Shown piece by piece: positions 1-64,000 of a stretch of DNA of 64,000 nt (its first letter is position 1; each line of letters starts with the position of its first letter). Location: contig CAJFQM010000008.1 of the NCBI GenBank assembly GCA_904419075.1, positions 62,001 to 126,000 of the forward strand, in the 5' to 3' direction. Under the pieces are notes generated by a model. It was not told where the DNA came from. It was given only the letters and a program-made list of their open reading frames with translations, and did no database searches. The stretch comes from an uncultured Clostridia bacterium (lineage in GTDB: Bacteria; Bacillota; Clostridia; Christensenellales; Borkfalkiaceae). The position numbers and the translations under genes were made by a program.

Positions 1-1387
1 TGGCACCGGCTGCACTCGGTTTCTCCGCTTCGGGCGCAGTGCAGTTGCAAATGGGCGTCTGCTGCGTCGCGGTTTCTTCCGTGACGGTGCTCGTCTCTTC
101 CTGAGCGGGAGTCTCGGCTTCCGCCGTTTCGAGCGTCGTTTCTTCCTGAGCGATGGAGCCTTCGTAACGAACGGCTTCCGCATATACACCGGTTTCGTTT
201 TCCGATTCGGTCGTTTTGCTCGTCTCTTCCGCCGTTTCCGAAACGGGAGCGGTTTCTTCGACTTTCGTCGTTTCTTCTGCCGCGGAAAGGGCAGCGGCTT
301 TCTTGGCCTTCTTACGAACACAGATGACCGCTATCGCGAGTATGATCTGCACGAGTGCGATCGCCGCAGCGATAAACGCGAACAAATACGCGTCTTCAAA
401 CGCCGTTACGGTAAACGCCACATAAATGAACAGTCCCGCAAGGAGAAGGTGGAGAATATAACGCACGAGGTCGAACGTATAACCTTTCTTGGTGGAAAGG
501 CGGATGGAGGAAACCGCAGCCGCAAGACCGAGGAAAACGCAGAGTGCGACGAGCGCGTATTTATAGAACTGACCTTCCGTCACGCCGGAAATGATGCTGT
601 CCTCCGCGGAACCCATCAATTCCTTGATGCCGTCCGCGCAGTTGATGATTCCGTATACGGTCACGCCGGCAAAACCGACCGTAAGGATAAACAGGAGAAG
701 CGTCATCCAAGCGCCCTTGCCCGTCTTGACAAAGGAAAGAATCAGATAGATGACAAAGCAGACGGCGGCAATCGCGATCATCGCGACGTCGAACGTTCTG
801 TCGAGAGAAGCGCTGTAAAGGGATACGGCCGTGATTGCGACGGCATATGCGCCGAACGCCCAGAAATAGACGAACAGGATCGCTCTCGTCATCGCGGGCG
901 CCGCTTTGCCCGAGCAGAGCGCGATAACCATAAATACAATCGCGAGAATCGCCGCTATGGGAAGGGCATACACCACGAGGCTCATCGCTTTGCCCAGCGC
1001 GCCGGTTCCGGCGAGCACGGGAATTCCTTTCAGCGTATACGAATCAAACCCGGACGTCGCCGCCCCGGAAATCGTTTTGGCTACTTCTGCATAAAACTCC
1101 GCAAGGCCGTCTTTCTTGAACAGCGCGAGAAATGCGTCGAGAATCGTCTCTTTGCCATAGAAAGCATAGCCCGCGGACGTGCTGACCAGCAGTTTCACGG
1201 GCAATAAGCACAGGCAGACGATCGGCGCGATCGTCAAAATCAGCGCGAGAATACGATAGCCGATATTCTTTTGCTTTTTGGGCGCGGCTTCGGCCGCTGC
1301 GGGAGCGGACGTTCCTTCGGCGAGCACTTCTTTCATGTCGTCGTTGGTCACGTTGAGCTCGGCATAATTGGTGCTGGTATTGCTCAT
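1..1387 (-). CDS. Multi-pass membrane protein with Thr/Glu-rich tail (3' end cut by window edge)
   Basis: From an ATG at 1387, preceded by an AGGAGA ribosome site (complement of 1393-1398), about 462 codons run to the window edge without a stop, so the C-terminus is missing. I see about eight hydrophobic segments, near residues 45-66, 136-158, 169-190, 200-220, 228-248, 277-293, 308-328 and 334-356. An Ala/Pro/Lys-rich N-terminal region of about 40 residues precedes them. From about residue 358 a Lys/Arg-rich stop-transfer stretch leads into a long hydrophilic tail dominated by Thr, Glu and Ala (repeated ETA and EET), with a Cys-Asn-Cys near the edge. I recognise no family or catalytic motif, so no function is assigned. 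It is transcribed alone, divergently from the PucR-type gene, from its own promoter. Confidence 0.8.
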   Translation of the reverse strand, partial: MSNTSTNYAELNVTNDDMKEVLAEGTSAPAAAEAAPKKQKNIGYRILALILTIAPIVCLCLLPVKLLVSTSAGYAFYGKETILDAFLALFKKDGLAEFYAEVAKTISGAATSGFDSYTLKGIPVLAGTGALGKAMSLVVYALPIAAILAIVFMVIALCSGKAAPAMTRAILFVYFWAFGAYAVAITAVSLYSASLDRTFDVAMIAIAAVCFVIYLILSFVKTGKGAWMTLLLFILTVGFAGVTVYGIINCADGIKELMGSAEDSIISGVTEGQFYKYALVALCVFLGLAAAVSSIRLSTKKGYTFDLVRYILHLLLAGLFIYVAFTVTAFEDAYLFAFIAAAIALVQIILAIAVICVRKKAKKAAALSAAEETTKVEETAPVSETAEETSKTTESENETGVYAEAVRYEGSIAQEETTLETAEAETPAQEETSTVTEETATQQTPICNCTAPEAEKPSAAGA

Positions 1388-1490
1388 AAAATATCTCCTG
1401 AAAGTTTATTTTTCGTTTTTTATGTTCTCTTTCCGTAACTTCCATAAAACGGAAAACAAAGTGGGAAACGATAACTTTTCAATTTACTTT

Positions 1491-1519
1491 ATTATATCAC
1501 TTTCTATCCGATATGTCAA
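1491..1519 (-). promoter_or_regulatory. Sigma-A promoter for the membrane protein
   Basis: On the minus strand TTGACA (1519-1514), a 17-nt spacer and TATAAT (1496-1491): a perfect consensus pair about 100 nt upstream of the ATG at 1387. Confidence 0.8.
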
Positions 1520-1618
1520 TACTAAAAAAATAATTTTTTTGTAAATTTTTCCGTTTCGTCTGTAATAAATTAAAAGTGCGCAAAATAAGGAAAGAATTTC
1601 CGTTTTCCGAAAAATTCC

Positions 1619-1647
1619 TTGAAATTTTTTCGCGTTTGGGATATAAT
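1619..1647 (+). promoter_or_regulatory. Sigma-A promoter for the PucR-type gene
   Basis: TTGAAA (1619-1624), 17-nt spacer, TATAAT (1642-1647), about 45 nt before the ATG at 1692. Confidence 0.75.
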
Positions 1648-1691
1648 AGAGCAAAGACATTTTTCCGCCTGTCGGCGGAAAGGAGAACGGC

Positions 1692-2708
1692 ATGACTGAG
1701 CTGGAAAAGATTTTCGGGGAAATTCAGGAGCGTTTGGGACTCGAAATTTCCTTTTACAGGGAAAATTCCCGCACGCACGGCGGACCCGTCTGCGATCATC
1801 CCTTCGACGGCGTTACCAATGACGGAAATTATACGTTTTTCCGCTTCCTTTATAAAAATATCGGATATATCGGCGCGCTCAAAGGCGCGGGGGAAACGGA
1901 AAATAATTACGCCGTCCTTTTGCCCCCTTATATCGAGAGCTTCTCCGACAAGGAGGCCGATCTCTCGAAAACGGAGTACCTTCGGCGCATTCTGCTCGGA
2001 GAATGCTCCTCCGCGGGCGTGTATAAATATATGACAAAATTTTCCGTCGGCAAAGCCGCTTGTTTCGCCCTCGCCATTCGCGTCCCCAAGTTTTTGGACG
2101 AGGTCGTTTCCCTCTCCGCTCAATACGGCGGAAACAGCCTCGATACCGTCGTCAAAACGGGCTCCGATGAATGCGTGCTCGTCAAATATCTCGGCGAGGA
2201 GGAAAGCGAATATTCCTCCCCCGCCGATTATGCGGATTTCCTCGCTCAGTCCTTGAAGGAAGAACTCGGCATCGACGTCGTCGTCGGCGTCGGCTCCGTC
2301 GTCAAGGGCTTGAAGGATATATCTCTCTCCTATTCGCAGGCGGCGGGCGCACTCCGATACGCGGGCGTGTTTTCCAGCAAGGGAAACGTTCATTCCTATA
2401 AGGAATATATGTTGGTAAAAATGTTGGAGGACGTTCCGGAAAGCAAACTCGCGGAATATCTGAGCGAACTCACCGACGAGGGCGCAGAGGAAATTTTCGA
2501 GGACGAGGAAATGGTCAACACCGCCGAGGAATTTCTCAGAAACAGTCTCAACGTCAGCGAAACTTCCCGAAATTTGTTCATGCACAGGAATACTCTTTTA
2601 TACAGATTGGATAAAATAGAAAAAGCGACCGGACTGAATATCCGACAGTTTCCCGACGCCGTTTCCTTCCGCGTCCTTACCGTATTATATAAACTGTTGG
2701 AACGGTGA
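1692..2708 (+). CDS. PucR/CdaR-type transcriptional regulator
   Basis: A 338-residue protein. The last ~60 residues form the C-terminal helix-turn-helix of the PucR/CdaR family: a segment starting FLRNSLNVSETSR, then the RNTLLYRLDKIEKATGLNIR recognition segment and a final VLTVLYKLLE helix. The centre (about 105-235) resembles the GGDEF-like middle domain of this family, and the N-terminal 100 residues look like a sensor region of unknown ligand. The ATG at 1692 follows GGAAAGGAGA at about 1678-1686. The family controls purine, sugar-diacid or amino-acid catabolism genes, but no such operon adjoins it, so the target is unknown. It lies just upstream of the S41 protease on the same strand and may be co-transcribed with it. 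Confidence 0.8.
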   Translation: MTELEKIFGEIQERLGLEISFYRENSRTHGGPVCDHPFDGVTNDGNYTFFRFLYKNIGYIGALKGAGETENNYAVLLPPYIESFSDKEADLSKTEYLRRILLGECSSAGVYKYMTKFSVGKAACFALAIRVPKFLDEVVSLSAQYGGNSLDTVVKTGSDECVLVKYLGEEESEYSSPADYADFLAQSLKEELGIDVVVGVGSVVKGLKDISLSYSQAAGALRYAGVFSSKGNVHSYKEYMLVKMLEDVPESKLAEYLSELTDEGAEEIFEDEEMVNTAEEFLRNSLNVSETSRNLFMHRNTLLYRLDKIEKATGLNIRQFPDAVSFRVLTVLYKLLER

Positions 2709-2859
2709 TGAAAAGACAGCGCATAAACGAAGCGCAAAAATGCAAATTTGTCGGAACCGCGGCGGCGGAAAGCGGATCGCAAAGCCGTTGCGGCAACGAG
2801 CAAATGAGAAAATGATCAAAACGATCAAAACGACGATGAACGAAAAGGAGCAAAGCATT

Positions 2860-4341
2860 ATGAACAACGACGAAAACAAGAACGACAAAAAAACAGAGGG
2901 CGACGGTTACGTCTTTGACTTCGGCACGGAGGACAAACCCGACGGACAGGCGGGGCGGAAAACGCGGATTCCGCCCGAGGTCTATGAACAAAGGGGAAAC
3001 ATTCCGGGGGAAGTCGGTCCCGAAAGAAACACAAAACGAAAAAAGACGAACGGCTGGAAAATAGCGGCATGCTGTATCGGCGCCCTCGCGATCGCGGGCG
3101 CGGGATTTTGCGGCGGCTATTATGCGTACAGGGGAAGTCTCGATTCCGAAATGCGCTCGTTGATTTGGGCGAAGGACAAAATTCAGAGCGATTATTACGA
3201 GGATATCTCCGACGATGAATTTTACGACGCGATCTTCGATGCCGTAAACGGATTGCTCGATCCTTATTCCGCTTATCTCACCGCGGACGAATATGCCGAA
3301 ATGCTCGACGAGGCAACGGGAATGTGGAGCGGACTCGGAGTGACTTTCTCTCCCTCCGTCTCCGAGGAAAATCAACCGCTCCTGATTATCCGCGTATCGG
3401 GAAATTCTCCCGCGGAAGCCGCCGGGATCCGCGCGGGAATGTGCGTCCTCGGATTCGGTCTCACGCAGGAGGAGGTGCGGGACGCAAATTCGTATGAGGA
3501 ACTTTCCGCATTCCTTTCCGAGAGAAAAACGGGGGAAAAATTCGTCCTCAAACTCAAAGACGGAGAGGAAATCCTTTTCAAAGAGGTCTCAAAAGAATCG
3601 TTTATCGAAAATTATGTCTTTTATCGCTCCGACGATTCCGCGTATATCTTCACGGGAGAAAATGCCGACATCCTCACCGAAAGTCAGAATTTTCTTCCTC
3701 TCGACGAGGAGACCGCCTATATCCGCCTTACGCAGTTCAACGGTCAGGCATACTACCAATTTGCTTCCGCCATGAATGTTTTCAAAAAAGAGGGCAAGCA
3801 AAATCTCATCCTCGATCTCCGCGCGAACGGCGGCGGTTATCTGAATATCCTCTGCAATATTGCGAGCTATTTCTGTAAAACTTCTACGGACAAAAATCCC
3901 TCCGTCGCCGTCGCCGATTATACCAAAAAGGGCAAAAAAGAAGTCTTTGAGGCCTCCGGAAATTATTACTACGACTATTTTTCCGACGACAGCCACATTT
4001 ACGTCCTCGCCGACAGCGGCACCGCATCCGCGTCCGAATGTCTCATCGGCTGCATGGTCGACTACGGCGCCGTTTCCTATTCCGACATCTTCCTCTCCGA
4101 AAGAAACGGAATCGCTAAAACATACGGCAAGGGCATTATGCAGACCACCGTCCCTTCCTCTATCTTCGGACGCCCCGATGCCATTAAACTCACCACCGCC
4201 CGCATCCTCTGGCCGTTATCCGGAAATTGCATCCACGACCGAGGCGTGCTCCCCGAGGACGGCGCTCACGTCGTTTCCGAAAATTATTCCGAGGATGCCG
4301 AAATCCTCGAAGCGTGGGGAATTATCTCCGCACAAAAATAA
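2860..4341 (+). CDS. S41-family C-terminal processing peptidase, membrane-anchored
   Basis: The frame is open from 2740, but the AAGGAG at 2845-2850 points to the ATG at 2860, giving 493 residues. A hydrophilic N-terminus (~65 residues) precedes one membrane segment (WKIAACCIGALAIAGAGFCG), so the protease domain should face outward. A PDZ-like region follows (LIIRVSGNSPAEAAGIRAGM). The catalytic serine lies in DSGTASASE and the lysine partner in YGKGIMQT, the usual Ser-Lys pair of CtpA/CtpB proteases. Substrates cannot be read from context. Such proteases act in sporulation signalling or envelope turnover in Bacillota, which is only a family-level suggestion here. Confidence 0.9.
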   Translation: MNNDENKNDKKTEGDGYVFDFGTEDKPDGQAGRKTRIPPEVYEQRGNIPGEVGPERNTKRKKTNGWKIAACCIGALAIAGAGFCGGYYAYRGSLDSEMRSLIWAKDKIQSDYYEDISDDEFYDAIFDAVNGLLDPYSAYLTADEYAEMLDEATGMWSGLGVTFSPSVSEENQPLLIIRVSGNSPAEAAGIRAGMCVLGFGLTQEEVRDANSYEELSAFLSERKTGEKFVLKLKDGEEILFKEVSKESFIENYVFYRSDDSAYIFTGENADILTESQNFLPLDEETAYIRLTQFNGQAYYQFASAMNVFKKEGKQNLILDLRANGGGYLNILCNIASYFCKTSTDKNPSVAVADYTKKGKKEVFEASGNYYYDYFSDDSHIYVLADSGTASASECLIGCMVDYGAVSYSDIFLSERNGIAKTYGKGIMQTTVPSSIFGRPDAIKLTTARILWPLSGNCIHDRGVLPEDGAHVVSENYSEDAEILEAWGIISAQK

Positions 4342-4356
4342 ATTTCCGAAAATCTC

Positions 4357-4394
4357 TCGGCGGCTTTTTCCCCATTCTGCGGTAAGGCCGCCGA
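4357..4394 (+). terminator. Hairpin after the S41 protease gene
   Basis: Arms TCGGCGGC (4357-4364) and GCCGCCGA (4387-4394) with a 22-nt loop, followed by AAAAATTTT. It is a plausible but weak terminator because the T-run is short and the loop long. Confidence 0.45.
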
Positions 4395-4413
4395 AAAATT
4401 TTGCTTAAAACGC

Positions 4414-4442
4414 TTGACAAGTAAAATTTTCAATGATATAAT
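4414..4442 (+). promoter_or_regulatory. Sigma-A promoter for the SPFH gene
   Basis: TTGACA (4414-4419), 17-nt spacer, TATAAT (4437-4442), perfect consensus, about 30 nt before the ATG at 4474. Confidence 0.85.
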
Positions 4443-4473
4443 TTTGATATCAAAATAATATTGTAGGGATTTT

Positions 4474-5484
4474 ATGGAAGAAATTATATTGAAAAACAAA
4501 AAGCACGGCATGGCGGCATTGATCGTCATTATCGCGATATACGTGCTGGCGATTGTCGGTATGATTTTTGGAGCGGCAATGATGGAGGGGGACGGAAATC
4601 CGGTTCTGTTTATCGTTTCGTTCGTCGTTGTCATGATCGGCTGGGTTCCCGCAATGGGACTCAAAATCCTCAAACCGCAGGAGGCTTTGGTTCTGACTTT
4701 GTTCGGAAAATATGTCGGAACGCTCAAAGGAGAGGGGTTCTATTTCGTCAATCCCTTCTGTTCGTCGGTCAATCCCGCGGCAAAGACGAAGCTCAATCAG
4801 AGCGGCGACGTCAACAACGGGGCGGGGGAGGCCGTAAAGGCAGCCGCAAACGCCGGCATTTCCACGAACAACAATAAGATTTCCCTGAAAATCATGACGC
4901 TCAACAACAATCGGCAGAAGATAAACGACTGTCTCGGCAATCCCGTGGAAATCGGAATCGCGGTCATGTGGAAGGTCGTGGATACCGCAAAGGCCGTATT
5001 CAATGTGGATAACTACAAGGAATACCTTTCCTTGCAGTGCGACAGCGCTTTGAGAAATATCGTCCGCATTTATCCTTACGACGTGGCTCCCAACGTCGAT
5101 ACGACGGGCGACGGAATCGCGGACGAGGGAAGCCTCAGAGGTTCCAGCGAGGTCGTCGCTTCGAGAATTAAGGACGAAATTCAAAAACGCGTCGAAGAGG
5201 CCGGAATCGAAGTCATCGAGGCCAGAATCACTTACCTCGCTTACGCGCCCGAAATCGCCGCCGTCATGTTACAGCGCCAGCAGGCTTCCGCTATCATCGA
5301 CGCGCGCAAAATGATCGTCGACGGCGCCGTGGGAATGGTGGAAATGGCTCTCGAACGGCTCAGCGAAAACAGCGTCGTCGAACTCGACGAAGAACGCAAA
5401 GCCGCTATGGTCTCCAATCTGCTCGTCGTGCTCTGCGGAAATCATGACGCTCAGCCCGTCGTAAATTCGGGAAGTTTATACTGA
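4474..5484 (+). CDS. SPFH/band-7 domain membrane protein
   Basis: A 336-residue protein with two N-terminal hydrophobic helices (residues ~12-36 and ~44-64), followed by an SPFH domain starting at [24 protein letters not shown]. The segment [22 protein letters not shown], the [13 protein letters not shown] helix and [38 protein letters not shown] match the family. These proteins scaffold membrane microdomains and often associate with proteases or transporters. It ends one base before the ribbon-helix-helix gene, so the two are probably co-translated. The pair is common in Clostridia, but its joint role is not known to me. Confidence 0.85.
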
Positions 5485-5485
5485 G

Positions 5486-5686
5486 ATGAACGACAATCAG
5501 AAAAAACAGGTACCGCTTCGGCTCTCTCCGAAATTATACGACGCCATCGCCGCTTGGGCGGAGGACGACTTCCGTTCCGTGAACGGGCAAATCGAATACC
5601 TCCTTTCCGAGTGCGTTCGGCAGCGGAAAAAGAACGGAAAATATGTCTCCGACGAAATCGACGTTCCGCCCGAATTGGATATTTGA
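5486..5686 (+). CDS. Small Arc-like ribbon-helix-helix protein
   Basis: A 66-residue protein. The strand [38 protein letters not shown] has the Arc/MetJ pattern: a beta strand with alternating residues, then two helices, with a Ser-Val-Asn-Gly turn. It starts one base after the SPFH stop codon; the end of the SPFH gene supplies no strong ribosome site, which suggests translational coupling. DNA binding is inferred from fold resemblance only. It could instead be a small adaptor for its SPFH partner. Confidence 0.7.
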
Positions 5687-5771
5687 ATAAAAATCGCGGT
5701 ATTTCGGCATAAAGGCTTGCGGCTGACTAAAAACATTTTCAATCGACAACAGCAAATTTTTTATCGGCATA

Positions 5772-5800
5772 TTGACAGATTTTCCTCGGTATGATATAAT
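5772..5800 (+). promoter_or_regulatory. Sigma-A promoter for the LRR lipoprotein
   Basis: TTGACA (5772-5777), 17-nt spacer, TATAAT (5795-5800), perfect consensus, about 40 nt before the ATG at 5841, which has an AAAGGAG site. Confidence 0.85.
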
Positions 5801-5840
5801 ATCCCCGTTGCAGAATATATAAAGCAACAAAGGAGAAATT

Positions 5841-7217
5841 ATGAAAAAATCGGGGAAAATCTTTTTTTTGTCCGTTTGCTGTGCGGCTGTCGCCGCGGCC
5901 GGATTGGCGTTGACCGCGTGCGGCGATAAGGGCGACGCGACGGCGGGACTGAAACCTACGGAGGGACTCAGATATATTCCCGCTCCGGACGGAGAAGAGG
6001 GGTACTGGGTATCGGGAATGGGGACCGCGGAGGTTTCCGAATTGGTGATTCCTTCGACTTACCTCGACGAGCCGGTTACGGGAATCAAAGCAAGTGCTTT
6101 TCGCGGAAACGAAGATTTGATGAGCGTGGCTATTCCTTCAAGTGTAAAGACGATCGGGGAAATGGCTTTCTACGAATGCGGATTATTGAAGGCAGAGTTT
6201 TCCGAGGGACTGGAAGAAATCGGGGAAAGAGCCTTCAGCAGTTGTGATATGAGCGAAATAGATTTGCCGGAAAGTCTGAAAACGATAGGGGAATTTGCGT
6301 TTGCTTATTGCGATTCCCTGAAAGAGATAACAATTCCCGCAGGAGTGGTTTCCATAGGGGAAGGAAGTTTGCATTGCGAAGCATTGGAAACCATTACCGT
6401 GGCGGAAGGAAACGAGAGCTATTATATCGAGGGCGGCTGTCTGATAGAACGGGAGACAAAAACTCTGCTTCACGGCGGGGAGAAAACCGCGATTCCCGAC
6501 GGGGTCGTTACATTGGGAGAACTAACTTTTTCGGGCAGCCTTGCAGAGAGTATTTCGTTGCCGGATTCAGTTATGACTATAGGAGATCTTGCCTTTTGGT
6601 CCTGTGAGAATCTGACTTCCGTAAGGTTATCTCCGGCGTTAAAGACAATAGGGGAAAGCGCTTTTTCCTCTTGTTCCTCTTTGGAGAATATAACTATTCC
6701 CGATTCCGTGGAAACAATCGGCACGTTCGCTTTTTCCTCTTGTTCCTCTTTGAAGAATATAACCATTCCCGATTCCGTGGAAACAATTGAACGCCATGCT
6801 TTTTGGCTGTGTACGAATTTGAAAAACGTACAGCTTGGGAAAAACATGAAAATAATCGGTGAAAGTGTTTTTGAGGATTGTTCTTCTTTGGAAACTATAA
6901 TCATTCCCGATTCCGTGGAAACAATTGAACGCTATGCTTTTCGGCAGTGTACGAGCTTGAAAAAGTTACAGCTCGGGAAAAGCGTCAAAAAGATCGGCTA
7001 TGAGGCTTTCAGAAATTGCGCATTGAAAAAGGTGGTTATTCCGAAAAGTGTGGAAGAAATAGACAATCGGGCGTTTTACAGTAATGGTGACAATACCGTT
7101 TATCTGTTTGCAGAAGTCGAAGAAGGTGAGGCTGCATGGGAGCTTCCCTATAATGTTACCGTATATTGGGCGGGAGAATGGGAGTACAGAAACGGAGAAC
7201 CCTATCCCCTCGAATAA
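5841..7217 (+). CDS. BspA-like leucine-rich-repeat lipoprotein
   Basis: A 458-residue protein with a signal peptide (KKSGKIFFLSVCCAAVAAAG) and lipobox LTAC, so Cys27 should be lipidated and anchored in the cell membrane. The body is a series of ~23-residue LRR_5/BspA repeats of the form IPDSVETIGxxAFxxCxSLKN, broken once near residues 183-212 by a non-repeat insert typical of such proteins. Repeats at 6655-6980 are nearly identical at DNA level, so they expanded recently. It is a surface protein likely used in adhesion or protein binding; the ligand is unknown. It is a single gene with its own promoter. Confidence 0.9.
   Translation: MKKSGKIFFLSVCCAAVAAAGLALTACGDKGDATAGLKPTEGLRYIPAPDGEEGYWVSGMGTAEVSELVIPSTYLDEPVTGIKASAFRGNEDLMSVAIPSSVKTIGEMAFYECGLLKAEFSEGLEEIGERAFSSCDMSEIDLPESLKTIGEFAFAYCDSLKEITIPAGVVSIGEGSLHCEALETITVAEGNESYYIEGGCLIERETKTLLHGGEKTAIPDGVVTLGELTFSGSLAESISLPDSVMTIGDLAFWSCENLTSVRLSPALKTIGESAFSSCSSLENITIPDSVETIGTFAFSSCSSLKNITIPDSVETIERHAFWLCTNLKNVQLGKNMKIIGESVFEDCSSLETIIIPDSVETIERYAFRQCTSLKKLQLGKSVKKIGYEAFRNCALKKVVIPKSVEEIDNRAFYSNGDNTVYLFAEVEEGEAAWELPYNVTVYWAGEWEYRNGEPYPLE
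6655..6990 (+). repeat. Near-identical tandem DNA repeats inside the LRR gene
   Basis: Two 69-bp units starting at about 6660 and 6729 share TTTTTCCTCTTGTTCCTCTT and the CCCGATTCCGTGGAAACAAT block. A ~138-bp double unit starting near 6756 is repeated near 6894. The similarity exceeds what protein-level selection needs, which suggests recent slippage or recombination. Confidence 0.75.
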
Positions 7218-7313
7218 TTCTTGAAACGGCTTCCCGACAGTACTCGGCATAAAAAATCAGGATTTTGTATTTTTTTTGTTCTATAATGGAAACACACGGA
7301 GACAAAAGAAAAT

Positions 7314-8183
7314 ATGGATTGGGTTACCGGAATACAAAACGCTATCGATTATGTCGAGGAACATCTGACGGAAGAAATAGATTACGACCTTGTCGCCGAA
7401 CAAGCCGCTTGTTCAAATTTCTATTTCCAAAGAATTTTCAGTATTCTGTGCGGAATGACGCTCGGAGAATATATTCGGGGCAGAAGGCTCACTCTTGCCG
7501 GCAATGAGCTGAAAACTTCGGCGGATAAGGTAATAGATATCGCTTTGAAATACGGGTACGAGAGTCCCGAAAGTTTTACGAGGGCTTTTTCCAAATTTCA
7601 CGGCGTTACGCCTTCCGATGCGAGAAAGGGCGGTTTCAAACTCAAATCATTTTCTCGGCTTTCCGTGAAAATTTCATTGAACGGAGGAATTTTAATGGAC
7701 TACAAGATTGTCGAGAAAGAGGCCTTCGACGTTGTCGAAAAGGTCGAAACACACACCGTCGAAACTTCTGAAAATTCGAAAAGTATTCCGGAGTTTTGGA
7801 CGAGGGCGCACAGCGACGGAACGATAGAAAAGCTCTTGGACATCGCTTGCGACAAAACGTATATTTTTGGAATCTGCTATGGGAATTTACCCGAAAACGC
7901 AAAGACGTTTGACTACTCGATTGCGGCAAAATGCGATAAGACTGCCGTGCCGCCCAAAGGGTTCAGAAAAAATACCGTCCCCGCAAGAACCTGGGCGGTA
8001 TTCGAGTGCAAGGGAAAAATGCCCGAAGCGATACAAACGATGTGGCACAAAATTGTTTCGGAATTTTTTCCCGCGTCCGGTTATCGGCCGACTTACGAAA
8101 TGGATATAGAAGCCTATACAAAAGGAAATATGGAAAGTCCCGATTATCGCAGCGAAATTTGGGTACCCGTAAATAAAAAATAA
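7314..8183 (+). CDS. AraC-family regulator with GyrI-like effector-binding domain
   Basis: A 289-residue protein. Residues ~1-105 carry the two helix-turn-helix units of AraC/XylS (LVAEQAACSNFYFQRIFSILCGMTLGEYIRGRRLTLA and VIDIALKYGYESPESFTRAFSKFHGVTPSDAR). Residues ~125-289 are a GyrI-like/SOUL effector-binding domain, with the typical YKIVEKEAFDVV start and RTWAVFECKGKMPEAIQTMW core. This architecture is that of Rob/BltR-type regulators that sense small hydrophobic compounds. A TATAAT at 7282-7287 lies upstream without a convincing -35. No transporter adjoins it. Confidence 0.88.
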   Translation: MDWVTGIQNAIDYVEEHLTEEIDYDLVAEQAACSNFYFQRIFSILCGMTLGEYIRGRRLTLAGNELKTSADKVIDIALKYGYESPESFTRAFSKFHGVTPSDARKGGFKLKSFSRLSVKISLNGGILMDYKIVEKEAFDVVEKVETHTVETSENSKSIPEFWTRAHSDGTIEKLLDIACDKTYIFGICYGNLPENAKTFDYSIAAKCDKTAVPPKGFRKNTVPARTWAVFECKGKMPEAIQTMWHKIVSEFFPASGYRPTYEMDIEAYTKGNMESPDYRSEIWVPVNKK

Positions 8184-8199
8184 TTTTGTAACGAAAAAA

Positions 8200-8240
8200 G
8201 CCGCCGAAGGACTTATATAAGCCCTTCGGCGGTCTTTTTC
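8200..8240 (+). terminator. Terminator after the AraC-type gene
   Basis: Stem CCGCCGAAGG (8201-8210) with CCTTCGGCGG (8223-8232), followed by TCTTTTTC. The A-run before the stem makes it usable from both strands, which suits the convergent nitroreductase gene. Confidence 0.85.
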
Positions 8241-8329
8241 GGCAAAAACAACGGATTAAAAACCGCGTGTCAAGCCTCATTTAAGATCAGCTTATATAGG
8301 TTTTGTTCTTTTGGCAAAAATTAATGTTT

Positions 8330-8860
8330 TCAGCCGATAAACGTCAGGGTCTCGCTCAAAGGGCGGCGGTCTTTCGGGCGGGTTTCATAACCTTCCGAAG
8401 CATAGCCGAGCGCCACTACATAGGGAATATTTACGGCGTCGGTTATACCTGCCAGCTCTTTCAATCCCGGACGGTTCTGCCAGCCCAGAATACAGGTGTC
8501 CAGCCCCGCGGCTTTCGCGGCGAGAATCAGGTGTGCCGTAAATTCGCCCGTATCCGACGGCGCGTAATAGGAGAGCGTCGGCCTTTCTCGGGAAGCGGCG
8601 GGGTTTTCCGCTATGATCAGAAATGCGGGAGCATCTCCGACAAAGGGGGCCTTTCCGCTTCCGATCAGGAAATCCGCAAGGGGCTTGCGTTTTTCCCCCG
8701 TTACGGCATAGACCTTCCAAGGCTGTAAATCACATGCGGAAGGCGCCAAAGCCGCGAGAGAACAGATTTCTTCGATTTGCTCCTTTGAAACGGGACGGGA
8801 GGAAAAGCTGCGACAGCTCTGGCGGGTGAGAAATAATTCTTTTAATGTCTGAATATCCAT
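8330..8860 (-). CDS. Nitroreductase-family FMN oxidoreductase
   Basis: A 176-residue protein. The N-terminal RQSCRSFSSRPVSKEQIEEICSLAALAPSACDLQPWKVYAV is the FMN-phosphate/nicotinamide signature of small nitroreductases. DTGEFTAHLILAAKAAGLDTCILGWQ and the C-terminal PYVVALGYASE complete the fold. It would reduce quinones, nitro compounds or similar acceptors with NAD(P)H as a cytosolic dimer. It ends right after the putative fold core, so it belongs to the short subfamily. An AAGGAG site (complement of 8871-8876) supports the ATG at 8860. Confidence 0.88.
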   Translation of the reverse strand: MDIQTLKELFLTRQSCRSFSSRPVSKEQIEEICSLAALAPSACDLQPWKVYAVTGEKRKPLADFLIGSGKAPFVGDAPAFLIIAENPAASRERPTLSYYAPSDTGEFTAHLILAAKAAGLDTCILGWQNRPGLKELAGITDAVNIPYVVALGYASEGYETRPKDRRPLSETLTFIG

Positions 8861-8960
8861 AATCAGATAACTCCTTATAATCTATTTCATGATATGCAAA
8901 ATATATGCAAAATTTTTAAGATGTGCAAATGCACGCATGTTGAAGTGCGTATATATACAT

Positions 8961-9277
8961 GGAAAACAAAAAAGAAAAAACGAAAGAAAGAGCAGGGGAA
9001 AGAACAGCGAGAAAAAGGGAGAGAAACGAAGGGCAAGGAAAAAGGGTGGGGGTAGAAAATAGTGGAAGAGATGAAGGACAAGAAGTAAAAGGGCGGAGGG
9101 GCGGAAAATGGCGGGAGAAATGAAGGGCAAAAGAAAAGGGGCGGAAGGTCGGGAAATGGCGGGAGAAATGAAGGGTAAGGAAAAAGGGTGGGGTAGAAAA
9201 TAGTGGAAGAGGTGAAGGACAAGAAGTAAAACGGACAGAGGGAAAACGACCGAAAAAAGAAAAGGACGAGAAAAAAA
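8961..9277 (+). repeat. Purine-rich imperfect repeats in an intergenic region
   Basis: The 450-nt gap between the nitroreductase and transketolase genes has a top strand that is almost all A and G. A 62-nt block at 9029-9090 recurs at 9171-9231 with about three differences. A shorter block (GGAAAATGGCGGGAGAAATG) occurs at about 9103 and, slightly changed, at 9152. No gene with ribosome site or codon structure is visible. The complementary strand stays open only because pyrimidine-rich DNA lacks stop codons. Confidence 0.7.
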
Positions 9278-9305
9278 GCGGCGGGATTTTTTCCCGCCGC
9301 TTTTT
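9271..9305 (-). terminator. Terminator after transketolase
   Basis: Stem GCGGCGGGA / TCCCGCCGC (9278-9300, loop TTTTT) flanked by A7 and T5, so it can stop transcription leaving tkt on the minus strand and also from the other side. Confidence 0.88.
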
Positions 9306-9308
9306 GAA

Positions 9309-11318
9309 TTACTTATTTGCCTTGGCGATGGAAGCCATTGCTTTTTCCGCGACGTTTTCTGCCGTGAAACCGAATTTCTCAAAGAGCAAGTTTGCGGGAG
9401 CGGAAGCGCCGAACGTCGTCATTCCGACGATTTCGCCGTCGTCGCCCGCGTATTTATACCAGCTGTAAGGGGAGCCGGCTTCTACGCATACTCTCGCTTT
9501 GACCGCCGACGGAAGGACGCTTTCCTTATACTCTGCGGTCTGCTTTTCAAATTCTTCGATGCAGGGCAAGGAAACCACGCGCGCCTTGACGTTCTTTTCC
9601 GCAAGCAGTGCCTTTGCCTTGACGCAGAGTTCCACTTCCGAACCCGTGCCGATGAGGAGAACGTCGGGCGTTCCTTCCGCATCTTCCAGCACATATCCGC
9701 CTTTCAGCGCCGCAAGGCCGCTGTTTTCATACTGCGGCAGGTTCTGTCTCGTGAGGACGAGCGCCGTGGGCTGGGTGCCCGTCAGCGCGGAAATCCACGC
9801 CGCCGCCGTCTCTTTGCCGTCCGCGGGACGATACACCTTCATTCCCGGAATGGAACGGAGAGAAATCAGCTGTTCCACAGGCTCGTGCGTGGGGCCGTCC
9901 TCCCCGACGCCGATGGAATCGTGCGTCATGATATACGTCACGGGAATATTCATGAGAGCCGCGAGGCGCATGGCGGGCTTGCAATAGTCGGAGAACACGA
10001 AGAAGGTCGCGCAGTACGCCTGTATTCCGCCGTGGAGCTGCATGCCGTTCGCTATCGCCGCCATCGCGTGTTCACGGATTCCGAAATGAATGTTTCTGCC
10101 TTCGTAGGAATCGGGCGCAAACGTCCCGTATTTGATTTCGTCCGTATCCTTCATGTCCGAAAGGTTAGAGGGAGCGAGGTCGGCACTGCCGCCCATGAGC
10201 TGGGGAATCACCGCCGCCAGCTTATTCAACACCACGGAAGAGGTCTGGCGGGTAGCCATGGGCTTATCGAACGCGAAGAGCTCTTCCATCGCTTCGAGGT
10301 CGGGCTTTTCGTTCGCCATCGCCGCTTTGTATTCCGCCGCGAGTTCGGGATAGGCGTATTCGTATTCCGCGAACATCTTCTTCCACTGCATTTCCTTTTC
10401 CGCGCCCGCGTTCGCCGCTAAGGCGCAATGCTCGAATACCTCCGCGGGGCAGTCGAACGCTTCCGTACACGGCCAGCCCAGCTTCTCCTTGGTCTTTTGA
10501 AGGTTCTCTTCGCCGAGGGGCGAGCCGTGGCACTTCGCCGTTCCTTCGAGCGGGGAACCGTAGCCGATTTTCGTGTGGCAGATGATGACCGTGGGTTTAT
10601 CCGTGCGCGCCTTCGCTTTTTCCACCGCGTCGGAAATCGCTTCGATATTATCGGGATCGGTGACGAGATCCACGTGAAGAACCTGCCAGTTCTGCGCCGC
10701 GAAACGCGCGCCGACGTTTTCCTTAAACGTCACGTCCGTGTCGCCTTCTATCGTGATGTTATTGTCGTCGTAGAAGAGTATGAGCTTTCCGAGCGCGTGC
10801 GTGCCCGCAAACGAACAGGTTTCGTAGGAAATTCCTTCCTCCAAACAGCCGTCGCCGCAGAGCGCATAGGTATAGTGATCTACGACGGGGAACCCGGGTT
10901 TATTATATTTTGCCGCCAAATGCGCTTCCGCAAGCGCCATGCCCACCGCGTTGGCGATTCCCTGTCCCAAAGGCCCCGTCGTCGTCTCGATGCCGACCGT
11001 ATGGCCGTATTCGGGATGGCCGGGAGTCTTGGAATCCAATTGACGGAAGTTCATCAGATCTTCCTTCTTCAAATCGTAACCGTAAAGATAAAGGAGAGAA
11101 TAATCGAGCATGGAGCCGTGACCCGCCGAAAGAATAAATCTGTCGCGGTCTTCCCACTTCGGATCCCTGGGATTGAATTTCAGGAAATTCTGGAAGAGTG
11201 CGTAACCGATCGGCGCGCTGCCCATGGGAAGCCCGGGATGACCCGATTTCGCCTTCTGAATTGCTTCCGCGGATAAGATTCTCACCGCGTTGATAGTGGT
11301 CTGTTGTACGTCCATCAT
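9309..11318 (-). CDS. tkt: Transketolase
   Basis: A 669-residue protein of full family length. It moves two-carbon units between ketoses and aldoses in the non-oxidative pentose phosphate pathway, using thiamine diphosphate. Visible features are KSGHPGLPMG near the start, the ThDP motif GDGCLEEGISYE...DDNNIT (about residues 155-185), GSADLAPSN at the start of the pyrimidine domain, and HDSIGVGEDGPTHEPVEQL. AGGAGA lies 5 nt before the ATG at 11318 and 8 nt before a second ATG at 11315; either could start translation. It follows the phosphohexomutase gene by 22 nt, so the two form an operon. Confidence 0.96.
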   Translation of the reverse strand: MMDVQQTTINAVRILSAEAIQKAKSGHPGLPMGSAPIGYALFQNFLKFNPRDPKWEDRDRFILSAGHGSMLDYSLLYLYGYDLKKEDLMNFRQLDSKTPGHPEYGHTVGIETTTGPLGQGIANAVGMALAEAHLAAKYNKPGFPVVDHYTYALCGDGCLEEGISYETCSFAGTHALGKLILFYDDNNITIEGDTDVTFKENVGARFAAQNWQVLHVDLVTDPDNIEAISDAVEKAKARTDKPTVIICHTKIGYGSPLEGTAKCHGSPLGEENLQKTKEKLGWPCTEAFDCPAEVFEHCALAANAGAEKEMQWKKMFAEYEYAYPELAAEYKAAMANEKPDLEAMEELFAFDKPMATRQTSSVVLNKLAAVIPQLMGGSADLAPSNLSDMKDTDEIKYGTFAPDSYEGRNIHFGIREHAMAAIANGMQLHGGIQAYCATFFVFSDYCKPAMRLAALMNIPVTYIMTHDSIGVGEDGPTHEPVEQLISLRSIPGMKVYRPADGKETAAAWISALTGTQPTALVLTRQNLPQYENSGLAALKGGYVLEDAEGTPDVLLIGTGSEVELCVKAKALLAEKNVKARVVSLPCIEEFEKQTAEYKESVLPSAVKARVCVEAGSPYSWYKYAGDDGEIVGMTTFGASAPANLLFEKFGFTAENVAEKAMASIAKANK

Positions 11319-11340
11319 AATATCTCCTAATTTTTATTTT

Positions 11341-12867
11341 TTAATTTTCTGCCTCGCCCGCCGCGCTTTTTAACGCCGACAGATCGAGAAAATCATACTG
11401 CTTCAAAAACGTATAGAGCTCCCGGGCGATCTTCTTCGCTCCGCCCTTTGAATTGCTCTCCACGTTGACGGGAAGAATGGGTTCGTGCAGGCTCAATCGC
11501 ACCAGTGCCCAGCCGTCGCCGTGCTCCTTATCGAAATTCAGGCGTATTCCCTCGTGGTTTTCGGGCGCGGGGGAAACGTAAGAAAGTCCCGCCGCGTGCG
11601 CTTTGAGCTCCTCGATCACGCGATTGCCCAGCGCTTTGAAATCGCAACCCTTCATAAACGTCGGACGGTATTCCGCCGCTTCTTCGGGTTCGGGAAGGTC
11701 CGAAATGAGGTCCGTGAGCTTTTGCCCCGCTTTCGCAGCCTCCGAAAGCGCAATCAAGAGTCTCGTGACGAGATACGCACCGTCGTCGAGAAAATAATTC
11801 TCCTTCAAGGCGGCGTGCCCGCTCGTCTCTATCGCGAGGGGAGTATATTCTCCCGCCTCGTTTAAGCGGATCGCTTCGTTGATGACGTTTTTATATCCGC
11901 GCTTGAAGCGGCAATGCTTTCCGCCGTGCGCCGCGATAAACGACGAAAGACCGTCGGAAGTGACCGAATCGGTCACGATCGTACCCGCCTTTTCGCGCAA
12001 AAGAACTGCGGAAATGAGCGCTATCAGGCGATTGCGGTTGATTTCTTCGCCCTTCTCGTCCACGGCGCCCGCTCTGTCTACGTCCGTGTCGAAAATAATT
12101 CCAAAGTCCGCATGGTTGCGCTTCACCGCCTCGCAGACGGAGCGCATCGCCGTTTCGTTTTCGGGGTTGGGGATATGATTGGGAAAACGGCCGTCCGGCT
12201 CCAAAAACTGCGAACCCGTCGTATCCGCTCCGAGCGGCTTCAAGACTTTATCCACGTAAAATCCGCCCGCTCCGTTCCCCGCGTCTACGAGAATCCGCTT
12301 GCCCTTCAAGGGCTGCGTTTCGCCCGTCGCACGGCGGACCTTTTCGACGAGATCCTGCGCGTAGGCGTCGAGATACGGCTTTTCTATCCTGCTTCCGCCC
12401 GCCTTTTCGGGAAACGGCGCCTCGGAGGCGAGAGTGAGGATTTCTTTGACGTCCTCCGATTCCAGACCGCCTTCCGCCGTAAAAAATTTCAGGCCGTTGC
12501 GGTTGAAGGGAAGGTGGCTGGCCGTAATCATCACCGAGCCGTCTGCGGACCATCGTTCGTCTTTTAAGAGCATGAACATGGACGGCGTAGAGGAAAGATG
12601 CGTGAAAATCGCAACGTTGCCCGTCCGCTCTATCCCTTTCAGCACGCTTTCGGATAGCGCAGGGGAGGAAATTCTCGAATCGTGACCCACCGCGATGCGC
12701 AAAGGGGATTTCCCCGTCCGCCTGCAAAGCCACTCCGCAAACGCTTCCGCGATCGCTTCCGCGGCTTCGGGCGTGAGGTTGACCTCTTCGCCCGCGATCC
12801 CTTCCGTCGCGATGCCCCGGACGTCCGTTCCGTTTTTCAGCTGCAAATATTCCCGTAAAGTCATCAT
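11341..12867 (-). CDS. Phosphomannomutase/phosphoglucomutase (alpha-D-phosphohexomutase)
   Basis: About 508 residues from ATG ATG at 12867/12864. It interconverts hexose 1- and 6-phosphates. I see the phosphoserine loop TASHLPFNRNGLKFF, the Mg site DTDVDRAGAVD, the sugar-binding loop ETSGHAALKEN and a C-terminal phosphate-binding NHEGIRLNF. The reading frame continues to 12978, but the promoter sits inside that extension, so the shorter start is preferred. Only a GGAG about 15 nt upstream is visible, a long spacing. It is first gene of an operon with tkt, which links sugar-phosphate supply to the pentose pathway. Confidence 0.92.
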   Translation of the reverse strand: MMTLREYLQLKNGTDVRGIATEGIAGEEVNLTPEAAEAIAEAFAEWLCRRTGKSPLRIAVGHDSRISSPALSESVLKGIERTGNVAIFTHLSSTPSMFMLLKDERWSADGSVMITASHLPFNRNGLKFFTAEGGLESEDVKEILTLASEAPFPEKAGGSRIEKPYLDAYAQDLVEKVRRATGETQPLKGKRILVDAGNGAGGFYVDKVLKPLGADTTGSQFLEPDGRFPNHIPNPENETAMRSVCEAVKRNHADFGIIFDTDVDRAGAVDEKGEEINRNRLIALISAVLLREKAGTIVTDSVTSDGLSSFIAAHGGKHCRFKRGYKNVINEAIRLNEAGEYTPLAIETSGHAALKENYFLDDGAYLVTRLLIALSEAAKAGQKLTDLISDLPEPEEAAEYRPTFMKGCDFKALGNRVIEELKAHAAGLSYVSPAPENHEGIRLNFDKEHGDGWALVRLSLHEPILPVNVESNSKGGAKKIARELYTFLKQYDFLDLSALKSAAGEAEN

Positions 12868-12949
12868 CTTAGTATGTATCGGCTCCAAATAGAAAGGCGA
12901 ATGCCTCAAAATCGTGAGCGTATAAATTTCTTTATGCCACTCTATCTCT

Positions 12950-12978
12950 ATTATAACGGTTTTCGGCATAATTTTCAA
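12950..12978 (-). promoter_or_regulatory. Sigma-A promoter for the phosphohexomutase-tkt operon
   Basis: On the minus strand TTGAAA (12978-12973), 17-nt spacer, TATAAT (12955-12950). The predicted leader is about 75 nt. Its position excludes the longer reading frame starting at 12978. Confidence 0.8.
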
Positions 12979-13178
12979 GTCTTTTGAGAAAAATTATTGT
13001 AAAAATTTTCTCGCGGCGCATAATTATCGCTTTTTTCGCCTCGGAAGAGCAAAAACTTACGAAATCGTAAGGATAAAAACAGATTCCGTTAGAAAAAATT
13101 TACGCCGGGAATGATATTATAAAAATAGAAATGACAAAATTTTATTAATTCCGCTTTAATATATTTTTCCCTATATCG

Positions 13179-13207
13179 TTGACAGAAATATTTTTATGTG
13201 TTATAAT
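13179..13207 (+). promoter_or_regulatory. Sigma-A promoter for the first degV gene
   Basis: TTGACA (13179-13184), 17-nt spacer, TATAAT (13202-13207), perfect consensus. The ~250 nt between it and the divergent promoter are AT-rich with no gene visible. Confidence 0.85.
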
Positions 13208-13256
13208 AAATTTGTCATAAATTTTTATGATAATGAAAAAGTTCGGAGAAATTAGT

Positions 13257-14156
13257 ATGATTCAGTTTGCCGTGTCCAGCGATTCGACCTGCGATTTATA
13301 TAAAGATTATATCGAAAAGCGCGAAATTTGGTTCGCTCCGCTCACCTTTACTTTGGAAAAGAACGGAAAACAGGAAGAGGGTGTCGACGCGTTTTCCTGC
13401 TATCAGGATTACGTCGATTTCTATCAGAAAGTTCGGGCGGGTTCTTTCCCTCGTACTTCCATGCTCAATTATGAGTCCCATTGCGAACATTTCCGCAAAA
13501 TGGCCCGCGCGGGCGTCAAAGACGTCCTGCATTTCAGCATTTCCTCGGGACTCGCGCGCACCGTTTCCGTCGCCAAACAGGCGGCGGAGGAAGTGAAAAA
13601 GGAATACCCCGAATTCAATCTCTATTCCGTCGACCCTCTCACCGCCACCATCGGACAGGGCATGCTGGTTTCTATGGCCTGCGACATGCGCGATCAGGGC
13701 ATGTCCGCCAAAGACGCTTACGACAAGCTCATGGAAATCAGATTGAGGATTCAGCACTGCATTATCCCCAACGATCTCTTTTATCTCATGAAGGGCGGCC
13801 GCGTTTCCGCCGTCTCCGCCGTATTCGGCACGGCGCTCAACATCAAGCCCATGATCATCTTCGATTCCGAAGGAAAACTCAAAGTCATCGGCAAGATGCG
13901 CGGCATGAAAAAGGCCTTCAATTTCGTCCTCGAATCGCAGGAAAAGGCGCCTATGGACGAAAATAAAATCGCCGTCATCGTCCATACCGACAACGAGGAG
14001 GGCGCAAACGAGCTCGCCGATATGGTAGAGGCAAAATGGGGCGTAAGACCGAAAATCGTCATCATGGGACCCGTCATCGGAGCTCACGTCGGTCCCGGTT
14101 CCGTCTCCTGCGGATGGGTCAGCGTCAAGACGAGAAAGGAACTCACGGGCTTTTAA
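13257..14156 (+). CDS. DegV-family fatty-acid-binding protein
   Basis: 299 residues from the ATG at 13257, chosen because GGAG at 13245-13248 lies 8 nt upstream; an upstream ATG at 13227 lacks a site. Family marks are the opening AVSSDSTCDLYKDY, the FPRTSM loop with Ser, the LHFSISSGLARTVSVAKQAAEE segment, MKGGRVSAVSAVFGTALNIKPMI, and the C-terminal MGPVIGAHVGPGSV. In other Bacillota these are FakB proteins that present fatty acids to the kinase FakA. No fakA is in this window. A second DegV gene lies 2.2 kb away on the other strand. Confidence 0.93.
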   Translation: MIQFAVSSDSTCDLYKDYIEKREIWFAPLTFTLEKNGKQEEGVDAFSCYQDYVDFYQKVRAGSFPRTSMLNYESHCEHFRKMARAGVKDVLHFSISSGLARTVSVAKQAAEEVKKEYPEFNLYSVDPLTATIGQGMLVSMACDMRDQGMSAKDAYDKLMEIRLRIQHCIIPNDLFYLMKGGRVSAVSAVFGTALNIKPMIIFDSEGKLKVIGKMRGMKKAFNFVLESQEKAPMDENKIAVIVHTDNEEGANELADMVEAKWGVRPKIVIMGPVIGAHVGPGSVSCGWVSVKTRKELTGF

Positions 14157-14289
14157 GCATTAAGGAAAAACGAAACAGAGAAGGAGCTGAATTCGCAACG
14201 GAACAGAGGCCGCAACGGGCTTCGGACTTTGCAACGGAGCGGAAACAAAACGGAAAAAGAAAATTACGTTCCGTCGGAAAATAATAAAA

Positions 14290-14325
14290 AAACGCGCGCA
14301 AAACGATTGAAAATTGCGCGCGTTT
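14290..14325 (+). promoter_or_regulatory. Perfect inverted repeat overlapping the proS promoter
   Basis: Arms AAACGCGCGCAA (14290-14301) and TTGCGCGCGTTT (14314-14325) are perfect 12-bp complements with a 12-nt loop that contains the -35 box. It could be an operator for proS or the terminator of the degV gene upstream; the T-run is only three. Confidence 0.6.
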
Positions 14326-14335
14326 GCTGTATAAT
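14307..14335 (+). promoter_or_regulatory. Sigma-A promoter for proS
   Basis: TTGAAA (14307-14312), 17-nt spacer, TATAAT (14330-14335), about 30 nt before the ATG at 14366. Confidence 0.8.
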
Positions 14336-14365
14336 GAATAAAATAATTGTTTCCGAGGTTTATTT

Positions 14366-15796
14366 ATGGCAAAAGAGAATCAATTCGTCGAACAAATCGC
14401 AGATATCGACGCCGATTTCCCTCAGTGGTATACCGACGTCGTGTTAAAGACAAAGCTCGTCGATTACGGCCCCGTCAAAGGCACGATGGTCATAAGACCT
14501 TACGGCTATGCCATTTGGGAAAACATTCAGAAAGAAATGGATAAGCGCTTTAAGGCGCAGGGTGTGGAAAACGCTTATTTCCCGCTCCTCATCCCCATGA
14601 GCTTCTTTACAAAGGAAGCCGAGCACGTGGAAGGGTTTGCGCCCGAAATCGCCGTCGTTACCGTCGCCGGGGGAGAACCGCTCGCGGAGCCGCTCGCCAT
14701 AAGACCTACTTCCGAGACGATTATCGGTACCATGTACTCCAAATGGATACAATCTTACCGCGATCTGCCCCTTAAAATCAATCAGTGGTGTAACGTCATG
14801 CGCTGGGAAAAGACCACTCGGCCTTTCCTCCGCACGAGCGAATTCCTCTGGCAGGAGGGACATACCGTTCACGCCACCGCAGAGGAAGCCGAAGAAGAAA
14901 CTCAGAAAATGCTGGAAATTTATAAAGAATTTGCCGAAAATTGCCTCGCCATTCCCGTCATCACCGGCAAAAAGACGGAAAAGGAAAAATTCGCCGGCGC
15001 CGTGGCCACCTACGGCATGGAAGCGATGATGCACGACGGCAAGAGCTTACAGGCAGGCACCAGTCACTATCTCGGGCAGAATTTCGCCTCCGCTTTCGAT
15101 ATTCAGTTCCTCGATAAGGACGGAACGCACAAGACGGCGTATACTTCCTCGTGGGGAGTCTCTACCCGCCTTATCGGCGCGATCATCATGACGCACGGAG
15201 ACAGCCGCGGATTGGTGCTTCCGCCCGTCGTCGCGCCCGTACAGTGCGTCATCGTGCCGATTGCCGCGAAAAAGGCGGGCGTTTCGGAGGCCTGTGCAAA
15301 ACTTCGGGACGAGCTCGAACAAGCGGGCGTGCGCGTCAAGCTCGACGACAGCGAAAACAGCCCCGGCTGGAAATTCAACGAATGGGAGATGAAGGGCGTT
15401 CCCGTGCGTATCGAACTCGGCCCCAGAGACCTCGAAGCGGGAAAAATTCTCTGCGCGCGTCGGGATACCCTCGAAAAGTCGGAGATGGCTTTGAGCGGGG
15501 CCGCGGACGGGATTCGCGCTCTGCTTCAAACCGTACAGAAGGACATGCTGGAAGCGGCCAGAAAACGCCGCGACGGCCGAATCGTGTATGCGAAGGACAT
15601 GGACGAAATTCTTGCGGGCGTGGAAAACGGAAACTTCGTCAAGGCGGGCTGGTGCGGCTGCCGCGAGTGCGAGGATAAAATCAAGGAAAAGACCGCCGCG
15701 AGCGCCCGCGTCTACGCAGAGGGCGAAACCGCCGAAACCTGCGCCGTCTGCGGCAAAAAGGCAAAACACATGATTATTTACGCCCGCGCCTATTGA
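14366..15796 (+). CDS. proS: Prolyl-tRNA synthetase, short (eukaryote/archaeal-type)
   Basis: A 476-residue protein, the length of the ProRS type lacking the bacterial editing insertion. Class II motifs are visible: the PYGYAIWENIQ motif 1 region, RPTSET, motif 2 around VMRWEKTTRPFLRTSEFLWQEGHT, and a C-terminal zinc domain with CGCRECE and CAVCGKK, ending in YARAY. It attaches proline to tRNA-Pro. GAGG about 8 nt upstream serves as the ribosome site. It is monocistronic, with its own promoter and a strong terminator. Without a cis-editing domain, Ala-tRNA-Pro clearance would need a free-standing editor, not seen here. Confidence 0.96.
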   Translation: MAKENQFVEQIADIDADFPQWYTDVVLKTKLVDYGPVKGTMVIRPYGYAIWENIQKEMDKRFKAQGVENAYFPLLIPMSFFTKEAEHVEGFAPEIAVVTVAGGEPLAEPLAIRPTSETIIGTMYSKWIQSYRDLPLKINQWCNVMRWEKTTRPFLRTSEFLWQEGHTVHATAEEAEEETQKMLEIYKEFAENCLAIPVITGKKTEKEKFAGAVATYGMEAMMHDGKSLQAGTSHYLGQNFASAFDIQFLDKDGTHKTAYTSSWGVSTRLIGAIIMTHGDSRGLVLPPVVAPVQCVIVPIAAKKAGVSEACAKLRDELEQAGVRVKLDDSENSPGWKFNEWEMKGVPVRIELGPRDLEAGKILCARRDTLEKSEMALSGAADGIRALLQTVQKDMLEAARKRRDGRIVYAKDMDEILAGVENGNFVKAGWCGCRECEDKIKEKTAASARVYAEGETAETCAVCGKKAKHMIIYARAY

Positions 15797-15863
15797 GCGG
15801 ACGAATTTGAAAGATCAGGCGGTCGTCCTCGACATTTTATAAAAATTTTTTGAGCAAGCAAAA

Positions 15864-15896
15864 GCGGCCCGCCGAGGAACGGCGGGCCGCTTTTTT
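15864..15896 (+). terminator. Strong terminator after proS
   Basis: An 11-bp perfect stem GCGGCCCGCCG / CGGCGGGCCGC (15864-15874 and 15880-15890), 5-nt loop, then T6. Confidence 0.95.
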
Positions 15897-15928
15897 AGGA
15901 TTATGGTGAAGTGTGAGCAAAATAATGT

Positions 15929-16222
15929 TCAGGCGCGGAGCGCTTCCGAAAGATTTTCCGCGTATACATAAGTGTCAAAGAGGTTCGCGCCCGAATCCGC
16001 TTTGTCGAAAACCTTCTGCAAGCAGTCGGAGGAAACCGGATCCGTGACGAAGATCTTCCTTTCGGGATACTTTTTCATGAGATTTATCGCTTTCTGCGCC
16101 GTTCTCCCTTCAAAATATTCGGACGGGGAACCTACAATGACGAGATCGCTTCCCGCTCCGAGTGCGCCTTCCAATTCGGCTTCCGCCGCGTTGTCTTTGA
16201 AAATTTTGAAATTTGTTTCCAT
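15929..16222 (-). CDS. Small protein of unknown function
   Basis: 97 residues. The AAGGAG 7 nt before its ATG (complement of 16230-16235) supports it as a real gene. The sequence alternates short hydrophobic strands and charged helices (SDLVIVGSPSEYFEG; RKIFVTDPVSSDCLQ), like part of a Rossmann- or flavodoxin-like fold, but I recognise no family. It lies 126 nt downstream of a DegV gene in the same direction and may be read through from it. Confidence 0.6.
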   Translation of the reverse strand: METNFKIFKDNAAEAELEGALGAGSDLVIVGSPSEYFEGRTAQKAINLMKKYPERKIFVTDPVSSDCLQKVFDKADSGANLFDTYVYAENLSEALRA

Positions 16223-16335
16223 AAACGTTCTCCTTATCTTAGATTTTTTATATTATGGGGATTTTTATATTAGAGACAGGGATAGTAACGGCAGAATATA
16301 AGCCGAAACGGAGGACGGTCACGGCGGGAATATAA

Positions 16336-16350
16336 AAGCCGAGACGGCTT
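16336..16350 (-). terminator. Weak hairpin overlapping the stop of the second degV gene
   Basis: AAGCCG-TCT-CGGCTT on the minus strand followed by TTATATT. The 6-bp stem starts at the stop codon. A weak or partial terminator. Confidence 0.35.
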
Positions 16351-17224
16351 ATTCGCGTATCTTTCCCTTGAAAAATACCGCGATGATCCCCGGGCCTCCG
16401 TGCGTACCCATGACCGGATCCATATAATTGATGAGAAAACGGCGCTTTCCCAGACGTTCTTCCAAAAGCGCTTGAAGCCGAAGCGCTTCCTCCTCGCAGT
16501 CCCCGTGCGCGATAAAAACAGGATCCTCGGGGGAGAGCTCCGCGCGCTTTTTCGCTTCGTCGGCGAGCGCTTCCAAAGAGCGCTTGCGGCCGACGATTTT
16601 TGCGATGGGCGCAAGCGTTCCCTTAGGCGTCGCGTGCAGCAGGGGCTTTATTTTAAGCAGCTTCCCCACGACCGCCACCGCGCCCGAAATTCGGCCGCCT
16701 TTTCTTAAAAATTCCAGATCGTCCACCGTGAAAAGGTGCTGGATACGGCGTTTGAGCTTTTCTCCGTAAGCGCATACCTCTTCGAACGTCGCTCCCGCTT
16801 CCGCTTTCTCGATGAGATATTCGATCAGCATTCCCTGACCCATCGAACCGCTGAGGGAATCCAGCACGTACGCCTTGCGGTCGGGATAGAGCTCGGTGAG
16901 TTCGTTCGCCGCGACGGTAAACGAGGACGCCGTTCCCGAAAGGGCGGAAGAAAATGCGACGATGAGGACGTCGCGCCCCTTTTTGAAAGATTTCTCTATC
17001 TGCGGACGGGCCTGCTCGGCCGTTACCTGAAACGTATGGCAGTCGCTTCCCGTACGCAGGCGGGCGTAAAGCTCCTTTAAGGGGAGCGTTTCATTCTCCG
17101 CGCCTCCGTATGTCTTTCCGTCTACCGTATAGCCCAAAGGAAGTACGGCAATCTCGTTTGCTTCCGTAAATTCCTGCGGCATTCCGCAGCACGAATCCGT
17201 GATGATGTCAAAATTTCTTTCCAT
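16349..17224 (-). CDS. DegV-family fatty-acid-binding protein (second copy)
   Basis: 291 residues; AAGGAG lies 10 nt before the ATG at 17224. It opens with FDIITDSCCGMPQEF and keeps the DegV core: CHTFQVTAEQARPQIEKSF, FSSALSGTASSFTVA, LDSLSGSMGQGMLIEYL, FLRKGGRISGAVAVVGKLLKIKPLL and MDPVMGTHGGPGIIAVFFKG. The Ser-rich loops that contact the fatty-acid carboxylate are present. It differs strongly from the 13257 copy, so the two probably hold different acyl chains. It has its own promoter. Confidence 0.93.
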   Translation of the reverse strand: MERNFDIITDSCCGMPQEFTEANEIAVLPLGYTVDGKTYGGAENETLPLKELYARLRTGSDCHTFQVTAEQARPQIEKSFKKGRDVLIVAFSSALSGTASSFTVAANELTELYPDRKAYVLDSLSGSMGQGMLIEYLIEKAEAGATFEEVCAYGEKLKRRIQHLFTVDDLEFLRKGGRISGAVAVVGKLLKIKPLLHATPKGTLAPIAKIVGRKRSLEALADEAKKRAELSPEDPVFIAHGDCEEEALRLQALLEERLGKRRFLINYMDPVMGTHGGPGIIAVFFKGKIRE

Positions 17225-17273
17225 AAATCCTAAACTCCTTAAATCAAATGGTCTCTGTTTTCATCATATGTTT

Positions 17274-17302
17274 ATTGTATATGGAGTATTGACAAATTTC
17301 AA
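17274..17302 (-). promoter_or_regulatory. Sigma-A promoter for the second degV gene
   Basis: On the minus strand TTGAAA (17302-17297), 17-nt spacer, TACAAT (17279-17274), about 45 nt before the ATG. Confidence 0.7.
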
Positions 17303-17407
17303 CCTATTCAAAAGCAAAATCCCTCTACTGTAAAAAATGCGGTTTTCTATCGCGTTTTTTCGCTATTCTATCTGTTTCGGTTGTAAAGTAGAGTGTATAA
17401 AACGAAC

Positions 17408-17422
17408 TCTACCGAGGGTAGA
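17408..17422 (+). promoter_or_regulatory. Palindromic operator-like site TCTACC-GAG-GGTAGA
   Basis: A perfect 6+3+6 palindrome between the second degV gene and the XRE regulator. It lies 7 nt after a TATAAA (17396-17401), and related half-sites occur at 17322 (CTCTACTGTA) and 17387 (AGTAGAG). The same site class recurs twice near 52.3 kb, and GGTAGAAACG is shared word for word. Confidence 0.55.
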
Positions 17423-17468
17423 AACGAATAAAAAAAGCGGCTTTTTCCGCAAAAAAGCATGTACCTGC

Positions 17469-17497
17469 TTGACGAATCGAAAAAAAAATGTTATCAT
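17469..17497 (+). promoter_or_regulatory. Promoter giving a predicted leaderless XRE-regulator mRNA
   Basis: TTGACG (17469-17474), 17-nt spacer, TATCAT (17492-17497). Only six bases separate the -10 box from the ATG at 17504, so transcription should begin at or next to the start codon. Confidence 0.6.
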
Positions 17498-17503
17498 AGC
17501 GTT

Positions 17504-18190
17504 ATGGAAAACTTGGAAACGACCAATCAGCGGATTGCCAAAAATTTGATATATTACAGAAAGGCGGCAAATCTCACTCAGGCTGAGCTTGCACAGAAGA
17601 TTAATTATTCCGATAAGTCCGTTTCGAAGTGGGAATCGGGAAACGGGGTGCCGGATATTTATATCCTTTTGAAACTGGCCGATCTGTACGGAATTACCGT
17701 CAATGATCTCGTGGGCGAAAAATCCTCCGCTCTTCCCCCTAAAAAAATGTCCAAATGGCGGAGACTTTTGGTGATGCTCCTTTCCAGCGGCATCGTCTGG
17801 CTGGTGGCTACCTCTGTCTTCGTGCTTTTGAATCTCATTCTTCCCGGCAAGGGGGAATGGTGGCTGGCGTTTTTGTACGCCGTTCCCATCAACGCCATCG
17901 TCATTACCGTTCTTTCGAGCGTCTGGAAATATAAAATTACAAACTTTGTGGCGGTTTCCGTCCTCATCTGGACGGTCCTCGCCTGCGTATATACCACTTC
18001 CCGCATCATTATGGCTCGTCTCGGCAACGACGATTACGGGAGGCTTTGGCTGATTTTCCTGCTCGGCGTGCCTTTGCAGGCGCTGGAAACCTTGTGGTGC
18101 TTCTTCCGTTGGTCGCCGTTCAAAGGGAAGAACGGGACAAAGAAAGATAAGGCGTCGGGAACGAAGGGAGAAAAGCCCCCCAAAGCATGA
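17504..18190 (+). CDS. XRE-family regulator with four membrane segments
   Basis: 228 residues from the ATG at 17504. Residues ~8-62 are a Cro/C1 helix-turn-helix (IAKNLIYYRKAANLTQAELAQKINYSDKSVSKWESG and GVPDIYILLKLADLYGITVNDLVG). The rest has four hydrophobic segments (about residues 81-104, 111-132, 138-160, 170-190) and a Lys-rich tail. The frame is open back to an ATG at 17459, but that would place the promoter inside the gene. It sits 51 nt before mcsA on the same strand, where ctsR usually lies. It may therefore sense an envelope signal for the clp cluster, which is inference. Confidence 0.85.
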   Translation: MENLETTNQRIAKNLIYYRKAANLTQAELAQKINYSDKSVSKWESGNGVPDIYILLKLADLYGITVNDLVGEKSSALPPKKMSKWRRLLVMLLSSGIVWLVATSVFVLLNLILPGKGEWWLAFLYAVPINAIVITVLSSVWKYKITNFVAVSVLIWTVLACVYTTSRIIMARLGNDDYGRLWLIFLLGVPLQALETLWCFFRWSPFKGKNGTKKDKASGTKGEKPPKA

Positions 18191-18241
18191 AACCGAGGCA
18201 CGGTAAGGAGAAATACCGGGAAAAATAAGGAAAAGGCAACC

Positions 18242-18718
18242 ATGTTGTGCTGTCATTGTAAAAAAAATCAGGCCACGAAGACGTATGAGAAAGTTACAGA
18301 CGGGAAGAGTCAGACGGAGTATTATTGTCTGGACTGTTATCACCGTCTGTTTATTTCTATCGACATAGACCCCTCCGCCGCTCATCGGGAAAAGGCGAGG
18401 CAGATTGCCATGTGCCCCTACTGCGGAACCTCGGAAGAGGATTTTCGCACCCGCGGGCTGGTGGGGTGCGCGCAGTGCTATCAATCGCTCGCGAGGACGG
18501 TGATCCCCGTGGTGATCCGCATGCAGGGCAACGAAATTCATTGCGGGAAGAAACCGAAAAATTCCGGGGACAGGGAAGAACTCATCCGCAGGCGCAACAC
18601 CTTAAAAAAACGGGTAGAGGAATTTATCAAGGACAAAAATTTCGCTCCCGCAAAAATCTGCGCCGAAGAACTCAAAGCGCTCAATAAAAAATTATATGGG
18701 GGAGAGAACGATGACTGA
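18242..18718 (+). CDS. mcsA: McsA, activator of the protein-arginine kinase
   Basis: 158 residues. Two zinc-binding modules are visible, each with two Cys-x2-Cys pairs (CCHCKKN...YYCLDCYHRLF and CPYCGTSE...GLVGCAQCYQSLA). A C-terminal UVR-type helical hairpin follows (RRRNTLKKRVEEFIKDKNFAPAKICAEELKALNKKL). It stimulates McsB and guides arginine-phosphorylated proteins to ClpC. Its stop overlaps the mcsB start (ATGACTGA), so the two are translationally coupled. Confidence 0.93.
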   Translation: MLCCHCKKNQATKTYEKVTDGKSQTEYYCLDCYHRLFISIDIDPSAAHREKARQIAMCPYCGTSEEDFRTRGLVGCAQCYQSLARTVIPVVIRMQGNEIHCGKKPKNSGDREELIRRRNTLKKRVEEFIKDKNFAPAKICAEELKALNKKLYGGENDD

Positions 18719-19754
18719 AATGGATTCCGCCTCGTTCATCGAAACGGTGGTCACTTCTACCCGCGTCCGTCTGGCGCGGAATCTCTACTCCTACCCCTTC
18801 CCCGGCAAAATGACCGTTCAGGAGGCAAAAGAGGTCATCCGCACCGTCGGCTACGAGCTCAATCGTCTGGACGATTTCACGGAATATGACATCGGAAAAA
18901 TCGGCGCGGAAGAGGCTACCTTATTACAGGAAAAACACCTCATAAGCCCCGATCTCATCCGAAGAAAAGACATTTCCGCCGCGTTTATCTCTTCCGACAA
19001 GGAAGTTTCCGTCATGGTCAACGAGGAGGATCACCTCCGCGAACAATATATCCTCAAAGGGTTCGACCTCTATAAGGCTTACGAACGCATCAGCGGCATC
19101 GACGACGGGCTGGCCCGCTCCGTCAGCTTCGCTTACGACGAAAAACTCGGCTATCTGACGGCCTGCCCCAGCAATCTCGGCACGGGCATGCGCGCTTCCG
19201 TGATGATGTTCCTGCCCGGTCTTGCAAAATACAAAAAACTGGAAGAATTGCTCCCGTCTTTGAAGGTCAACGGCCTCACCGTGCGGGGAGTATTCGGTGA
19301 GGGCACGGCCGCAGAGGGCTATTCCTATCAGATCAGCAACGAGCGCACGCTCGGTTTCTCCGAAGCGGATATTCTCTCCCACATGGACGAGGTCACGCTC
19401 AATCTCGCAGAGCTGGAACTGCGCGCGAGGGAACGAATGCTCGAAGAGGACGAAATCGGATACCGCGACGTCTGTCTGAGAGCTTACGGAACTTTGACGA
19501 ACTGCGCCGTTTTGCCCGTAAAGGAGCTCGCGGACGGCATGGTGAAGGTAAAGCTGGGCGTGGCTTTGGGCTTCTTCAAGGCTTCCGATATGGTGGGGCT
19601 CAACGATTTCATCGCAAATATGCGCCCCGTCTCCTTCAAGATGGGAAATTGCCCCGACGCGAAAGACGAAAGAGAATGCGACCTCGTCCGCGCGGAAATC
19701 GTGCATAAGGTACTGCCGGGACTGGTCGAGAGAAAGGACGTTTCCGGTTCGTAA
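18711..19754 (+). CDS. mcsB: McsB, protein arginine kinase
   Basis: 347 residues from the ATG at 18711; GGGGAGAG lies just upstream, and this start overlaps mcsA by 8 nt. The phosphagen-kinase fold shows in the ATP-binding STRVRLARNL near the N-terminus, NEEDHLREQ, and the catalytic-cysteine loop LTACPSNLGTGMRASVM (about residues 150-166). It phosphorylates arginines on proteins to mark them for ClpC-ClpP. Near the C-terminus DLVRA resembles the end of the RDxxRA docking motif reported for this family, with the first Arg replaced by Cys; I hold this loosely. Confidence 0.94.
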   Translation: MTEMDSASFIETVVTSTRVRLARNLYSYPFPGKMTVQEAKEVIRTVGYELNRLDDFTEYDIGKIGAEEATLLQEKHLISPDLIRRKDISAAFISSDKEVSVMVNEEDHLREQYILKGFDLYKAYERISGIDDGLARSVSFAYDEKLGYLTACPSNLGTGMRASVMMFLPGLAKYKKLEELLPSLKVNGLTVRGVFGEGTAAEGYSYQISNERTLGFSEADILSHMDEVTLNLAELELRARERMLEEDEIGYRDVCLRAYGTLTNCAVLPVKELADGMVKVKLGVALGFFKASDMVGLNDFIANMRPVSFKMGNCPDAKDERECDLVRAEIVHKVLPGLVERKDVSGS

Positions 19755-19924
19755 AAGGGAAGAACATACAAAAGAGCTGCCGAAAAGGGATTTCGCCTTT
19801 TAGCGGAACGGGACGAAACGAAAAAAAACGGATTCGTCGGAAGGGACGGCGGAGACGGTGCAGGCATATAATGGTATGATACGGAAAGAATGACTTTCCG
19901 AACGAAGCAGGCGAGGAACGGGAG

Positions 19925-22543
19925 ATGGAGTATTATTTGTCGAGATTTTCGGGAAATCTGAAAAAAGCGCTGGAAATCGCCAATCAGGTGACGATAGAGC
20001 ACGGTGCCGTATACGTGGGCAGCGAACACGTCATATACGGTTTTTTAAGCCTGCCTTCCTGTTCGGCATACGGGATTTTGGCGGGAGAAGGGATCACGAA
20101 GTCAGAATATCAGGAAGTGTTTTTCCGCTGCATCGACACGAAGGTGACGACGCCGGGGTTTACGCAGCGGACCAAGCAGATGTTCGACCGCGCCATTAAA
20201 TTCGCGGCGACGACGGGTACTTTGGCGGGAACCGCGCACCTCCTTTTGTCCGTCCTCGAAAGCGAAAGCTGTTACGCCGTGAAAATTTTGAAGCGTCTGG
20301 GTGCGGACATCGAGGGAATGAAGGAAAAGACGGAGCAGATTCTTCGGGAACAGAAGCACCGCAAAGAGCTCGGTTACGACGATTTCGACAACGAAGGCGC
20401 GGCGGGCGGCGGAGCGTTTGCTCCGAAGGGGACGGCAGGCGAAAGCGCAGAGGATTCGGTGCGTTCCGAGGATTTAACGCGCAAGGAAAAGACGCAGACC
20501 AAGGATTACAATTTCTCGGAAAAGAAAAAGTCCGCTCCGAAAAAGAACGACGGGGCGAGGGAAAAGCTCCTTCAATACGGCATAGACATGACCGAACGTG
20601 CCCGCCGCGGGAAAATAGATCCCGTCATCGGGCGGAAGAAGGAAATCGAAAAGGTCGTTCAGGTCCTTTCCCGCCGTACCAAGAACAATCCCGTCCTCAT
20701 CGGGGAGCCGGGCGTGGGAAAGAGCGCGATCGCGGAGGGACTTTCTCAGATGATCGTCGGCGGAGAGGTGCCCGAACAATTATTTAACAAGACGGTGTTT
20801 TCCGTCGATATTCCGGGCATGCTGGCGGGGGCACGGTACCGCGGGGATTTTGAAGAGCGTCTCAAAGACCTCATCGACGTCGTGATGAAGGACGGCGATA
20901 TTATTCTCTTTATCGACGAGATTCACAATATCGTAGGCGCGGGCAGTTCCGCCGACAATACGATGGACGCCGCGAATATCTTAAAACCCATGCTCGCGCG
21001 GGGAGATTTACAGGTCATCGGCGCCACCACCGTCGAGGAATACCGAAAATATATCGAAAAGGACAGCGCTCTCGAACGGCGCTTCACCCCCGTATACGTG
21101 GAGGAGCCCTCCGAATCCGACACCATAGCCATTCTCAAAGGTCTGCGCCCCAAATATGAGGAGCACCACGGCATAGAGATCACCGACGAGGCGATCGAAG
21201 CGGCCGTCAAACTCTCGTCCCGCTACATCACCGACCGTTTCCTGCCCGACAAGGCCATCGACCTCATCGACGAGGCGGCCGCCCGCGCGAGAATCATGGC
21301 CGAGGACGGCGGAGACGAAATCAAAGAACTTCTTGCGGAAGCGGAAGCACAGGACGAAGAAGAACGGCTCCATCGCGCCCGCGGCGAATATACTGAAGCC
21401 GTCGCCGCGCTCAACGAAAAAAAGAGGCTGGAAAACAAAATAGAAACCATTCGCCGCGCGCAGAGCATGGAACGCCGCGCCGACGGCAGGTTCGCGCTCG
21501 GCAAAGAGCAGGTCGCCGCGATCGTCAGTTCGAGGACGAGGATTCCCCTCCTCAAAATCACGCAGGAGGAAGGCGAAAAGCTCATGCACCTCGAAGAGGA
21601 GCTTCACCGCCGCATCGTCGGACAGAACGAGGCGGTCTCCGCCGTATCTAAGGCCATTCGGCGCGCCCGCGCGGGGCTCAAAGATCCCTCGCGCCCCATC
21701 GGCTCCTTCGTGTTCGTGGGACCTACGGGCGTCGGAAAAACCGACCTCACAAAGGCGCTCGCAGAGGCGATGTTCGGCTCCGAAGATCAGATGATTCGGC
21801 TGGATATGAGCGAATATATGGAAAAACAGTCGGTCTCCAAGCTCATCGGCGCGCCGCCCGGATATGTCGGCTACGACGACATGCAGACCGGACAGCTCAC
21901 CGACAAGGTGCGCACCAAACCCTATTGCGTCATTTTGTTCGACGAGATCGAAAAGGCGCATCCCGACGTCTTTAATTTGCTTTTGCAGATTCTCGACGAC
22001 GGACGGCTCACCGACAACAAGGGGCGCACGGTCAGCTTCAAAAACGCCATCGTCATCCTTACTTCCAACGTGGGGGCCGCGGAGGCGGAACGCACCGTCT
22101 CTTACGGGTTCGGCGGAGAATTGTCCGCCGACAAGGGCAGGAGCGCGGACAGCGAGAAACAGTACGAGGAAATGAAGGAAAATATCGTCAAGGCCCTCAA
22201 AGAGCGGTTCCGTCCGGAATTCCTCAACCGCATGGACGATATTATCGTATTCCACAGGCTCTCTCAGGCGGATACCGCCAAAATCGGCGCGAAGATTATC
22301 GATGCTCTGGCGAGAAGGCTCTTGGAACAGCGGGGAATCGTGCTCTCCGTGACGAATACCGCCCTCGAACAGCTGGTTCGGGAAGGCTACGACAGCCAAT
22401 ACGGCGCACGGCCGCTCAAACGCACCATTCAAAGGAGAATCGAGGACCGGCTTTCCGAAGAAATTTTGCTCGGACGGGTCAGAAACGGCCAGCGGGTGAC
22501 GGTGGATTACGCGGGCGGGGCGTTTACCTTTTCCGCAAGATAG
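19925..22543 (+). CDS. clpC: ClpC, AAA+ unfoldase
   Basis: 872 residues. An N-terminal Clp repeat domain (to about residue 145), a Gly/Ala-rich linker, then AAA module 1 with Walker [14 protein letters not shown] and Walker [17 protein letters not shown] middle coiled coil follows (about residues 470-530, [16 protein letters not shown]...). AAA module 2 has [14 protein letters not shown] and [15 protein letters not shown], then the C-terminal D2-small domain. It unfolds substrates for ClpP, with McsA/McsB marking arginine-phosphorylated targets. It follows mcsB by 170 nt, where TATAAT (19867-19872) might be an internal promoter without a good -35. No ctsR gene or CtsR heptad site is visible nearby. 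Confidence 0.96.
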
Positions 22544-22654
22544 ACGAACCGAGGCGTTAAGGCCTTTCGGCGGAAAACGAGCGTGCGGCTTGCCGTGCCG
22601 ACCAAAGAGCGCGGCGGGCCGCTTTGCAAAAGAAGGAAAAAAAGGAGGCGGAAC

Positions 22655-23788
22655 ATGAAACTCACGACGGCGGGCGAATCGCACGGGAAAGCGCTTGTGG
22701 CCATTATCGAGGGGCTGCCCGCGCATTTGAAAATCGATAAGGCGCGGGCGGACGAGGAACTTAAACTCCGTCAGAGCGGATTCGGCAGGGGCGCGCGGCA
22801 AAAAATCGAGACGGACAAGGTTGAAATTCTCGCGGGCGTCAGGAATGGCGAGACATTGGGAAGTCCCGTGGCTCTGTGTATCTATAATCGGGATTATGAA
22901 AATTGGAAAACGATTATGTCGGACGAGCCCTGCGACGTCTCCGCGCGCACGTTGACGAAGGTCAGACCGGGGCATGCCGATCTGTCGGGCGTTTTGAAAT
23001 ACGCGCAGACCGATGCGCGCAACATTCTGGAACGCGCTTCCGCGCGCGAAACGGCCGTCCGAGTGGCCGCGGGGAGCGTGTTCAGGAGTTATCTTTCCGC
23101 GCTCGGTATAGAAATCGCGGGGTATGTTCGGGAAGTATGCGGGATAAAGGACGAGGGACGGTATACGTTCGACGAGATAAAGGGCAGCCGTTCCCGCAGC
23201 CTCGGCATGCTGAACGAGAAATCGGAAAAAGCGGCGGAGGAAAAAATTTCCGCCTTGAAAGCGGAGGGCGATACGGCCGGCGGCGTCGCGGAAATCCGCG
23301 TCCGCGGGCTCAAAAGCGGCTTCGGGAGTCCCATGACGTATTCGGACAAGCTGGACGCCCGTCTCGCGCGCGGCCTGATGAGTATTCAGGCCGTCAAGGG
23401 CGTGGAGGTCGGCATGGGCTTCGGCGCGGCTTCCGCGAGCGGACAAGAAGTTCACGACGAAATTTTCTGCGACGAAAAGACCCGTACCTTTTATCGGAAA
23501 ACCAACCGTGCGGGCGGAATCGAAGGCGGAATGTCCAACGGGGAAGAAATCGTCCTCCGCGTCGCCATGAAACCCATTCCTACATTGATGAAGGGCTTGC
23601 AGACCGTGGACGTCTCGACGAAAAAATCCGCCGTGGCCGCCTCCGAACGGAGCGACGTCTGCGCGATTTTCGCGCTCGAAATCATCGCGGAAGCCGCCGT
23701 TGCGGAAGTCTTGGCCGAAACGGTGGCCGAACGGTTGGGCGGGGATACCATGGAAGAGGTGAAAGAAAGATATTCCCGCCTGCCCTGA
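22655..23788 (+). CDS. aroC: Chorismate synthase
   Basis: 377 residues from the ATG at 22655, 7 nt after AAAGGAGG; the frame continues upstream without a site. It makes chorismate from EPSP using reduced FMN, the last shikimate step. Signatures are TTAGESHGKALVAIIEGLP, RPGHADLSGVLKY, RASARETAVRVAAG and the C-terminal GGIEGGMSNGEEIVLRVAMKPIPT. It heads the aro cluster, 111 nt after clpC; no clear promoter is visible in the gap. Confidence 0.96.
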   Translation: MKLTTAGESHGKALVAIIEGLPAHLKIDKARADEELKLRQSGFGRGARQKIETDKVEILAGVRNGETLGSPVALCIYNRDYENWKTIMSDEPCDVSARTLTKVRPGHADLSGVLKYAQTDARNILERASARETAVRVAAGSVFRSYLSALGIEIAGYVREVCGIKDEGRYTFDEIKGSRSRSLGMLNEKSEKAAEEKISALKAEGDTAGGVAEIRVRGLKSGFGSPMTYSDKLDARLARGLMSIQAVKGVEVGMGFGAASASGQEVHDEIFCDEKTRTFYRKTNRAGGIEGGMSNGEEIVLRVAMKPIPTLMKGLQTVDVSTKKSAVAASERSDVCAIFALEIIAEAAVAEVLAETVAERLGGDTMEEVKERYSRLP

Positions 23789-23850
23789 ACATTTTTTAAG
23801 CGGAAAAGACAAAACGGATTGCGTTTTGAAAAAAGAAGGAGGAAGGCGGC

Positions 23851-23931
23851 GTGAGTGTAAGTGAATGGAAAGAATGGAAAAAACTTTCTTTGAAAAAAGA
23901 GGAGGGCTCGCTGTGGAAAAAATCGAACTGA
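23851..23931 (+). CDS. Possible 26-codon leader peptide overlapping aroB
   Basis: GTG at 23851 lies 8 nt after a strong AGAAGGAGG. The frame encodes MSVSEWKEWKKLSL..., with Trp codons at positions 5, 8 and 22, and stops at 23931, inside aroB. The real aroB start (GTG 23913) has its own AGGAGGG within this frame. It may couple aroB translation to that of the peptide. It could equally be a chance frame created by the purine-rich leader. Confidence 0.3.
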   Translation: MSVSEWKEWKKLSLKKEEGSLWKKSN

Positions 23932-25031
23932 ATGCGCCGTCTTTGAAAGGGGAAATCTATATCGGTAGGGGTGCGGCGAAAGAGAGGCTTCCCCGCCTCA
24001 CGGAGGGACAGAAAAACTTCGTCGTGACCGATTCCAACGTCTTTTCTCTCTATGGAACGTTTTTTTCCGAATATTTCGCAAAGAGCGAAATATTCGTCCT
24101 CCCCGCCGGGGAAGAGAGCAAAAATTTTGAGGCCTTATCGGAAATTCTTACCCGAATGACGCGTGTCGGATTACATCGCTCTTCGCGGCTTTTCGCCGTG
24201 GGCGGCGGCGTCGTGGGGGATATCGGAGGACTGGCTGCGGCGCTCTACATGCGCGGGATCTCCTGCGTTCAGGTGCCGACCACCTTGCTCGCGCAGGTGG
24301 ACAGCGGAGTGGGAGGAAAGACCGCGGTGGATTTATGCGGCGTCAAAAATATCGTCGGCGCTTTTCATCAGCCCTGCGAAGTAGTGGCCGACCCCGATTT
24401 TTTCTCGACCCTTCCCCCTCGGGAAATCAAATGCGGATTGGGAGAAATCGTAAAATACGCCGCCTTGAACGAGGAAATTTTCGACCGACTGAAAGCCATG
24501 GAGAATATCGATGTATGCGAAAGCGGCGGATGGGAATTTCTCATTTCCCTCCTTGCGCCGTGCATAAAACATAAGGCGCGCGTGGTGGAGGCGGACGAAA
24601 AAGAGACGGGGGAGAGAAAGTCCCTCAACGTCGGCCATACCACGGGACACGCCTTGGAGCTTTCCTCTTCGATGTCGCACGGGGAAAGCGTGCTTTGGGG
24701 AATGTGGTTTGAGACTGCCTTGGCGGTAAAATACGGCGTCTGCGGGGAAGAATACGGCGGAGAGCTCATGCAGATCGTCCGTCGGGCATTGGCTGTCCCG
24801 CCGAGACAGGCGCCGGATTTTGATACGATCGGAAAGGCCGCGGAAAAGGCGAGGTCGGACAAAAAAAATACGGACGACGGCCTGATTCGGATGGCTGTCG
24901 CGGCGGACAGGGGAAAATGGGCAATGCTCTCCCTGCCCTTCCTTGAATATCGGGACGGATTGGAACGGCTCGCCGCCCGGTGGAAAAACGGGATCGGAAC
25001 GGCGGAAGACGAAAACCGCATGCTCAGATAA
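23913..25031 (+). CDS. aroB: 3-dehydroquinate synthase
   Basis: 372 residues from GTG at 23913, chosen because GAGGAGGG lies 6 nt upstream; an ATG at 23865 gives 16 extra residues without family likeness. It cyclises DAHP to 3-dehydroquinate with NAD and a divalent metal. Visible motifs: FAVGGGVVGDIGGLAAALYMRG, PTTLLAQVDSGVGGKTAVD, GLGEIVKYAAL, and metal-binding VGHTTGHALE with HGESV. Second gene of the aro cluster. Confidence 0.95.
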   Translation: MEKIELNAPSLKGEIYIGRGAAKERLPRLTEGQKNFVVTDSNVFSLYGTFFSEYFAKSEIFVLPAGEESKNFEALSEILTRMTRVGLHRSSRLFAVGGGVVGDIGGLAAALYMRGISCVQVPTTLLAQVDSGVGGKTAVDLCGVKNIVGAFHQPCEVVADPDFFSTLPPREIKCGLGEIVKYAALNEEIFDRLKAMENIDVCESGGWEFLISLLAPCIKHKARVVEADEKETGERKSLNVGHTTGHALELSSSMSHGESVLWGMWFETALAVKYGVCGEEYGGELMQIVRRALAVPPRQAPDFDTIGKAAEKARSDKKNTDDGLIRMAVAADRGKWAMLSLPFLEYRDGLERLAARWKNGIGTAEDENRMLR

Positions 25032-25091
25032 ACAAGCGGACGAAAAAAAGTAAACGGACGAAAGAGAATAAAGAAAAGGGACTGAACGAAG

Positions 25092-26339
25092 ATGAAGACG
25101 ATAAAACCTGTGGAGCGTTTCGAGGGCGAGTTCGATTTGCCGGGAGATAAATCGATTACGCACCGCGCCATTATGCTGAACGGAGGTGCGGAAGGGGAGG
25201 CGGTAATTACCAACGCCCTGATGGGCGGGGACTGCCTGTCCACCTGTCAATGCATGCGCGCTTTGGGCGCGGAAATAGAGATAGACGGCACGACGCTGCG
25301 CGTGCGCGGTACGCCTCATTTCCGCACGGGGGTGAACCTCAACTGCGGAAATTCGGGAACGACCATGCGCCTTTTGATCGGCTTTGCGGCGGGAAAGGGG
25401 ATAGAGGCGAAATTGGTGGGGGACGAGTCCCTTTCCTCCCGTCCCATGGAGCGCGTCGCCTTGCCTTTGTCCCACCTCGGCGCCGACGTGCGCACGTCGG
25501 CGGGCCGTGCGCCCGTATACGTATATCCCGCGCCGCTGCACGGCGCAGACGTTACGCTCCGCGTCGCTTCCGCGCAGGTAAAGAGCGCGGTCCTTCTGGC
25601 GGGACTCTCCGCGGACGGGGAAACCCGCGTGACCGAACCGCAGAAATCCCGAGACCATACGGAACGCATGCTCTCCGCCATGGGCGCGGACATTTCCGTG
25701 GACGGACTTACGGTGCGCGTGAAAAAGAGCCGTTTGAAGGCCGCCGACGTCTGTGTACCCGCCGACATTTCCTCCGCCGCGTATTTTATGGCCCTCGGCG
25801 CTTTGAAGGGGAAAACGCTCTCCAAAAACGTGGGGCTCAATCCCACCCGAACGGGGATTCTGCGAGCTTTCGACAAGCTCGGCGTAAAATATACCGCGTT
25901 GAACAGACGGCTTTCGGGCGGAGAGGAAACGGCGGATATCCTCGTCGAAAAATCCCCCTTGCGCGGCATTGCCCTGACGGCCGAAGAAATCCCCGCCATG
26001 ATAGACGAACTGCCGCTCATCGCGCTCCTGTGCGCCTTTGCCGACGGCGAAAGCCGCATTTCGGGCGCGCGGGAACTCAGGCTCAAAGAGAGCGACCGTA
26101 TCCGCACGACCTCCGAGATGATCGCCGCGCTCGGCGGGATCTGCATCGAGACGGAGGACGGATTCGTGATCCGCGGCAGAAAAACTTTGCCGGGAGGGAA
26201 CGTAGAAAGCTACCTCGATCACCGAATCGCCATGACGGCGGCGGTCGGGCTCATGGCTTCGGAACGCGGGGGAAACATCGACAAACCCGAATGCTGCGCC
26301 ATTTCTTTCCCCGGATTTTTCGAGCTTTTGGAACAGTGA
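25092..26339 (+). CDS. aroA: 3-phosphoshikimate 1-carboxyvinyltransferase (EPSP synthase)
   Basis: 415 residues. It adds the enolpyruvyl group of PEP to shikimate 3-phosphate. The PEP/substrate signatures are present: DLPGDKSITHRAIML, LNCGNSGTTMRLLIG, and RELRLKESDRIRTTSEMI. DHRIAMTAAVGLMAS closes the fold. It follows aroB by 60 nt and precedes aroE by 7 nt. Confidence 0.96.
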   Translation: MKTIKPVERFEGEFDLPGDKSITHRAIMLNGGAEGEAVITNALMGGDCLSTCQCMRALGAEIEIDGTTLRVRGTPHFRTGVNLNCGNSGTTMRLLIGFAAGKGIEAKLVGDESLSSRPMERVALPLSHLGADVRTSAGRAPVYVYPAPLHGADVTLRVASAQVKSAVLLAGLSADGETRVTEPQKSRDHTERMLSAMGADISVDGLTVRVKKSRLKAADVCVPADISSAAYFMALGALKGKTLSKNVGLNPTRTGILRAFDKLGVKYTALNRRLSGGEETADILVEKSPLRGIALTAEEIPAMIDELPLIALLCAFADGESRISGARELRLKESDRIRTTSEMIAALGGICIETEDGFVIRGRKTLPGGNVESYLDHRIAMTAAVGLMASERGGNIDKPECCAISFPGFFELLEQ

Positions 26340-26346
26340 GGGAAAA

Positions 26347-27144
26347 ATGAAAAAATTGCGTCTGGCGCTTCTGGGCAGGGACGTGTCCCTGTCCGACAGC
26401 GAAAAAATTCACCGCTTTATCCTCGGAAAAATGGGAACGGAATGCGATTACGAAAAAGTTTCCGTTCCCGAAACGGAGTTCTGCCGCGCGGCGGAACGCC
26501 TGTTGAACGAGACGGACGGATTCAACGTTACGATTCCCTATAAACGGAGTATTTTTCCGTATCTGAAAAGCATAAAAGGGGATGCGGCGGCTTACGGGTC
26601 GGTGAATACGGTCGTATCCGCCGAAAAGGCGGGATACAATACCGACGGGAAAGGCTTTCTTCTCATGCTGGAAGGCGCGGGAATAACCGTTCGGGGAAAG
26701 AGCGTTCTCGTACTCGGCGCGGGCGGCGCGGGCAGGAGCACGGCCGCGGCGCTCAAAGCCGCGGGCGCCCGTGTGCTCCTGTATCGGCGGAACCGCCGGC
26801 TCCTGAAAGAAGCGTGCGAAGAACTCGGCGTAGAGGCGGCGGAGGGCGTCGTCCCCTGCGATATTTTCATCAACTGCACGGGCGTGGGCATGCACGAAAG
26901 TACGGGACAATCCCCCGTTGCGGGCGAGGAGCTGAATCAGTGTCTGACGGCGGTGGATCTTATCTATCGGCCCGCGGAGTCGGAATTTTTGCGGCTCGCG
27001 CGGGAACGGGGCAAAAAGACGCTTTCGGGCGGCGCCATGCTGTTCTATCAGGCGTATTTTTCCGATTGTCTGTATCTCGGCAGAAAAGAAAGCGCCGAGG
27101 AGGCGAAGGCGTTATATGCGGAATATCTGCAAAGAACGCAATAA
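26347..27144 (+). CDS. aroE: Shikimate dehydrogenase
   Basis: 265 residues. The substrate site shows in FNVTIPYKRSIFPYL with the catalytic Lys, and NTDGKGFL. The nucleotide site is VLVLGAGGAGRSTAAALKAAGARVLLYRRNRR. DLIYRPAESEFLRLARERGKKTLSGGAMLFYQA completes the match. It reduces 3-dehydroshikimate to shikimate with NADPH; the Arg-rich end of the second strand suits NADP. Seven bases after aroA. Confidence 0.93.
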   Translation: MKKLRLALLGRDVSLSDSEKIHRFILGKMGTECDYEKVSVPETEFCRAAERLLNETDGFNVTIPYKRSIFPYLKSIKGDAAAYGSVNTVVSAEKAGYNTDGKGFLLMLEGAGITVRGKSVLVLGAGGAGRSTAAALKAAGARVLLYRRNRRLLKEACEELGVEAAEGVVPCDIFINCTGVGMHESTGQSPVAGEELNQCLTAVDLIYRPAESEFLRLARERGKKTLSGGAMLFYQAYFSDCLYLGRKESAEEAKALYAEYLQRTQ

Positions 27145-27192
27145 ACGCAAAACGATATGAACATACGGTAACGATATGAAAGAGGTAACGAT

Positions 27193-27639
27193 ATGAAATT
27201 TCTCATCATCAACGGGGTCAATCTCAATCTGACGGGGCTTCGGGAAAAGAGCGTCTACGGCAGCGAATCCCTTTCGGATATCGAAGGAAAAATCGCCGCG
27301 TATTGCGCGCAGAACGGAGACGAAACGGAATTTTTTCAGAGCAACTTCGAAGGAGCGCTCTGCGATAAGCTCCACGAGGTATTTTTGAAGCATTCCTGCG
27401 ACGCGGTCGTGCTCAATGCGGGCGCGTATTCGCATTACAGTTATGCGCTCCGCGACGCGATTGCCGCCATCGATATTCCCGTGGCGGAAGTGCATATGTC
27501 CAATATCTGCGCGCGGGAGACGTTCCGTTCCCACAGCGTATTGTCCGAGGTCTGCCGCGGCGTCGTGTTCGGGTTTGGAGCGGCGAGCTATATCGCCGCG
27601 ATCGCGGGACTCAAAGCGAATTTCGGAGGGCAAAAATAA
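27193..27639 (+). CDS. aroQ: Type II 3-dehydroquinate dehydratase
   Basis: 148 residues. Type II signatures are INGVNLNLTGLREKSVYG, with the catalytic Tyr, NAGAYSHYSYALRDAI, and VHMSNICARETFRSHSV with the catalytic His. The usual Asn-Gly-Pro-Asn is Asn-Gly-Val-Asn here. It dehydrates 3-dehydroquinate as a dodecamer. Its stop directly abuts the aroK start. AGAGGTAACGAT upstream provides the ribosome site. Confidence 0.95.
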   Translation: MKFLIINGVNLNLTGLREKSVYGSESLSDIEGKIAAYCAQNGDETEFFQSNFEGALCDKLHEVFLKHSCDAVVLNAGAYSHYSYALRDAIAAIDIPVAEVHMSNICARETFRSHSVLSEVCRGVVFGFGAASYIAAIAGLKANFGGQK

Positions 27640-28179
27640 ATGAATCTCATTCTTTGCGGCATGATGGGCGCGGGAAAAACGACGGTCGGCGTAAAGATCG
27701 CCGAAGCGACGGGACGGAGATGGTACGACACCGATCAGATGATCGTCGATCGCTACGGCGATATTTCCGATATCTTCGAGTATTACGGGGAAGAGTATTT
27801 CCGCAAGCTGGAATCGGGAATCGTCAAAGAGCTTTCGGAAAAGGATAACCTCGTCATTTCCACGGGCGGCGGGCTTGTCCTCAAACGGGAAAATAACGAG
27901 CTCTTGCAGAAAAACGGAAAAATCGTGTTCCTGCGCGCTTCTTTGGAGACGCTGGTCGGGCGGCTGAGGGTATACGACGACCGCCCGCTCCTGAAAGCGG
28001 AGGCGGGCGGCATCGCCCAGCGGCTTTCGGAGCTCTTAAAAGAACGCGAACCCGTATACGAGCATGTCGCCGATTTTATCGTCGATGTGGACGGAAAGTC
28101 GGCGGACGAGAACGCGCGGGAAGTGATTTCGGTCGTTCGGGAATATCTTCGGGAAACGAACGGGGCGGGTGCGAAATGA
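27640..28179 (+). CDS. aroK: Shikimate kinase
   Basis: 179 residues. Walker A GMMGAGKTTVG, the shikimate-binding DTDQMI and FRKLES, the glycine loop ISTGGGLVLK, and the lid arginine in YDDRPLL identify the enzyme that phosphorylates shikimate. It starts at the base after the aroQ stop and overlaps the following dehydrogenase gene by 4 nt (ATGA). Confidence 0.95.
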   Translation: MNLILCGMMGAGKTTVGVKIAEATGRRWYDTDQMIVDRYGDISDIFEYYGEEYFRKLESGIVKELSEKDNLVISTGGGLVLKRENNELLQKNGKIVFLRASLETLVGRLRVYDDRPLLKAEAGGIAQRLSELLKEREPVYEHVADFIVDVDGKSADENAREVISVVREYLRETNGAGAK

Positions 28180-28874
28180 AAAAGGTGCTTGTCACGGGCG
28201 GAACGCGGGGAATCGGCAGGGATATCGCGCGGGAGTTTCTCAAAAGGGGCTTTTTCGTATGCGCGGCGTATTCCTCGGACGAAGAGAGCGCCGCGGAAAG
28301 CGCCGCGGAAGGGATAGACGTCTTTCGCGCCGACGTCTCCGACGAGGCGCAGGTAAAGGCTTTGTTCGGGCACGTCGGAAACGTGGATATTCTCGTCAAC
28401 AATGCGGGCATTTCCCTGTTCAAACAAATCCAGGACGTATCTTTCGGGGAGTGGAACCGTTTGTTTGCGGTGAACGTCGGGGGCGCCTTTCTCTGTGCCC
28501 GCGAGGCTTCGCGCGCAATGATCGAAAAAAAGAGCGGGCTCATCGTCAACATTTCTTCCGTTTGGGGAGAGGTCGGAGGAAGCTGCGAAAGCGTCTATTC
28601 CGCTTCCAAAGCCGCTTTGCTGGGGTTTACGAAAGCTCTTGCAAAAGAGCTGGGACCTTCGGGAATCCGCGTCAACAGCGTCTCTCCCGGCGTGATAGAT
28701 ACGCGCATGAACGCGCGGCTGTCCGACGGCGATATGGAGGCTCTGCGAGAGGAAATCCCTCTGGAAAGGATCGGGCGCGGGGAGGACGTGGCCAAAGCCG
28801 TATGGTTTCTCTATGAAAACGACTATGTCACGGGCATCGATCTGCCCGTGAACGGGGGATTTTCCATCGTATAA
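28176..28874 (+). CDS. Short-chain dehydrogenase/reductase (FabG-like)
   Basis: 232 residues. Cofactor motif VTGGTRGIGRDIA, NNAGISLF, the catalytic Ser in NISSVWG and YSASK with Tyr and Lys are all present; the C-terminal GIDLPVNGGFSIV is typical of 3-oxoacyl-ACP reductases and related SDRs. It is translationally coupled to aroK but is not a known shikimate enzyme. A role in fatty-acid synthesis or in an unassigned side reaction is possible. Confidence 0.88.
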   Translation: MKKVLVTGGTRGIGRDIAREFLKRGFFVCAAYSSDEESAAESAAEGIDVFRADVSDEAQVKALFGHVGNVDILVNNAGISLFKQIQDVSFGEWNRLFAVNVGGAFLCAREASRAMIEKKSGLIVNISSVWGEVGGSCESVYSASKAALLGFTKALAKELGPSGIRVNSVSPGVIDTRMNARLSDGDMEALREEIPLERIGRGEDVAKAVWFLYENDYVTGIDLPVNGGFSIV

Positions 28875-28981
28875 TAACAAAAAAGTCCCGCCGCTTCCAA
28901 ACGGGAACGGTTCCTATCTTATGATTTGCGTACACGATAAGTCGCGCCGCGGTTTGTCCGAACGGCCGCGGAGGAGAAAAA

Positions 28982-29515
28982 ATGCTGCTTGCGCTGAAAA
29001 GCTGCGGAAAAACGGAATATGAAAAACTGATGAAAATATACGAGGAGAGCAATCGGGAAAACTCCCGCCGATTTTTTCCCGAGTGTACGGAAGAAGAGGC
29101 TTTGAAGAGGACCGAGGCCGCCTTTTCGGAGTATCTCGCTTCGGAATTTTTTCCCGAAGCGGGGAATGTATGCTATGTCCTCGAAGCGGACGGGAAATGG
29201 GTATCCGCTCTTCGGCTGTATGCGCTGTCTCTTTCGCCGAGGTCGTACTATATAGAGGCCTTGGAGACGAGGACGGACGAGCGGAAAAAGGGTTATGCCC
29301 GAACGCTCTTGAAGGGCGTAATTTCTGCTCTTTCGGAACGCGGCGCTTTCGTCGTTCGGGACAACGTGGCCAAAAACAATTTTCCCTCCCTCGCCTTACA
29401 TGAAAAATGCGGCTTCTCCGTCGAGCGCCAATGGGGTTTCGATCCCTTCGGCGGCGGAAAGGATGTGGATTCCTACGGCCTGATTTATAACAGTTCGGCG
29501 CGCCCGCTTCAATGA
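28982..29515 (+). CDS. GNAT-family N-acetyltransferase
   Basis: 177 residues; GGAGGAG lies 4 nt before the ATG. Residues ~85-135 (YYIEALETRTDERKKGYARTLLKGVISAL...) carry the acetyl-CoA loop of GNAT enzymes, here RKKGYA in place of the usual Q/RxxGxG/A, and NFPSLALHEKCGF closes the fold. The substrate is unknown. It overlaps tail-to-tail by 7 nt with the minus-strand gene that follows. Confidence 0.8.
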   Translation: MLLALKSCGKTEYEKLMKIYEESNRENSRRFFPECTEEEALKRTEAAFSEYLASEFFPEAGNVCYVLEADGKWVSALRLYALSLSPRSYYIEALETRTDERKKGYARTLLKGVISALSERGAFVVRDNVAKNNFPSLALHEKCGFSVERQWGFDPFGGGKDVDSYGLIYNSSARPLQ

Positions 29516-29898
29516 CGCTTAAAATATTTTTCCAGACATTGTTCGATAAATTCGTCCGCAATCCCGCTCGTCGGGGTTTGCGGATTTTCTTTTTCCCGCT
29601 TCGGGGGCGGAGAATGGGGCGCGCCGCCGTCGGGATCGTTCGGGGCGCCTGTTCCGTTGGGCGGCGCGTTCGGAGCATTCGGGCCGCCGCTTTGCGGACG
29701 GGAGGGGCGATCGGAACCGTCGGGACCGCCCTCCTGCTTTTTGAACAGGGAAAAAATGTCGGAGAAACGGGAAAGGTCGTTCAGAAATTTCAGCATCTCC
29801 TCGGAGTTTTTCAGCTGTCCCATGAGCGGCTTGATTTTTTCGGGAAAATCCGGGTTTTGCGAAAGATAGTATAACAGCAGCAGCATCATAATTTCCAT
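29509..29898 (-). CDS. Small protein with hydrophobic start and Pro/Gly-rich linker
   Basis: 129 residues from ATG 29898; no ribosome site is visible, while TATATT sits six bases before the ATG. It opens with MEIMMLLLLYYLSQNPDF, then a helical region (~30-60), a long Pro/Gly/Asn/Asp-rich stretch (~62-105) and a short C-terminal helix (IADEFIEQCLEKYFKRH). I do not recognise it. It is divergent from the 29982 gene, and the two may act together. Confidence 0.55.
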   Translation of the reverse strand: MEIMMLLLLYYLSQNPDFPEKIKPLMGQLKNSEEMLKFLNDLSRFSDIFSLFKKQEGGPDGSDRPSRPQSGGPNAPNAPPNGTGAPNDPDGGAPHSPPPKREKENPQTPTSGIADEFIEQCLEKYFKRH

Positions 29899-29920
29899 AC
29901 TAACAATATATGAGCTTGGG

Positions 29921-29966
29921 TTGCGAAAAATTTCCTCCCCGCATAGGATAATGATAAAGTTATCCT
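29921..29966 (+). promoter_or_regulatory. Promoter with inverted repeat for the 29982 gene
   Basis: TTGCGA (29921-29926), 17-nt spacer, TAGGAT (29944-29949). AGGATAA (29945-29951) and TTATCCT (29960-29966) form an inverted repeat that covers the -10 box and could be an operator. Confidence 0.5.
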
Positions 29967-29981
29967 GCAAGGAGGAGACAT

Positions 29982-30296
29982 ATGAGAAGTTTCAAAGATT
30001 ACCGCCCCGAAAATGCGCCTTCGGAAAGCGAGACCCTGAAAAAGGCCGTGACGGCGTCCGATCCCGCATTAGAGAGCTCTGCCGCGGAATTGACGAGGAA
30101 AATCGCCGCGGCCTACAACGGCAAGAACAGCAACGAAATGTTGAGAAATATCCTCAGCGAAGCGGAAAGAAGCAAGCGCGCGGGGACGCTTTCCAATGCG
30201 GAAATAGACGCTTTTTACGAACAATTTTCGCCGCTTCTGGACGGCGGACAGCGCCGTAAATTGAAATCCGTGGTCGAAAGGCTGAAAAGAATCTGA
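29982..30296 (+). CDS. Small helical protein of unknown function
   Basis: 104 residues; AAGGAGGAGA 5 nt before the ATG makes it a convincing gene. It is soluble, charged and mostly helical (LTRKIAAAYNGKNSNEMLRNILSEAERSKRAG; QRRKLKSVVERLKRI). No known family is recognised. It is head-to-head with the low-complexity gene at 29509-29898. Confidence 0.65.
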   Translation: MRSFKDYRPENAPSESETLKKAVTASDPALESSAAELTRKIAAAYNGKNSNEMLRNILSEAERSKRAGTLSNAEIDAFYEQFSPLLDGGQRRKLKSVVERLKRI

Positions 30297-30325
30297 ACCC
30301 GACCGACGGCAGGCGGGCGGAAAAG

Positions 30326-31441
30326 TCAGTTCATTTTTTTCAGGGCGGAAAGGAGTACGTCGATTTCCCTTTTGCGATTGAAATGAGAAAAGCTCACTCT
30401 CACGAGTCCGTCCTCCTCCGTTTTGAGCGCCCTGTGCATTAAAGGCGCGCAGTGCAGTCCGCCGCGGACGGCGACGGAATAGCTCTCCGAGAGTTCCTGC
30501 GCGAGAAATTCCGACTGCACGTCGCGGTGTCCGAACGCGGCGATTCCGCAGGGATTTGGAACGGAATACGCGCGAAAAGAGGACAGCTTTTTCAATCCGT
30601 CAAGAAAATATTCCGTCATGGATAAAAGCTCTTTTCCTATGCTCTCTCCCCGTCCCGAAAGATAGCCCACGCCCTCCAACAGCGAAGATATGGCCGGAAA
30701 GGCCAGCGTTCCCGCTTCCAGAGCGTCGGGATAAAAATCGGGCATGTCGAGGGAGATGCTCTCGCTTCCCGTCCCGCCGAACATTACGGGGCGGGGATTT
30801 ATGCGCTCTGAAAACAGGAGCGCGCCACTGCCCTGTATTCCCATCATTCCCTTATGTCCCGCGATCGCTAAGGCGTCGATTCCCGTCCTTTTCATATCGA
30901 TGGGAATATGCCCTGCGCCCTGTGCTCCGTCGCAGACGAACAATACCTTTTCGGGCAGAAGTTCTTTTATCTCTTTCAGCGGGGGGATTGCGCCCGTGAC
31001 GTTGGAAGCGGAAGTGACGATTGCCATTTTCGTTTCCGGCTTTATCAGGGAAGCGAAGGTTTCGGGACAAATGTTTCCGTCCGTCAACGGACAGACGTCG
31101 TAAGTGATGACCCCGGATTTTTTGAGATATTCGAGAGGACGGAGAACGGAATTGTGCTCCATGCACGTGGTGACGACATGATCGCCCGCCGAAAGCGTGC
31201 CGAAAATAGCGATGTTCAGCGCTTCCGTGCAATTTTTTGTGAAGATTACCCGCTCGAAACCCCGGCCGTTAAAATACTCGTCGAGGGCGTTGCGGCAGTT
31301 CTGTACCACCGCCGCGCAGGCAAGGGAGAGCTTGTGCCCGCTCCTGCCCGGATTCGCGCACAGCTTTACGGCGGAGGTCACCGCGGAAATCACGGCGTCG
31401 GGCTTGCGGCCGCCCGTCGCCGCGTTGTCGAAATAAATCAT
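30326..31441 (-). CDS. Class-V aminotransferase-fold enzyme, cysteine-desulfurase-like
   Basis: 371 residues from the ATG at 31441, 6 nt after AGAGGTG. IYFDNAATGGRKP, the PLP-contact TTCMEHNSVLRPLEYL, VTSASNVTGAI and the Schiff-base region ALAIAGHKGMMGIQGSGALLF match the NifS/SufS/Csd group. The late region PCGIAAFGHRDVQSEFLAQEL and VRGGLHCAPLMHRAL holds the Cys in the position used for sulfur transfer in this group. It may supply sulfur or selenium. It is divergent from a DUF3343 gene, a pairing that supports a S/Se-delivery role. Confidence 0.88.
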   Translation of the reverse strand: MIYFDNAATGGRKPDAVISAVTSAVKLCANPGRSGHKLSLACAAVVQNCRNALDEYFNGRGFERVIFTKNCTEALNIAIFGTLSAGDHVVTTCMEHNSVLRPLEYLKKSGVITYDVCPLTDGNICPETFASLIKPETKMAIVTSASNVTGAIPPLKEIKELLPEKVLFVCDGAQGAGHIPIDMKRTGIDALAIAGHKGMMGIQGSGALLFSERINPRPVMFGGTGSESISLDMPDFYPDALEAGTLAFPAISSLLEGVGYLSGRGESIGKELLSMTEYFLDGLKKLSSFRAYSVPNPCGIAAFGHRDVQSEFLAQELSESYSVAVRGGLHCAPLMHRALKTEEDGLVRVSFSHFNRKREIDVLLSALKKMN

Positions 31442-31458
31442 GAAAGTCACCTCTTTTT

Positions 31459-31472
31459 TTATGAATTCATAA
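31459..31472 (+). promoter_or_regulatory. Perfect 14-bp palindrome between divergent genes
   Basis: TTATGAATTCATAA lies in the 67-nt gap between the cysteine-desulfurase-like gene and the DUF3343 gene. A shared operator or the overlap of two -10 boxes would both fit. Confidence 0.4.
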
Positions 31473-31508
31473 GATATACTATTCCGCCGAGGAGGTAGGT
31501 ATGACATT

Positions 31509-31778
31509 ATGACGATTCTTGCGGTTTTCCGCTCCCGCGCCCAATGTATGGATTACGCGGGGCGTTTATATAAATACGGCGTGGCGGCGCAAACCGTTTC
31601 TGCGCCGAAAGAAGCTCATATCGGCTGCGGGTTGTGCGTAAAGTTCGACTCCGCGGCCATCGTTCGTGCGCAGGCAGTGCTGCGGCTCGGAAAATATTCC
31701 GCTTTCCGAGGCTTTTACAAAATGGAATTCAGAAACGGCCGGGCAAGCGTTTCCCCGTGGCAGCCGACTTATCGGTAG
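31509..31778 (+). CDS. DUF3343 putative Se/S carrier-like protein
   Basis: 89 residues. The pattern MTILAVFRSRAQCMDYAGRLYKYGVAAQTVSAP, then GCGLCVKFD with a Cys pair, and a short C-terminus is that of DUF3343, found beside or fused to YedF/TusA-like proteins. GGAGGTAGG precedes two starts: ATG 31501 opens only ATG ACA TTA TGA, whose stop overlaps ATG 31509. This suggests a minimal coupled leader frame. It probably carries sulfur or selenium from its divergent neighbour; this is inferred from family and context. Confidence 0.8.
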   Translation: MTILAVFRSRAQCMDYAGRLYKYGVAAQTVSAPKEAHIGCGLCVKFDSAAIVRAQAVLRLGKYSAFRGFYKMEFRNGRASVSPWQPTYR

Positions 31779-31856
31779 CGCCGTAAAACGGGAAAAAATC
31801 GAAAAATAAAAATTGAGCTTCGTTCAAGACTTTCGACATAAAATCGGGGAAAAAAC

Positions 31857-31885
31857 TTGCGAAAAGCACGGCGATGTGCTATAAT
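31857..31885 (+). promoter_or_regulatory. Promoter giving a near-leaderless nth mRNA
   Basis: TTGCGA (31857-31862), 17-nt spacer, TATAAT (31880-31885). The ATG at 31895 lies about three bases after the expected transcription start, and no ribosome site exists. Confidence 0.65.
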
Positions 31886-31894
31886 ATTCTCGCT

Positions 31895-32533
31895 ATGAGA
31901 GCTCACGATAAAAAAGCGGCGCTTGCCGAACTTGCAAAACTCTATCCCGACGCGCGCCCCGCGCTTCACTACGGCTCGGCTTACGAACTGCTCGTGGCCG
32001 TAATTCTCTCCGCCCAGTGTACGGACGAGCGGGTGAATAAAGTCACGGAAAAATTATTCGAAAAATATAATACTCCCGCCGCGATGACAGAGCTTTCCCA
32101 AGAACAATTAGAGCACTATATCTTTTCCTGCGGACTTTACAAGACCAAGGCGGAACATATCCTTTCCGCGAGCAGAGATATTCTCGGACGGTTCGGCGGA
32201 AACGTCCCCGACAATATCAAAGATCTCATGAGCCTCGCGGGGGTGGGACGCAAGACCGCGAACGTGGTGTATTCCGTCGCGTTTGGCGGCGACGCCATCG
32301 CCGTGGATACCCATGTGTTCCGCGTCAGCAACCGTTTGGGGCTCGCCAAGGGAAAGACGCCCGCGGAGGTGGAGGACGGACTGCATAAGGCCGTTCCGAA
32401 AGCCGATTGGTCGAAGGCGCATCATTGGCTCATCTATCACGGCAGAAGAGTCTGTCACTCTCAAAAGCCCGACTGCGAACACTGTACGCTGGCGCCTTAT
32501 TGCGATTATTTCAATTTCCCGAAAAAGGCATGA
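31895..32533 (+). CDS. nth: Endonuclease III
   Basis: 212 residues from the ATG at 31895; an upstream in-frame ATG at 31874 lies inside the promoter spacer. The helix-hairpin-helix LMSLAGVGRKTANVV has the catalytic Lys, AVDTHVFRVSNRLG has the catalytic Asp, and the 4Fe-4S loop reads Cys-x6-Cys-x2-Cys-x5-Cys at the C-terminus (CHSQKPDCEHCTLAPYC). It removes oxidised pyrimidines and cuts abasic sites. Its mRNA is predicted to lack a leader, and a hairpin terminator follows. Confidence 0.95.
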   Translation: MRAHDKKAALAELAKLYPDARPALHYGSAYELLVAVILSAQCTDERVNKVTEKLFEKYNTPAAMTELSQEQLEHYIFSCGLYKTKAEHILSASRDILGRFGGNVPDNIKDLMSLAGVGRKTANVVYSVAFGGDAIAVDTHVFRVSNRLGLAKGKTPAEVEDGLHKAVPKADWSKAHHWLIYHGRRVCHSQKPDCEHCTLAPYCDYFNFPKKA

Positions 32534-32551
32534 AACTTCCTTTTTGCGCAT

Positions 32552-32602
32552 AAAACCTCCCTGTTTTCCGCATACTGCGGTTAAAAGACAGGGAGGTTTT
32601 TT
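32552..32602 (+). terminator. Terminator whose 3' arm holds the next gene's ribosome site
   Basis: Arms AAAACCTCCCTGT (32552-32564) and ACAGGGAGGTTTT (32588-32600) pair over 13 bp. Inner TTTT/AAAA and CCGCA/TGCGG (32568-32572, 32576-32580) extend the stem. T6 (32597-32602) then directly abuts the ATG at 32603. GGGAGG, the only ribosome site for that gene, is in the 3' arm. Confidence 0.75.
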
Positions 32603-32806
32603 ATGGAAATCCAAGAAAATGACCGCGCGGAAACGGGTTTGTTCCTCGCCGCGCTGGCAGGGGCGGAAGAACTCGCCGCGAAAAAGGCAAGAGTATATTC
32701 CCGACTCCTCACGGACCCCATTTTGGCTGAGGATATGGAGGCGCTCGCTTCCAGGCACGAACAGAGAAAGGCCGTACTCGATAAACTGGCGGGGGGAAAG
32801 AAATGA
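32603..32806 (+). CDS. Small helical protein, possibly coat-associated
   Basis: 67 residues, charged and helical, with Ala-rich LFLAALAGAEELAAKKARVYSRLL. The GGGAGG site lies within a terminator stem, so translation should depend on read-through or refolding. It overlaps the next gene by 4 nt (ATGA). No family is recognised firmly. The pair's size and helical pattern recall small CotF/ferritin-like spore coat proteins of Clostridia, a weak resemblance. Confidence 0.5.
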   Translation: MEIQENDRAETGLFLAALAGAEELAAKKARVYSRLLTDPILAEDMEALASRHEQRKAVLDKLAGGKK

Positions 32807-33027
32807 AAAACAGCAAACGCGAAATCACGCTCAACGAATGCGACAGCATTAGCGATATGCTCTTTCTCGAAAAATCGCTCATGCGGGAATATTGTACGGC
32901 GGTTTTTTCCGCGAAGAGAAAAGAGGAACGCACCTATCTTACCGATTCCCTTTCCTCCGTGGCGGAGGATATCTTTTTCCTCCAAGACCTGCTCGATTCG
33001 AGACGCGAAGAAAAAATAAAAAAGTAA
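32803..33027 (+). CDS. Small helical protein with CotF-like pattern
   Basis: 74 residues. ITLNECDSISDMLFLEKSLMREYCTAVFSAKR followed by a second helix (LSSVAEDIFFLQDLLDSRREE) resembles the helical repeat of spore coat F-type proteins (DMLxxEKxLxxxY). That identification is tentative. It is translationally coupled to the 32603 gene and followed by a 12-bp hairpin. Confidence 0.55.
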   Translation: MKNSKREITLNECDSISDMLFLEKSLMREYCTAVFSAKRKEERTYLTDSLSSVAEDIFFLQDLLDSRREEKIKK

Positions 33028-33040
33028 GAAAATTGAGAAA

Positions 33041-33068
33041 AAGCGGAGAAACTACTGTTTCTCCGCTT
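33041..33068 (+). terminator. Hairpin after the small-gene pair
   Basis: AAGCGGAGAAAC (33041-33052) and GTTTCTCCGCTT (33057-33068), a 12-bp perfect stem with loop TACT. It is followed by AAAAAATAG instead of a T-run, so it works better on the opposite strand or as an RNA 3'-end stabiliser. Confidence 0.5.
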
Positions 33069-33244
33069 AAAAAATAGTATACATTTTTTCCCGAATATGC
33101 TATTATAACATAGACAAGCTATGTCGGAAAGGGAGAGAAAATCCCGATAAATATTTCTTGCTTCCGCCCGACGCGGACAAGAGGAGTTTTCAGGGGGAAA
33201 ATATCGAAATACGAGATGACAAAAACTCTGTTTCGGAGGAAGGT

Positions 33245-35077
33245 ATGCTCAGAAGAAAAGGAAACGTATATAAAATAGATACTCCCAAAACGACACTCAT
33301 CTTCGGAACGGACGCGGAGGTGCTCTATTACGGAAAAAGGCTTAACGTACCCGTTCCCGATTACGGTTTTTTGAGAGGGGACGGAAAAGAAAATAACGGG
33401 CGGACTCTCTCTTCCTTTACCTTCGCGCCCGAAGTCGTCTGCTCGTTTTCGGACGGCTCTTTTTTTCCGCGCTTTTCTTCTTTTCGTGCAAAACTTTCGG
33501 ATAAACCGCTTTCGCCTCAGCCTTCCTCCTATTCCGATTCGGACGGAAAAAACGCCTCTCAGACGCTCTGTTTCGAATTTGCGGACGAGACGGCCAAACT
33601 GAAATTGTTCGTCTATTATACGGTTTTCGACGATTCCGACGTCATTTGCGTTTCTTCCCGACTCTTGAACGGGGGGAAAAAAGAACTCCGGATAAAAAAA
33701 TTCCCTTCCCTTTGTCTCGAAATGTACGGGAAAGATTTTTCTTTTGTGACTTTTGAGGAAAGAGAGGAAAAAACATGCAGACATTCCGCCCCCGCGAGCG
33801 GCGGCTGTCTTCTCTCCAACGGCGGAACGGAATATTCCTCCCGCGCCTTTTCTTCCTGCGTCCTTTTGGAAAAGACTGGGCACGTCTATGCCTTCGATTT
33901 GGTCACGGCGGGGCCTTTCGGCGAAACCGTCGAAACGGGAAATGCCGCGCGAATTTCCGTTTTTGCGCCTTCGGACAAACCGCTCGCTCCCGGCGAGAGC
34001 GCTTTCTCGGCGGAAGCACTCATGACGTATGCGGAAACCGAGGAAGAGGCAAAGGAAGCCCTGCGCTCTTTTTCGGAAAAACATCTCGCGCGCGGAAAAA
34101 AGAAGGGAAAACTCCGTCCCGCGACCGTTCGGCTTTGCGGGAAAAAAGAAATTTCGGAAGATGCTTTTTTGTCGGTCGGCAAATGGGCGGCGGCAGGGGC
34201 GGAATTATTTGTGCTCGAAGGGATCGCTTTTGAAGAGCTCCTTCGGCCGAATACGGCAGAAAGGATATCCGCACTCTCGGAAACCGTGCGGAAAGCGGGA
34301 ATGAAATTCGGGGTGGAATTTGCGCCCGAAATACTGGATACTTCGGGAGAAGCCTACGCGAAACATCCCGAACTGACTTTGAAATCGGTCGCTCGGGAGG
34401 GAGAGAGGCGGCTGAATCTGGCCGATTTGCGCGCGCAGAAGTATCTCGTCAGAATATTGTCCGCGGCGCTTTCGGGAATAAAAGTTTCCTATGTCGGTTG
34501 GACGGACGAAGGCTCCGCGCGGGAGCTTCCCGCAGGATATTGGGAAGGGTTGTACAGCGTCATGGAAAAAATTACGGAACGTTTTTCCTCCGTATTGTTC
34601 GAGGGAAGAAAGAAAAGAAGAAATCTCGCGGTGCGCTGTTTTCTGCCCGGATTCGAGGACTTGCCCGCGGTTTCGTTTCTGTCGGGAGAATGGGCCGCGG
34701 AGGCGCTTTCGGACGAAAATGCCGCCTTAAAGAAAAAAGAAATTTCCTTTTATAAAAGAAACGCGTCTCTCCTGCGCTGCGGCAGGGAATATTGCACGGA
34801 AGGCGGGAGGATTTTTGTGTCCCCGAACCGTCAGACGGCCGTGGCGATTTTTGAAAACGCGGCTCGGGCGACTTTCAAGGGGCTCGACGAAGCTGCCGTG
34901 TATTCGGTGAATCAGATAGATCGGAGCTGCTGTTCTGTAAAAGAAATGTTCTTTTGCACGGGAGAATTGCTGATGAACGGCAGTATTCCCTTGGGTTTGC
35001 CGCAAGAAAAAGAGATTTTGCTTCTCCGAAAGGCGCAAAGAGAAAAAAACGGACAAAAAACAGGAATACCCTATTGA
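33245..35077 (+). CDS. GH36-like protein, probably catalytically inactive
   Basis: 610 residues from ATG 33245, 5 nt after GGAGG. The N-terminal half follows alpha-galactosidase GH36 layout: EVLYYGKRLN, PVPDYGFLRGDG and SSFTFAPEVVCSFSDGSF, then the beta-sandwich. The barrel part has KFGVEFAPEIL and LNLADLRAQKYLVRILSAAL. Where active enzymes have KWDMNR, this one has YVGWTDEGS, and where they have the acid/base (SGGGRxD) it has LFEGRKKRRNLAVRCFLPG. Both catalytic aspartates therefore seem lost or displaced. No signal peptide is present. Possible roles are a sugar-binding or regulatory pseudoenzyme. Confidence 0.75.
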   Translation: MLRRKGNVYKIDTPKTTLIFGTDAEVLYYGKRLNVPVPDYGFLRGDGKENNGRTLSSFTFAPEVVCSFSDGSFFPRFSSFRAKLSDKPLSPQPSSYSDSDGKNASQTLCFEFADETAKLKLFVYYTVFDDSDVICVSSRLLNGGKKELRIKKFPSLCLEMYGKDFSFVTFEEREEKTCRHSAPASGGCLLSNGGTEYSSRAFSSCVLLEKTGHVYAFDLVTAGPFGETVETGNAARISVFAPSDKPLAPGESAFSAEALMTYAETEEEAKEALRSFSEKHLARGKKKGKLRPATVRLCGKKEISEDAFLSVGKWAAAGAELFVLEGIAFEELLRPNTAERISALSETVRKAGMKFGVEFAPEILDTSGEAYAKHPELTLKSVAREGERRLNLADLRAQKYLVRILSAALSGIKVSYVGWTDEGSARELPAGYWEGLYSVMEKITERFSSVLFEGRKKRRNLAVRCFLPGFEDLPAVSFLSGEWAAEALSDENAALKKKEISFYKRNASLLRCGREYCTEGGRIFVSPNRQTAVAIFENAARATFKGLDEAAVYSVNQIDRSCCSVKEMFFCTGELLMNGSIPLGLPQEKEILLLRKAQREKNGQKTGIPY

Positions 35078-35102
35078 CAATTCCCGTAAAATTATGTAAA
35101 AT
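35074..35102 (+). promoter_or_regulatory. Sigma-A promoter for the zinc-ribbon/DUF4190 gene
   Basis: TTGACA (35074-35079) overlaps the stop codon of the GH36-like gene; 17-nt spacer; TAAAAT (35097-35102). Confidence 0.78.
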
Positions 35103-35137
35103 AAATTCAGAGAGAAAATTTTGGAGGAAAGAGAAAA

Positions 35138-35638
35138 ATGTATTGCAGACATTGCGGTTCAAAGGTGGGCGATAACGATAGGGTATGCGCAAATTGCGGG
35201 GCTTTGACGGAATACGGGGAAAGAGTGGCTAACCACGACGCGATGCCGCCCGAAAACAATGCAAACGTAATCAATCCCGACGGCAGTCTCAACAAGGACG
35301 CCTACCGTCCCGGCGGCACGGCGGGACAGAACGGAGGCGGTGCAGGTTATCCGAACGGAAATTATTATTACGCTCCCGAAAACGCGGGGTATCGTCCCCG
35401 TGAAAATCAAAAGAGCAATACCATGGCTTTGGCAGGCTTTATCTGTTCTTTCTTTATCGCGATTGTGGGACTTATTTTAAGCATTATCGGATATAGAAAT
35501 TCCAAGGAGCTGAACGGAGAGGGACGGGGGCTTGCGATTGCGGGGATTATCATTTCGATTGTTTCCATGGTCCTCAGTTTTTTCTGGGGAAGCTGGGTTT
35601 TTTCGGCAATTTTGAGAACGACGATGTCAGTACTGTAA
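35138..35638 (+). CDS. Zinc-ribbon plus DUF4190 membrane protein
   Basis: 166 residues, GGAGGAAAG upstream. An N-terminal zinc ribbon (YCRHCGSKV...VCANCGAL) and a Gly/Asn/Tyr-rich linker lead to a C-terminal DUF4190-type pair of membrane helices (MALAGFICSFFIAIVGLILSIIG and GLAIAGIIISIVSMVLSFFWG) around an RNSKELNGEGRG loop. The function of such proteins is unknown. It is a single gene with its own promoter. Confidence 0.82.
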   Translation: MYCRHCGSKVGDNDRVCANCGALTEYGERVANHDAMPPENNANVINPDGSLNKDAYRPGGTAGQNGGGAGYPNGNYYYAPENAGYRPRENQKSNTMALAGFICSFFIAIVGLILSIIGYRNSKELNGEGRGLAIAGIIISIVSMVLSFFWGSWVFSAILRTTMSVL

Positions 35639-35776
35639 CGGAATGAGATCAAGAAAAAAGAATGAAGTATGCCGTCGAAGGGTGACGGAAAACTGTCGTT
35701 TACGGAATCATAAAACGCATGGTCGGCGTTGCGGCGGAAAATAAAACAGATAAAATACAAAGGAGAAAATATATTC

Positions 35777-36397
35777 ATGACAACAAAGGAAAACGGTATT
35801 AAAAAATTCTTCGGTGAATTCAAAAAATTCATTACGCGCGGGAACGTCCTCGATATGGCGGTCGGCGTTATCGTCGGCGGCGCGTTTACCGCAATCATCA
35901 ACGCTCTGAGCAACAACATCTTAAAACCGCTCATCGACTGGCTTTTGGCGGCGATTATCGGCGGGGAATCTCTGAGCGAGATTTATACGGTGCTCAAACC
36001 CGTCTATGACCAGACGACGGGGCTTTTGGATTTGACGCAGTCCATTTATATCGACTGGGGCGCGTTTATCAACGCAATCATCAATTTCCTGCTGATCGCG
36101 TTCGTATTGTTCTGTATCGTAAAGACGATCAATCGGCTGAACGACGCGAAAGACAGGGCAAAAGGAGAGCTTCTGGCAGAGCGCGCGGCGGTGAAGAAAT
36201 ACCGCAGAGAAGGCCTGACGAAAGCGGAAGCTATGGCGAAGTATAAAGCGGATCTGAAAGCTATGGAAGAGGCGAAAGCGGAGGAGGCCCGCCTCGCCGA
36301 GGAAAAGGCAGCCGCAGAGAAGGCTGCGGCCGAAGCTAAGGCGGAAGCGAATACAAAGCTCTTGGAGGAAATACGCGATCTTTTGAAAAATCGCTGA
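35777..36397 (+). CDS. mscL: Large-conductance mechanosensitive channel, extended C-terminus
   Basis: 206 residues from ATG 35777 (AAAGGAG upstream). FFGEFKKFITRGNVLDMAVGVIVGGAFTAIINAL is TM1 with the amphipathic N-terminal helix; DWGAFINAIINFLLIAFVLFCIVKTINRL is TM2. The channel opens under membrane tension to release solutes. Between TM2 and the conserved ending LLEEIRDLLKNR it carries about 70 residues rich in Ala, Glu and Lys, where typical MscL is much shorter. That part should form a longer cytoplasmic coiled coil. Confidence 0.93.
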   Translation: MTTKENGIKKFFGEFKKFITRGNVLDMAVGVIVGGAFTAIINALSNNILKPLIDWLLAAIIGGESLSEIYTVLKPVYDQTTGLLDLTQSIYIDWGAFINAIINFLLIAFVLFCIVKTINRLNDAKDRAKGELLAERAAVKKYRREGLTKAEAMAKYKADLKAMEEAKAEEARLAEEKAAAEKAAAEAKAEANTKLLEEIRDLLKNR

Positions 36398-36512
36398 AAG
36401 GGCGATGAAAGCCGAAAAAACGGCGGCCACTAAAATAAAAAAAACAAAAACAGAATACGGCGGCGAAAATGAGCTGAACGGCACGTTTCGCCGCCGCTTT
36501 TCGGGAGGACGC

Positions 36513-37433
36513 ATGACGGAAGAACAAAAAAGGGAACTCATCGATTACAGGACGCAAAAACTTTTGAAACAGCATAAGAGCAATACGGCTCTTTATTGGA
36601 TTATTCAGGTTTTGACGATTTTGGTCGCCGCTTCGGTGGTGTACTCCCTCGTGAAGTGTATTCTCGGGTCGGGGGAGATGCTGGAAACGTATCTCAATCA
36701 GATACAGATGTGCGTCCTCGCGCTCGTCTGCCTGAATATTCCCGTGTTTTTTCAGAAAAAACTCAAAGTGCGCATTCCCGATTTTATCGCGGTCATCGTG
36801 TATCTCTTTATCTTCATTCATTTCGTTTTAGGGGAGATTTACCGTTTTTACGACCATTATATCCTGTTCGACAAAATCCTGCACACGACGGGCGGCGCGA
36901 TTATCGCCTTTATCGGATTCTCTATCGTCCTGTCCTTTACCAATCTCAAAAGCAAAAAGGTAAAGTTGTCCCCGTTTTTTATCGTGCTGTTCAGCTTCTG
37001 CTTCGCGCTGTCGATAGAATATATCTGGGAGCTCATCGAATACGCTGTGGACAGCATCGGCTATAAGATAGCGGGATTGAACGGTCCGAATATGCAGCGC
37101 TGGCAGGACGGAATCATCGCGGACAACGGCGACGGAACTTACGTGACGAACGCCGTGCGCGGCAGCGGGCTTACCGACAGCATGATGGATATGTTGGTGA
37201 ACATCGTCGGTGCGGCGATTATCTGCGGCGTAGTACTCGTATGCCTGAAATTCAAGCCCCATTGGTTTGAAGGAAAACGGCTGATGTCCTATAAAAAAAT
37301 TCCCGAATACGTCAAAGAAAACGTCGAGAGCATGTCCGAGGAGGAATTGTCTGCCGCGTATGCGCGCATGAAAAAGGAAATCTCGCGGGCGGAGGAAAAG
37401 GAGAAAAAACGGAAGGCCCGCAAAAACGGTTGA
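36513..37433 (+). CDS. DUF2238-like polytopic membrane protein
   Basis: 306 residues from ATG 36513, just after GGGAGG; the frame is open upstream but without a site. About six to seven hydrophobic segments, with conserved-looking polar residues inside them: RFYDHYILFDKILHTTGGAIIAFIG, ALSIEYIWELIEYAVD and SGLTDSMMDMLVNIVGAAII. These match the His/Glu/Asp pattern of DUF2238 (YjdF-like) proteins. A charged coiled tail (EEKEKKRKARKNG) ends it. Function unknown. It follows mscL by 115 nt. Confidence 0.75.
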   Translation: MTEEQKRELIDYRTQKLLKQHKSNTALYWIIQVLTILVAASVVYSLVKCILGSGEMLETYLNQIQMCVLALVCLNIPVFFQKKLKVRIPDFIAVIVYLFIFIHFVLGEIYRFYDHYILFDKILHTTGGAIIAFIGFSIVLSFTNLKSKKVKLSPFFIVLFSFCFALSIEYIWELIEYAVDSIGYKIAGLNGPNMQRWQDGIIADNGDGTYVTNAVRGSGLTDSMMDMLVNIVGAAIICGVVLVCLKFKPHWFEGKRLMSYKKIPEYVKENVESMSEEELSAAYARMKKEISRAEEKEKKRKARKNG

Positions 37434-37458
37434 CTTTTTTTTCGGGAAAGGATATAAT
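37430..37458 (+). promoter_or_regulatory. Sigma-A promoter for the pheST leader
   Basis: TTGACT (37430-37435) overlaps the stop of the membrane-protein gene; 17-nt spacer; TATAAT (37453-37458). Confidence 0.85.
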
Positions 37459-37464
37459 ACAAAC

Positions 37465-37728
37465 AAGAAGCGATGAAAAAGCGGGAAATTCGGCTCGCGT
37501 CGAAAAAAGAGACCTTCGTCCGCAGGCTGAAAGGCGGGGGCGGCTTCCGGGATTCCCTTTCTCTTTGGAGCTTCGCCGGGGAACTCCGTCTTTAAGGCGG
37601 AAAAGTAGTCGGCGCCGCGTTCCGCGCGTTACAGCGGATAAATAAGGCGTGGGATACGTCCCGCGCGAATGCAGGTGGTACCGCGGATATTTCGCCCTGC
37701 GCGCCCTTTTCGGCGCGCAGGGCGTTTT
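37465..37728 (+). ncRNA. T-box riboswitch, probably tRNA-Phe-responsive
   Basis: The T-box bulge AATGCAGGTGGTACCGCGG is at 37668-37686. It is followed by a terminator: CGCCCTGCGCGCC (37693-37705) with GGCGCGCAGGGCG (37712-37724) and T4. The stretch 37470-37640 can supply Stem I. TTC triplets occur in its predicted internal loops, consistent with a Phe specifier, but I cannot fix the specifier loop without folding. Uncharged tRNA would stabilise the antiterminator and permit pheST expression. Confidence 0.92.
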
Positions 37729-37791
37729 GTCGTATCGGCGTTATCGTCCCGCCTGCGCAAATTCAGAAAAACAATATTCGGAGGAACGGAT

Positions 37792-38805
37792 ATGAAGGAA
37801 AAAATCGAGGCTTTGAAGGCGAAAATCGATTCCGCCATACAGGAGACGGAAACGGGCAGGGCTCTTTATGAGCTCAAACTCAAATTCCAGGCGGAGCTCA
37901 AATCGATCATGAGCGGCATGCGGGATCTCCCCAAGGAGGAACGCCCGGTATTCGGAAAAGTAATCAACGAATTTAAGGAGGGCATGGAACAGAAATTTGA
38001 GGAACGCGCCGTCGTCGTTCGGCAGAAGGAACTTCAAAAAAAATACGAGGAAGAAAAAATCGACGTCACGATGCCCGGCCGAAAATACGAGGCGGGCGCT
38101 CTGCATCCCGTCACGCTCGTGAAAAATCAACTCATCGACATTTTTGCGGGCATGGGCTTCAAAGTCTTTGAAGGTCCCGAAATCGAAACGGATTACTATA
38201 ATTTCACCGCGCTCAATACCCCCGAAGACCACCCCGCCCGCGATATGCAGGATACCTTCTATCTCGCGGACAAGCTGCTCCTTCGCACGCAGACTTCCGC
38301 AGGACAGATCCGCGTCATGGAAACGGAAAAGCCGCCCATTAAAATTCTCTCTCCCGGACGGGTTTTCCGTTCGGACGACGATGCCACGCATTCGCCCATG
38401 TTCCATCAAATGGAGGGGCTGGTCGTGGACAAGGGCATTACCCTCTGCGACTTGCAGGGTATGCTGGCAGAGTTCGCGAAAAAGATGTTCGCAAGCTCTA
38501 CGAAAGTTCGGCTCCGTCCCTCGTATTTTCCCTTCACGGAACCGAGTGTGGAAGTGGATCTGAGTTGCTCGGAATGCGGCGGCAAGGGCTGTCGGTTGTG
38601 CAAGGGTACGGGCTGGATAGAGGTGCTCGGCGCGGGCATGGTCAATCGCCGCGTCCTCGAAAATTGCGGCGTGGATCCCGACGTATATACGGGCTTCGCC
38701 TTCGGTATGGGCATAGAGAGAATCGCCATGCTCAAATACGGCATCAACAACATCAAAGCGCTGTTTGAAAACGATACGCGCTTCTTGAAGCAATTCAGGG
38801 ATTGA
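37792..38805 (+). CDS. pheS: Phenylalanyl-tRNA synthetase alpha subunit
   Basis: 337 residues from ATG 37792, 5 nt after GGAGG. A coiled-coil arm (residues ~1-90) is followed by the class II core: [32 protein letters not shown], a motif 2 region at [24 protein letters not shown], and [12 protein letters not shown] late [17 protein letters not shown] stretch gives four cysteines, as in zinc-containing relatives. It forms an alpha2-beta2 enzyme with PheT, regulated by the T-box upstream. Confidence 0.97.
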
Positions 38806-38820
38806 CGGGAGGATACGAAT

Positions 38821-41259
38821 ATGAAAGCACCTTTAAGCTGGCTGAAAGATTATGTCGATATAGACGTTTCCGCGGAGGAGCTCGCCCAAAAGCTCTTTTC
38901 CTGCGGGTTCGAGGTGGAGGAGCTCTCCTATCTCGGCGAAAAAATAAACCGCGTGGTCGTGGGACAGGTAAAATCCGTCGTCCCTCATCCCGACAGCGAC
39001 CATATGCAGATCTGCGTCGTGGACTGCGGCGAGGAATACGGTCGGGAAATCCAGATCGTCACGGGCGCGCCCAACGTATTTGCGGGCATGAAGACGCCCG
39101 TCGCGCTCGATAACTCTACCGTGGCGGAGACCAATCCCGCGGCGCTCGAAAAAAATCCTTCGGGCGTCAAAAAAATCAAGAAGGGCAAGCTGCGCGGCGT
39201 GGAATCTTTCGGCATGCTTTGTTCGGGCGAGGAGCTCGGCATCAACGACGACTTTTATCCCGGCGCGGATGTGGATGGCTTGCTCGTTCTGGACGAGAGC
39301 GCGCCCGTCGGTGAGGATATCCGCAAAGTCGTCGGGCTGGACGACTGGATTTTCGATATTTCCGTCACCGCCAATCGCCCCGATTGCCAGAGCATATTCG
39401 GCATCGCGCGCGAGGTGGCGGCGGTGCTCAAAAAGCCTTTGAAAGCGCCCGATTGCTCGTATACCGAACACAAGAGCAAAAAAACGCCTGTAACCGTAGA
39501 AGTGCAGGCGCCCGACCTCTGCCCGCGCTATATCGGGCACTATGTGGAGAACATAAAGGGCGGGACGTCGCCCTCTTGGATGCGGCGGAGGCTGGCGCTG
39601 TCGGGAATCCGCTCCATTTCTCCCGCCGTGGACATTACCAATTTCGTATTACTCGAAATGGGGCAGCCCATGCACGCATTCGACGCCGCCGACCTTTCGG
39701 GAAATAAAATCGTCGTCCGCCGCGCCGAAAACGGCGAAAAAATCACGACGCTGGACAAAAAAGAATTTACGCTTTGCACTGAAAATCTCGTCATCTGCGA
39801 CGGGAAAAAGCCCGTCGCCCTCGCGGGGATCATGGGCGGACTGAACAGCGAAATCAAACCCTCGACCAAGGACGTATTTTTCGAAGCCGCAAAATTTGCG
39901 CGCGACAACGTGCGGAGAACTTCCCGTTCGCTCGGACAGAGCTCCGATTCCTCTTTCCGCTTTGAAAAGGGCGTGGACGCCTATACTTCGGAAACGGGCA
40001 TGGCGCGTGCGCTTCACCTCATCGAAGAACTCGGCTGCGGGACGGTCACGGACATTTCCTCCGATTGCTGCGCCGCCGACCTGACGCCCAGAAAAATGGC
40101 GGCGAGCCTCAAAAAAATAAACGCCCTGCTCGGCATAGAGGTGCCCGCGGAAGAAGTGAAAAATATCCTTTCGAGGCTGCATTTCAAACCGAGCATAGAG
40201 GGGGACGAACTCAAAGTGGAAATTCCCGGTTACCGCGACGACGTGGACGGTTATCCCGACCTCGCGGAAGAAATCATTCGCATGTACGGTTACGAGCACA
40301 TTGTTCCCACCTTCCTCGAAAGGGCGAGCGTGACGGGCGGCGGGCTTACGGACGCGCAGAAGCGGGAACTGAGAATGAAAAACGTTCTTTGTACCCAAGG
40401 CTTCGACGAAGCGTGCACCTATTCCTTCTATTCTCCCAAGGATTTCGACCTTTTGAGGCTTCCCGAGGACGCCCCCGAGCGCAGAGCCGTTCGGATACTC
40501 AATCCCATCGGGGAGGAACTCTCCGTCATGCGCACTCTTCTCGCGCCGTCCATGCTGCAAAACGCCGTGCGCAATATCCGCCGCGGGAACGACGAGGGAA
40601 AGGAGTTTGAAATCGCGAACGTCTATCTCGCCGATACCCTGCCCGTCACGAAACAGCCCGAAGAGAGAAAACATCTCGTTTTGGGACTTTGGGGAAACAA
40701 GTACGATTTCTTCGATTTGAAGGGCGCGACGGAAGCGTTCGCCGAATCCTTCGGGCTCAGATTTACCTATGAGCGCGCGCAAAAGCCCTATCTTCATCCC
40801 GGCATCTCCGCGAAAATTTTATCGGACGGAGAGGAGGTCGGCGTGATCGGAGAACTCGACCCCGCGATCGCGCAGGCGCTCGGACTGGATAAAAAGGTTT
40901 ATCTCGGCGAAATCGATCTGGCACTTTTAGAGGGCAAGACGGATGACGGGATAAAATTCGTCAATCTTCCGAAATTCCCCGCCGTACGGCGCGACCTCGC
41001 GCTGATTGCCGACGAGAAACTTACCTGCGCGGAGGTGGAGTCGGTATTGCTCCGCGCGTGCAAGTATGTGACGGAGGCAAAATTGTTCGACGTCTATCGC
41101 GGCGGACAGGTGCCCGCGGGTAAAAAGAGCATGGCGTTCACCTTGACGTTCACGCCCGCGGCGGACGCGGAAAAGGCATTTACGCCCGAAACGCTCGACG
41201 GATTCGTCAAGAAAATTCTCGCGGACCTCAAATTCCGTCTGGGTATAGAACTGCGCTGA
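38821..41259 (+). CDS. pheT: Phenylalanyl-tRNA synthetase beta subunit
   Basis: 812 residues. In order: the N-terminal domain (MKAPLSWLKDYVDID), an EMAP/OB tRNA-binding domain (~40-150), the B3/B4 editing domain (HKSKKTPVTVEVQAPDLCPRYIGHYVENI...), the B5 domain, the core-like domain (GFDEACTYSFYSPKDF) and the C-terminal anticodon-binding FDX-ACB domain (LPKFPAVRRDLALIADE). Together with PheS it charges tRNA-Phe and edits Tyr-tRNA-Phe. It starts 15 nt after pheS. Confidence 0.97.
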   Translation: MKAPLSWLKDYVDIDVSAEELAQKLFSCGFEVEELSYLGEKINRVVVGQVKSVVPHPDSDHMQICVVDCGEEYGREIQIVTGAPNVFAGMKTPVALDNSTVAETNPAALEKNPSGVKKIKKGKLRGVESFGMLCSGEELGINDDFYPGADVDGLLVLDESAPVGEDIRKVVGLDDWIFDISVTANRPDCQSIFGIAREVAAVLKKPLKAPDCSYTEHKSKKTPVTVEVQAPDLCPRYIGHYVENIKGGTSPSWMRRRLALSGIRSISPAVDITNFVLLEMGQPMHAFDAADLSGNKIVVRRAENGEKITTLDKKEFTLCTENLVICDGKKPVALAGIMGGLNSEIKPSTKDVFFEAAKFARDNVRRTSRSLGQSSDSSFRFEKGVDAYTSETGMARALHLIEELGCGTVTDISSDCCAADLTPRKMAASLKKINALLGIEVPAEEVKNILSRLHFKPSIEGDELKVEIPGYRDDVDGYPDLAEEIIRMYGYEHIVPTFLERASVTGGGLTDAQKRELRMKNVLCTQGFDEACTYSFYSPKDFDLLRLPEDAPERRAVRILNPIGEELSVMRTLLAPSMLQNAVRNIRRGNDEGKEFEIANVYLADTLPVTKQPEERKHLVLGLWGNKYDFFDLKGATEAFAESFGLRFTYERAQKPYLHPGISAKILSDGEEVGVIGELDPAIAQALGLDKKVYLGEIDLALLEGKTDDGIKFVNLPKFPAVRRDLALIADEKLTCAEVESVLLRACKYVTEAKLFDVYRGGQVPAGKKSMAFTLTFTPAADAEKAFTPETLDGFVKKILADLKFRLGIELR

Positions 41260-41269
41260 GGAGGGAACT

Positions 41270-42166
41270 TTGAAATCGGAAAACGAAACTAAGGCTCCGA
41301 TCGGTTGCGCGGCGGACGGTGCAAAAAAGTTGGGTTTTCTCAATGTAGATAAACCGTCGGGCATGACTTCGTCGGCCGTGGTCAACAGAATCAAACGGCT
41401 GACGGGGCTGCCCTGCGGGCACATGGGAACGCTCGACCCGCTCGCGAGCGGCGTCCTGCCCGTGGGAATCGGGAACGCGACGAGGCTCTTCGAATATTTT
41501 TTGAACAAGCAAAAGGAGTATATCGCGGAATTTACTTTCGGCGCGGATTCGGATACGCTGGATTCCACGGGGGAACTCGTCCGCGGAGGACGGATTCCGA
41601 CGGCGGAGGAAATCGAGCGGGTCCTGCCTGCATTCGAAGGGGAGATTATGCAGGTCCCGCCCAAATACAGCGCGAAAAACGTCGGCGGGCGGCGGGGGTA
41701 TGACCTCGCCCGCGCGGGGGTAGAATTCGAGCTGGAACCGAAGAAGGTGCGCATCGACGAGGTGGCGCTGCTCGGAGGGGAAGGGGACGTCTTCCGTTTC
41801 CGCATCCGCTGCGGCGGGGGGACGTATATCCGTTCCCTGGCGCGGGATATTGCGGGAAAACTCGGCACGAAAGCAGTGATGAGCGGTTTAAGGCGCACGA
41901 AAAGCGGGTATTTCAAAATAGAGGAGGCGGTACCCTTCGACGCTTTGACGGGAGAGAATATCGAAGAGCTGATCATCCCGACGGAAAGCGTGCTTCCTTA
42001 CGAGACGATCGTTCTGAACGGTCCGCGGGCGGAAAAGATTTTTTGCGGAGTTCCCGTTCCGACCGATTATGCGGACGGGGAATATAAAATTTATCGGGAC
42101 GGATTTTTTTACGGCATTGCCGAAGTAAGAAATAAAAGGGCAAAGATAAAGACGAAATTATGCTGA
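41270..42166 (+). CDS. truB: tRNA pseudouridine(55) synthase
   Basis: 298 residues from TTG at 41270, the only start 5 nt after GAGGAGG. The catalytic motif GHMGTLDPLASGVLPVGIGNATRLFEY contains the active Asp; KEYIAEFTFGADSDTLDSTGE and the GGTYIRSLARDIAGKLG region fit the family. The C-terminal ~80 residues look like a PUA-type domain. It modifies U55 in the T arm of tRNAs. It overlaps ribF by 7 nt, the usual truB-ribF order. Confidence 0.95.
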   Translation: MKSENETKAPIGCAADGAKKLGFLNVDKPSGMTSSAVVNRIKRLTGLPCGHMGTLDPLASGVLPVGIGNATRLFEYFLNKQKEYIAEFTFGADSDTLDSTGELVRGGRIPTAEEIERVLPAFEGEIMQVPPKYSAKNVGGRRGYDLARAGVEFELEPKKVRIDEVALLGGEGDVFRFRIRCGGGTYIRSLARDIAGKLGTKAVMSGLRRTKSGYFKIEEAVPFDALTGENIEELIIPTESVLPYETIVLNGPRAEKIFCGVPVPTDYADGEYKIYRDGFFYGIAEVRNKRAKIKTKLC

Positions 42167-43029
42167 AAACGGTGAATTTGACGGGAAAATACCAACCGGG
42201 CGCGCCCTGCGTCATGCTTCTCGGCGGATTTGACGGCGCGCACGTCGGGCACAGAAAACTTATCTCCCGCGCGCGGGAATACGGCTTGCCCGTCGGGGCG
42301 ATGACGATCGGCGGCGGCAAGGGGACGAAAAATTTATTTACGTTTTCCGAGCGGGAGGACATCTTCCGCTCGCTTTCCGTTGATTTTATCTTTGAACTGC
42401 CCTTTTCGGAAATTCGGGATATGTCCTGCGAGGAATTTATCCGTGTTCTCTTTGAAAGATTTTCTCCCCGCGCGTTCGTCTGCGGAGAGGATTTCCGTTT
42501 CGGAAAGGGCGCGGAAGGAACTCCCGAACAGATAAAAAACCTTACCCGTATAAGCGTCGAAGTGCAGAAACTCGTCCGCATGGACGGGGAAAAGGTGAGC
42601 TCTTCGCTCGTGAAAGAGCTTTTGGAGAAGGGCGACGCCGCGCGTGCCGCGAAAGTTTTGGGAGAACCGTTTTTTCTGAAAGGAGAAGTCATAAAGGACA
42701 GGCAGGTGGGGCGGCTCATGGGGTTTCCGACGGCGAATATTCTCTATCCCGAGGAAAAGTTTGCTTTGAAGAAGGGCGTATACGAAGCCGCCGCGGAGGT
42801 GGACGGAAAGGAGTATAAAGGCATTTCCAATTTCGGGAGTCGTCCGACCTTCGGCAACGCGAGAGTTCTGACGGAGACGTATCTGGACGGCTTTGACGGG
42901 GATTTATACGGCAGGACGATAACGGTGCGCTTTTTAAGGTATCTTCGAGATATCAAAAAGTTTGAGGACATGAACGCCTTGAAAGGGCAGTTGACCTCGG
43001 ATATAGAGCGGGTGAGAATTAATCGTTGA
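42160..43029 (+). CDS. ribF: Bifunctional riboflavin kinase/FAD synthetase
   Basis: 289 residues. The FAD-synthetase part shows LLGGFDGAHVGHRKLI and SSSLVKELLEKGD; the kinase part shows GEVIKDRQVGRLMGFPTANILYP, GVYEA, and GISNFGSRPTFG, with the ending LRYLRDIKKFEDMNALKGQLTSDIE. It turns riboflavin into FMN and FAD. Overlaps truB by 7 nt. Confidence 0.95.
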   Translation: MLKTVNLTGKYQPGAPCVMLLGGFDGAHVGHRKLISRAREYGLPVGAMTIGGGKGTKNLFTFSEREDIFRSLSVDFIFELPFSEIRDMSCEEFIRVLFERFSPRAFVCGEDFRFGKGAEGTPEQIKNLTRISVEVQKLVRMDGEKVSSSLVKELLEKGDAARAAKVLGEPFFLKGEVIKDRQVGRLMGFPTANILYPEEKFALKKGVYEAAAEVDGKEYKGISNFGSRPTFGNARVLTETYLDGFDGDLYGRTITVRFLRYLRDIKKFEDMNALKGQLTSDIERVRINR

Positions 43030-43119
43030 ACGCGGAAACGGGAAACGGACAATTTTGAGCGAAAGCGTCCGAACGCAAAGGGACGGACGAAAAATAGGGT
43101 ATTGAGAGGTGTAAAGGCA

Positions 43120-43965
43120 ATGATAAAATTCGGGCCGAGCGGCAATTCGGAAAGTTTTTATGCGGCGGGATTTTCGCACACGGAGGAGGCGGCGGCATTC
43201 GTAAAAGCGCGTGGATTGGACTGCTTCGAATATTCCTTCGGGCGGGGCGTGCGCATGGGCGAGGAAAAGGCGATCTCTATCGGCGAGGCGTTTAAGGCGG
43301 AGGGGATAGAACTGTCCGTTCATGCGCCCTATTTCGTCAATTTTGCCAATCCCGACGACGAGATGGCGGCGAAGTCCTACGGCTACGTTCTGGACAGCGG
43401 AAAAATGGTGAAACTGATGGGCGGGGAACGCATCGTCTTTCATCCCGCGGCGCAGGGCAAGGCGGAGCGCGAGGAAGCGGTTCAAAAGACGGAGGACAGG
43501 CTGAAAATCCTCAGGGACTACATCTATCTCAACGACATGCAAGACCTGAAATTCTGTCCCGAAACGATGGGGAAAATCGCGCAGATCGGCACGGTGGAGG
43601 AAATCGTCCGCTTCTGCAAAATCGATCCCGTCTATACGCCGTGTGTCGATTTCGGCCATATCAACGCGCGGGAACAGGGTTCCTTAAAGACTGCGGAGGA
43701 TTATCTCTCCCGTCTTTCCTACATGGTGGAGGAGCTCGGCTATGAGCGCATGAAGCATTTCCACGCGCATTTTTCCAAAATCATGTACTCGTCGAAGGGC
43801 GAGGTGAAACACCTTACGTTCGAGGACACCGTCTACGGCCCCGAGTTCTATCCCCTCGCCGTGGCTTTGAAGGAATTGAAGCTGGAACCTTACATCGTCA
43901 GCGAATCCGCGGGCACGCAGGCGGAGGACGCCGCGGAAATGAAGCGCATTTATAACGGCTTGTAA
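43120..43965 (+). CDS. Endonuclease IV-like TIM-barrel metal enzyme
   Basis: 281 residues from ATG 43120; GAGAGGTG lies about 8 nt upstream (a TTG at 43102 would add six residues). Metal ligands of the AP-endonuclease-2 fold are in place: LSVHAPYFVNFANP, IVFHPAAQG, LKFCPETMGK, PCVDFGHINAR, KHFHAHFSK and IVSESAG. It probably cuts abasic-site DNA, though the family also holds sugar isomerases. It lies in series after ribF, but 90 nt downstream. Confidence 0.85.
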   Translation: MIKFGPSGNSESFYAAGFSHTEEAAAFVKARGLDCFEYSFGRGVRMGEEKAISIGEAFKAEGIELSVHAPYFVNFANPDDEMAAKSYGYVLDSGKMVKLMGGERIVFHPAAQGKAEREEAVQKTEDRLKILRDYIYLNDMQDLKFCPETMGKIAQIGTVEEIVRFCKIDPVYTPCVDFGHINAREQGSLKTAEDYLSRLSYMVEELGYERMKHFHAHFSKIMYSSKGEVKHLTFEDTVYGPEFYPLAVALKELKLEPYIVSESAGTQAEDAAEMKRIYNGL

Positions 43966-44054
43966 TCTTGTAATTCAAAGACGGATAGGACGGCGGCGAT
44001 TTTGCGGAGCATACCGAAAAACCGAGAAATAATACTTTCGGGGTTTGCTTATAG

Positions 44055-44083
44055 TTGACGGAAACGGAATTTTTTGCTATAAT
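44055..44083 (+). promoter_or_regulatory. Sigma-A promoter for the M24 peptidase-efp unit
   Basis: TTGACG (44055-44060), 17-nt spacer, TATAAT (44078-44083). It leaves a leader of about 167 nt before the ATG at 44257. Confidence 0.82.
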
Positions 44084-44101
44084 AGAAACGAAAAAGCGGA
44101 A

Positions 44102-44191
44102 ATGCGCGGCATTTGCGGGTATTTTCGTGCCCTGTGTGCAATAGGAAAGCAATGTCTTAACGGAAGCGAAGTTAAAAAGTCCAAATTTTGA
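44102..44191 (+). CDS. Possible 29-codon Cys-rich leader peptide
   Basis: A frame inside the 167-nt leader of the M24 gene starts ATG 44102 with MRGICGYFRALCAIGKQCL and ends with KKSKF. The same RNA can form TTAACGGAAGCGAAGTTAA and GTCCAAATTTTGAGGAC hairpins. Its ribosome site is weak (GCGGA), so it may be a structured leader rather than a gene. Confidence 0.25.
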   Translation: MRGICGYFRALCAIGKQCLNGSEVKKSKF

Positions 44192-44256
44192 GGACGTTTT
44201 CGGTTCTGCCGCGGCATGGTTTTTCGGAGTGCGATATGGGAAAAGAGGCTTAAATT

Positions 44257-45318
44257 ATGGTTGAAACGAACGGAAAAAAGATTTTCGATACAGTCGGCGC
44301 GGATGCCGTGTTCACTACCTGTGAATATCTCAAACGATATATTACGGGGTTTTTGACGGAAGGCGGATTCGTCCTCACGGATAAGGACGGCACGACGCTG
44401 TATACCGACGCCCGCTATACCGAGGCGGCGGAAAAACTGTTGAAGGGTACGGAAGTGCGCGTCAGGGAAATGGATCGTTTTTCGAATACTCCGGCAGAGC
44501 TTCTGAAAAAGTACAAGACCGTCGGGATCGCCTTTGAGGAGACATTCTATCCCGAATATAAAAAGCTCTCGGATATGGGGCTGACGCTCGTCGATTCCTC
44601 GCCCGCGTTCCGCCGCTGTATGGCGATCAAGAACGAATGGGAGCTTAAAAATATCGCCCGCGCCTGCGATATTGCGGAGGAGGGTTTTTTGAAGCTCCTG
44701 CCCGAAATCAAAGAGGGCATGACGGAATCCGAGGTCGCGGCGCTCCTCGAATACAATATGCGCACTTTGGGCGCGTACAGCACCTCTTTCGACACGATCG
44801 TGGCGTTCGGCGCGCATGCGGCCGTTCCGCACCACGTGACGGGGGATACGAAACTCAGATTCGGAGATGAAATTCTCATCGACTTCGGCTGTAAGGTGGA
44901 CGGATATTGTTCGGACATCACCAGGACTTTCCTCTTCGGGGACGACGGAAAGCATGCGGATTTCAAAAAGGCGTATGCGGCCGTCCTCGCCGCGCACGAG
45001 CTCGTGAAAGAGAACTTAAAAGCGGGCATGACGGGCGGAGACGGGGACGCGATCGCGCGGAACTATCTCGAATCAAAGGGCTACGGGAAGTATTTCACCC
45101 ATTCCCTCGGCCACGGAATCGGCCTGAATATCCACGAATTTCCCTTCGTGAGAAAGGGCGGGCAGGACGTGCTCGAAAACGGAATGGTATTTTCGGACGA
45201 GCCGGGCGTTTATCTCGCGGGCGAATACGGAATCCGCATAGAGGATACGATTACCTTGAAGGGCGGAAGCGTCGTAAGTTTCATGCACAAGACGGACAGA
45301 AATCTCGTGATCCTGTAA
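44257..45318 (+). CDS. M24 metallopeptidase, Xaa-Pro aminopeptidase type
   Basis: 353 residues. The N-terminal creatinase-like domain spans ~1-120. The C-terminal pita-bread domain has the five metal ligands: ILIDFGCKVDGYCSDITRTF (Asp, Asp), SLGHGIGLNIHEFP (His), FSDEPGVYL (Glu) and GIRIEDTI (Glu). It would cut N-terminal residues preceding proline, in the cytosol. It precedes efp by 52 nt, a common pairing in Bacillota. Confidence 0.93.
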   Translation: MVETNGKKIFDTVGADAVFTTCEYLKRYITGFLTEGGFVLTDKDGTTLYTDARYTEAAEKLLKGTEVRVREMDRFSNTPAELLKKYKTVGIAFEETFYPEYKKLSDMGLTLVDSSPAFRRCMAIKNEWELKNIARACDIAEEGFLKLLPEIKEGMTESEVAALLEYNMRTLGAYSTSFDTIVAFGAHAAVPHHVTGDTKLRFGDEILIDFGCKVDGYCSDITRTFLFGDDGKHADFKKAYAAVLAAHELVKENLKAGMTGGDGDAIARNYLESKGYGKYFTHSLGHGIGLNIHEFPFVRKGGQDVLENGMVFSDEPGVYLAGEYGIRIEDTITLKGGSVVSFMHKTDRNLVIL

Positions 45319-45370
45319 GGAAAGCGGGACAAAGATAAAGTTTTAAGATTAAGAAGGAGAAAAAAATTAT

Positions 45371-45934
45371 ATGGCACAGATGTTAGCAGGCGATATCAGA
45401 AAGGGCGTAACGTTCGAGTTTAAGAGCGGCGTTTATACCGTTACCGATTTCCAGCACGTAAAGCCCGGCAAGGGCGCGGCGTTCGTCAGAACGACGCTTA
45501 AAAACGTCGTGACGGGACAGGTTCTTTCCGACCAGACCTTCAACCCTACCGCGAAGCTCGAAACCGTTCAGGTGGAGACCAAGAAGATGACGTATTCCTA
45601 TTTCGACGGCGAATTCTACGTGTTCATGGACGAGGAATACAATCAGACGATGCTCACGCACGACCAGGTAGAGGACGCGCTCAAATATATCAAGGAAAAC
45701 GACGTCGTTACGGTGAAATTCCTCTATGGCAACGCCTTCTCCGTCGAGCCCGAAAACTTCGTCGAGCTCAAAGTCATCGAGGCGGAGCCGGGCGTAAAGG
45801 GCAACACCGCCACCAACGTCATGAAGAACGCCAAGGTGGAGACGGGCGCCATCATTCAGGTACCCATGTTCGTCAACGAGGGCGAAACCATTCGTATCGA
45901 CACCAGAACGGGAGAATATATGAGCAGGGTATAA
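45371..45934 (+). CDS. efp: Elongation factor P
   Basis: 187 residues, typical length, AAGGAGAA upstream. Domain I contains [17 protein letters not shown] with the tip Lys; domains II and III follow ([20 protein letters not shown] and the ending [14 protein letters not shown]). It rescues ribosomes stalled at polyproline. No EF-P-modifying enzyme is present in the window. Confidence 0.97.
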
Positions 45935-46040
45935 CCCTTCCCGCCCGTCAATTGTTCAATTGAACAGCGTTTTTGAAATGCAGGATCGGAAATTTTTTCT
46001 TATCCTGCGTTTTGTCATATTTTTTCGGAGGACATTTTTC

Positions 46041-46490
46041 ATGAAAGCGGTAGTGCAGCGGGTAAAGGGCGCCGCCCTTCGGGTGGACGGAAAACTCGTT
46101 TCCGAGATTCCCTTCGGTCTGGTCGTATTTTTCGGGATTCGGACGGGGGACGGGGAAGCGCAGGCGGAATATCTCGCAAAGAAAATCGCCAATCTTCGGA
46201 TTTTCGAGGACGGGAACGGCAAAATGAATCTTTCCGTCAAAGACGTCGGCGGAGAAATTCTCTTCGTCTCGCAGTTTACCCTGTACGGCGACGCTTCGCA
46301 CGGAAATCGCCCCTCCTTCATTCTGGCGGAGCGCCCGGAGCGCGCGGAACGGCTGTACCTCTTCGCCGCGGACAAGCTGAGAGAGTGCGGGGTGGAAGTG
46401 AAACTCGGCATCTTCGGAGCGGATATGAAAATAGAACAGCTCAACGACGGCCCCGTGACCATTTTGTTGGAATCGGAGGCGGACGCATGA
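46041..46490 (+). CDS. dtd: D-aminoacyl-tRNA deacylase
   Basis: 149 residues from ATG 46041 (GGAGG 9 nt upstream). [18 protein letters not shown], the [17 protein letters not shown] catalytic strand and the C-terminal [12 protein letters not shown] are the family marks. It clears D-amino acids from mischarged tRNAs. Its stop overlaps the next ATG (ATGA). Confidence 0.94.
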
Positions 46491-47335
46491 AAATTCTCTA
46501 TTTGGGAACGGGCGCCGCGGAGGGCGTACCCGCCGTTTTCTGCAACTGCGATACCTGCCGCGAGGCTCGCCGCCGCGGAGAGAAAGAATTTCACAGCCGC
46601 TCTCAGGTGCTCATAGACGGGGAATTGTCCGTGGATTTTCCCCCCGACGCCTACTATCATTCCCTGCGCTTCGGCGCGGATTTGTCCGCCGTCAGATATT
46701 TGCTGGTCACGCACAGCCACATGGATCACTTCTATGCACACGACTTCATTCTGAGGGGCTATAAATATTCGTCGCCGCTGCCCGCGCCCCTGCACATTTT
46801 CGGAAACGAGGAGGTCAAGCGGGTATTCGACGAATGCACGCGCAGGGAGATGCGTCCCGACGTGCTGGAAAATATCCGCTTTTCCGTCGTCCGCCCCTTC
46901 GAGCCGTTCTCTTTCGGCAATTATACGGCCGTCGCTTTGAAGGCGCAGCACAGCCGAACGGAATGCGCGCTTTTGTACCTCGTCGAGAAATGCGGAAAAT
47001 TCTATCTCCACCTCACCGATACGGGTCGGATTCCGAGGGAAAGCCTCGACTATCTCGGCGCGTATCTGAGGGAGCGGGGACAAAAGGCGGATCTCGTCTC
47101 TTTCGACTGCACCTTTCTCTTCTTCGGGGCGGGAGAGGTATCCCGCCATATGGGGCTGCCCGACTGCGCGGCCATGCGCGAGGAATTTCTGCACCGCGGC
47201 ATTGCGGGGGAGAACACCCGCTGGGTGATCACGCACTTTTCCCACAACGGCGCGCCCCTGTCGGAGAACCTCCGCCGCGCGGAGGAGGAATATTCCGTGG
47301 AGGCGGCCCGCGACGGCTTCTCCGTCGAGATCTGA
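46487..47335 (+). CDS. MBL-fold metallohydrolase, PhnP-like
   Basis: 282 residues from ATG 46487, coupled to dtd. [27 protein letters not shown], with a Cys pair, is the start of PhnP-type phosphodiesterases. [13 protein letters not shown] is the dinuclear metal motif, and HLTDTGRIP and [11 protein letters not shown] supply the remaining ligands. The usual PhnP substrates are cyclic phosphates; there is no phn operon here, so substrate is unknown. Confidence 0.88.
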
Positions 47336-47348
47336 TTTTCGTTCGGAG

Positions 47349-47377
47349 GCGCGAGAGCCGCTTTCCGTTTCTCGCGC
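47349..47377 (+). terminator. Hairpin after the MBL hydrolase gene
   Basis: GCGCGAGA (47349-47356) with TCTCGCGC (47370-47377), 13-nt loop, followed by GTTTATGTTC. Moderate terminator candidate. Confidence 0.45.
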
Positions 47378-47440
47378 GTTTATGTTCTCGTTTTTGTCGG
47401 ACGAGGCATATTCTTCCCGAAAAACGCCCATTCTGTATCT

Positions 47441-48220
47441 ATGGAAAAAAAATTCAGGCTGTTGAAGGCGGAAGAGATCGAAATCAAAATCAAACAAGCG
47501 ACGGAAAAGGGCGTGGTGGCGCTCGTCTATAAGACCTCGCGGGTAGACATGGACATACTCGACGAAACGGTGGGCGCGGAAAATTGGGCGGACGACTACA
47601 AAGAGATCCACGGCAATCTCTATTGCGGGATCGGGATACGTCCCGCTCCGAACGAACCGTTCGTGTGGAAATGGGACTGCGGCGTGGAGAGCCGCGAGGA
47701 CGCGGGAAACGAAAAGAAGGGAGAGGCATCCGATGCGTTCAAACGCGCGGGCGTAAAATGGGGAATCGGGCGGGAACTGTATACCGCTCCGTTCATTTTT
47801 TTGAATGTACCCACGCAGAAGAGCGGAACGGGGTATCGTCCCGCAAATCCGTATGCGAAATACGACGTCGCGGAAGTGGAATACGATAACGCCCGGAGAA
47901 TCCGCCGCCTCGTCGTCGTGGACGAACGGGGAAAGACGGTATTTTCCTATCCGAGGGAGACAGGGAAGGGCCGAACGGAGGATAAGGGCTGTATCGGCTG
48001 TTCGTTGAAGGCGGAAGATTGGGAAAAAATCGGGTATACGGAAGAACAGCTCCAAGAGATGGTCGTCAAGATGACGGGCAAAAAAATATCGGAGCTGGAC
48101 GAGCGGGAATGTGACCGTTTAAGGGACTGGATAGACAAAGTATACGAGAAGCGGCTCTCGGAGCAAAGGCCCTCGTCCGCAAAAAAGAGCGTAACGCGGA
48201 AGACAAAGCAGGGAAGTTGA
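47441..48220 (+). CDS. Rad52/Rad22-family DNA annealing protein
   Basis: 259 residues. DETVGAENWADDYKEIHGNLYCGIGIRP, KGEASDAFKRAGVKWGIGRELYTAPFIFLNVP are the strongly conserved core of the Rad52/Sak-type single-strand annealing proteins known mostly from phages. The C-terminal ~60 residues are Lys/Arg-rich. No ribosome site precedes the ATG at 47441. Unusually, no prophage genes surround it. A domesticated recombinase or a lone prophage relic are both possible. Confidence 0.8.
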   Translation: MEKKFRLLKAEEIEIKIKQATEKGVVALVYKTSRVDMDILDETVGAENWADDYKEIHGNLYCGIGIRPAPNEPFVWKWDCGVESREDAGNEKKGEASDAFKRAGVKWGIGRELYTAPFIFLNVPTQKSGTGYRPANPYAKYDVAEVEYDNARRIRRLVVVDERGKTVFSYPRETGKGRTEDKGCIGCSLKAEDWEKIGYTEEQLQEMVVKMTGKKISELDERECDRLRDWIDKVYEKRLSEQRPSSAKKSVTRKTKQGS

Positions 48221-48251
48221 AGAAAATTTTATGAAATAACCCGTCGGACGA

Positions 48252-48280
48252 TTGTTTCGGCGGGATTTTTGTTGTATAAT
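48252..48280 (+). promoter_or_regulatory. Sigma-A promoter for the M28 peptidase
   Basis: TTGTTT (48252-48257), 17-nt spacer, TATAAT (48275-48280), about 65 nt before the TTG start at 48350. Confidence 0.7.
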
Positions 48281-48349
48281 ATAGACGGCTTGCATTTCTC
48301 CGCGGTATTTCTGCGGAGAAGCAAAGAGCATGAAAAAGGAGGCAGAGGA

Positions 48350-50329
48350 TTGAACAGGAAGGTTTACGAAGAATTTGCGGCAGGAGTAGACTGCGGATAT
48401 TCTTATAGATTTGCGAAGAAGATGGAAGAAAATGCGAGCAATCCGAAGCTGGGATATCGTACGGCCTGTTCGGACGCAGAGCTCGCCACGGCCGAACTCA
48501 TAGCGGAAGAGATGCGGAAAATCGGGTTGACGAACGTGACGAAGGACAGGATTTCCGTGGACGGCTGGGAGTTCACGCGGGCGGACATGCGGTTTACGGA
48601 CGGGCGGGGAGAGGAACACCTCTTTACGCTCGGCGCCTATCAGACGAATTTCGATACCGAGGGCGAACGGGAGTTTTCCGTCGTCTATGTCGGGAAAGGC
48701 CGCGCAAAGGACTATGAGGGCAAAGACGTCACGGATAAGCTCGTCCTCGCGGACATTGATCAGCGCAACGAATGGTGGATCAGCTATCCCGTCTATCAGG
48801 CGTACTTAAAGGGCGCGGCGGCGTTTATCGCAATCCAGAGCGGCGGTTACGGAGAAATCAGCGACATAGCGCTCAACGCGCAGGACATCGGCGGCCCCGA
48901 TTACGCGCCCGCGTTCTCCATTTCCCGCCGCGACGCGGAACTGCTCAAATGGGAAATCGCGCAGAACGGCGAAGCCCGCGTCGTATTCGACGCGAAATCC
49001 GAAGTTTGGAGAAACGGGACGACCTATAACGTCTGGGGAGAAATCGAAGGCGAAGACAAGGCTTCCGCAGTGCTCCTTTCCGCGCATTTCGATTCCTATT
49101 TTTCGGGCTTTCAGGACGATAATTCCGCGATAGCGATGATGCTCTCCATCGCCCGCACACTGAAAAAGACGGGCTATCGCCCTAAACATACCCTGCGATT
49201 TTGCGCTTTTGCGGCGGAGGAATGGGGCGTGGTCAATTCCAAATACGATTGGTCGAGCGGAGCCTATGCGCAGCTTTTCCGCGCTCGGCCCGAATGGCGG
49301 GGCACGACTCGCGCCGCTTTGAATTTTGAGCTTCCCGCCTGCCGCTACGGGGAATACGACGCCATTCACTGCGTCTACGAGTACAATCGTTTCTTTCGCG
49401 AGAGCGTGAAGGGTTTTCCGCTCGAAGGAGACGTGTTTCCCGAGGGCGTGCGCGTGTTTTCCCCCGTGGAGACTTGGTCGGACGATTTTACTTTGGCCGT
49501 TTCGGGAATTCCGTCCTCGGTCAACGATTTTTCCGATTCGGAATTTATGACCACCACGTATCATTCTCAGTTCGACAACGATGAAAATTATGACGAGGAC
49601 GTATATCGTTTTCATCACGTCCTGTACGGCTGTCTCGCCGTCGCGCTGGATGCTCGGACACTGCCCCCGCTCGATTTTTCCGCGCGGTTCAAGGCCTTGA
49701 AGGAATCCCTGCGGAAGGGCGATGCGGACGATTTGCGCGAGCTGTTTGCAAAAGCCGAGGAAGTCGGGACGGTCATTTACGAAAAAATTCAAAATCTCGG
49801 CGAAAAAGAGTGCCAAAAAGCGAACGGATTTTCCTCAGAACTTTTGGAAATTTTCCGCCTTTGCGAGGATGCGTTCGTGCGGTTGAACTGGGACGACGAA
49901 GTGAAATTCCCCCATGAGATTTTTAAGGAGAATATCCGCCGTTTGCAGCGCGCTTCGGAATTGTTCGTGGAGGGAAAGGCTTCCCGCGCCCTGTCGGAGC
50001 TCTATGCGATAGACAATAACCGATACGCTTTCGGGTTTGAAAAAGCGGTCTTCACTTATTTCACGCAGTACGTTCTCGAACAGCCCCCCGCGCGGCTGCA
50101 ATGGGGCGCGGGACGGGTAATCTGCCACGAGAGTCTGTTCGATCTCATAGACGGCGCGCTCGCCGCCCATAGGCGCGGGGAGACGGATTTTTCGGAGGAA
50201 GCGCGGGAATGTCTCGCCGTGTCCGCACGATTGGAGGAACGGCTTCAATCGGTGCTGGAAGAAGAGAAGCTCGCCGCGGAAAAAATTTTGATGCGGCTTA
50301 GAACATTGTCAAAAAAACTCGACGCATAG
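48350..50329 (+). CDS. M28-family metallopeptidase, cytosolic type
   Basis: 659 residues from TTG 48350, 7 nt after AAAGGAGG; an ATG at 48331 is out of frame. No signal peptide is present. A protease-associated insert (~100-190) precedes the M28 core: SAHFDSYFSGFQDDNSAIAMML (metal ligands His, Asp), FAAEEWGVVNSKYDW (Glu-Glu) and a late TTYHSQFDN His. The ~230 residues after the core are helical and unlike common M28 members. It is an aminopeptidase-like enzyme of unknown substrate, transcribed alone. Confidence 0.85.
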   Translation: MNRKVYEEFAAGVDCGYSYRFAKKMEENASNPKLGYRTACSDAELATAELIAEEMRKIGLTNVTKDRISVDGWEFTRADMRFTDGRGEEHLFTLGAYQTNFDTEGEREFSVVYVGKGRAKDYEGKDVTDKLVLADIDQRNEWWISYPVYQAYLKGAAAFIAIQSGGYGEISDIALNAQDIGGPDYAPAFSISRRDAELLKWEIAQNGEARVVFDAKSEVWRNGTTYNVWGEIEGEDKASAVLLSAHFDSYFSGFQDDNSAIAMMLSIARTLKKTGYRPKHTLRFCAFAAEEWGVVNSKYDWSSGAYAQLFRARPEWRGTTRAALNFELPACRYGEYDAIHCVYEYNRFFRESVKGFPLEGDVFPEGVRVFSPVETWSDDFTLAVSGIPSSVNDFSDSEFMTTTYHSQFDNDENYDEDVYRFHHVLYGCLAVALDARTLPPLDFSARFKALKESLRKGDADDLRELFAKAEEVGTVIYEKIQNLGEKECQKANGFSSELLEIFRLCEDAFVRLNWDDEVKFPHEIFKENIRRLQRASELFVEGKASRALSELYAIDNNRYAFGFEKAVFTYFTQYVLEQPPARLQWGAGRVICHESLFDLIDGALAAHRRGETDFSEEARECLAVSARLEERLQSVLEEEKLAAEKILMRLRTLSKKLDA

Positions 50330-50341
50330 GGAGAGAAACTC

Positions 50342-50370
50342 TTGACACGGAGCATTTTTTCTGTTACAAT
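50342..50370 (+). promoter_or_regulatory. Sigma-A promoter for the ABC-F leader
   Basis: TTGACA (50342-50347), 17-nt spacer, TACAAT (50365-50370). Transcription should begin near 50377, giving a leader of about 215 nt. Confidence 0.85.
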
Positions 50371-50397
50371 AGAGAAAATCATGTCGGAGGGAAAGGA

Positions 50398-50418
50398 GTG
50401 TATACGATTTCTTGCTGA
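50398..50418 (+). CDS. Six-codon regulatory leader peptide
   Basis: GTG TAT ACG ATT TCT TGC TGA encodes MYTISC; GGAGGG lies 7-8 nt upstream. Its codons 4-6 overlap attenuator segment 1. An alternative frame from ATG 50381, about four bases from the expected transcript start, encodes 32 residues and stops at 50479, just before segment 2. Either could be the sensor frame. Confidence 0.5.
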   Translation: MYTISC

Positions 50419-50538
50419 AATTTCATACGGGCGGAATTGGCTGCGGAGCGGAATGCTTCGGGGCGGGATTCTGTCGTAAAAGCAAGAAAGCGAATACAGT
50501 TTGTCCTTGAAATCCGCCTTTGGACGGAATATGAAAGA

Positions 50539-50575
50539 CCGCAGGAAAGATTCTCTTTCTTGCGGCTTTATTTTT
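50539..50575 (+). terminator. Attenuator terminator before the ABC-F gene
   Basis: 12-bp stem (50539-50550 with 50554-50565, one G-U), loop TTC, then CTTTATTTTT. It ends 17 nt before the ABC-F start codon. Confidence 0.8.
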
Positions 50576-50591
50576 GACCGAAGGAGGATTC

Positions 50592-52067
50592 ATGAACATT
50601 CAAATTAAAAATCTGACGTTTTCTTATCCCGGGAGCGGGGAAAACGTCTTTGAAAACGTATCTTTTTCACTGGATACCCGCTGGAAAACGGGGCTTATCG
50701 GCAGGAACGGGCGGGGAAAAACTACTCTGCTCAAACTGTTGAACGGCGAATTCGAGGGCGAATATTCGGGTACGATTTCCCGTCCCTCGGAAGTAGATTA
50801 TTTCCCTTGTCCCCTGCCCGACGGCGAGACGTTGACGATGGATGCCCTGTCGGCATTGAGCGGTGCGGAAGAATGGCGGATCGCCAGAGAGTTGTCCCTG
50901 TTGGGCGTTTCCGATGCGACGCTGTATCGGACGTTTTCCTCTCTTTCGGGCGGAGAACAGACCAAGGCGCTGTTGGCGGCGATGTTTTTGCGGGAGGGGA
51001 ATTTCCTTCTGATAGACGAGCCGACCAATCATCTCGATCTGCCGTCTAAAATTTGCGTGGCGGAGTATCTTCGGAAGAAGGAGAGCTTTTTGCTGGTCTC
51101 CCACGACAGAGATCTGCTGGATTCCTGTACGGATCATATCCTGTCCCTGAATCGGACGGACATTGAAGTTCAGGCGGGAAATTTTTCTTCATGGTATGAG
51201 AATACCCGCCGCACGGAAGCGTTCGAAAGGAGTCGAGACGAGAAGCTGAAAAAGGAGATCAGGAGATTGAAAGATTCCGCCCGCCGAACGGCGGAGTGGT
51301 CGGACAAAACGGAAGCGGGAAAATACAACACCCGAAACTCGGGCCTGCGGGTGGATCGCGGCTATGTCGGGCATCAGGCGGCCAAAATGATGAAAACCTC
51401 CAAGGTCATCGAGGACCATAAAGAGCGCGCGATAGAGGAAAAGTCCGCGCTCCTGAAAAATGCGGAGGAGGCGGAAAGTCTGAAAATCCGCCCGCTCGAA
51501 TTTTTTTCGGAACGTTTGCTCGAAATCAAAGATCTGACCGTCCGCTACGGGGCGACCGAGGCGTGCAAAGGTGTTTCTTTTTCCGTCTTTCAGGGGGACA
51601 GGATTGCGTTGAACGGAAAAAACGGCTGCGGAAAATCCTCGGTTTTTCGGGCGATTTTAGGATTTGCGGAATTTTCGGGGACGATTCTCCTGTCCCCGCG
51701 GCTAAAAATTTCTTATGTCCCGCAAAATACGGATTCCCTTTCGGGTTCGCTCGGCGAATACGCCCGTCAATATGGAATAGAGGAAAGTCTGTTTAAGGCC
51801 GTTCTGGATAAACTGGGTTTCCGAAAAAAGGATTTCTCCGCCGATTTGTCGGCCATGAGCGCGGGACAGAAAAAGAAAGCGGCGCTCGCTCGAAGCCTTT
51901 GCGAAAGCGCACACCTGTATATTTGGGACGAACCGCTCAATTATATCGACATTATTTCCCGTGCGCAGATAGAAGAGCTCATTCTCGCCTTTCGCCCTTC
52001 TCTGCTCTTTGTGGAACACGATTCCGCCTTTCTCCGTAACATCGCCTCGAAAATTATACAGCTTTAA
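50592..52067 (+). CDS. ABC-F ribosomal protection ATPase, Lsa/CplR-like
   Basis: 491 residues from ATG 50592 (AAGGAGG upstream). Two ABC modules without membrane segments: GLIGRNGRGKTTLLKLL, LSGGEQTKALLAAM and LLIDEPTNHLDLP in the first; LNGKNGCGKSSVFRAIL, MSAGQKKKAALARSL and LYIWDEPLNYIDI in the second. The linker (~205-300) is charged and helical. The opening LDTRWKTGLIGRNGRGKTTLLKLL is close to Lsa and CplR proteins, which displace lincosamides, pleuromutilins and streptogramin A from the ribosome. Resistance itself is inferred from this likeness and the inducible leader. Confidence 0.85.
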   Translation: MNIQIKNLTFSYPGSGENVFENVSFSLDTRWKTGLIGRNGRGKTTLLKLLNGEFEGEYSGTISRPSEVDYFPCPLPDGETLTMDALSALSGAEEWRIARELSLLGVSDATLYRTFSSLSGGEQTKALLAAMFLREGNFLLIDEPTNHLDLPSKICVAEYLRKKESFLLVSHDRDLLDSCTDHILSLNRTDIEVQAGNFSSWYENTRRTEAFERSRDEKLKKEIRRLKDSARRTAEWSDKTEAGKYNTRNSGLRVDRGYVGHQAAKMMKTSKVIEDHKERAIEEKSALLKNAEEAESLKIRPLEFFSERLLEIKDLTVRYGATEACKGVSFSVFQGDRIALNGKNGCGKSSVFRAILGFAEFSGTILLSPRLKISYVPQNTDSLSGSLGEYARQYGIEESLFKAVLDKLGFRKKDFSADLSAMSAGQKKKAALARSLCESAHLYIWDEPLNYIDIISRAQIEELILAFRPSLLFVEHDSAFLRNIASKIIQL

Positions 52068-52219
52068 TCGATTTTTACCCCGACGAAATGTAGAACTCTG
52101 CAAAAAGCGGGAACAGACCTCGTTTTTTGTCAGATAAAAATTTTTGTCGGGGTATCTTTCTCGTATTTTGAAAATGTAATATTGGTTGGTGACAAACTTT
52201 CAAAAGGCTCATAAAATCA

Positions 52220-52248
52220 TTGACAATTTTAATAAAATAGGTTAAGAT
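52220..52248 (+). promoter_or_regulatory. Sigma-A promoter followed by paired operators
   Basis: TTGACA (52220-52225), 17-nt spacer, TAAGAT (52243-52248). The first operator begins four bases after the -10 box. Confidence 0.75.
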
Positions 52249-52251
52249 AAC

Positions 52252-52266
52252 TATACTGACGGTAGA
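52252..52266 (+). promoter_or_regulatory. Operator-like palindrome 1, TATACT-GAC-GGTAGA
   Basis: One mismatch from TCTACY-NNN-RGTAGA; it covers the expected transcription start. Confidence 0.6.
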
Positions 52267-52284
52267 AACGGGAAAAAATACGAC

Positions 52285-52299
52285 TCTACTCACAGTAGA
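52285..52299 (+). promoter_or_regulatory. Operator-like palindrome 2, TCTACT-CAC-AGTAGA
   Basis: A perfect 6+3+6 palindrome, 33 bp (about three helix turns) downstream of operator 1, so two repressor dimers could bind the same face. Confidence 0.62.
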
Positions 52300-52624
52300 A
52301 TTGTCCTTTTCAGGCTTTTTTGACGGAAATCTGAGAGGAAAAAAGGCGCAATGCCGATAATGAAGCGAACGTTTTTCGGAAACGTGTTTTTCCTCTTGTT
52401 CAGAAAATGAAGAAAGAAAAAATCTTCTTGTTTTCGGAAAAACGGGAGGATTTTACTTAAAAAACGGCGTTTTTCCTTTTCGGAAAGAGGTCAAAAGACA
52501 GAAAATTGTCGGGAAAAGGCGGGGGAGCTTTGCCGGCAACATCGGGATAAAGAAGGATAGAGAAGGGGCACTTTCGGGTAGAATGCGGCCAAACGTAAGT
52601 AGAGAGGAGAAGGAACCGAGTAGG
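52300..52624 (+). other. 325-nt stretch between the operator promoter and the GT8 promoter
   Basis: AT- and purine-rich with no gene above about 20 codons that I can support. Besides the 19-codon frame at 52351 I see only low-complexity sequence. Confidence 0.5.
52351..52410 (+). CDS. Possible 19-residue cationic hydrophobic peptide
   Basis: The first frame after the operator-controlled promoter, ATG 52351 to TGA 52410, encodes MPIMKRTFFGNVFFLLFRK. GAGAGGAAAAAAGG lies upstream with non-ideal spacing. The composition, Phe-rich with basic ends, recalls small membrane-active or signalling peptides. It may be chance. Confidence 0.25.
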   Translation: MPIMKRTFFGNVFFLLFRK

Positions 52625-52653
52625 TTGAAATTTTACCCGAAAGGGGATAAAAT
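52625..52653 (+). promoter_or_regulatory. Sigma-A promoter for the GT8 gene
   Basis: TTGAAA (52625-52630), 17-nt spacer, TAAAAT (52648-52653), about 80 nt before the ATG at 52738. Confidence 0.7.
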
Positions 52654-52737
52654 AGTATCAGAGCCGAAAAAACCAAGAAGCATTGAGAATCTGTTCGATG
52701 CGAAAAAATACATCAAAAAAGGAAGGAGAACGGCATT

Positions 52738-53841
52738 ATGAATGAAATGTTAATGAATACAGCGGAAGAAGCGGAAGACGGTTTGAGAAAGCCCGGCCGG
52801 TCGGGATGGAACGAAGCGGATTCCTATATTTATACGGCGGCGAAGACGGAAGAGGGAAAGTCCGCGAAGGGAAAGGCGGCTTCGGTTGCAAAAGAGGAGC
52901 GGAAAATCGTGCCGCTGTTTTTTGCAACGGACGACAATTATCTCCCTTTTCTTTCGGTGGCGATAGAATCGTTGAAGGAAAACGCGTCCAAAGATTTTCT
53001 CTATAAAATCCACATTCTTCATTCGGGCGTCAGAAAAGATTATTCCGAAAAGATTCTGCGCCTTGCGGAGGACGGTTTCGATATTTCTTTCGTGGACGTC
53101 ACGGAACGCTTGAAGGAAATTTCTTCTCTCCTTCATATGCGGGATTACTATACCTGTACCACTTATTTCCGCATTTTTATCGCGGGAATGTTCCCGCAGT
53201 ACGACAAGGCGCTGTATCTCGACTGCGATACGGTCATTCTCGGAGACATCAGCGCTCTGTATTCCTACGATTTGGGAAGCAATCTGATCGGCGGCGCTCC
53301 CTGCGAGGGCGTGAACAGCTTCGAAGTCTATAAAAAATACGTCTCCGAAGTGGACGGACTCGACCCGAGCATGTTCTTCAACGCGGGCGTGATTTTAATG
53401 AATCTCAAAAGTTTCCGCGAGGAAAATTTCTACGAGAAATTCGCGGATCTTTTGAAAAAGTATAAATTTACCGTCATTCAGGACGAGGACTATCTCAATG
53501 TCCTCTGTCAGGACAGAGTGCTCCGTCTGCCGCGCGCTTGGAACAAATTCCCCGTATCGAAGGACAAACTTTCGAGGGAGGAACTCCGTATCGTGCATTA
53601 CGGCATGACTTGGAAGCCTTGGCACTATCCCGATATTCCCTATCAGGAATATTTCTGGGAATATGCGAAGCGGACGGAATTTTACGGAATCATCAGGGAT
53701 ATTTACGATCGATTTTCCTTTGCGGACAGACAGAAGGACGTCGAGTGCGAAGCGGGGCTGAAAGCCCTTGCGACGAGCGAGATCGAGCGTCCGGACGGAT
53801 ATTTCAAGACCTACGGAAAAATGTTCGGCAACGTAAAATAA
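52738..53841 (+). CDS. Glycosyltransferase family 8 protein
   Basis: 367 residues; AAGGAG 9 nt before the ATG. The GT8 fold starts about residue 57 (IVPLFFATDDNYLPFLSVAIESL), with YFRIFIAGMFPQYDKALYLDCDTVILGD supplying the DxD metal site, FNAGVILMNL, and HYGMTWKPWH with the second metal His. The first ~55 residues are a hydrophilic extension not usual for GT8. It transfers a hexose, probably to a lipid or wall polymer. It is followed by two acyltransferase genes. Confidence 0.92.
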   Translation: MNEMLMNTAEEAEDGLRKPGRSGWNEADSYIYTAAKTEEGKSAKGKAASVAKEERKIVPLFFATDDNYLPFLSVAIESLKENASKDFLYKIHILHSGVRKDYSEKILRLAEDGFDISFVDVTERLKEISSLLHMRDYYTCTTYFRIFIAGMFPQYDKALYLDCDTVILGDISALYSYDLGSNLIGGAPCEGVNSFEVYKKYVSEVDGLDPSMFFNAGVILMNLKSFREENFYEKFADLLKKYKFTVIQDEDYLNVLCQDRVLRLPRAWNKFPVSKDKLSREELRIVHYGMTWKPWHYPDIPYQEYFWEYAKRTEFYGIIRDIYDRFSFADRQKDVECEAGLKALATSEIERPDGYFKTYGKMFGNVK

Positions 53842-53938
53842 GCGGCGGGAAAGTACGGACTTTTTCGGGCGCGGCCGATTTTGAGCGGTCGGTTTTTTCG
53901 GCCGCCGCATAATTTGACGAAATAAAAGGGTATATGCC

Positions 53939-54793
53939 ATGGATTTGACAAACGTATCTCCCGGCAGGCGGGAAGTATTGGAGCGGATTGCTCTTTTCGA
54001 GCGGCAGAGGAGGTTTGACGAGGACGTAGAAAACGATCCGCCCACCGTCACGCTCTTGCCCGATAAAGTGGATTATCTCACCAAAAAACCGAAAAATAAG
54101 CTGCTCCGCCTCATCGCGAACGCGGTGGGGGACAGATATTTTTCAAAGCTCGTCAAAAAGGGAATCATCGTGACGGAAGCCGTCGAGGGGAGGGAACATC
54201 TTTCCGCCCTCGGCGGCGGTGCCGTAATTACCTGCAATCATTTTTCCGCCTACGATAATTATATTCTCTTCAATGCGATTCGGAATGATCTGCCCAAGAA
54301 AAAGCTGTATAAGGTAATTCGGGAGGGGAATTTTACCTCGTTCCCGGGCCTGTACGGATTTTTGTTCCGTCACTGCGACACGCTTCCTTTATCCGGTCAT
54401 CCCCGCACGATGATCAATTTTCTCTCCGCGGCAAATACGCTGTTGAAGCGCGGGGAATCCATTCTCATTTATCCCGAACAGGGCATGTGGTGGAATTACA
54501 GAAAACCCCGTCCCTTGAAGATCGGGGCGTTCAAAATGGCTTTCCGCGCGAACGTACCCGTCGTGCCTATGTTCATTACGATGCGGGATTCGGAAAAGCT
54601 CGACGGGGACGGCTATCCCCTGCAAATTTATTCCCTGCATATCATGGCGCCGATTTACCCCGATAAAACGCTCTCCGAAAAAGAGAGCACCGAGCGCATG
54701 AAAGAGCAAAATTACGCGCTCTGCAAAGCGAAGTACGAGGAAGTATACAAAATCCCTCTCGACTACGGCGAAGGGGAGGCGGAGGGAAAATGA
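53939..54793 (+). CDS. PlsC-type 1-acylglycerol-phosphate acyltransferase
   Basis: 284 residues. The acyltransferase motif appears as ITCNHFSAYDNYI (N-H-x4-D, the catalytic His/Asp), followed by LYKVIREGNFTSFPGLYGFLFRHCDTLPL, the substrate motif YPEQGMWWN and VPVVPMFITMRD. A typical PlsC enzyme, though with NHFSAYD in place of the common NHxSxxD. It overlaps the next gene by 4 nt (ATGA). Its place between a GT8 and a CrtO-like gene suggests glycolipid acylation. Confidence 0.88.
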   Translation: MDLTNVSPGRREVLERIALFERQRRFDEDVENDPPTVTLLPDKVDYLTKKPKNKLLRLIANAVGDRYFSKLVKKGIIVTEAVEGREHLSALGGGAVITCNHFSAYDNYILFNAIRNDLPKKKLYKVIREGNFTSFPGLYGFLFRHCDTLPLSGHPRTMINFLSAANTLLKRGESILIYPEQGMWWNYRKPRPLKIGAFKMAFRANVPVVPMFITMRDSEKLDGDGYPLQIYSLHIMAPIYPDKTLSEKESTERMKEQNYALCKAKYEEVYKIPLDYGEGEAEGK

Positions 54794-55440
54794 TTTTATA
54801 CCTTTCGATCATCTTTGTAGGCATGGCTTTATTGACGGCGGCGGATCTGATTTTTGCGGCGCCGCATTTCGGCTTCGGATTCTGGTTCGCGCTTGGCGGA
54901 GTATCCTTAAACGTCGTTCTGGCAATCGCCGTAGACGGATTGTTTGCGTTTCTCATTCGCCGCATGCCCGCGAAATGGTTTTCGCACGATAAAAAGATTT
55001 TTCAGGTTTCCGCGAGGGAAAAGAAGTTTTACGAGACTTTGAAAATCCGGAAATGGAAGGATAAAATCCCCGAACTCGGACAATTTACCGCTTTCCGGAA
55101 AAATAAAATCGCGGATCCCAAAAACAATGAATATCTGACACGCTACATGTTGGAAGCGTGTTACGGGGAAGTCATTCACTTCGTCTGTATATTCGTCGGC
55201 TTTTTTATCATTTTCTGTATGCCGCTCAAATATTGGCTGTGTTTCGGCCTTCCCGTCGCAATCGTGAACGCGCTTTTGAATCTTCCGTCCGTCTTTATTT
55301 TGAGATATAATTTTTATAAGCTCAAAATTTTGTTCCGCCATAACGAGAAACAGGAAATTCTTCGGTCTCAAAAAGAAAATGCTCCCGTTTTGCGCGCGGA
55401 AGCGGACGAAAAAAGCGTTTCGGAAAAATCGGATTTTTGA
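54790..55440 (+). CDS. CrtO-like glycosyl-acyltransferase family membrane protein
   Basis: 216 residues with two N-terminal and two central-to-C-terminal hydrophobic segments. Between them KKFYETLKIRKWKDKIPELGQFTAFRKNKI and YLTRYMLEACYGEVIHF match the core of the glycosyl-4,4'-diaponeurosporenoate acyltransferase (CrtO) family, as I remember it. A charged tail ends it. No carotenoid genes are near, so the acceptor is probably another glycolipid. Coupled to the PlsC gene by a 4-nt overlap. Confidence 0.7.
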   Translation: MILYLSIIFVGMALLTAADLIFAAPHFGFGFWFALGGVSLNVVLAIAVDGLFAFLIRRMPAKWFSHDKKIFQVSAREKKFYETLKIRKWKDKIPELGQFTAFRKNKIADPKNNEYLTRYMLEACYGEVIHFVCIFVGFFIIFCMPLKYWLCFGLPVAIVNALLNLPSVFILRYNFYKLKILFRHNEKQEILRSQKENAPVLRAEADEKSVSEKSDF

Positions 55441-55441
55441 C

Positions 55442-55470
55442 TTGACAGAATAAAAAACTCGTGGTATAAT
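55442..55470 (+). promoter_or_regulatory. Sigma-A promoter for the FAD-dehydrogenase leader
   Basis: TTGACA (55442-55447), 17-nt spacer, TATAAT (55465-55470), perfect consensus, starting right after the preceding stop codon. Confidence 0.85.
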
Positions 55471-55476
55471 GTTCCG

Positions 55477-55587
55477 TGTGCCGAAAAGGCGATGAAAACG
55501 GAAAATTTCGCTTAAAGAGAGCGTTTGCAACCGCCGATTCGGTTGACCGACGAAAATCGTCGGGAATATATCATCGGCGGTTTTTTT
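55477..55587 (+). ncRNA. Structured leader with alternative terminator, ligand unknown
   Basis: Terminator: AACCGCCGAT (55529-55538) with ATCGGCGGTT (55573-55582), enclosing CCGACGA/TCGTCGG (55547-55553, 55557-55563), then T7 (55581-55587). Alternative: AACCG (55529-55533) with CGGTT (55540-55544) would use up the terminator's left arm. Upstream, TTCCGT (55472-55477) can pair with ACGGAA (55498-55503) around a GCCGAAAAGGC hairpin, though that arm starts at the predicted transcript start. A short frame MKTENFA lies at 55492-55515. Confidence 0.6.
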
Positions 55588-55685
55588 ATGCGGAAGCAAA
55601 CAGTCTGAAAATATTCGGTTGCAGACAAAGTGGAAGTTTTGACGGACATTTTCGGACGAATTTATGACAGGAGGTCATGGTGATC

Positions 55686-57080
55686 ATGAAAGCGGACGTG
55701 GTAATCGTGGGGGCAGGCCCCGCGGGAATTTTTACGGCGATCGAAATGCTGAGAAAGGACAGCAAGAAAAAGATCGTCATTGTGGAAAAGGGAAAATCGG
55801 TGGAAAATCGGCATTGTCCCAAGGTAAAGACGCAGAAATGCATGAATTGCAAACCCTATTGCCATATCACGACGGGCTTTTCGGGCGCGGGGGCATTTTC
55901 GGACGGGAAACTTTCTTTAAGCTGTGAAGTGGGCGGCGATCTGCCGCAGCTCATCGGCGAAGAACTCGCGCAGGAGACGATCGATTATACGGATAAAATT
56001 TATCTCGAATTCGGCGCGGACGAACACATCGAAGGTCTGAACGCGGGCGAAGAAGTCAAGGAAATCCGCAAGCGCGCCATTCAGGCGGGGCTCAAATTGG
56101 TGGATTGCCCCATTCGTCACATGGGCACGGAAAAGGCGCAGAGTATCTACCTTTCCATTGAAAAATATCTTCTCGGCCGCGGCGTGGAAATTTTCTTCGA
56201 TTACGAATGCAATTCTCTGATTATCGAAGACGGAGTATGTAAGGGCGTTTCCGTCGCCAAGGCGGACGGCAGCAAGAGTTTGGAAATTTTCGCTTCCGAT
56301 ACGGTGGTTGCGACGGGCCGCCGCGGAGCGGATTGGCTGGAAAAGCTGTGCGAAAAATACGGCGTGGAGCACGTTCCGAGCACCGTCGACATCGGCGTTC
56401 GGGTGGAAGTGAGAAACGAAGTCATGGAGACGGTCAATAAAGTATTGTACGAATCCAAACTCATCGGTTATCCCAAGCCTTTCAAAAATAAAGTCCGCAC
56501 TTTCTGCCAGAACCCCGGCGGATTTGTTTCTCAGGAAAATTACGACAACAATCTCGCGGTGGTCAACGGCCACAGCTACAAGGAACTGAAAACGAACAAT
56601 ACCAACGTTTCCATTCTCTGTTCGCATAACTTTTCCTACCCCTTTAATCAGCCGATTGCTTACGCGCAGAAGATAGGGGAGCTCACGAATATGCTGGGCG
56701 CGGGGCATATCCTCGTCCAGCGGTTCGGCGATATCCTCGACGGCAAGCGCACGTGGGATAAGGAACTGACCCGCTCGAATATCCGTCCCACCTTAAAGGA
56801 CGCGGTGGCGGGAGACATTACGGCGGCCATGCCGTATCGCACGATGATCAATATCATCAATTTCATTCAGTCGGTGGATTACGTGGTTCCCGGGTTCGCC
56901 TCTACGGAGACGCTGCTCTATTCCCCGGAACTGAAATTTTACAGCAACAGAATCAAAATGGACACCGATTTCAACACGAATATTCCCGGGCTCCATTGTC
57001 TGGGCGATTCCAGCGGCTGGACGCGCGGACTCATGATGGCGTCGGTCATGGGCGTTCTGATGGGCAGAAAATTGGCGTGA
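55686..57080 (+). CDS. FAD-dependent dehydrogenase, COG2509 type
   Basis: 464 residues from ATG 55686; AGGAGG lies 11 nt upstream, while a GTG at 55680 has a 5-nt spacing and is also possible. DVVIVGAGPAGIFTAIEML is the FAD dinucleotide site. CPKVKTQKCMNCKPYCHITTGFSGAGAFSDGKL is the Cys-rich signature typical of this uncharacterised family, and IPGLHCLGDSSGWTRGLMMASVMGVL is the second FAD motif. Substrate unknown. It is a single gene with its own leader attenuator and terminator. Confidence 0.88.
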   Translation: MKADVVIVGAGPAGIFTAIEMLRKDSKKKIVIVEKGKSVENRHCPKVKTQKCMNCKPYCHITTGFSGAGAFSDGKLSLSCEVGGDLPQLIGEELAQETIDYTDKIYLEFGADEHIEGLNAGEEVKEIRKRAIQAGLKLVDCPIRHMGTEKAQSIYLSIEKYLLGRGVEIFFDYECNSLIIEDGVCKGVSVAKADGSKSLEIFASDTVVATGRRGADWLEKLCEKYGVEHVPSTVDIGVRVEVRNEVMETVNKVLYESKLIGYPKPFKNKVRTFCQNPGGFVSQENYDNNLAVVNGHSYKELKTNNTNVSILCSHNFSYPFNQPIAYAQKIGELTNMLGAGHILVQRFGDILDGKRTWDKELTRSNIRPTLKDAVAGDITAAMPYRTMINIINFIQSVDYVVPGFASTETLLYSPELKFYSNRIKMDTDFNTNIPGLHCLGDSSGWTRGLMMASVMGVLMGRKLA

Positions 57081-57092
57081 AACGAAAAAGAG

Positions 57093-57128
57093 AAACGGGG
57101 AGCGGATATTTTATCCGCTCCCCGTTTT
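57093..57128 (+). terminator. Strong terminator after the FAD dehydrogenase
   Basis: 16-bp perfect stem, AAACGGGGAGCGGATA (57093-57108) with TATCCGCTCCCCGTTT (57112-57127), 3-nt loop, T-run included. Confidence 0.92.
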
Positions 57129-57433
57129 ATCCGCCGTTTTTTCGCGGGGATTCTCTCGGCCTTTTTCGTGAGTTTGTCTTATGTTTTTCGATAAATCCGC
57201 CCGCAATATTTTTCGGGACTTCCCGCATACTTTCCCCGCCGTTTTTCGATTTTTGCCGACCTTTCCGAAGCACGCCGCCGTTCTCTCGCGTTTCGAAATT
57301 CGGGAAATTTTTGAAAATAAAAAAATTTCGCGGTTTTTCGCCCGAAAAAAAAGGAATTGAGCCCTCCGCGTCGAATATATATATAAATCGGGTCGTAAAA
57401 AGCCCGCTTGGGCGGATTTGGGGAGGAAATACG
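57129..57433 (+). other. 305-nt spacer before dgt with a weak promoter
   Basis: TTGAGC (57357-57362), 17-nt spacer and TATATA (57380-57385) form a modest promoter about 50 nt before dgt. The rest is pyrimidine-rich with no supportable gene. Confidence 0.5.
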
Positions 57434-58462
57434 ATGACGGGAACGCCGATATCGGTCAAGGAAAAGACGTTTGAAACGGAAGCGCGGTTTCTTTCGCCGT
57501 ATGCGAAAAAATCGTGCGAGACGAAAGGTCGGGCGCGCGCGGAAGCGCCTTGCGAATTCCGCACGGATTTTCAGCGCGATCGCGATCGGATCATTTACAG
57601 CAATTCCTTTAAGCGCCTGAAAAATAAGACGCAGGTATTTTTCGCGCCCGAGGGAGACCACTACATCACCCGTCTGACCCATACGCTGGACGTCGCGCAG
57701 ATTTCCCGCTCCATCGCGCGGGCGCTCTCATTGAACGAGGATCTCGCGGAAGCCATCGCTCTCGGACACGATTTGGGTCATACCCCTTTCGGCCACGTGG
57801 GCGAAAGGGTGTTGGACAAGCTCTCGCCCACGGGTTTCGAGCACAATATTCAGTCTCTTCGAGTGGTGGACGTCATCGAAAAGGAGGGGCGGGGGCTCAA
57901 TCTTACCGAGGAAGTGCGGGACGGAATTTTGCAGCACAAGAGCACGGGGCATCCCGCCACGCTGGAAGGCACGGCGGTCTCGCTGGCGGACAGGATCGCC
58001 TATATCAATCACGACATCGAGGACGCGATCCGGGCGGGGATTCTCAAAGATTCGGATCTGCCGCAAAGCGCCGTGGCGACGCTGGGACACGCCACGCGGG
58101 AGCGCATCAATACGGCGATTACGGACATTTACACGCAGTCTTTGGGACAGCCCTTTGTGCGCATGTCGGAAAAAGTGGCGGCGGCGACGAAAGAGCTTCG
58201 CGGCTTCATGTTTGAAAAGGTGTACGCGCTGACGAATAAATCCATGCAGGAGCGCGCGGAGCGCATGCTGACGGAGATGTTTGAATACTTCATGAAGCAC
58301 ACCGAGAGGCTGCCCGCACAGTACGTGCGGCTGAGCGAGATTTCGTCGAAGGAGCAGATCATCTGCGACTATCTGTCGGGCATGACGGACAGATACGCCA
58401 TAGACGTATTCGAGGATTTGTTTATTCCCGAGACCTTTTCCCTTGGAGGTGTCAAAGTATGA
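57434..58462 (+). CDS. dgt: dGTP triphosphohydrolase-like HD protein
   Basis: 342 residues from ATG 57434, after GGGGAGGAA; an open frame runs upstream to 56996 but lacks a site and crosses a terminator. The HD motif reads RLTHTLDVAQISRSIARAL, ALGHDLGHTPFGHVGERVL, with SLADRIAYINHDIEDAI as the third part. FKRLKNKTQVF and QHKSTGHPATLEG fit the family. It removes triphosphate from dGTP. First gene of the dgt-dnaG-rpoD operon; overlaps dnaG by 4 nt. Confidence 0.93.
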   Translation: MTGTPISVKEKTFETEARFLSPYAKKSCETKGRARAEAPCEFRTDFQRDRDRIIYSNSFKRLKNKTQVFFAPEGDHYITRLTHTLDVAQISRSIARALSLNEDLAEAIALGHDLGHTPFGHVGERVLDKLSPTGFEHNIQSLRVVDVIEKEGRGLNLTEEVRDGILQHKSTGHPATLEGTAVSLADRIAYINHDIEDAIRAGILKDSDLPQSAVATLGHATRERINTAITDIYTQSLGQPFVRMSEKVAAATKELRGFMFEKVYALTNKSMQERAERMLTEMFEYFMKHTERLPAQYVRLSEISSKEQIICDYLSGMTDRYAIDVFEDLFIPETFSLGGVKV

Positions 58463-60225
58463 GCGGACGCGGGATGGACCCCCGCTTTATGCAGGAACTC
58501 AAACAAAAAAACAATATCGTGGAGGTTATCGGCAGCTATATCGCGCTGGACAGAAAGGGGGGCAACTATTGGGCTTGCTGTCCCTTTCATCACGAAAAGA
58601 CCCCGTCTTTCGCCGTGAACGAATCGGAGCAGTTCTATCATTGTTTCGGCTGCGGCGTATCGGGAGACGTGGTGCGTTTCGTGCAGGAAATCGAATCGAC
58701 CGATTTTCCGGGTGCGGTGCGTATTCTCGCGGCAAGGGCGAAAATCCCCGTTCCCGAGAGCGACTTCGATTCGGAAAAAGCCGCGGCGCTCAAACGCAAG
58801 CGGGACACGCTCGTGAAAATTCTTCTCGATACCGCGCGTTTTTATCTCTCCAACCTCTACGGGGGCAGGGCGGAAGCGCATCTCGAATATATCTCGCGGC
58901 GCAAGCTGGCGCCGACGACGGTGAAAAAGTTCGGGCTGGGCGCTTCGCTCGATTTTTATTCCCTGCCCGAATATCTGACGGGAAAGGGGTATTCGCGCGC
59001 CGACCTTTTGGACAGCGGCGTGCTCACGGAGGCGAAGAACGGCAGACTCATCGATTCGCAGGGCGGGCGGCTCATTTTTCCCATCATCAATGCGTTCGAC
59101 GAGGTCGTGGCCTTCGGGGGACGGCTTCTCGAAAAATCCGATTTCGCAAAATATAAAAACACCAAGGAAACGCTGGTATTCAATAAAAGCAAGACCTTAT
59201 ACAATATCAATCTGTTGAAGAAGCTCAAACGGACGAAACCGATAAGCGAGGTGATCGTCGTCGAGGGATACATGGACACCATTTCCCTCTATCAGGCGGG
59301 CTTTGAAAACGTCGTCGCTTCCATGGGGACTTCTTTGACCAAGGATCAGGCGAGGCTCGTGAAGCGGTATTCGGAAAACGTGCTCATCAGCTACGACGGG
59401 GATTTTGCAGGACAGAAAGCGGATTTGAGGGGACTCGAAATCCTGAAAGACGAAAACCTGAACGTCCGCGTGGTGCCCCTGCCCGACGGGCTGGATCCCG
59501 ACGACGTGGCAAAACAGGGCGCCGCTGCCTATCAGGCCTGTCTGGACGCGGCCATGCCCCTCATCGATTATAAACTGCACGCGCTCGAAGGAAAGTACGA
59601 TTTGAAAAAATCGGAGGACAAGCGCAACTTCCTCGCGGAGGCCTTGAAGGTGGTCCGCACGGCGGAGAGCGAGAGCGAAAAAGAAGACCTTCTGAAAAAG
59701 CTCAGGGACAAGACGGAAATTTCCTATCAGTCGTTGGAGCGGGATCTGAACAATCTGCCCGCGGAGAAACAGCTGGAAATCGCGGTTCCGCCGCCGTCGG
59801 AAGCGGGCACGGACAAGTACAAAAAAGCGGCGAGGTTTATACTTGCAGCAAAACTTTTTTCTGCGCCTTATGCGGAAAATTATACGTTGGACGGTATTGA
59901 ATTTGAAGATAATGTGCATAAAATCATAGCGCAGTATATCGGTTCGTGCGAAAAAAACGCCGAAAAGGTGCGCCCCAGCGAACTTTTCGAGATTTTGGAC
60001 GAAGATTGTCCCGAATTCAACGAGATTTTGGATTTGAATTACGGAGACAAACTTTCGGGCGAGATCGCGGAGAGATTTTTCTCCGACAGCGTAAAGACGC
60101 TGGAACGGGAAAAGATCGGAGAAAAGATCCGAGAATATACGAAGCTGTTCTCGGAGGAACGGGACACCGAAAAGCGCAAAGAAATCGCGCGCAAAATCAA
60201 CGAATATACAAAACTTCTCAAATAA
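58459..60225 (+). CDS. dnaG: DNA primase
   Basis: 588 residues. The zinc-binding CHC2 domain (CCPFHHEKTPSFAVNESEQFYHCFGCG, ~30-60) is followed by the catalytic core and Toprim (VIVVEGYMDTISLYQAG and VLISYDGDFAGQKA). The C-terminal helicase-binding region (~440-588) is short and charged. It lays RNA primers for replication. Overlaps dgt (ATGA), 49 nt before rpoD: the classical macromolecular synthesis operon. Confidence 0.96.
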   Translation: MSGRGMDPRFMQELKQKNNIVEVIGSYIALDRKGGNYWACCPFHHEKTPSFAVNESEQFYHCFGCGVSGDVVRFVQEIESTDFPGAVRILAARAKIPVPESDFDSEKAAALKRKRDTLVKILLDTARFYLSNLYGGRAEAHLEYISRRKLAPTTVKKFGLGASLDFYSLPEYLTGKGYSRADLLDSGVLTEAKNGRLIDSQGGRLIFPIINAFDEVVAFGGRLLEKSDFAKYKNTKETLVFNKSKTLYNINLLKKLKRTKPISEVIVVEGYMDTISLYQAGFENVVASMGTSLTKDQARLVKRYSENVLISYDGDFAGQKADLRGLEILKDENLNVRVVPLPDGLDPDDVAKQGAAAYQACLDAAMPLIDYKLHALEGKYDLKKSEDKRNFLAEALKVVRTAESESEKEDLLKKLRDKTEISYQSLERDLNNLPAEKQLEIAVPPPSEAGTDKYKKAARFILAAKLFSAPYAENYTLDGIEFEDNVHKIIAQYIGSCEKNAEKVRPSELFEILDEDCPEFNEILDLNYGDKLSGEIAERFFSDSVKTLEREKIGEKIREYTKLFSEERDTEKRKEIARKINEYTKLLK

Positions 60226-60274
60226 ATCGAAACAAAAGACGGCTTTCGCTCAATCAAACGGAGGATAAAGCAAA

Positions 60275-61333
60275 GTGGGTAATATATCCGAACAAAAACT
60301 CAATGAAATTCTTGCCGGGATCATCAACAATTACAAGATGAAGGGAAGCATTTCCACAAACGCCCTGTGCGACATTCTGGAAAAGTACGACACCAGCGCC
60401 AATCAGATAGATTATGTCTATAAGTCTATCGGAGAGGCGGGGATTCAGATCGTGGACGAGGACGAACGAGATAGGGAACTCTTTGAACAGGCCTTGTCCG
60501 ACATCGGACTCGACGACCCCGTAAAGATGTACCTGAAAGACATCGGTCGGGTGCCGCTCCTTTCCGCGGACGAGGAGATCGAACTCGCCCAGCACATGCA
60601 GGACGGCAACGAAGCGGCGAAAAAGCGGCTCTCGGAAGCAAATCTCCGCCTCGTCGTCTCGATTGCGAAACGCTATGTGGGCAGGGGCATGCTCTTTCTC
60701 GACCTCATTCAGGAAGGGAATTTGGGGCTCATGAAGGCGGTGGAAAAATTCGATTATCAGAAGGGCTTCAAATTTTCCACCTACGCCACTTGGTGGATTC
60801 GCCAGTCCATCACCCGCGCGATCGCCGATCAGGCCCGCACGATTCGTATTCCCGTGCACATGGTGGAGACGATCAATAAGCTGACGCGGGTTTCGAGGCT
60901 CCTGTTGCAGGACTTGGGCCGCGAGCCTACGCCCCGCGAAATCGCGGAAAAAATGGGCGTCTCCGAGGAGCGCGTCTGCGAAATTCAGAAAATCGCGCAG
61001 GACCCCGTTTCCCTCGAAACGCCGATCGGCGAAGAGGAGGACAGCCACCTCGGCGATTTCATCGAGGACGAAAAGACGACCACGCCCAGCGATTCCGTCG
61101 CATTTACCATGCTGAAAGAACAGCTTCTGAGCGTTCTGGACACGCTGACCCCCCGCGAGGAAAAGGTGCTTCGGCTCCGTTACGGCATCGACGACGGAAA
61201 GCCCCGCACGCTCGAAGAGGTGGGCAAGGAATTTAACGTCACGAGGGAACGTATCCGCCAGATCGAAGCGAAGGCGCTTCGGAAGCTCCGTCACCCGTCG
61301 AGAAGCAAAAAGTTAAAGGATTTCCTCGAATAA
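60275..61333 (+). CDS. rpoD: Primary RNA polymerase sigma factor
   Basis: 352 residues from GTG 60275, about 10 nt after GGAGG. Region 1.1 (~1-55), region 1.2 ([26 protein letters not shown]), region 2 ([65 protein letters not shown]), region 3 and region 4.2 ([27 protein letters not shown]) are all intact. Its DNA-contact residues suit the TTGACA/TATAAT promoters seen across the window. Confidence 0.97.
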
Positions 61334-62019
61334 TGGGCTACGGCAGTCGGATAGACGTTCTGTGCTCGCTCCTGACGAAAGCGAAGGTATTCGCGGACGT
61401 CGGCTGCGATCACGGCTACTGTTCGGAATACATGCTCGAAAACGGACTTTGCGAGCGGGCGATTCTCTCGGACATCAGCGCGGGCAGTCTCGATAAGGCA
61501 AAGAGACTGCTTTCGGGCTACATAGCTTCGGGGCGCGCGGAAGCGGTGCTCGGGGACGGCTTTTTCGGGGTCCCCGAAAGCGTAGACGAAGTTCTGATTG
61601 CGGGCATGGGCGGCAGTGAAATCGTTGGGATTCTTTCGGACGAAACCTTCGGGTTCCTGCCCCGTACGTTCGTGTTTCAGCCCATGCACGACGCGGAGAA
61701 GCTGAGGCGCTATCTCGTTTCGGCGGGTGCGTGTCTCGAACGGGATTTCACCTTCCGCTGCGGACGGAAATTTTACGATGTGATCCGCGGGCGAAGGTTG
61801 CGAGAGGGCGAGCCGCCGCAAAGCTATACCGATTCGGAATACGAATTCGGCAGGGAAAATCTTTTCAAGCGCCCGAAAGATTTTCTCGAACGGACCGAAA
61901 AACAGCTGAAAAACGTCGAAAGATATCTCTCGGAAGAGAGATTGCAGGACGGGAGCCGCAGGGCGCTGGAAGCGCGTTTAAGACGGCTGAAAGGGGTGTT
62001 GAACGATGAAATCGACTGA
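61333..62019 (+). CDS. trmK: tRNA (adenine-22-N1)-methyltransferase
   Basis: 228 residues, starting at the last base of the rpoD stop. VFADVGCDHGYCSEYMLENGLCERAILSDIS is the SAM site and LIAGMGGSEIVGIL, FQPMHDAEKLRRYL are typical of TrmK. It methylates A22 in some tRNAs. It overlaps the next gene by 14 nt. Confidence 0.93.
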   Translation: MGYGSRIDVLCSLLTKAKVFADVGCDHGYCSEYMLENGLCERAILSDISAGSLDKAKRLLSGYIASGRAEAVLGDGFFGVPESVDEVLIAGMGGSEIVGILSDETFGFLPRTFVFQPMHDAEKLRRYLVSAGACLERDFTFRCGRKFYDVIRGRRLREGEPPQSYTDSEYEFGRENLFKRPKDFLERTEKQLKNVERYLSEERLQDGSRRALEARLRRLKGVLNDEID

Positions 62020-62905
62020 ATTTTACGCCTTGGCGGAACAATTTGCGCCGAAAAGTCTGAGCGACGAATTTTGTCGCCGCTACGGCGCTTACGACAACAG
62101 CGGCCTGCTCCTCGACAGCGGAGAGGAGGCGGAGAAAATTCTGTTTTCTCTCGATTTGTCCCTCGCCGCGATAGAGCGCGCGAAACGGGAGGGCGCGGGA
62201 ATTATCTGCACGCACCATCCCGCCGTATACGCGAAATTGGGCAGGCTGCTTTCTTCGGAGCCCGCTTCTTCGGGCGGCAAAGTCGCGGCGTGCCTGAAAG
62301 CGGGAATTTCCGTCGTGTCCATGCATTTGAACTTGGATGCCGCTCCTTGCGGGATAGACGAAAGTCTCATGGAAGGGATAATTCTTTCCGCAAAGTCGGC
62401 GAAGGAGAAAGCGGACGGCGGAGAAAACGGAAAAATTCCGTTCGGCGAAAGGGCCGCTTCGGAGTCGGAAGAACGGTTTCGGCAAGAGGGCGCGCAGCCC
62501 GAAAACGTCGGGATCATGCAGCCGCTCGACGGCGGCGGATACGGCAGGGCGTACGACGTCCCGCCCGTGACGGCGGAGGCGCTGGCCGCGGAAACGGAAA
62601 AGACGTTTTGCGCAAAGCACATCGCGGTTTACGGCAAGCGAAAGGAAATCAGGCGCGCCGCGTCCTTTTGCGGCGCGGGAGCGGACGAAGAGGCCGTGGA
62701 ATTTGCCGTTCGGCAGGGGGCGGACGTCCTCGTTTCGTCCGATTTCAAGCACCATGTTCTGACGTTGGCGCTCGAATCGGGACTGTCCGTCATACAGCTG
62801 ACGCACTATGCGTCGGAAAATTACGGATTTGAAAAATATTATCGCAAAATCCGTCGGCAGGCGGGGATTCCGTGTATCTTTCACACGGACGAAGAATTGC
62901 TTTGA
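62006..62905 (+). CDS. Nif3-like dinuclear metal centre protein
   Basis: 299 residues. YGAYDNSGLLLDSGEEAEKILFSLDLSLAAIERA, GAGIICTHHPAVY, VVSMHLNLDAAPCGIDESL and the C-terminal LVSSDFKHHVLTLALE...THYASENYGF give the metal-binding His/Asp/Glu set. The family also appears beside trmK in other Bacillota. Some members hydrolyse GTP or nucleoside derivatives, but function is unsettled. Confidence 0.88.
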   Translation: MKSTEFYALAEQFAPKSLSDEFCRRYGAYDNSGLLLDSGEEAEKILFSLDLSLAAIERAKREGAGIICTHHPAVYAKLGRLLSSEPASSGGKVAACLKAGISVVSMHLNLDAAPCGIDESLMEGIILSAKSAKEKADGGENGKIPFGERAASESEERFRQEGAQPENVGIMQPLDGGGYGRAYDVPPVTAEALAAETEKTFCAKHIAVYGKRKEIRRAASFCGAGADEEAVEFAVRQGADVLVSSDFKHHVLTLALESGLSVIQLTHYASENYGFEKYYRKIRRQAGIPCIFHTDEELL

Positions 62906-62920
62906 CGGGAGGAGAATAAC

Positions 62921-63622
62921 ATGGTTGAGTTACAGGCAATTTTGAAGTATCAGGAAATCGACAAAAAACTGTACGCATTGGAACGCGAGCTCGCGGGGTG
63001 CGAGGAGCGCAAGGAATATCTGAAAACAAAGAAATTCCTCGAAACGGCGGCGGATAAGCTGGACGCGTTCGACGCGAAGGCGGCGCAGCTGAAAAGCGCG
63101 GCGGTGGAACTGACGAAAAAATACCTCAAAACGGAAGATACTCTGAAAGATTTCGCGCATCTCGACGAATTGGTGGCGGGCGGAGCGGATATTGCCTTTT
63201 ACAAGAAAAATGCGATGTCCATCGCCGATCAGCTGAAAAAAATCAAGGCGGATCTCGCGGCTTTAACGGCGAGCATCAACTCCACGCACGAAGAGTATCA
63301 GAAACTCAAAAAGCAGGTCATTGCGACGCAGAAGCAGTACAAGGAAGCGTACGAGAAATACAGCGCGGTGAAGGCGTCGAAAGAGGGGGATCGGAAGGCA
63401 ATCGAAGCGGAGCTTACCGCCGCTACGGCGGGAATTTCCCCCGCGGTGATGGAAAAATACAAAATCAAGCGCAAGGAGCGGATTTTCCCCGTCGTGGGAA
63501 AATTGAAGGACAACCGTTGTCCCTTCTGCGGCATGGAACCGCCCCTCGCCGCGCGGAGCAAGCTGACGGGCGGAAACGTCATCGAATGCGACAACTGTCA
63601 TCGCATCATTTACAGCGATTGA
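62921..63622 (+). CDS. Coiled-coil C4 zinc-ribbon protein (DUF164/CdsZ-like)
   Basis: 233 residues. Residues ~1-165 are one long Lys/Glu-rich coiled coil; the C-terminal ~45 residues form a zinc ribbon with CPFCGMEPP and CDNCHRI. Such proteins follow nif3 in many genomes; their role is unclear. GGAGGAG lies 6 nt before the ATG. Confidence 0.88.
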   Translation: MVELQAILKYQEIDKKLYALERELAGCEERKEYLKTKKFLETAADKLDAFDAKAAQLKSAAVELTKKYLKTEDTLKDFAHLDELVAGGADIAFYKKNAMSIADQLKKIKADLAALTASINSTHEEYQKLKKQVIATQKQYKEAYEKYSAVKASKEGDRKAIEAELTAATAGISPAVMEKYKIKRKERIFPVVGKLKDNRCPFCGMEPPLAARSKLTGGNVIECDNCHRIIYSD

Positions 63623-63701
63623 GCGGGAAGCGAGCGGCGTAAAGCCGTTTGCCGAACCGACGGGGCGCAGCTTTCAAACGAATTGCGAAGAGAGGTACAG
63701 G

Positions 63702-63737
63702 CGCGGAAAAATAAATTTCCGCGAAAATTTATTTTTT
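63702..63737 (+). terminator. Terminator with two possible folds, before alr
   Basis: CGCGGAAA (63702-63709) pairs with TTTCCGCG (63716-63723), followed by AAAATTTATTTTTT. Alternatively GGAAAAATAAATTT (63705-63718) pairs with the later AAATTTATTTTTTCC with one bulged T. Confidence 0.55.
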
Positions 63738-63773
63738 CCGCACTGCGGAGGAGAAAAGCGCATATAATGAAAT

Positions 63774-64000
63774 GTGCAAAAAGTAATCGCGGAAATCAAT
63801 TTGAAAGCAATCGAGGACAACGCCCGGACTCTGAAACGACTTTCGGGAACGAAATTGTGCGCGGTGGTCAAGGCGGACGCCTACGGCCACGGCGCGGAGG
63901 CGGTGACGAACGCTCTTTCGGGCGTCGCGGACATGTTTGCCGTAGCTCTGACCGACGAGGCGATCTCCGTCCGCACGGCGGCGTGCGGGAAAGAAATTCT
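63774..64000 (+). CDS. alr: Alanine racemase, N-terminal part (cut by window edge)
   Basis: About 75 codons from GTG 63774 to the window end. The in-frame TGA at 63768-63770 excludes any earlier start. IAEINLKAIEDNARTLKRL and CAVVKADAYGHGA, with the PLP lysine, identify the enzyme that supplies D-alanine for the cell wall. A TATAAT (63763-63768) lies only five bases before the GTG, and GGAGGAG is 20 nt away, so a leaderless mRNA is possible, but no good -35 is visible. Confidence 0.93.
   Translation, partial: MQKVIAEINLKAIEDNARTLKRLSGTKLCAVVKADAYGHGAEAVTNALSGVADMFAVALTDEAISVRTAACGKEI

Follow-up and report, generated by a model that had tools for sequence, protein, structure and literature searches.

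The principle of ribosome-mediated attenuation in front of resistance genes is already known from VmlR, CplR, TiaA and MsrD, and leaders of the logic discussed here have been proven experimentally for VmlR and CplR (PMC9226507, PMC10201436). For VmlR (PMC9226507) and TiaA (PMC12421871), lincosamides, pleuromutilins and streptogramin A drugs have been described as arresting the ribosome at the start codon. In the vmlR leader lincosamides and pleuromutilins arrest the ribosome at the start or early codons (PMC9226507), the uORF of the cplR leader senses lincomycin and retapamulin (PMC10201436), and in the TiaA/Are5sc leaders start-codon arrest by a lincosamide, streptogramin A and a pleuromutilin was seen by toeprinting (PMC12421871). 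The Lsa-like ABC-F gene found in the 64,000-nucleotide stretch of DNA analysed here (the window) is very probably controlled in a related way, by a ribosome-mediated transcription attenuator combined with a translational second lock. The initial annotation had proposed a complete four-segment attenuator in front of this gene, which is supported both by the elements in place and by the covariation of the segments.

All elements of the locus lie on the forward (+) strand. The promoter, which had been called consensus, is indeed present as a sigma-A type promoter (50342–50370, 11/12 match) with the -35 element TTGACA at 50342–50347, a 17-nt spacer, the -10 element TACAAT at 50365–50370 and the TG of an extended -10, and transcription would start at about 50377. 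The annotated six-codon uORF, GTG TAT ACG ATT TCT TGC TGA (50398–50418), is preceded at a distance of seven bases by a GGAGG Shine-Dalgarno (SD) sequence (50386–50390) that is conserved in relatives. As the start codon is GTG, the reading MYTISC assumes initiation with methionine, and this start counts against the preferred explanation. Segment 1, TTTCTTGCT (50408–50416), begins at +11 from the start codon, and segment 2, AGCAAGAAAG (50481–50490), may pair either with segment 1 or with segment 4, CTTTCTTGC (50555–50563), in the 3' arm of the terminator; all three annotated matches are exact. Such a three-way match is rare: when the leader was shuffled 5000 times, two copies of an 8-mer separated by at least 60 nt and flanking its reverse complement were obtained in 5 cases.

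The uORF, its SD and segment 2 are all contained in an anti-antiterminator stem, SL-1 (50388–50508), carrying an apical hairpin (50426–50478) whose helix covaries in relatives. Segment 2 is extended by GAAT (50492–50495), the antiterminator partner of which is ATTC at 50550–50553 on the loop side of the terminator. Further downstream follow an anti-SD strand (50511–50523), an intrinsic terminator hairpin composed of segments 3 and 4 (50539–50565; 12-bp stem, loop TTC) and a U-tract (50567–50575), and the distance from the terminator to the ABC-F ATG at 50592 was measured as ∼17 nt, the value annotated. In the predicted fold the ABC-F SD, AAGGAGG (50581–50587), is sequestered by pairing of 50578–50590 with the anti-SD strand, a feature absent from the initial annotation. 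The leader (50377–50591) folds with -91.9 kcal/mol (z = -7.9), and none of 200 shuffles folded as well. A search of the window against Rfam gave no match at gathering score.

The region also contains a longer frame of 32 codons, from ATG 50381 to TAA 50479, which is open and the stop of which adjoins segment 2, so that it could be taken for the translated leader, with a ribosome at the stop codon covering segment 2 as in amino-acid attenuators. This reading is extremely improbable, since the ATG is nearly leaderless and has no SD and is missing in two leaders of the same genus (L009, L010), in which the short GTG...TGA frame with its SD is kept, as it is across the class; the longer ORF was rejected as leader ORF for the lack of an SD and the loss of the ATG in these two relatives.

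The gene downstream (50592–52067) codes for an ABC-F ribosome protection protein of 491 aa. It had been described as Lsa/CplR-like, of which the first half holds: the NCBIfam scores are 659.8 bits for Lsa, the best of the ARE-ABCF subfamilies, 206.6 for Vga and 195.4 for CplR, and membership of the CplR family (cut-off 780) was rejected. The best match among solved structures (PDB) is Lsa(A), and the protein shares 53.6% identity with plasmid-borne Lsa(E). Since the Lsa score is below the curated cut-off for a named Lsa (750) and the protein passes the general ribo_prot_ABC_F cut-off (454 vs 380), it is referred to here as Lsa-like, not as a named Lsa. The genome of the window encodes no second close match to this protein, and a close match was found in 50 of the 301 sampled genomes of the family. 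As to the host, the description as a gut-type Clostridium relative is fair in its first part, some relatives within the family being apparently rabbit- or chicken-gut MAGs labelled Clostridia, and loose in its second.

The same leader plan occurs 5' of homologous genes in Clostridia, Paenibacillaceae, Brevibacillus and one Synergistales bin, and in 45 of 48 non-redundant leaders a terminator lies just 5' of the gene. A covariance model built from SL-1 and searched with no protein information found a single strong site in the window genome (E = 2e-9, next 0.3; leader score 60.8 bits) and sites in 42 of the 391 genomes of the class. When new loci found by this RNA search were fetched, an ABC-F gene was present downstream in all 29, and in 28 it was Lsa-like. 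In the remaining one (L147, uORF MIIFSCK) the leader precedes an ABC-F gene of the Msr/CplR/Vga-like group, not Lsa, which may reflect a leader swap or convergence. Features of leaders of the VmlR/CplR kind that are present here are a short uORF with SD, a terminator and mutually exclusive anti-antiterminator and antiterminator pairings. Upstream regions that look alike in MAGs labelled Eubacteriales, Alphaproteobacteria and Ruminococcus (L091, L094, L096) are probably due to mis-binned contigs.

That segments 1, 2 and 4 covary among relatives had been set beforehand as a check of the attenuator and was borne out. The pairs of SL-1 are kept in 81.8% of the cells of alignment A2, and two-sided changes were counted in 82 cells compared with 32.5 in shuffles, a value reached by none of 500 shuffles, slid controls being far lower. 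As RNAalifold on the MAFFT alignment returned the apical helix only, the helix between segments 1 and 2 was named and counted directly. Cognate and swapped leader segments were then compared in 45 non-redundant relatives, with kinship ignored and a permutation floor of p = 0.0002. At this floor cognate pairing was stronger for uORF:segment 2 (-16.8 vs -12.2), for segment 2 with the loop plus 3' arm of the terminator (-17.7 vs -13.1) and for anti-SD:SD (-10.6 vs -9.1). The control pairings uORF:SD (p = 0.87) and segment 2:SD (p = 0.53) showed no cognate excess in this set, and the control mid-region:terminator was borderline (p = 0.05). The uORF:segment 2 and segment 2:terminator pairings were replicated, at the same permutation floor, in 24 leaders found by the RNA model alone, in which the segment 2:SD control was borderline (p = 0.05), and again in a third set of 39 leaders, mostly from Paenibacillaceae.

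The motif TTTCTTGC lies 8–12 nt past the start codon irrespective of uORF length (1, 2, 3, 6 or 9 codons). With uORFs of 2 to 9 codons, segment 1 starts at +11 in most leaders, at +8 in one clade (MYISCR) and at +12 in MK-stop leaders. In most Paenibacillaceae uORFs a stop codon (UAA, UAG or UGA) follows the AUG directly, and the motif lies at about +9. A start-stop uORF was scored in 29 of 36 non-redundant Paenibacillaceae leaders. In 7 of these the stop is UGA and overlaps a GUG start, and one or two of the UAA calls are doubtful, so that the clear AUG-UAA/UAG leaders number roughly 20. The call is ambiguous in the AUGUGA variants, owing to the overlapping GUG, and in L098, where AUA may be the start; the call for L202 was wrong, and L192 has a GTG-stop uORF.

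The initial annotation had invoked the logic of drug-induced stalling known for ABC-F and erm genes. An Erm/MsrD-type mechanism, in which the drug and a nascent peptide (xxFSC) would stall the ribosome at a defined uORF codon and the peptide sequence would be the sensor, could draw on the S-C kept in most six-codon uORFs. These two residues are, on the other hand, the coding outcome of the paired motif TTTCTTGC starting at +11; in the MK*, MI*, MRN*, MKL* and AUG-stop variants the motif is retained outside the ORF, and in one clade (MYISCR) it lies at +8. Instead of a conserved stalling peptide, uORFs of 1–9 codons with an RNA motif at fixed distance are found, and a literature search for the uORF peptides gave no relevant match. 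The peptide cannot be the sensor in the AUG-stop leaders, and is unlikely to be so in the remaining ones; an Erm/MsrD-type sensor is accordingly rated as quite improbable. The constant spacing between start codon and segment 1, combined with variable peptide and length, points to start-codon or early-elongation arrest, as in VmlR or TiaA, as a better model than erm-type stalling. Of the annotated analogy, then, the ABC-F half is retained as VmlR-like early arrest and the erm half is given up, neither the identity nor the length of the peptide being conserved. Lincosamides, pleuromutilins and streptogramin A drugs are, by homology, plausible inducers.

Comparison of the sequences shows the elements, the covariation of the three segments, the constant position of segment 1 relative to the start codon and the association with ABC-F and Cfr genes; the arrest site, drug spectrum, kinetics and effect on expression are what we infer in the following scheme. 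With no drug, the leading ribosome would translate and then leave the tiny uORF, segments 1 and 2 would pair in SL-1, the terminator would form, and in any read-through transcript the ABC-F SD would be paired. A peptidyl-transferase-centre drug would arrest the ribosome on or close to the uORF start codon, where its footprint, reaching to about +16, would hide most of segment 1 (+11 to +19); the freed segment 2 could then pair with the loop and the 3' arm of the terminator as both leave the RNA polymerase, and termination would be avoided. Meanwhile the antiterminator loop would hold the anti-SD strand and leave the ABC-F SD free.

Segment 2 is approximately a copy of the 5' arm of the terminator, which leaves the 3' arm as the only arm that the antiterminator can use. 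The bases after segment 2 are complementary to the terminator loop (GTTA:TAAC in many leaders, GAAT:ATTC in the window), so that pairing of the antiterminator can begin before the 3' arm emerges. As the anti-SD strand is located between segments 2 and 4, release of the ABC-F SD should accompany antitermination, and sequestration of the SD is predicted from the fold to add a translational layer to the attenuator. It is conceivable that control is mainly translational, with the terminator playing a minor part: the predicted fold pairs the ABC-F SD, anti-SD:SD covaries, and in C. difficile cplR the SD lock suffices alone (PMC10201436). Nearly all leaders, however, have a terminator with a U-tract, and this terminator is the alternative partner of segment 2, which makes a mainly translational mechanism unlikely.

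Folding with the uORF masked had been set as a check, and masking did not change the structure: the equilibrium fold keeps the terminator even when the uORF is masked. The switch would therefore have to be co-transcriptional, and prefix folding of growing transcripts from 69 leaders, with a start-codon ribosome mask from -12 to +16, was used instead. With this initiating-ribosome mask the antiterminator was better than the terminator at some emergence point in 65 of the 69 leaders; with the mask removed, the terminator, once it had emerged completely, won in nearly all, by ∼4–19 kcal/mol. In the window copy the antiterminator was never favoured under the start-codon mask (+1 to +2 while emerging, ∼+7 kcal/mol when complete), reaching -1.9 only with a larger mask and standing at +14 unmasked. 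The window's own copy is thus, as modelled, an energetically weak switch, and so are those of its two same-genus relatives. These energetics would suit a decayed attenuator, i.e. a working family in which the window copy no longer switches and leaves the gene off or constitutive. Against this stand the intact elements and ABC-F ORF, the strong promoter and the 60.8-bit match to the RNA model, and decay is considered improbable.

The leader is also present in front of lsa(E) on the E. faecalis plasmid pE15 (uORF MYNFSC, model score 79.9 bits), and ∼100 plasmid records, almost all of them from Enterococcus, contain a nearly identical stretch with no annotation. Past the terminator, the lsa(E) leader of Enterococcus plasmids (L152, 1103–1491) has a second possible uORF (GTG, VIDNDTMSFMTKSLQSWITL). 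In Paenibacillaceae an AUG-stop leader with segment 2 and terminator precedes lsa-cfr pairs (L186–L189) and, in five further loci (L185, L191, L193, L201, L203), Cfr-type 23S rRNA methyltransferase genes with no intervening ABC-F. That two unrelated enzymes guarding the same ribosomal site share one leader supports a drug-sensing role. In the five latter loci, where the uORF is AUG-UAA, the terminator lies 200–430 nt 5' of the Cfr-type gene, leaving room for a second element.

Other arrangements were noted as well. Leader-like matches in Paenibacillaceae L190 and L172, with no lsa/ABC-F or cfr in the fetched stretch, are possibly remnants or serve other targets. Tandem control is seen in L063, L075, L131, L133 and L146 (also L091 and L148), where a second leader lies between the attenuator and the ABC-F gene, with an SD-sequestering helix and a uORF that is longer (MINKDTLLTHDNLHIESDTAGDTYME, for example). 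A second leader class occurs in Bacilli (L064, L070, L087, L089, L092, L101, L107, L109, L113, L153), with a V-T-H-x-x-L-R-I-S-R-like motif in the uORF and an anti-SD helix; plasmid lsa(B) (L153) belongs to this class.

The leader family is apparently widespread and undescribed: neither the RNA family nor the peptide-free frame nor its placement before lsa(E) and cfr was found in Rfam, as searched with the window, or in the openly accessible papers searched, and no priority is claimed. It is on balance probable that a single unrecognised RNA family senses PTC-binding antibiotics via the initiating ribosome, with the peptide dispensable (AUG-stop in Paenibacillaceae), controls Lsa-type ABC-F and Cfr genes, and has travelled to clinical plasmids together with lsa(E). 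For lsa(E) and chromosomal lsa/cfr, the inducibility of which was not found described in the literature searched, this would provide a control element that can be tested; standard susceptibility tests can miss cryptic inducible resistance. The AUG-stop uORFs represent a natural test of whether start-codon arrest alone suffices to sense an antibiotic, a point that the studies of VmlR, CplR and TiaA brought up but did not decide, and the RNA model can flag probably drug-responsive resistance genes straight from sequence.

Among the described systems, the vmlR leader of Bacillus subtilis (uORF MIN; PMC9226507) has the same parts, i.e. a uORF inside an anti-antiterminator stem, an antiterminator, an intrinsic terminator and an SD-sequestering helix. 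The window gene, however, belongs to another ABC-F subfamily, its uORF and sequence are different, and, unlike in vmlR, segment 2 is nearly a copy of the terminator 5' arm and the antiterminator is formed with the loop plus 3' arm of the terminator. The cplR leader of Clostridioides difficile (uORF MR[I/M]) likewise combines a terminator with an SD lock, but there the terminator itself covers the SD, the protein is ARE1 and the uORF has three codons (PMC10201436). The lsa(A) leader of Enterococcus faecalis shares an Lsa-family target and differs in its uORF, MAGN, which is a tool prediction only (PMC10201436). The TiaA/Are5sc leaders of Streptomyces coelicolor are alike in the start-codon arrest proposed for the window, whereas they control actinobacterial ARE5 genes and have the uORFs MLV and MVGDDDISG (PMC12421871). 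Finally, the msrD leader also subjects an ABC-F gene to transcription attenuation via a ribosome stalled on a uORF, but is macrolide-specific and acts by elongation arrest (PMC10314930, PMC4335068).
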